DNA of 8,175 nt. It comes from Deltaproteobacteria bacterium RIFOXYA12_FULL_61_11 (GTDB taxonomy: Bacteria; Bdellovibrionota_F; JAHFAK01; YA12-FULL-61-11). Location of the stretch: assembly GCA_001799195.1 (NCBI GenBank), contig MGSU01000192.1, forward strand, positions 1 to 8,175. The letters are read 5' to 3'. Below, in pieces: positions 1-8,175 of the stretch. Under the pieces are notes generated by a model. That model did not search any database and was not told the origin of the DNA. It saw only the letters and a program-made list of their open reading frames with translations. The first letter of the stretch is position 1. Every line of letters begins with the position of its first letter. The position numbers were made by a program, and so were the translations under genes.

Positions 1-309
1 CATGTCCGTATAGAGCCCAGTGCCGGGGGCGAAGCCGTAGCGCGCCAGGGCATGCCGTTTCCACTTCGCCAGGCTGTGCACGATCTCGACCCGATGCTTG
101 GAGAAGGCCGTGGTGAAGGCCACGGGGGTGCAGGTCCCGGCCAGATCGTCCTGCAGGCCGGTGCCGTCTTCGAGGACGCGCGGGGCCGAGACCCTGGTCA
201 AGGTCAGAGCAGTGGCCAATTCGGTCTCGAACCGGTCCTTGGCGGCCTTGATTGCTCGTTCGGTCTCGATCAACCCGAGCAGGGGGCGGTAGTTCGTGGG
301 CAGGTGCAT
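1..309 (-). CDS. asnA: Aspartate--ammonia ligase AsnA, N-terminal part, continues past left edge
   Basis: AsnA makes asparagine from aspartate, ammonia and ATP in the cytoplasm; it is related to class II aminoacyl-tRNA synthetases. The reverse strand reads 103 codons from ATG at 309 to position 1 without a stop. The residues match the family: an N-terminal NYRPLLGLIETERAIK stretch, then LTRVSAPRVLEDGTGLQDDL, then the diagnostic EIVHSLAKWKRHAL block and GTGLYTDM just before the edge. The N-terminus is closer to the Bacteroides-type (KDYKPLL...) than to the E. coli form, from memory of both. The ATG at 309 is preceded by GAGG and GAAAGG and places the conserved block at the usual distance. An in-frame GTG at 345 is a weaker alternative, and the frame closes at a TGA at 367-369. 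The catalytic C-terminal two thirds lies outside the window. Nothing in the sequence links it to the defence genes. Confidence 0.93.
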   Translation of the reverse strand, partial: MHLPTNYRPLLGLIETERAIKAAKDRFETELATALTLTRVSAPRVLEDGTGLQDDLAGTCTPVAFTTAFSKHRVEIVHSLAKWKRHALARYGFAPGTGLYTDM

Positions 310-618
310 CCTTTCGACCTCGAGGTGGGGAGTGAAGGACTGCACTGCCAGTTCGGTTGGCTTTCGTCAAGACTTCTCTCGTTCGGCACTCCGGGAACTC
401 GATCTACAGTGTTCTCTTCTCTTTCTCCTTTGTTGGACTTCGAGCGATCGCTCCCGCACCGAACGGCTTTTAACCGCGGTTCGCGAGCACCACCGGGCGT
501 TGCGCCAGGCCCGGAAACTGCGTCTCTTCGCTTCCGAAGGCGCATGCCTCCTGCCTGACAGGCCTGCTTCCTGCGGCCTGCTAGAGGGGTGCGGCCCTGC
601 ACCCACCGCGTCGCATGG

Positions 619-647
619 AGGTCGGCATCCCTGCCGCCACCACGACG
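619..647. repeat. REP-like palindromic repeat, copy 1
   Basis: A 29-base unit that recurs at 742-770 with 27 of 29 bases identical; the first 22 bases are identical. Its core CGGCATCCCTGCCG folds into a 5-bp stem with a 4-base loop, as in bacterial REP elements. It lies in a GC-rich stretch with no independent gene. Confidence 0.6.
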
Positions 648-664
648 GCGCCTTGGTTCATGCC

Positions 665-696
665 TACTGGCAGTGTACCGACCACGCCCGCCAGTA
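665..696. repeat. Inverted repeat between the two REP-like units
   Basis: TACTGGC (665-671) pairs with GCCAGTA (690-696) around an 18-base loop. It lies between the two REP-like copies and may form part of one compound repeat unit. Confidence 0.4.
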
Positions 697-710
697 CCTC
701 CTGCGCCACC

Positions 711-741
711 ACCGTTGCTCTCTGCATCCTGCAGCAACGGT
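711..741. repeat. Cruciform-type inverted repeat beside REP copy 2
   Basis: ACCGTTGCT (711-719) and AGCAACGGT (733-741) form a perfect 9-bp stem around a 13-base loop that itself contains GCA/TGC. It directly abuts the second REP-like unit. There is no T-tract, so it is not a typical terminator. Confidence 0.6.
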
Positions 742-770
742 AGGTCGGCATCCCTGCCGCCACTCCGACG
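742..770. repeat. REP-like palindromic repeat, copy 2
   Basis: Second copy of the unit at 619-647, in the same orientation and starting 123 bases later. The first 22 bases are identical, then two mismatches, then CGACG again. It contains the same small hairpin core. Confidence 0.6.
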
Positions 771-781
771 CCGCTGCTTCG

Positions 782-814
782 AAAAAAGACTGAGCCGACC
801 TCTCGGCAGTCTTT
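782..814 (-). terminator. Rho-independent terminator, stronger in the leftward direction
   Basis: AAAGACT (785-791) and GCCGA (794-798) pair with AGTCTTT (808-814) and TCGGC (803-807). On the minus strand the stem is followed by CTTTTTTCG, a good U-tract. On the plus strand only CTTTCG follows. The TGA at 791-793 of the plus-strand remnant lies in the stem, so it may act in both directions. It would insulate asnA from leftward transcription. Confidence 0.65.
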
Positions 815-953
815 CGAGCGCCGCGCGAAGAGGGCCGAGGTGCGCCTGCGGTTTGGTACACGTGTCGGACCAGTGGCATGATTACTCACAAGAGAAAGAG
901 GAGATCGTTGGCCGAACCGCTCAGCCTGGCAATTCGATTACCCGAAGTCCTAC

Positions 954-1232
954 GTGGGTTGCCTTTTTCGCGGTCACGTGTTCTGTTCCTTCTTGGCGCT
1001 TGTTCTGCGCAAAGAACTGGAAGATCGCCTCGAAGAAGCGACCGGCTTCGACTTCGAGTGGGACGATGTTGTGCGGGACCTCGACGCCTTGACCCAGACG
1101 GAGATCAACTATGAGAACAAACGGTTCATGCTTCGCAGCACGGCGCGGGTGGTCTGCGGCAAGGTCTTCCAGGCCGTCGGCGTGGCCATGCCCCCCACCG
1201 TCTGCCGCCTCAACAGTGGAGGTGTACCTTGA
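954..1232 (+). pseudogene. IS1634-type (IS4 superfamily) transposase, C-terminal remnant
   Basis: The frame reads RGHVFCSFLALVLRKELEDR, then a DFEWDDVVRDLDALTQ segment, then VVCGKVFQAVGVAMPPTVCR and a stop at 1230-1232. This is the usual C-terminal end of IS1634-type DDE transposases, where a GHVFCSFLAL segment is followed by a DL..L..... region and a final VFQAVGVALPPT block. Only about 90 of an expected several hundred residues remain. In-frame codons back to 882 do not look like the family, so the break lies near 954-960. The GTG at 954 is probably not a real start. The fragment is non-functional. Sequence after the stop, up to roughly 1,340, may include the old right end of the element, but I cannot fix its terminal repeat. 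Confidence 0.8.
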
Positions 1233-1251
1233 TCGCAGTGCATCTCGTCAG

Positions 1252-1485
1252 TCACACCCTGCAAATCATGGTGCCACGGGGAGTCGTGTCACCTGTAGCT
1301 TTTTGTAATTGAAGATATTTTTGTATCGTGGTGTAGAAGATGGGTAAGAGCTTGTCGCGGGTCGAGAGAAAGAGAAGTAGCCGATTGAAGATAACGGCCA
1401 ACGAGGCGACGGAGAGCACGAGCAGCAGCCACAACACCCATTCCGCGCCGATAAGCGAAAACTCGAGGATTTTGCTGGAGAGCAT
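1252..1485 (-). pseudogene. MotA/TolQ/ExbB proton channel gene, N-terminal fragment
   Basis: ExbB/TolQ-type proteins are inner-membrane proton channels that energise outer-membrane transport or cell-envelope work. From ATG at 1485 (GGATGAGG six bases upstream) the reverse strand reads MLSSKILEFSLIGAEWVLWL, then a hydrophobic helix, then NRLLLFLSTRDKL. This is the family's first transmembrane segment and the start of its cytoplasmic loop. After about residue 46 the sequence (LPIFYTTIQKYLQ...) no longer resembles the family. The reading ends at 1252 after 77 codons, whereas full-length members are around 200 residues or more. The break lies beside the IS1634 remnant, so loss by insertion or deletion is likely. 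No exbD or tonB gene is in view. Confidence 0.7.
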
Positions 1486-2107
1486 GGGAAACCTCATCCT
1501 GGGTTGAGGCAGCAGCGTGGCAGGGCAGTGGTTTCTGCCCAACGAGTAGAACCAATGAGGTTCTCAGCTCTCTTTGTCAAGGTTGCTCAACGACTTCGAC
1601 AGTTTCTGTTGCGTGGAAGCCGTGCGGTCCTCGCGAGGGATGCACATGGATAGTTCGCGGTTCTGACGACTCGCCTATTCCTTCGATGGTGCTCTGCTCG
1701 AGGATGGCACGGCGTCCCCATTGCCTGCACTACCTGCCCGCTGACAACCACGTGTTGGGGTACTACAGACCTCCCCAGAGCAGGGCGAGCTTGCGCTGTG
1801 CAACCCTGCGCTCGCCATCGCCCTGCTGTCCGGTCTTGGGAAAGCCGGTAAAGCGGACAACACGGCACGGTATACTGCTGCTTGCCGACGTCACCGCGAT
1901 CTGCTGGTCTGGCTTGGTTTCCCCTACAGCACCAGGCTTCCGGCATTGCTGCGTGACAACCTTGCAGTGCTCTGGGCATGAACCGAGACCGATCGTCAGG
2001 GTGCCTTTCCGAGGTTCAATACTTCCTGATACCCAGTAGTGCGTACCCAGGAAACGTGGTACATCTTGGTCCAGGTCCGGCAGGAACCCTTCGACCAAAA
2101 AGGGGTA
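1486..2107. other. Unassigned stretch between exbB fragment and truncated mod
   Basis: About 620 bases without a recognisable gene. The minus-strand frame continuing from mod stays open to 1763 and includes LGTHYWVSGSIEPRKGTLTI. A plus-strand frame (about 1745-1981) is also open and reads ...RHRDLLVWLGFPYSTRLPAL... before a TGA. Neither resembles a family I know and they cannot both be real. The part next to 1485 should contain the old upstream region of the exbB-like gene. The part next to 2107 is whatever was joined to mod. Confidence 0.4.
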
Positions 2108-2377
2108 GACCGACTCCTCGGGACATGGGCGCAGGGTGCCGGTGGAGGGCATTTGGGCGATCTGCCTGGCGCGAGCTTTGCCGTGCCAGGTGAAGGAGTA
2201 GCGCTCCTCGCGGTCGTCCACGTACTCGCCCAGGGTCTCCTTCAACGCATCGAAGTCGACGCTGCCGTCGGCAAACACCTCAGGAAAGATATCCCTCAGC
2301 CGTTCGATGTTGACCGCCACCACGTTGGGCGATGCTCCGTCCTCTTTTGTCAGTTTCTCTATATTTTTCTTTTTCAT
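2108..2377 (-). pseudogene. mod: Type III DNA methyltransferase (Mod), N-terminal fragment
   Basis: Type III Mod proteins recognise a short asymmetric site and methylate adenine; with Res they form the restriction complex. The first 90 residues are typical of the Mod N-terminus: NIERLRDIFPEVFADGSVDF, then ERYSFTWHGKARA, then TGTLRPCPEESV. The family normally continues with W/F-D-T-T..N.F.EGDNL.VLK and the DPPYN catalytic motif; here that is replaced after position 2108 by unrelated sequence, which stays open to a TAG at 1763. No AdoMet-binding or DPPY motif remains, so the product cannot methylate. The ATG at 2377 lies 6 bases after the HEPN stop with little Shine-Dalgarno sequence, suggesting translational coupling to the HEPN gene. 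No res gene is in the window. Confidence 0.85.
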
Positions 2378-2383
2378 AACGAT

Positions 2384-3445
2384 TTACCATACAACATTTT
2401 CTTTTTTCTTAAGAAGATACAACTGTGTTCCTTTCGTCACCTTGAATTCGAGACGAAGTCCCAATTTTTGGGTATGTGCATCGTTCCCGACTTCCTCGAC
2501 ATCGTTACCATCGACCTGAATTGACACGATATGTCCCCATTGAGTTACATCATCGTTTCGAGAAGCAACGATCTGTTGCCCTTTGGCAATGTTAATGTCA
2601 GGTCGATCGATAATCACCACGAATCCGTTATAGTACGGCCCCTCTGTATCATCAAGCGCGAGCTTCTTTGAATCTTCTGCACTCAATATATATCGTTTCC
2701 TGAGAACATCACTCGCCAGAATGAAATAGAGCGCCTTTCCGTAAGCTTCAACAAAATTGAGCAGGTCAAGCATGTCTGTCGACCCCAGATAGTTATCCAG
2801 GTTGGTGCTGCTGTGTGAAATTTGGTTTCTTCGCTCAACGAAATTGTCAATTCGGTAAGAAATGGTACTTTCAGGGAGCTCGCTGGGAAACCCTTCCAAC
2901 CCTACTACCATTTTTTGCCACAGGATAAGTGCCTCCATTTTTCTTGCTTTTTGGTTAACATTGTCAATACCGATTCGAGCAAAGATATCCTGTATCGTAT
3001 CACTTCGAAGATTCAGGTCATGATGAACCACGGCAGACCTATTTAAAGCATAGATTTTCTGGCCGGATAAACAATCATGCAAATTTGTAACAACCTCTTC
3101 CTCTGTAACGTCGGAATAGCGTCCCTCACCCAGGCGTGCCCGGACGAGTAGCTCCGCCGACTGTTTTAGATGTTTTCGCTGAAGTTTCTCAGGTAGCGCA
3201 GAGTATTGGACTCGCGAAGATTCTAATTTCGTATAAGCCCACACCAAGTTCTCAACAAAACTCTCAAACGCTGCATACAGAGATACGATAAAAGCAACAT
3301 AATCAAGCTTGCGTCGACCCCTGAGATATTTCTCAATTACCGAGTCTGCATTGGACTTCAACAGCTCGTTTATAGGACTAATTGATTCGACGAAGCTTTT
3401 TAGATTGCCCATCTCGGAAGAGAGCTCATCAAGTGTTGCACGCAT
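2384..3445 (-). CDS. HEPN-domain protein (MAE_28990/MAE_18760-like), predicted RNase effector
   Basis: 353 residues, mostly helical from 1 to about 260. The region near 46-72 (LDYVAFIVSLYAAFESFVEN) resembles the opening helices of MAE_28990/MAE_18760 HEPN proteins. ERRNQISH at 204-211 gives the RX4-6H signature (R205/R206 and H211) of HEPN ribonucleases. Family knowledge: such proteins are metal-independent RNases found in toxin and defence systems, often beside DUF262 genes. Residues about 268-349 form a separate beta-rich tail (GFVVII, then GQQIV, then HIVSIQVDG, then LGLRLEFKVTKGTQLYLLKK) that resembles the second, barrel domain of EF-Tu-like GTPases. The ATG directly follows the stop of the DUF262 gene, implying coupled expression. 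No signal peptide or membrane segment is seen, so it should be cytoplasmic. RNase activity is inferred from the motif only. Confidence 0.75.
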   Translation of the reverse strand: MRATLDELSSEMGNLKSFVESISPINELLKSNADSVIEKYLRGRRKLDYVAFIVSLYAAFESFVENLVWAYTKLESSRVQYSALPEKLQRKHLKQSAELLVRARLGEGRYSDVTEEEVVTNLHDCLSGQKIYALNRSAVVHHDLNLRSDTIQDIFARIGIDNVNQKARKMEALILWQKMVVGLEGFPSELPESTISYRIDNFVERRNQISHSSTNLDNYLGSTDMLDLLNFVEAYGKALYFILASDVLRKRYILSAEDSKKLALDDTEGPYYNGFVVIIDRPDINIAKGQQIVASRNDDVTQWGHIVSIQVDGNDVEEVGNDAHTQKLGLRLEFKVTKGTQLYLLKKKENVVW

Positions 3446-4762
3446 CTATTGACCCTTTTTTGCGATTAATTCGATTGTATCAACGAACGCCTGTTTCATA
3501 AGCTCATTTCTCTTCTTGGCATCGGATTTGTTTGTTTTCCTGCCGCCGAAAATATTGTCGTTATCTTTATACATCTTACCGAGTTGTTTCAGCAGCTCAT
3601 CTTTGTTTTCGATCAAAAGGTTACGCTGTTCAGATTGGGCGTATTGGCTAGCAACATACATTACCGGATCATAAATGATTTTGTTCCTCTGTTGCTGGGG
3701 GTTTCCCGAGGAATCCAGACGATAATATGGTGATTCGCCAAGTGTCTCTGATAAAAATGAAATGGTTTGCAAAAACATCTGGCGATAGTTTGTGAGAAGC
3801 TCTTCGGGGAATTTATTGCCCTCAACAATAAATCGATCCAGCATTTCTGCCATTTTGTTGAGACCGGAAGGAAAAGAATCCAATTGACGATATGCGAAAA
3901 AACGCAACACGAGTTCGACATCACCCATCTGTTTGAACCACTTCAAACTCTTGGAATCTTTGGTGTGAGGATCTTCTTCGTAATTGTTTTCATCCTCCTT
4001 ATCTTCTTCCTCTGGAGAAATGTCTGGAAAATTCCAAAACTTTCGAAATGTTTCATTTTTTGAAAGATCTACGCAGAGCTGATTTAGGGGGCCGTCATAA
4101 ACAGCATTACGTGTCTCCTGCCCCTCAAGCTTCACCCCCCCGGAATTCAGGCGCTCAAAGACAATTTTTTTTAGTTTTGTTGCTTGCTCTTTTGTTGGTG
4201 CAGTTTCTTGTAGAAGAATGATGGCTGAAATATACCTACGATCAATTCCATCGCGGATTTTATCCGGGAGATTCTTGTATAACCTTCCGTTGAGCTCGGG
4301 CCAATACTGGAGACCTTCAAGCTTATATTGATTATCGTAGAATTCTTTGAGAGCAGTTAAGCGCTGTCTGCCATCCATGACTTCGTATCGTGCAAGTTCG
4401 CGTTCGTAAAGAAAGATAGGAGGAACCGGAACATTCATCAGGAAAGACTCGATAAGCCTGGACTTTCGATCGATGCTCCAACGATGTCGACGCTGGTACT
4501 CAGGATCGAGCCTATATCGATACTCCGTTTCACTTTTGTCGTTAGTGGCAATCTTTTCCTTAAGCATAGATAATATGCCCGCGAGGGAATATCTGGCGGA
4601 TTCGGTAACAATCCGAACCTCACCCTTGGCATATCGCCTATTAAGTTCTTCGTCCGAAGCGTTGGCCGGGGGAGTTTCGGAGTGGAAGGAAATTTTTTCT
4701 CCCGGTAACAGTGGATTCTCGTAGTCATCTTCAACGGTAAGTTTATCGGGGGTTTCAACCAT
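3446..4762 (-). CDS. DUF262 (ParB/Srx-fold, GmrS-like) protein without HNH domain
   Basis: 438 residues. Residues 80-220 carry the DUF262 core: PEYQRRHRWS (87-96), PVPPIFLYE (112-120), the hallmark DGRQRLTALKEF (130-141) and FERLNSGGVKL...ETRNAV (202-221). In GmrSD, SspE and BrxU this domain is a ParB/sulfiredoxin-like NTPase that reads modification state and controls a nuclease. The usual C-terminal HNH/DUF1524 nuclease is not visible: the rest is helical with an acidic patch (about 248-265), and no HxxP or HNH-type motif is seen. Nuclease function may therefore be supplied by the next gene, the HEPN protein. The start overlaps the methyltransferase stop by 8 bases (ATGGTTGA), and its own TAG abuts the HEPN ATG. 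Base composition is AT-richer than the flanks, consistent with transfer as a block. Confidence 0.85.
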   Translation of the reverse strand: MVETPDKLTVEDDYENPLLPGEKISFHSETPPANASDEELNRRYAKGEVRIVTESARYSLAGILSMLKEKIATNDKSETEYRYRLDPEYQRRHRWSIDRKSRLIESFLMNVPVPPIFLYERELARYEVMDGRQRLTALKEFYDNQYKLEGLQYWPELNGRLYKNLPDKIRDGIDRRYISAIILLQETAPTKEQATKLKKIVFERLNSGGVKLEGQETRNAVYDGPLNQLCVDLSKNETFRKFWNFPDISPEEEDKEDENNYEEDPHTKDSKSLKWFKQMGDVELVLRFFAYRQLDSFPSGLNKMAEMLDRFIVEGNKFPEELLTNYRQMFLQTISFLSETLGESPYYRLDSSGNPQQQRNKIIYDPVMYVASQYAQSEQRNLLIENKDELLKQLGKMYKDNDNIFGGRKTNKSDAKKRNELMKQAFVDTIELIAKKGQ

Positions 4763-5888
4763 TGTATGGCTCCTCTAATCTTACAAAGAAATCAAATTCC
4801 TCGAGCGGCTTTTTCATTTCACGTTTGAATTGGTCCGCTTGTCGTTTGCCGCTCGTAGACAATCCCGCAGAACGAGTTGTCAAAACTTTTAATTTACAAT
4901 CGGCGCCATGAATAGAATCAAGCACAATGTCCTTAGGATTAGCCTTGCGGTCATGTATTCCACCGAACCGAATTGTAAATACAGAACCTGGGCAACATGA
5001 ACGTGCAACATTTTCCCAAACTCCGGCTAGTTGGGCGCTGAATTCAGATGGAGATTTATGTGAAAGCTGGAGTTCATGCTTATAGAACACATTCTCAGGC
5101 CCACCGAGGAACCAGTACCTCAACCACTGGTCCGGCACGTAAGTACGCATTCCATAGTAGGGTGGCGATGTGATAACACTGGAGAAGCGTACTCCAAGAT
5201 CAATTAGATTTAACGTTCGACTATCGCCGCAAAAAACGTAGTAGGGAACATTAGATTGTTCCGAAGTAAAATAATAAGCAGCTTTCCTTTTGACTAGCTC
5301 CACCAAGTCTATATACACAGGCTTCATACCGTGTTTTTTCCAGTATCGGACAGAATAGTCGGGTTTTGACGCATAAGTTCGTGGCATTTGATTCGAAAGA
5401 TAACTGGGAAGTCCTTTGTTTCGAGGACCGTGCAACAATCCCAAAATCAATGCTCGAAGTGCTTTTCGTTGTGGAGATTGTGCGTCTTTCATAAGCTCGG
5501 CCCGTAAAGTGGAAAGATCGCGGAGGGTGCAATTGTGGTAACAAAATGACCAGAATTCCCCTTCAGGTGGCGTAACTTTCGGACTATTTTCAAGAATGCT
5601 TATGCATTCATTAGAAATCTCTTCGGCTAAAACCGAAACCATTTTTCCTTCAGCTATAGCCGCCGCAACCGGATTGCTGTCGATACCGACGGATTTGATA
5701 CCCAATAATCGCGCTGCATAGTTTGTCGTTCCTCTACCGCAAAAAGGATCTAGCACCCAGTCTTCTCTGGGAGCCTTGCTTAGTCTTTTCAAGGGGACAG
5801 GTAGAGGAAACATCGTAAAATATGGACATATCGCGTTTAACCTTTCCAGTGTAAGCGATGCTTTATTTATGGATAGTGTCTTACTCAT
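4755..5888 (-). CDS. DNA methyltransferase, N6-adenine or N4-cytosine amino type
   Basis: 377 residues. AdoMet-dependent DNA methyltransferase motifs are in the order X-I-II-IV: YFTMFPLPVPLKRL (23-36, motif X-like), DPFCGRGTT (47-55, motif I), VGIDSNPVA (67-75, motif II acidic residue), VFCGDSR (218-224) and the catalytic TSPPYYG (240-246). SPPY points to transfer onto an exocyclic amino group (m4C or m6A). RSAGLSTSGKRQADQF near 339-354 looks like a conserved C-terminal block of this group. No separate target-recognition domain is obvious; residues 100-215 are the candidate. The ATG overlaps the stop of the 21-codon leader ORF (ATGA) and the gene overlaps the DUF262 start, so the three appear co-translated. 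It probably marks self DNA for the downstream genes. Target sequence unknown; an orphan or RNA role is less likely. Confidence 0.87.
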   Translation of the reverse strand: MSKTLSINKASLTLERLNAICPYFTMFPLPVPLKRLSKAPREDWVLDPFCGRGTTNYAARLLGIKSVGIDSNPVAAAIAEGKMVSVLAEEISNECISILENSPKVTPPEGEFWSFCYHNCTLRDLSTLRAELMKDAQSPQRKALRALILGLLHGPRNKGLPSYLSNQMPRTYASKPDYSVRYWKKHGMKPVYIDLVELVKRKAAYYFTSEQSNVPYYVFCGDSRTLNLIDLGVRFSSVITSPPYYGMRTYVPDQWLRYWFLGGPENVFYKHELQLSHKSPSEFSAQLAGVWENVARSCCPGSVFTIRFGGIHDRKANPKDIVLDSIHGADCKLKVLTTRSAGLSTSGKRQADQFKREMKKPLEEFDFFVRLEEPYNG

Positions 5889-5950
5889 GATTTCTTTTTA
5901 TCCGCCAATGTGCTAAATAATGCAACTACTTCAATGCTCACCTTCTTCAT
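5885..5950 (-). CDS. 21-codon leader ORF coupled to the methyltransferase
   Basis: ATG at 5950 is preceded by AGGGGG about eight bases upstream, a better ribosome site than the methyltransferase itself has. The peptide begins MKKVSIEVVALF and ends ADKKKS. Its stop overlaps the methyltransferase start as ATGA (5888-5885), the classic arrangement for translational coupling. It could be a leader peptide that loads ribosomes for the operon, or the stub of a lost gene. No function is claimed. Confidence 0.45.
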   Translation of the reverse strand: MKKVSIEVVALFSTLADKKKS

Positions 5951-5966
5951 CTTGTCATCCCCCTGT

Positions 5967-6125
5967 TCACAGCACGTTTTTTGCCTGGGCCAACCAAATA
6001 TCGAGCTCTTTGATTCTTGTGTTCAGCTCAACCTGCTCGGCGAATCGGTCTTGCTTGCCGATGGCTGCCCTGAGGCTGGTGATTTCCCGCTCCACCTCGC
6101 GGCATTGATCGAGCCGTCGTCTGCG
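5967..6125 (-). pseudogene. DUF4391-like protein, C-terminal fragment
   Basis: The reverse strand reads RLDQCREVEREITSLRAAIG, then DRFAEQVELNTRIKELDIWL, ending at TGA 5967-5969. DUF4391 proteins end in a coiled coil with a similar pattern (E...L...I..E.QFNR.VELN..LK.L...). That family commonly sits beside type III mod/res and helicase genes. Only about 50 residues of an expected 200 or more remain, and the frame upstream of about 6,125 does not look like the family. A terminator-like hairpin at 6168-6194 also lies in what would be its coding part. The assignment rests on one short coiled-coil pattern, so chance similarity is possible, but the type III mod fragment on the other side of the cassette supports it. 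Confidence 0.55.
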
Positions 6126-6167
6126 GCCCACCGCTGAATCACCTGTGTCGAGCACGAAGCGACCGGA

Positions 6168-6194
6168 CAAAAAAACCCAAGGGCCGGACTCGGC
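6168..6194 (-). terminator. Hairpin plus seven T, leftward terminator upstream of the cassette
   Basis: On the minus strand GCCGAGTCCGGCCCTTGGG is followed by seven T (6169-6175). CCGAG pairs with CTTGG, including one G-T pair. It would stop leftward transcription coming from the IS1380 side before it reaches the leader ORF and methyltransferase. Confidence 0.45.
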
Positions 6195-6276
6195 ATCCAC
6201 ACACAACCCTCATCACAACCATCTTCATGCGGGCAAGGGTACCATCGTGTCGATTTTACGGCAAGCAGGGAAGTCC

Positions 6277-6280
6277 CACA
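6277..6280. repeat. Target site duplication CACA, left
   Basis: CACA directly before the left inverted repeat of the IS1380 element, matched by CACA at 7910-7913. A 4-bp duplication is usual for this family. Confidence 0.8.
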
Positions 6281-6296
6281 CCCGAATAATTCACCA
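6281..6296. repeat. IS1380 left terminal inverted repeat
   Basis: CCCGAATAATTCACCA, pairing with the reverse complement of 7894-7909 except at positions 5 and 8. Confidence 0.85.
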
Positions 6297-6312
6297 GTAC
6301 CATATGGAAATC

Positions 6313-6340
6313 TTGAAAACTGACCAAAATATGTAATAAT
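6313..6340 (+). promoter_or_regulatory. Possible sigma-70 promoter of the IS1380 transposase
   Basis: TTGAAA (6313-6318), 16-base spacer, AATAAT (6335-6340), about 40 bases before the ATG at 6380, inside the element. Assigned by consensus only. Confidence 0.35.
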
Positions 6341-6379
6341 TACAAATAAGTTACAGAGATTTTGCCGAGGAATTTCGCG

Positions 6380-7690
6380 ATGACAGACTGTCGTGAGCAG
6401 CTCGAGTTGTACGCGGACAAGATCAGCGGAACGATGAGGCGGGTGACGATGGTCGCGAGCGAGGAAGAATTGAGCAGCAACGGTGGGATTGCCGCACTGC
6501 GGGTGATCGATGACCAACTGGGGATCACCAGAATGCTGTCGCGAGCCCTCCTCGACCCCCGAGACCCCGAGCGGATAACCTACGAGCACCAGACCCTGAT
6601 CCGGCAACGGGTCTACCAGATCGCCGCGGGTTACGAAGACTGCAACGATGCCGACGAACTCTGCCATGATCCAGCGTTCCTGACTGCCTTGGCCTTGCAC
6701 GACCACGGCAGGCTGAGCAGTCAGCCGACGTTGTCGAGGATTGAGGAGCGGTGCAGTGTCGAGGATATCGCCCGGTTGCAGACTGCCTGGTTGCATCACT
6801 GGATCGACCGGGTGATTGCTTCGGGGCGGCAGGAGGTGGTGCTGGACTTCGACCCGACCGATAACGAGGTGCATGGCGAACAGCAATTGTCGTTCTGGAA
6901 TGGCTACTACGACGAGCGCTGCTTCTTGCACTTTCTGATCATCGACAGCGCGACCGGGGATATCCTCTCGCCGATCTTGCTTCCTGGTACGATCTATGCG
7001 GGGCACTATACGGCGAACTTCTTGGAACTACTCATCTCAAGAATCCGCGCGCGCCTCCCGATGCTCGGTATCTCTGTGCGCATGGACGCTGGCTTCGCTT
7101 GTCCTGAGCTATTCACAGCGCTCGAGAGGCTTCGTCTGGGGTTTACCATCGCCCTGGCCGGCAATCCGGTCCTGCACCGGCTGGCAGCAGAAGACTATGA
7201 AGCGGTCAGCAAGCACGGTGGTCGGCGTTACCGGGAGTTCCTCTATCGGGCCGAGACCTGGCCACAGGCGCGCAGGGTCATTGCCGCCACCTTCTCCCGT
7301 GCACCCGGGGTGGTGCGCCAGCATTTCGTGGTCACCGACCGGCAGGAGCCCGCCGCTGTGGTGTACGAGGACTATTGCCTGCGCGGCGAGACGATAGAAA
7401 ACAGGATCAAGGAGTGGAAGTGTCAGCTCTCCGCAGACCGGACAAGTTGCCAGCGGTTTGAAGCCAACCAACTCCGACTGTTCTTGCACGTCGCCGCCTA
7501 TGCTCTGTTCAAAGAGCTGCAACGACGCCTGGCGAACACCGAGTTCGAGACCGCGACCATCGCAACGCTTCGCTTGCGCTTCCTCAAGGTCGCCTGCTGG
7601 ATCAAGCTTACCAGCCGTAACGTCTGGGTCCGCTTGACCAAGCATGGACCTTCACTGGCTTGGTATCGCCTTATCACCGGCTCTGGTTAG
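6380..7690 (+). CDS. IS1380-family DDE transposase
   Basis: 436 residues, the usual length for the family. It catalyses cut-and-paste or copy movement of the surrounding element. Recognisable parts: SNGGIAALRVIDDQLGI near the N-terminus, DADELCHDPAFLTAL and SSQPTLSRIE (the family's D.D.L..DP.F.....L.SQPTLSR), VVLDFDPTDNEVHGEQQLSF with the first catalytic Asp region (about 155-161), VRMDAGFA with the second Asp (about 236), and the C-terminal ETIENRIKEWK (Glu about 340) followed by DRTSCQRFEANQLRLFLH. All three catalytic positions appear intact. ATG at 6380 was chosen because GAGGA lies eight to nine bases upstream and MTDCREQ matches family N-termini; a TTG 18 bases earlier is less likely. 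Codon use is GC-rich, unlike the AT-rich cassette nearby. Confidence 0.93.
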   Translation: MTDCREQLELYADKISGTMRRVTMVASEEELSSNGGIAALRVIDDQLGITRMLSRALLDPRDPERITYEHQTLIRQRVYQIAAGYEDCNDADELCHDPAFLTALALHDHGRLSSQPTLSRIEERCSVEDIARLQTAWLHHWIDRVIASGRQEVVLDFDPTDNEVHGEQQLSFWNGYYDERCFLHFLIIDSATGDILSPILLPGTIYAGHYTANFLELLISRIRARLPMLGISVRMDAGFACPELFTALERLRLGFTIALAGNPVLHRLAAEDYEAVSKHGGRRYREFLYRAETWPQARRVIAATFSRAPGVVRQHFVVTDRQEPAAVVYEDYCLRGETIENRIKEWKCQLSADRTSCQRFEANQLRLFLHVAAYALFKELQRRLANTEFETATIATLRLRFLKVACWIKLTSRNVWVRLTKHGPSLAWYRLITGSG

Positions 7691-7893
7691 GCGTTCTGGC
7701 CGTTCAATCCTGTAGATGCTCAACACTCTATCTACTGGTGTGCATAATTTTAAGCACTTCATGTCGCCTGACCAGGAAGGTGGCCTCTGTTGGGGCACTT
7801 TAGGTCGGTCAAACCATCAAGCACCTACCGTTATGGTCTCTGCGAGGCTTAGAAAAGAAACATGGTGCGGTGTGTCGAGCTTCTTTCAGTGCA

Positions 7894-7909
7894 TGGTGAA
7901 TAATCCGGG
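7894..7909. repeat. IS1380 right terminal inverted repeat
   Basis: TGGTGAATAATCCGGG, inverted match to 6281-6296 at 14 of 16 bases. Confidence 0.85.
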
Positions 7910-7913
7910 CACA
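7910..7913. repeat. Target site duplication CACA, right
   Basis: CACA directly after the right inverted repeat, identical to 6277-6280. Confidence 0.8.
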
Positions 7914-7958
7914 CCAGAGCGCAGACGCACCAAGGCCTCCCTCGCGCATCACCAAAGA

Positions 7959-7989
7959 ACTGACCTGAAAGAGAGGTCAGTCTTTTTTC
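7959..7989 (+). terminator. Bidirectional rho-independent terminator at end of right-edge gene
   Basis: ACTGACCT (7959-7966) and AGGTCAGT (7974-7981) form a perfect 8-bp stem with a 7-base loop, followed on the plus strand by CTTTTTTCG. On the minus strand it follows the right-edge gene directly (the TGA lies in the stem) with a weaker TTCTTTGG tract. It should also stop transcripts leaving IS1380 rightward. Its AAAAAAGACTGA foot is shared with the terminator at 782-814. Confidence 0.75.
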
Positions 7990-8175
7990 GACGTGTCGGA
8001 ACTATCGAGGCGCAGAGCCCGGGCAGCGGCAAGATCCCGGTTGTGCTCTCGGAAAGCCTGCCGGAGCCGCTCGGTATGTGTCCGGCAATAGTCTGGGGTG
8101 CCGCTGTAGAAGGACGGGAGATCGTCATGCTCCCGTGAGTCTGAAACTGCTTGTACGAACTGCTCCACCACCGCT
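7977..8175 (-). CDS. Unknown protein, C-terminal part, begins beyond right edge
   Basis: The reverse strand is open from the edge to TGA at 7979-7977, giving 65 residues that include SFYSGTPDYCRTHTERLRQA, FREHNRDLAAARALRL and a final SKKD. The helix is rich in Arg, Ala and Glu and looks soluble. The frame has no internal stop, uses GC-rich codons and ends in a terminator, which supports a real gene. I do not recognise the family. A similar tail occurs on the plus strand near 440-540. An in-frame GTG at 8171 could be a start, but the frame continues past it to the edge, so a longer protein is more likely. Confidence 0.55.
   Translation of the reverse strand, partial: AVVEQFVQAVSDSREHDDLPSFYSGTPDYCRTHTERLRQAFREHNRDLAAARALRLDSSDTSKKD

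Follow-up and report, generated by a model that had tools for sequence, protein, structure and literature searches.

Restriction-modification (R-M) systems are textbook cutters of DNA. PrrC, the HEPN-superfamily RNase linked to the R-M system EcoPrrI, has tRNA as its known target. PD-T4-2 from E. coli was reportedly described by Vassallo et al. in 2022 as an anti-T4 system, and NsnA is a protein that we take to be a component of Menshen. PD-T4-2, whose activity against T4 has been tested, consists of a DUF262 protein and a PF18735 HEPN protein (PMC10952713, PMC9519451); Menshen couples DUF262 with an OLD-type nuclease, and the DUF262 enzymes GmrSD and BrxU recognise modified cytosines (PMC10952713). 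In ptuXYZ, a predicted defence operon, a DUF262 gene stands with an RNase of the BECR-fold/PIN type and a P-loop ATPase, without a methyltransferase (MTase) (PMC11980606). Anantharaman 2013 lists a "MAE_28990 HEPN in operon with a ParB nuclease and DNA methylase", an entry that, in the part of the paper covered here, appears in a table without a mechanism (PMC3710099).

The window analysed here, an 8,175-nucleotide stretch from a contig of Deltaproteobacteria bacterium RIFOXYA12_FULL_61_11, carries the three components of that entry, with a HEPN protein of the same two Pfam families, PF18735 and PF18737. We propose, with a probability of about 45%, that the trio is a modular R-M-like defence operon made up of a self-marking MTase, an NTP-dependent DUF262 switch and a HEPN endoribonuclease effector. 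It may stop phages by cutting cell RNA, possibly tRNA, and not phage DNA. Gene order and its conservation, co-divergence, the catalytic motif, barrel homology, the swapping of partners by both halves and mobile carriage were computed in this analysis.

Organization of the trio and its flanks

ORF calling finds three intact genes on the minus strand (Table 1). The 8-base overlap between the MTase and DUF262 frames is consistent with a single transcript, and the DUF262/HEPN junction (3446/3445) measures 0 bases, all as a sequence-only reading of this DNA had described. Its proposed span, 2384-5950, is right at the start and too long at the end, which lies about 60 bases beyond the start of the MTase gene. 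That reading had also called the trio AT-richer than both flanks and placed it between type III R-M remnants, and both statements hold. The G+C content is 43.6%, against 59.9% in the left flank and 56.9% in the right, and partial matches lie on either side: a type III Mod gene that begins 6 bases past the HEPN stop, and a DUF4391 gene, of a family presumably associated with type III R-M loci.

Table 1. Features of the trio and its borders in the window
Feature	Position	Strand	Description
Type III Mod methyltransferase, 5' remnant	1763..2377	-	PADLOC MTase_III 1.8e-24; N-terminus only, residues 11-90
HEPN protein	2384..3445	-	353 aa; helical HEPN and C-terminal beta barrel (predicted)
DUF262 protein	3446..4762	-	438 aa; GmrSD_N / ParB-Srx-like; NTP motif MDGRQR
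MTase/DUF262 overlap	4755..4762	-	8 bases
MTase	4755..5888	-	377 aa; first gene of the putative operon
DUF4391 gene, 3' remnant	5967..6206	-	PF14335 2.3e-11; C-terminus only, profile 173-228 of 232; upstream border of insertion

Conservation and exchange of partners

The three-gene order was found again in 28 other genome loci and two viral contigs, a recurrence that is more than chance. It is held by 29 of the 30 loci of one deep DUF262 clade (28 genomes and the window), which spans Myxococcota, Thermodesulfobacteriota, Pseudomonadota, Actinomycetota and Riflebacteria; the exception, L037, has lost both the MTase and the HEPN gene. Cultured carriers of the trio include Polyangium (L017), Myxococcus (L024) and Amycolatopsis (L039). 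A search for relatives across 59 genomes, most of them from remote lineages, returned distant DUF262s only and no trio. Within the clade the gap between MTase and DUF262 ranges from -26 to +156 bases in 23 of the 24 members measured, and the components co-diverge (Mantel r 0.86 for MTase-DUF262 and 0.95 for DUF262-HEPN). Together with near-universal retention, this co-divergence disfavours the MTase as an independent passenger in the trio clade, and the earlier expectation of a trio that stays together as one unit is borne out. In no locus of the clade are DUF262 and HEPN both intact where the MTase is missing, although the argument from gene loss is based on three decayed loci (L029, L034 and L037), too few for statistics. 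Five loci (L030, L023, L027, L035 and L036) look odd in the ORF table, with long overlapping frames in GC-rich DNA; the MTase is present by tblastn in L023, L027, L035 and L036.

The clade also has its own NTP motif, which is new here. DGRQR occurs in 28/28 MTase-linked members and in no intact outsider, and the neighbouring A124/R125 are likewise common to the MTase-linked DUF262s. Being confined to a single clade, the motif counts as one evolutionary event.

On one point the sequence-only reading is not supported as it stands: the MTase is not a universal part. For about 46 of the 54 other DUF262-HEPN loci placed on the tree no adjoining MTase could be assigned, and the rest adjoin unrelated ones. 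DUF262-HEPN without an MTase is the commonest arrangement. Elsewhere the pair adjoins two-domain DUF1156-like MTases (8 loci), an Eco57I-type MTase (L013), an m5C MTase (L061) or a type I HsdM (L094). The trio-type MTase has other partners as well: a HerA helicase with a protein of ~375 aa (L122-L124), or a 1416-aa SF1 helicase (L015, L016). The MTases partnered by HerA nest within those of the trio. Because DUF262-HEPN occurs free of MTases or with unrelated ones, and the MTase occurs with HerA or SF1-helicase modules, parts have been swapped on both sides of a DUF262-HEPN core, which is a new finding of this work.

Predicted activities and comparison with known systems

The MTase contains an N6_N4_Mtase domain (PF01555, 1.9e-11; PADLOC MTase_II, 3.1e-17) and is predicted to be a DNA amino-methyltransferase of the N6-adenine or N4-cytosine type. 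Motif I (DPFCGRGTT) precedes motif IV (TSPPY), and SPPY and FCGRGTT are invariant across the homologues (n=26). Its nearest solved relatives are 2zie and 8s9n, the latter an N4-cytosine MTase. The trio shares a DNA methyltransferase with type II R-M systems but not the cognate restriction endonuclease, domain searches having found no such DNA-cutting domain in any of its three genes.

The DUF262 protein carries a GmrSD_N domain (PF03235, 1.1e-25); its best PADLOC match is NsnA (2.6e-57), and it also matches PD-T4-2_A (1e-27). An N-terminal DUF262 NTPase domain with the (M)DGxQR motif is common to the trio, GmrSD, BrxU and SspE. Unlike these, the trio has no DUF1524 HNH nuclease, the domain search finding neither this nor any second domain in the DUF262 protein, and its effector is a separate HEPN protein, a predicted RNase. 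The structure predicted from a 23-member clade alignment is poor (pLDDT 66, pTM 0.56); Foldseek with this model gave no significant match, BrxU and SspE ranking among the first six hits with E values above 1, and a profile search yielded no solved relative at 0.01.

The HEPN protein matches HEPN_RiboL-PSP (PF18735, 1.2e-23) and HEPN_MAE_28990 (PF18737, 2e-12). Its RNQISH motif (R206-x4-H211) makes RNA the expected target, and R206, N207 and H211 are invariant in 71/71 homologues, in agreement with the earlier claim of a conserved HEPN match and RX4-6H motif. In an AlphaFold2 model of the protein (pLDDT 93.8), residues 1-255 form a helical HEPN fold at high confidence and residues 257-351 a beta barrel resembling domain II of translation factors (EF-Tu D2 / IF2-C2). 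The top Foldseek matches of the barrel are IF2, aIF2gamma and eIF5B (2.8e-4), and structural comparison gave a VIA Z of 8.2 across 87-89 residues. The barrel's sequence profile, searched against the PDB, matched eIF5B (5.9e-4), IF2-C2 (0.024) and EF-1A (0.029). Pfam GTP_EFTU_D4 (4.5e-4) is matched by 4 of 32 sequences; the window sequence alone gave no Pfam match in this region. The predicted identity of the barrel as a translation-factor domain II is new here, and because of it tRNA or the translation apparatus is hinted at as the target.

These features separate the trio from its described relatives. Its DUF262 protein is matched by the corresponding component of PD-T4-2, but the HEPN protein has no match to PD-T4-2_B at E 0.1 (2 of 63 HEPN homologues match, best 1.7e-4), and the trio is therefore not simply PD-T4-2. 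Related pairs on E. coli plasmids have short HEPNs without the barrel, unlike the window's, and PD-T4-2 is not known to include an MTase. Nor is the trio simply Menshen: the OLD-type nuclease partner is absent from the window, the NsnA-like protein having an MTase and a HEPN protein as partners instead. With PrrC-EcoPrrI the trio would share an R-M-linked HEPN-superfamily RNase, although it has neither a type I R-M system nor an ABC/AAA ATPase domain, and DUF262 occupies the position of the switch. With ptuXYZ it shares a DUF262 gene beside an RNase; its MTase, its lack of a P-loop ATPase and the HEPN class of its RNase set the two apart. The caution in the sequence-only reading that the gene linkage might be old was right, as it was listed in 2013; the clade structure, MTase swapping, DGRQR signature and barrel identity were not found in the portion of that paper covered (PMC3710099). 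A literature search found no worked-out HEPN plus DUF262 mechanism, the pairing being touched on only in PMC3710099 and PMC10952713 among the texts and excerpts covered.

Possible mechanism and alternatives

In the R-M-like model, the MTase would mark host DNA at its own site, in a putative protective role, and DUF262 would serve as an NTP-dependent switch, sensing the state of that DNA directly or through the MTase and detecting unmarked or differently marked DNA. The HEPN endoribonuclease would be silent until DUF262 signals invading DNA, the trigger presumably being unmethylated foreign DNA. Its translation-factor-type barrel would set it on RNA, most likely tRNA or translation complexes, with possible tRNA cutting and with growth arrest or abortive infection as the outcome. 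A more specific version, which we regard as doubtful, has a methylation-controlled DUF262 firing a HEPN whose choice of (aminoacyl-)tRNA is made by a captured barrel of the IF2/EF-Tu type that binds the acceptor end; foreign DNA would then lead to tRNA destruction, with DUF262-HEPN as an interchangeable cartridge for unrelated MTases.

Several observations argue against the R-M-like model. No recognised MTase lies near the majority of DUF262-HEPN loci, and the module may therefore work independently of a cognate mark; the adjoining MTases differ in chemistry (amino-MTase, m5C), which is hard to reconcile with DUF262 reading one mark; and the known DUF262 enzymes GmrSD and BrxU respond to modified DNA instead of unmodified DNA. 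The predominance of MTase-free pairs, the recognition of modified cytosines by DUF262 in GmrSD and BrxU (PMC10952713) and the matches to PD-T4-2_A and NsnA would suit a type IV system, in which DUF262-HEPN alone senses foreign DNA modifications, as PD-T4-2 or Dazbog would, with the MTase in a separate or accessory role. We consider this unlikely, since in the window's clade the MTase is retained in all but one locus, co-diverges with DUF262 and has a frame overlapping or nearly abutting it. The same strict retention, with the clade-specific NTP motif, would be compatible with a sensor adapted to the mark of its own system. In the DUF262 protein SspE the self mark stimulates the NTPase (PMC10952713), and in a system like SspABCD-SspE the host MTase mark would activate DUF262 by stimulating NTP hydrolysis, HEPN replacing the HNH nickase. 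No SspABCD phosphorothioation genes were found among the window ORFs. Such licensing is decidedly improbable, as an RNase without DNA selectivity activated by self DNA would be toxic unless gated further, no such gate is seen in the operon, and MTase-free relatives are common.

DUF262-HEPN is attached to many MTases of unrelated kinds, HsdM and m5C enzymes among them, as would be expected of a modification guard. As in PrrC-EcoPrrI, DUF262 (with the MTase) would silence HEPN until phage anti-restriction disturbed the MTase or methylation, a last-resort role that Anantharaman 2013, in the part covered, proposes for R-M-linked HEPNs (PMC3710099). We give this a low probability, since the trio has no restriction nuclease to protect and MTase-free copies have nothing to guard. 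Finally, ParB/Srx proteins are described as nucleases ("ParB nuclease") in the covered part of PMC3710099, and DUF262 could itself cut the DNA in an R-M system of two components, with HEPN as a secondary toxin. This seems most improbable: in solved DUF262 enzymes the DUF1524/HNH domain cuts DNA, and the window protein has none.

If the R-M-like model is true, the trio would be a widespread R-M-like operon whose sole recognisable effector is a HEPN RNase, and hence a DNA-sensing, RNA-cutting counterpart of R-M; the recurrence of DUF262 switches beside RNases, as in PD-T4-2 and ptuXYZ, would also be explained. The putative translation-factor barrel offers a concrete, testable target class for this HEPN family. 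The natural swaps, of one MTase among DUF262-HEPN, HerA and SF1 helicase and of one DUF262-HEPN among several MTases or none, offer a test already at hand of what DUF262 reads. The genes are also carried on mobile DNA: the trio occurs in a phage-like contig (L136) that also has genes for an endolysin and tail fibres, the pair or the trio is found on plasmids, and in the window the trio forms a GC island.

Conservation of the methyltransferase-DUF262-HEPN trio

The sequence-only reading described three intact genes on one strand, AT-richer than both flanks, and the annotation bears this out. By ORF coordinates the methyltransferase (MTase) and DUF262 genes overlap by 8 bases and DUF262 and HEPN abut; the G+C content is 43.6% against 59.9% and 56.9% in the flanks, and Pfam profiles uphold all three domain identities. 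The window makes up one entire contig of the 342-contig assembly, in which the trio was found once. On one side the trio is bordered by the 3' end of a DUF4391 gene, on the other by the 5' end of a type III Mod gene, as though it had been inserted into a type III R-M locus or had replaced part of one. The GC-rich left flank also holds two copies of a 33-base sequence in direct orientation, which share 91% identity and lie 123 bases apart.

Coordinates of the trio, its surroundings and related loci
Feature	Locus	Position	Strand	Remarks
MTase	window	5888-4755	minus	N6_N4_Mtase 1.9e-11 (Pfam)
DUF262	window	4762-3446	minus	GmrSD_N 1.1e-25 (Pfam)
HEPN	window	3445-2384	minus	HEPN_RiboL-PSP 1.2e-23, HEPN_MAE_28990 2e-12 (Pfam)
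IS1380-family transposase	window	6362-7690		intact, adjoining insertion
IS1634-family transposase	window	954-1232		C-terminal fragment
Direct repeat	window	619-651, 742-774
MTase / ~375-aa protein / HerA	L122	2754-7439
MTase / ~375-aa protein / HerA	L123	2382-6947
MTase / ~375-aa protein / HerA	L124	5837-10461
MTase + SF1 helicase	L015	5001-10360		convergent, rhizobial plasmid
MTase + SF1 helicase	L016	4965-10315		convergent, rhizobial plasmid
DUF262-HEPN directly downstream of C5-cytosine methylase	L061	1195-2403		Bacteriovoracaceae
DUF262-HEPN downstream of type I HsdM locus	L094	4049-6717		Bacteroidia
SIR2-like, HerA, DUF262-HEPN	L082	4797-7797		Oceanobacillus
Trio in phage-like contig	L136	3542-11870
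DUF262-HEPN near integron integrase	L009	4575-8358		Shewanella baltica plasmid pS19502

Scanning 84,980 species genomes with a DUF262 alignment gave 147 relatives. Among the closest 80, which were retained, nearly all have a same-strand HEPN gene after DUF262, the exceptions being contig ends or decayed copies. The window's clade (SH-aLRT support 100%) comprises 30 loci including the window and L034, whose broken DUF262 kept it off the tree; the clade's hosts include Myxococcota, Thermodesulfobacteriota, Pseudomonadota, Actinomycetota and Riflebacteria. A homologous MTase of about 370 aa lies directly upstream in 29 of the 30, tblastn having recovered it where ORF picking missed it. Of the 24 loci in which the MTase-DUF262 gap was measured, 23 have one between -26 and +156 bases; in the remaining locus the ORF is split where the contig ends. 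The DUF262-HEPN gap is 0 to 25 bases. Pairwise divergence in one of the three proteins tracks that in the others, with Mantel r of 0.86 (MTase-DUF262), 0.79 and 0.95 (DUF262-HEPN) and 0 of 2000 permutations as high. Residues R206, N207 and H211 of the HEPN motif are identical in all 71 full-length aligned HEPNs; PF18735 matches 63/63 scanned and PF18737 53/63. The sequence-only reading depended on the trio recurring as a unit and on the HEPN match and RX4-6H motif persisting in homologues, and both do. Three copies are decayed: HEPN is broken in L029, DUF262 in L034, and L037 has lost MTase and HEPN. None of the three lost the MTase only.

The nucleotide-binding motif is kept in 83/83 DUF262s. 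It reads MDGRQR in all 28 MTase-linked tree members, IDGRQR in L037, the sole member that lost MTase and HEPN, while every other DUF262 has MDGLQR or MDGQQR; the neighboring A124 and R125 are likewise clade-specific. Because this signature represents one evolutionary event, it is a marker and not proof of MTase-DUF262 coupling. The predicted DUF262 structure is a weak model from which no reading was drawn.

A DUF262-HEPN core with changing partners

The core of the system is the DUF262-HEPN pair, with the MTase an exchangeable partner. Outside the window's clade, 46 of 54 tree loci were assigned no MTase by search, a class that slightly overstates absence, since Pfam scans of nine such loci revealed MTases of other kinds in two, an m5C methylase in L061 and a type I HsdM in L094. 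In six of the nine the upstream genes have functions other than modification (ClpC-like ATPase, aminotransferase, threonyl-tRNA synthetase, RtcB, HAD hydrolase and a SIR2/HerA pair). Eight loci have a two-domain amino-MTase of about 700 aa related to DUF1156-type enzymes, and on a Bradyrhizobium plasmid an Eco57I-type MTase lies upstream of a distant pair. At L082, a SIR2-like gene and a HerA helicase immediately precede the pair, and two defence systems adjoin.

The window's MTase family also has other partners. In three genomes it forms a module with a HerA (DUF87) helicase and a conserved protein of about 375 aa that contains SVALMASDGGNN and, by position only, may be NurA-like; this module has no whole-module PADLOC match and is a candidate MTase-linked defence system. 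On rhizobial plasmids a gene of the family is convergent with one for a 1416-aa SF1 helicase whose closest PADLOC models are DpdJ and Mokosh. On the MTase tree, HerA-linked enzymes branch from within the actinobacterial trio MTases; the SF1-linked ones join the Roseateles trio. The MTase occurs once per genome, in the trio only, in 12 trio genomes searched whole; surveys around two hosts found the family, with some matches remote, in 11/377 and 4/296 genomes.

The HEPN barrel and a possible mechanism

The AlphaFold2 model of the HEPN protein (pLDDT 93.8, pTM 0.92) has helices at 1-255 and a beta barrel at 257-351. Nearly every solved structure that matches the barrel well is a domain II from a translational GTPase or a single-domain relative (the best include IF2, aIF2gamma, eIF5B, SelB, EF-Tu, PF0907 and Pbp11), with a Foldseek E of 2.8e-4 and a VIA Z of about 8 over 80-90 residues, a Z that alone is middling. 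An independent sequence profile test agrees: against all PDB sequences, a 32-barrel profile placed eIF5B first (5.9e-4), with IF2-C2 at 0.024 and EF-1A at 0.029, and 12 of its 15 matches are translation GTPases or Pbp11. GTP_EFTU_D4 and D2 are the best supported Pfam families for barrel members. Domain II of EF-Tu and IF2 touches the tRNA acceptor end, so by analogy tRNA or the translation machinery would be the most economical HEPN target. The short HEPNs of distant pairs on enterobacterial and Bradyrhizobium plasmids gave no barrel match.

We tentatively propose, at a probability of about 0.45, that the MTase would put a self mark on DNA, DUF262 would act as an NTP-dependent reader and switch, and HEPN would be the RNase effector, with an abortive outcome. 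What speaks most strongly for linking MTase with effector is the near-universal retention and co-divergence of the MTase in the window's clade. What speaks most strongly against the fixed reading of one mark is the effector pair elsewhere, which lacks an MTase or stands beside amino- or C5-MTases. A type IV system that senses foreign modifications, with the MTase an accessory, is a less probable reading. Somewhat less probable again, and equally so, are SspE-like licensing by the self mark and a PrrC-like guard of modification. That DUF262 itself acts as a DNase is very improbable; Pfam found no DUF1524 nuclease domain in the window's protein.

Known systems and mobile carriage

The gene linkage is not new, a possibility that the sequence-only reading had allowed: passages of Anantharaman 2013 (PMC3710099) already list a HEPN, ParB (DUF262) and methylase neighborhood. 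Those passages do not name the barrel; for MAE_18760, a sister family, they mention a 'novel beta rich domain'. PD-T4-2, which in its strain of origin guards E. coli against T4 (PMC9519451), shares DUF262 and a PF18735 HEPN with the window (PMC10952713), but its second component has no PADLOC match there, which rules this system out; PADLOC profiles also rule out Menshen. Given these results and the 2013 listing, the trio is a variant on a known theme. The literature searched, with most subscription journals and preprints outside it, holds no worked-out mechanism for the trio. We consider three things new: the evidence that partners are swapped, the signature of the clade and the translation-factor barrel.

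The trio occurs on two viral contigs, and on one of them, L136, it lies between endolysin and tail-fibre genes. Conjugative or mobilisable plasmids carry related pairs or trios. On pS19502 an integron integrase gene lies about 490 bases from the start of the DUF262-HEPN pair, which may be carried as an integron cassette.
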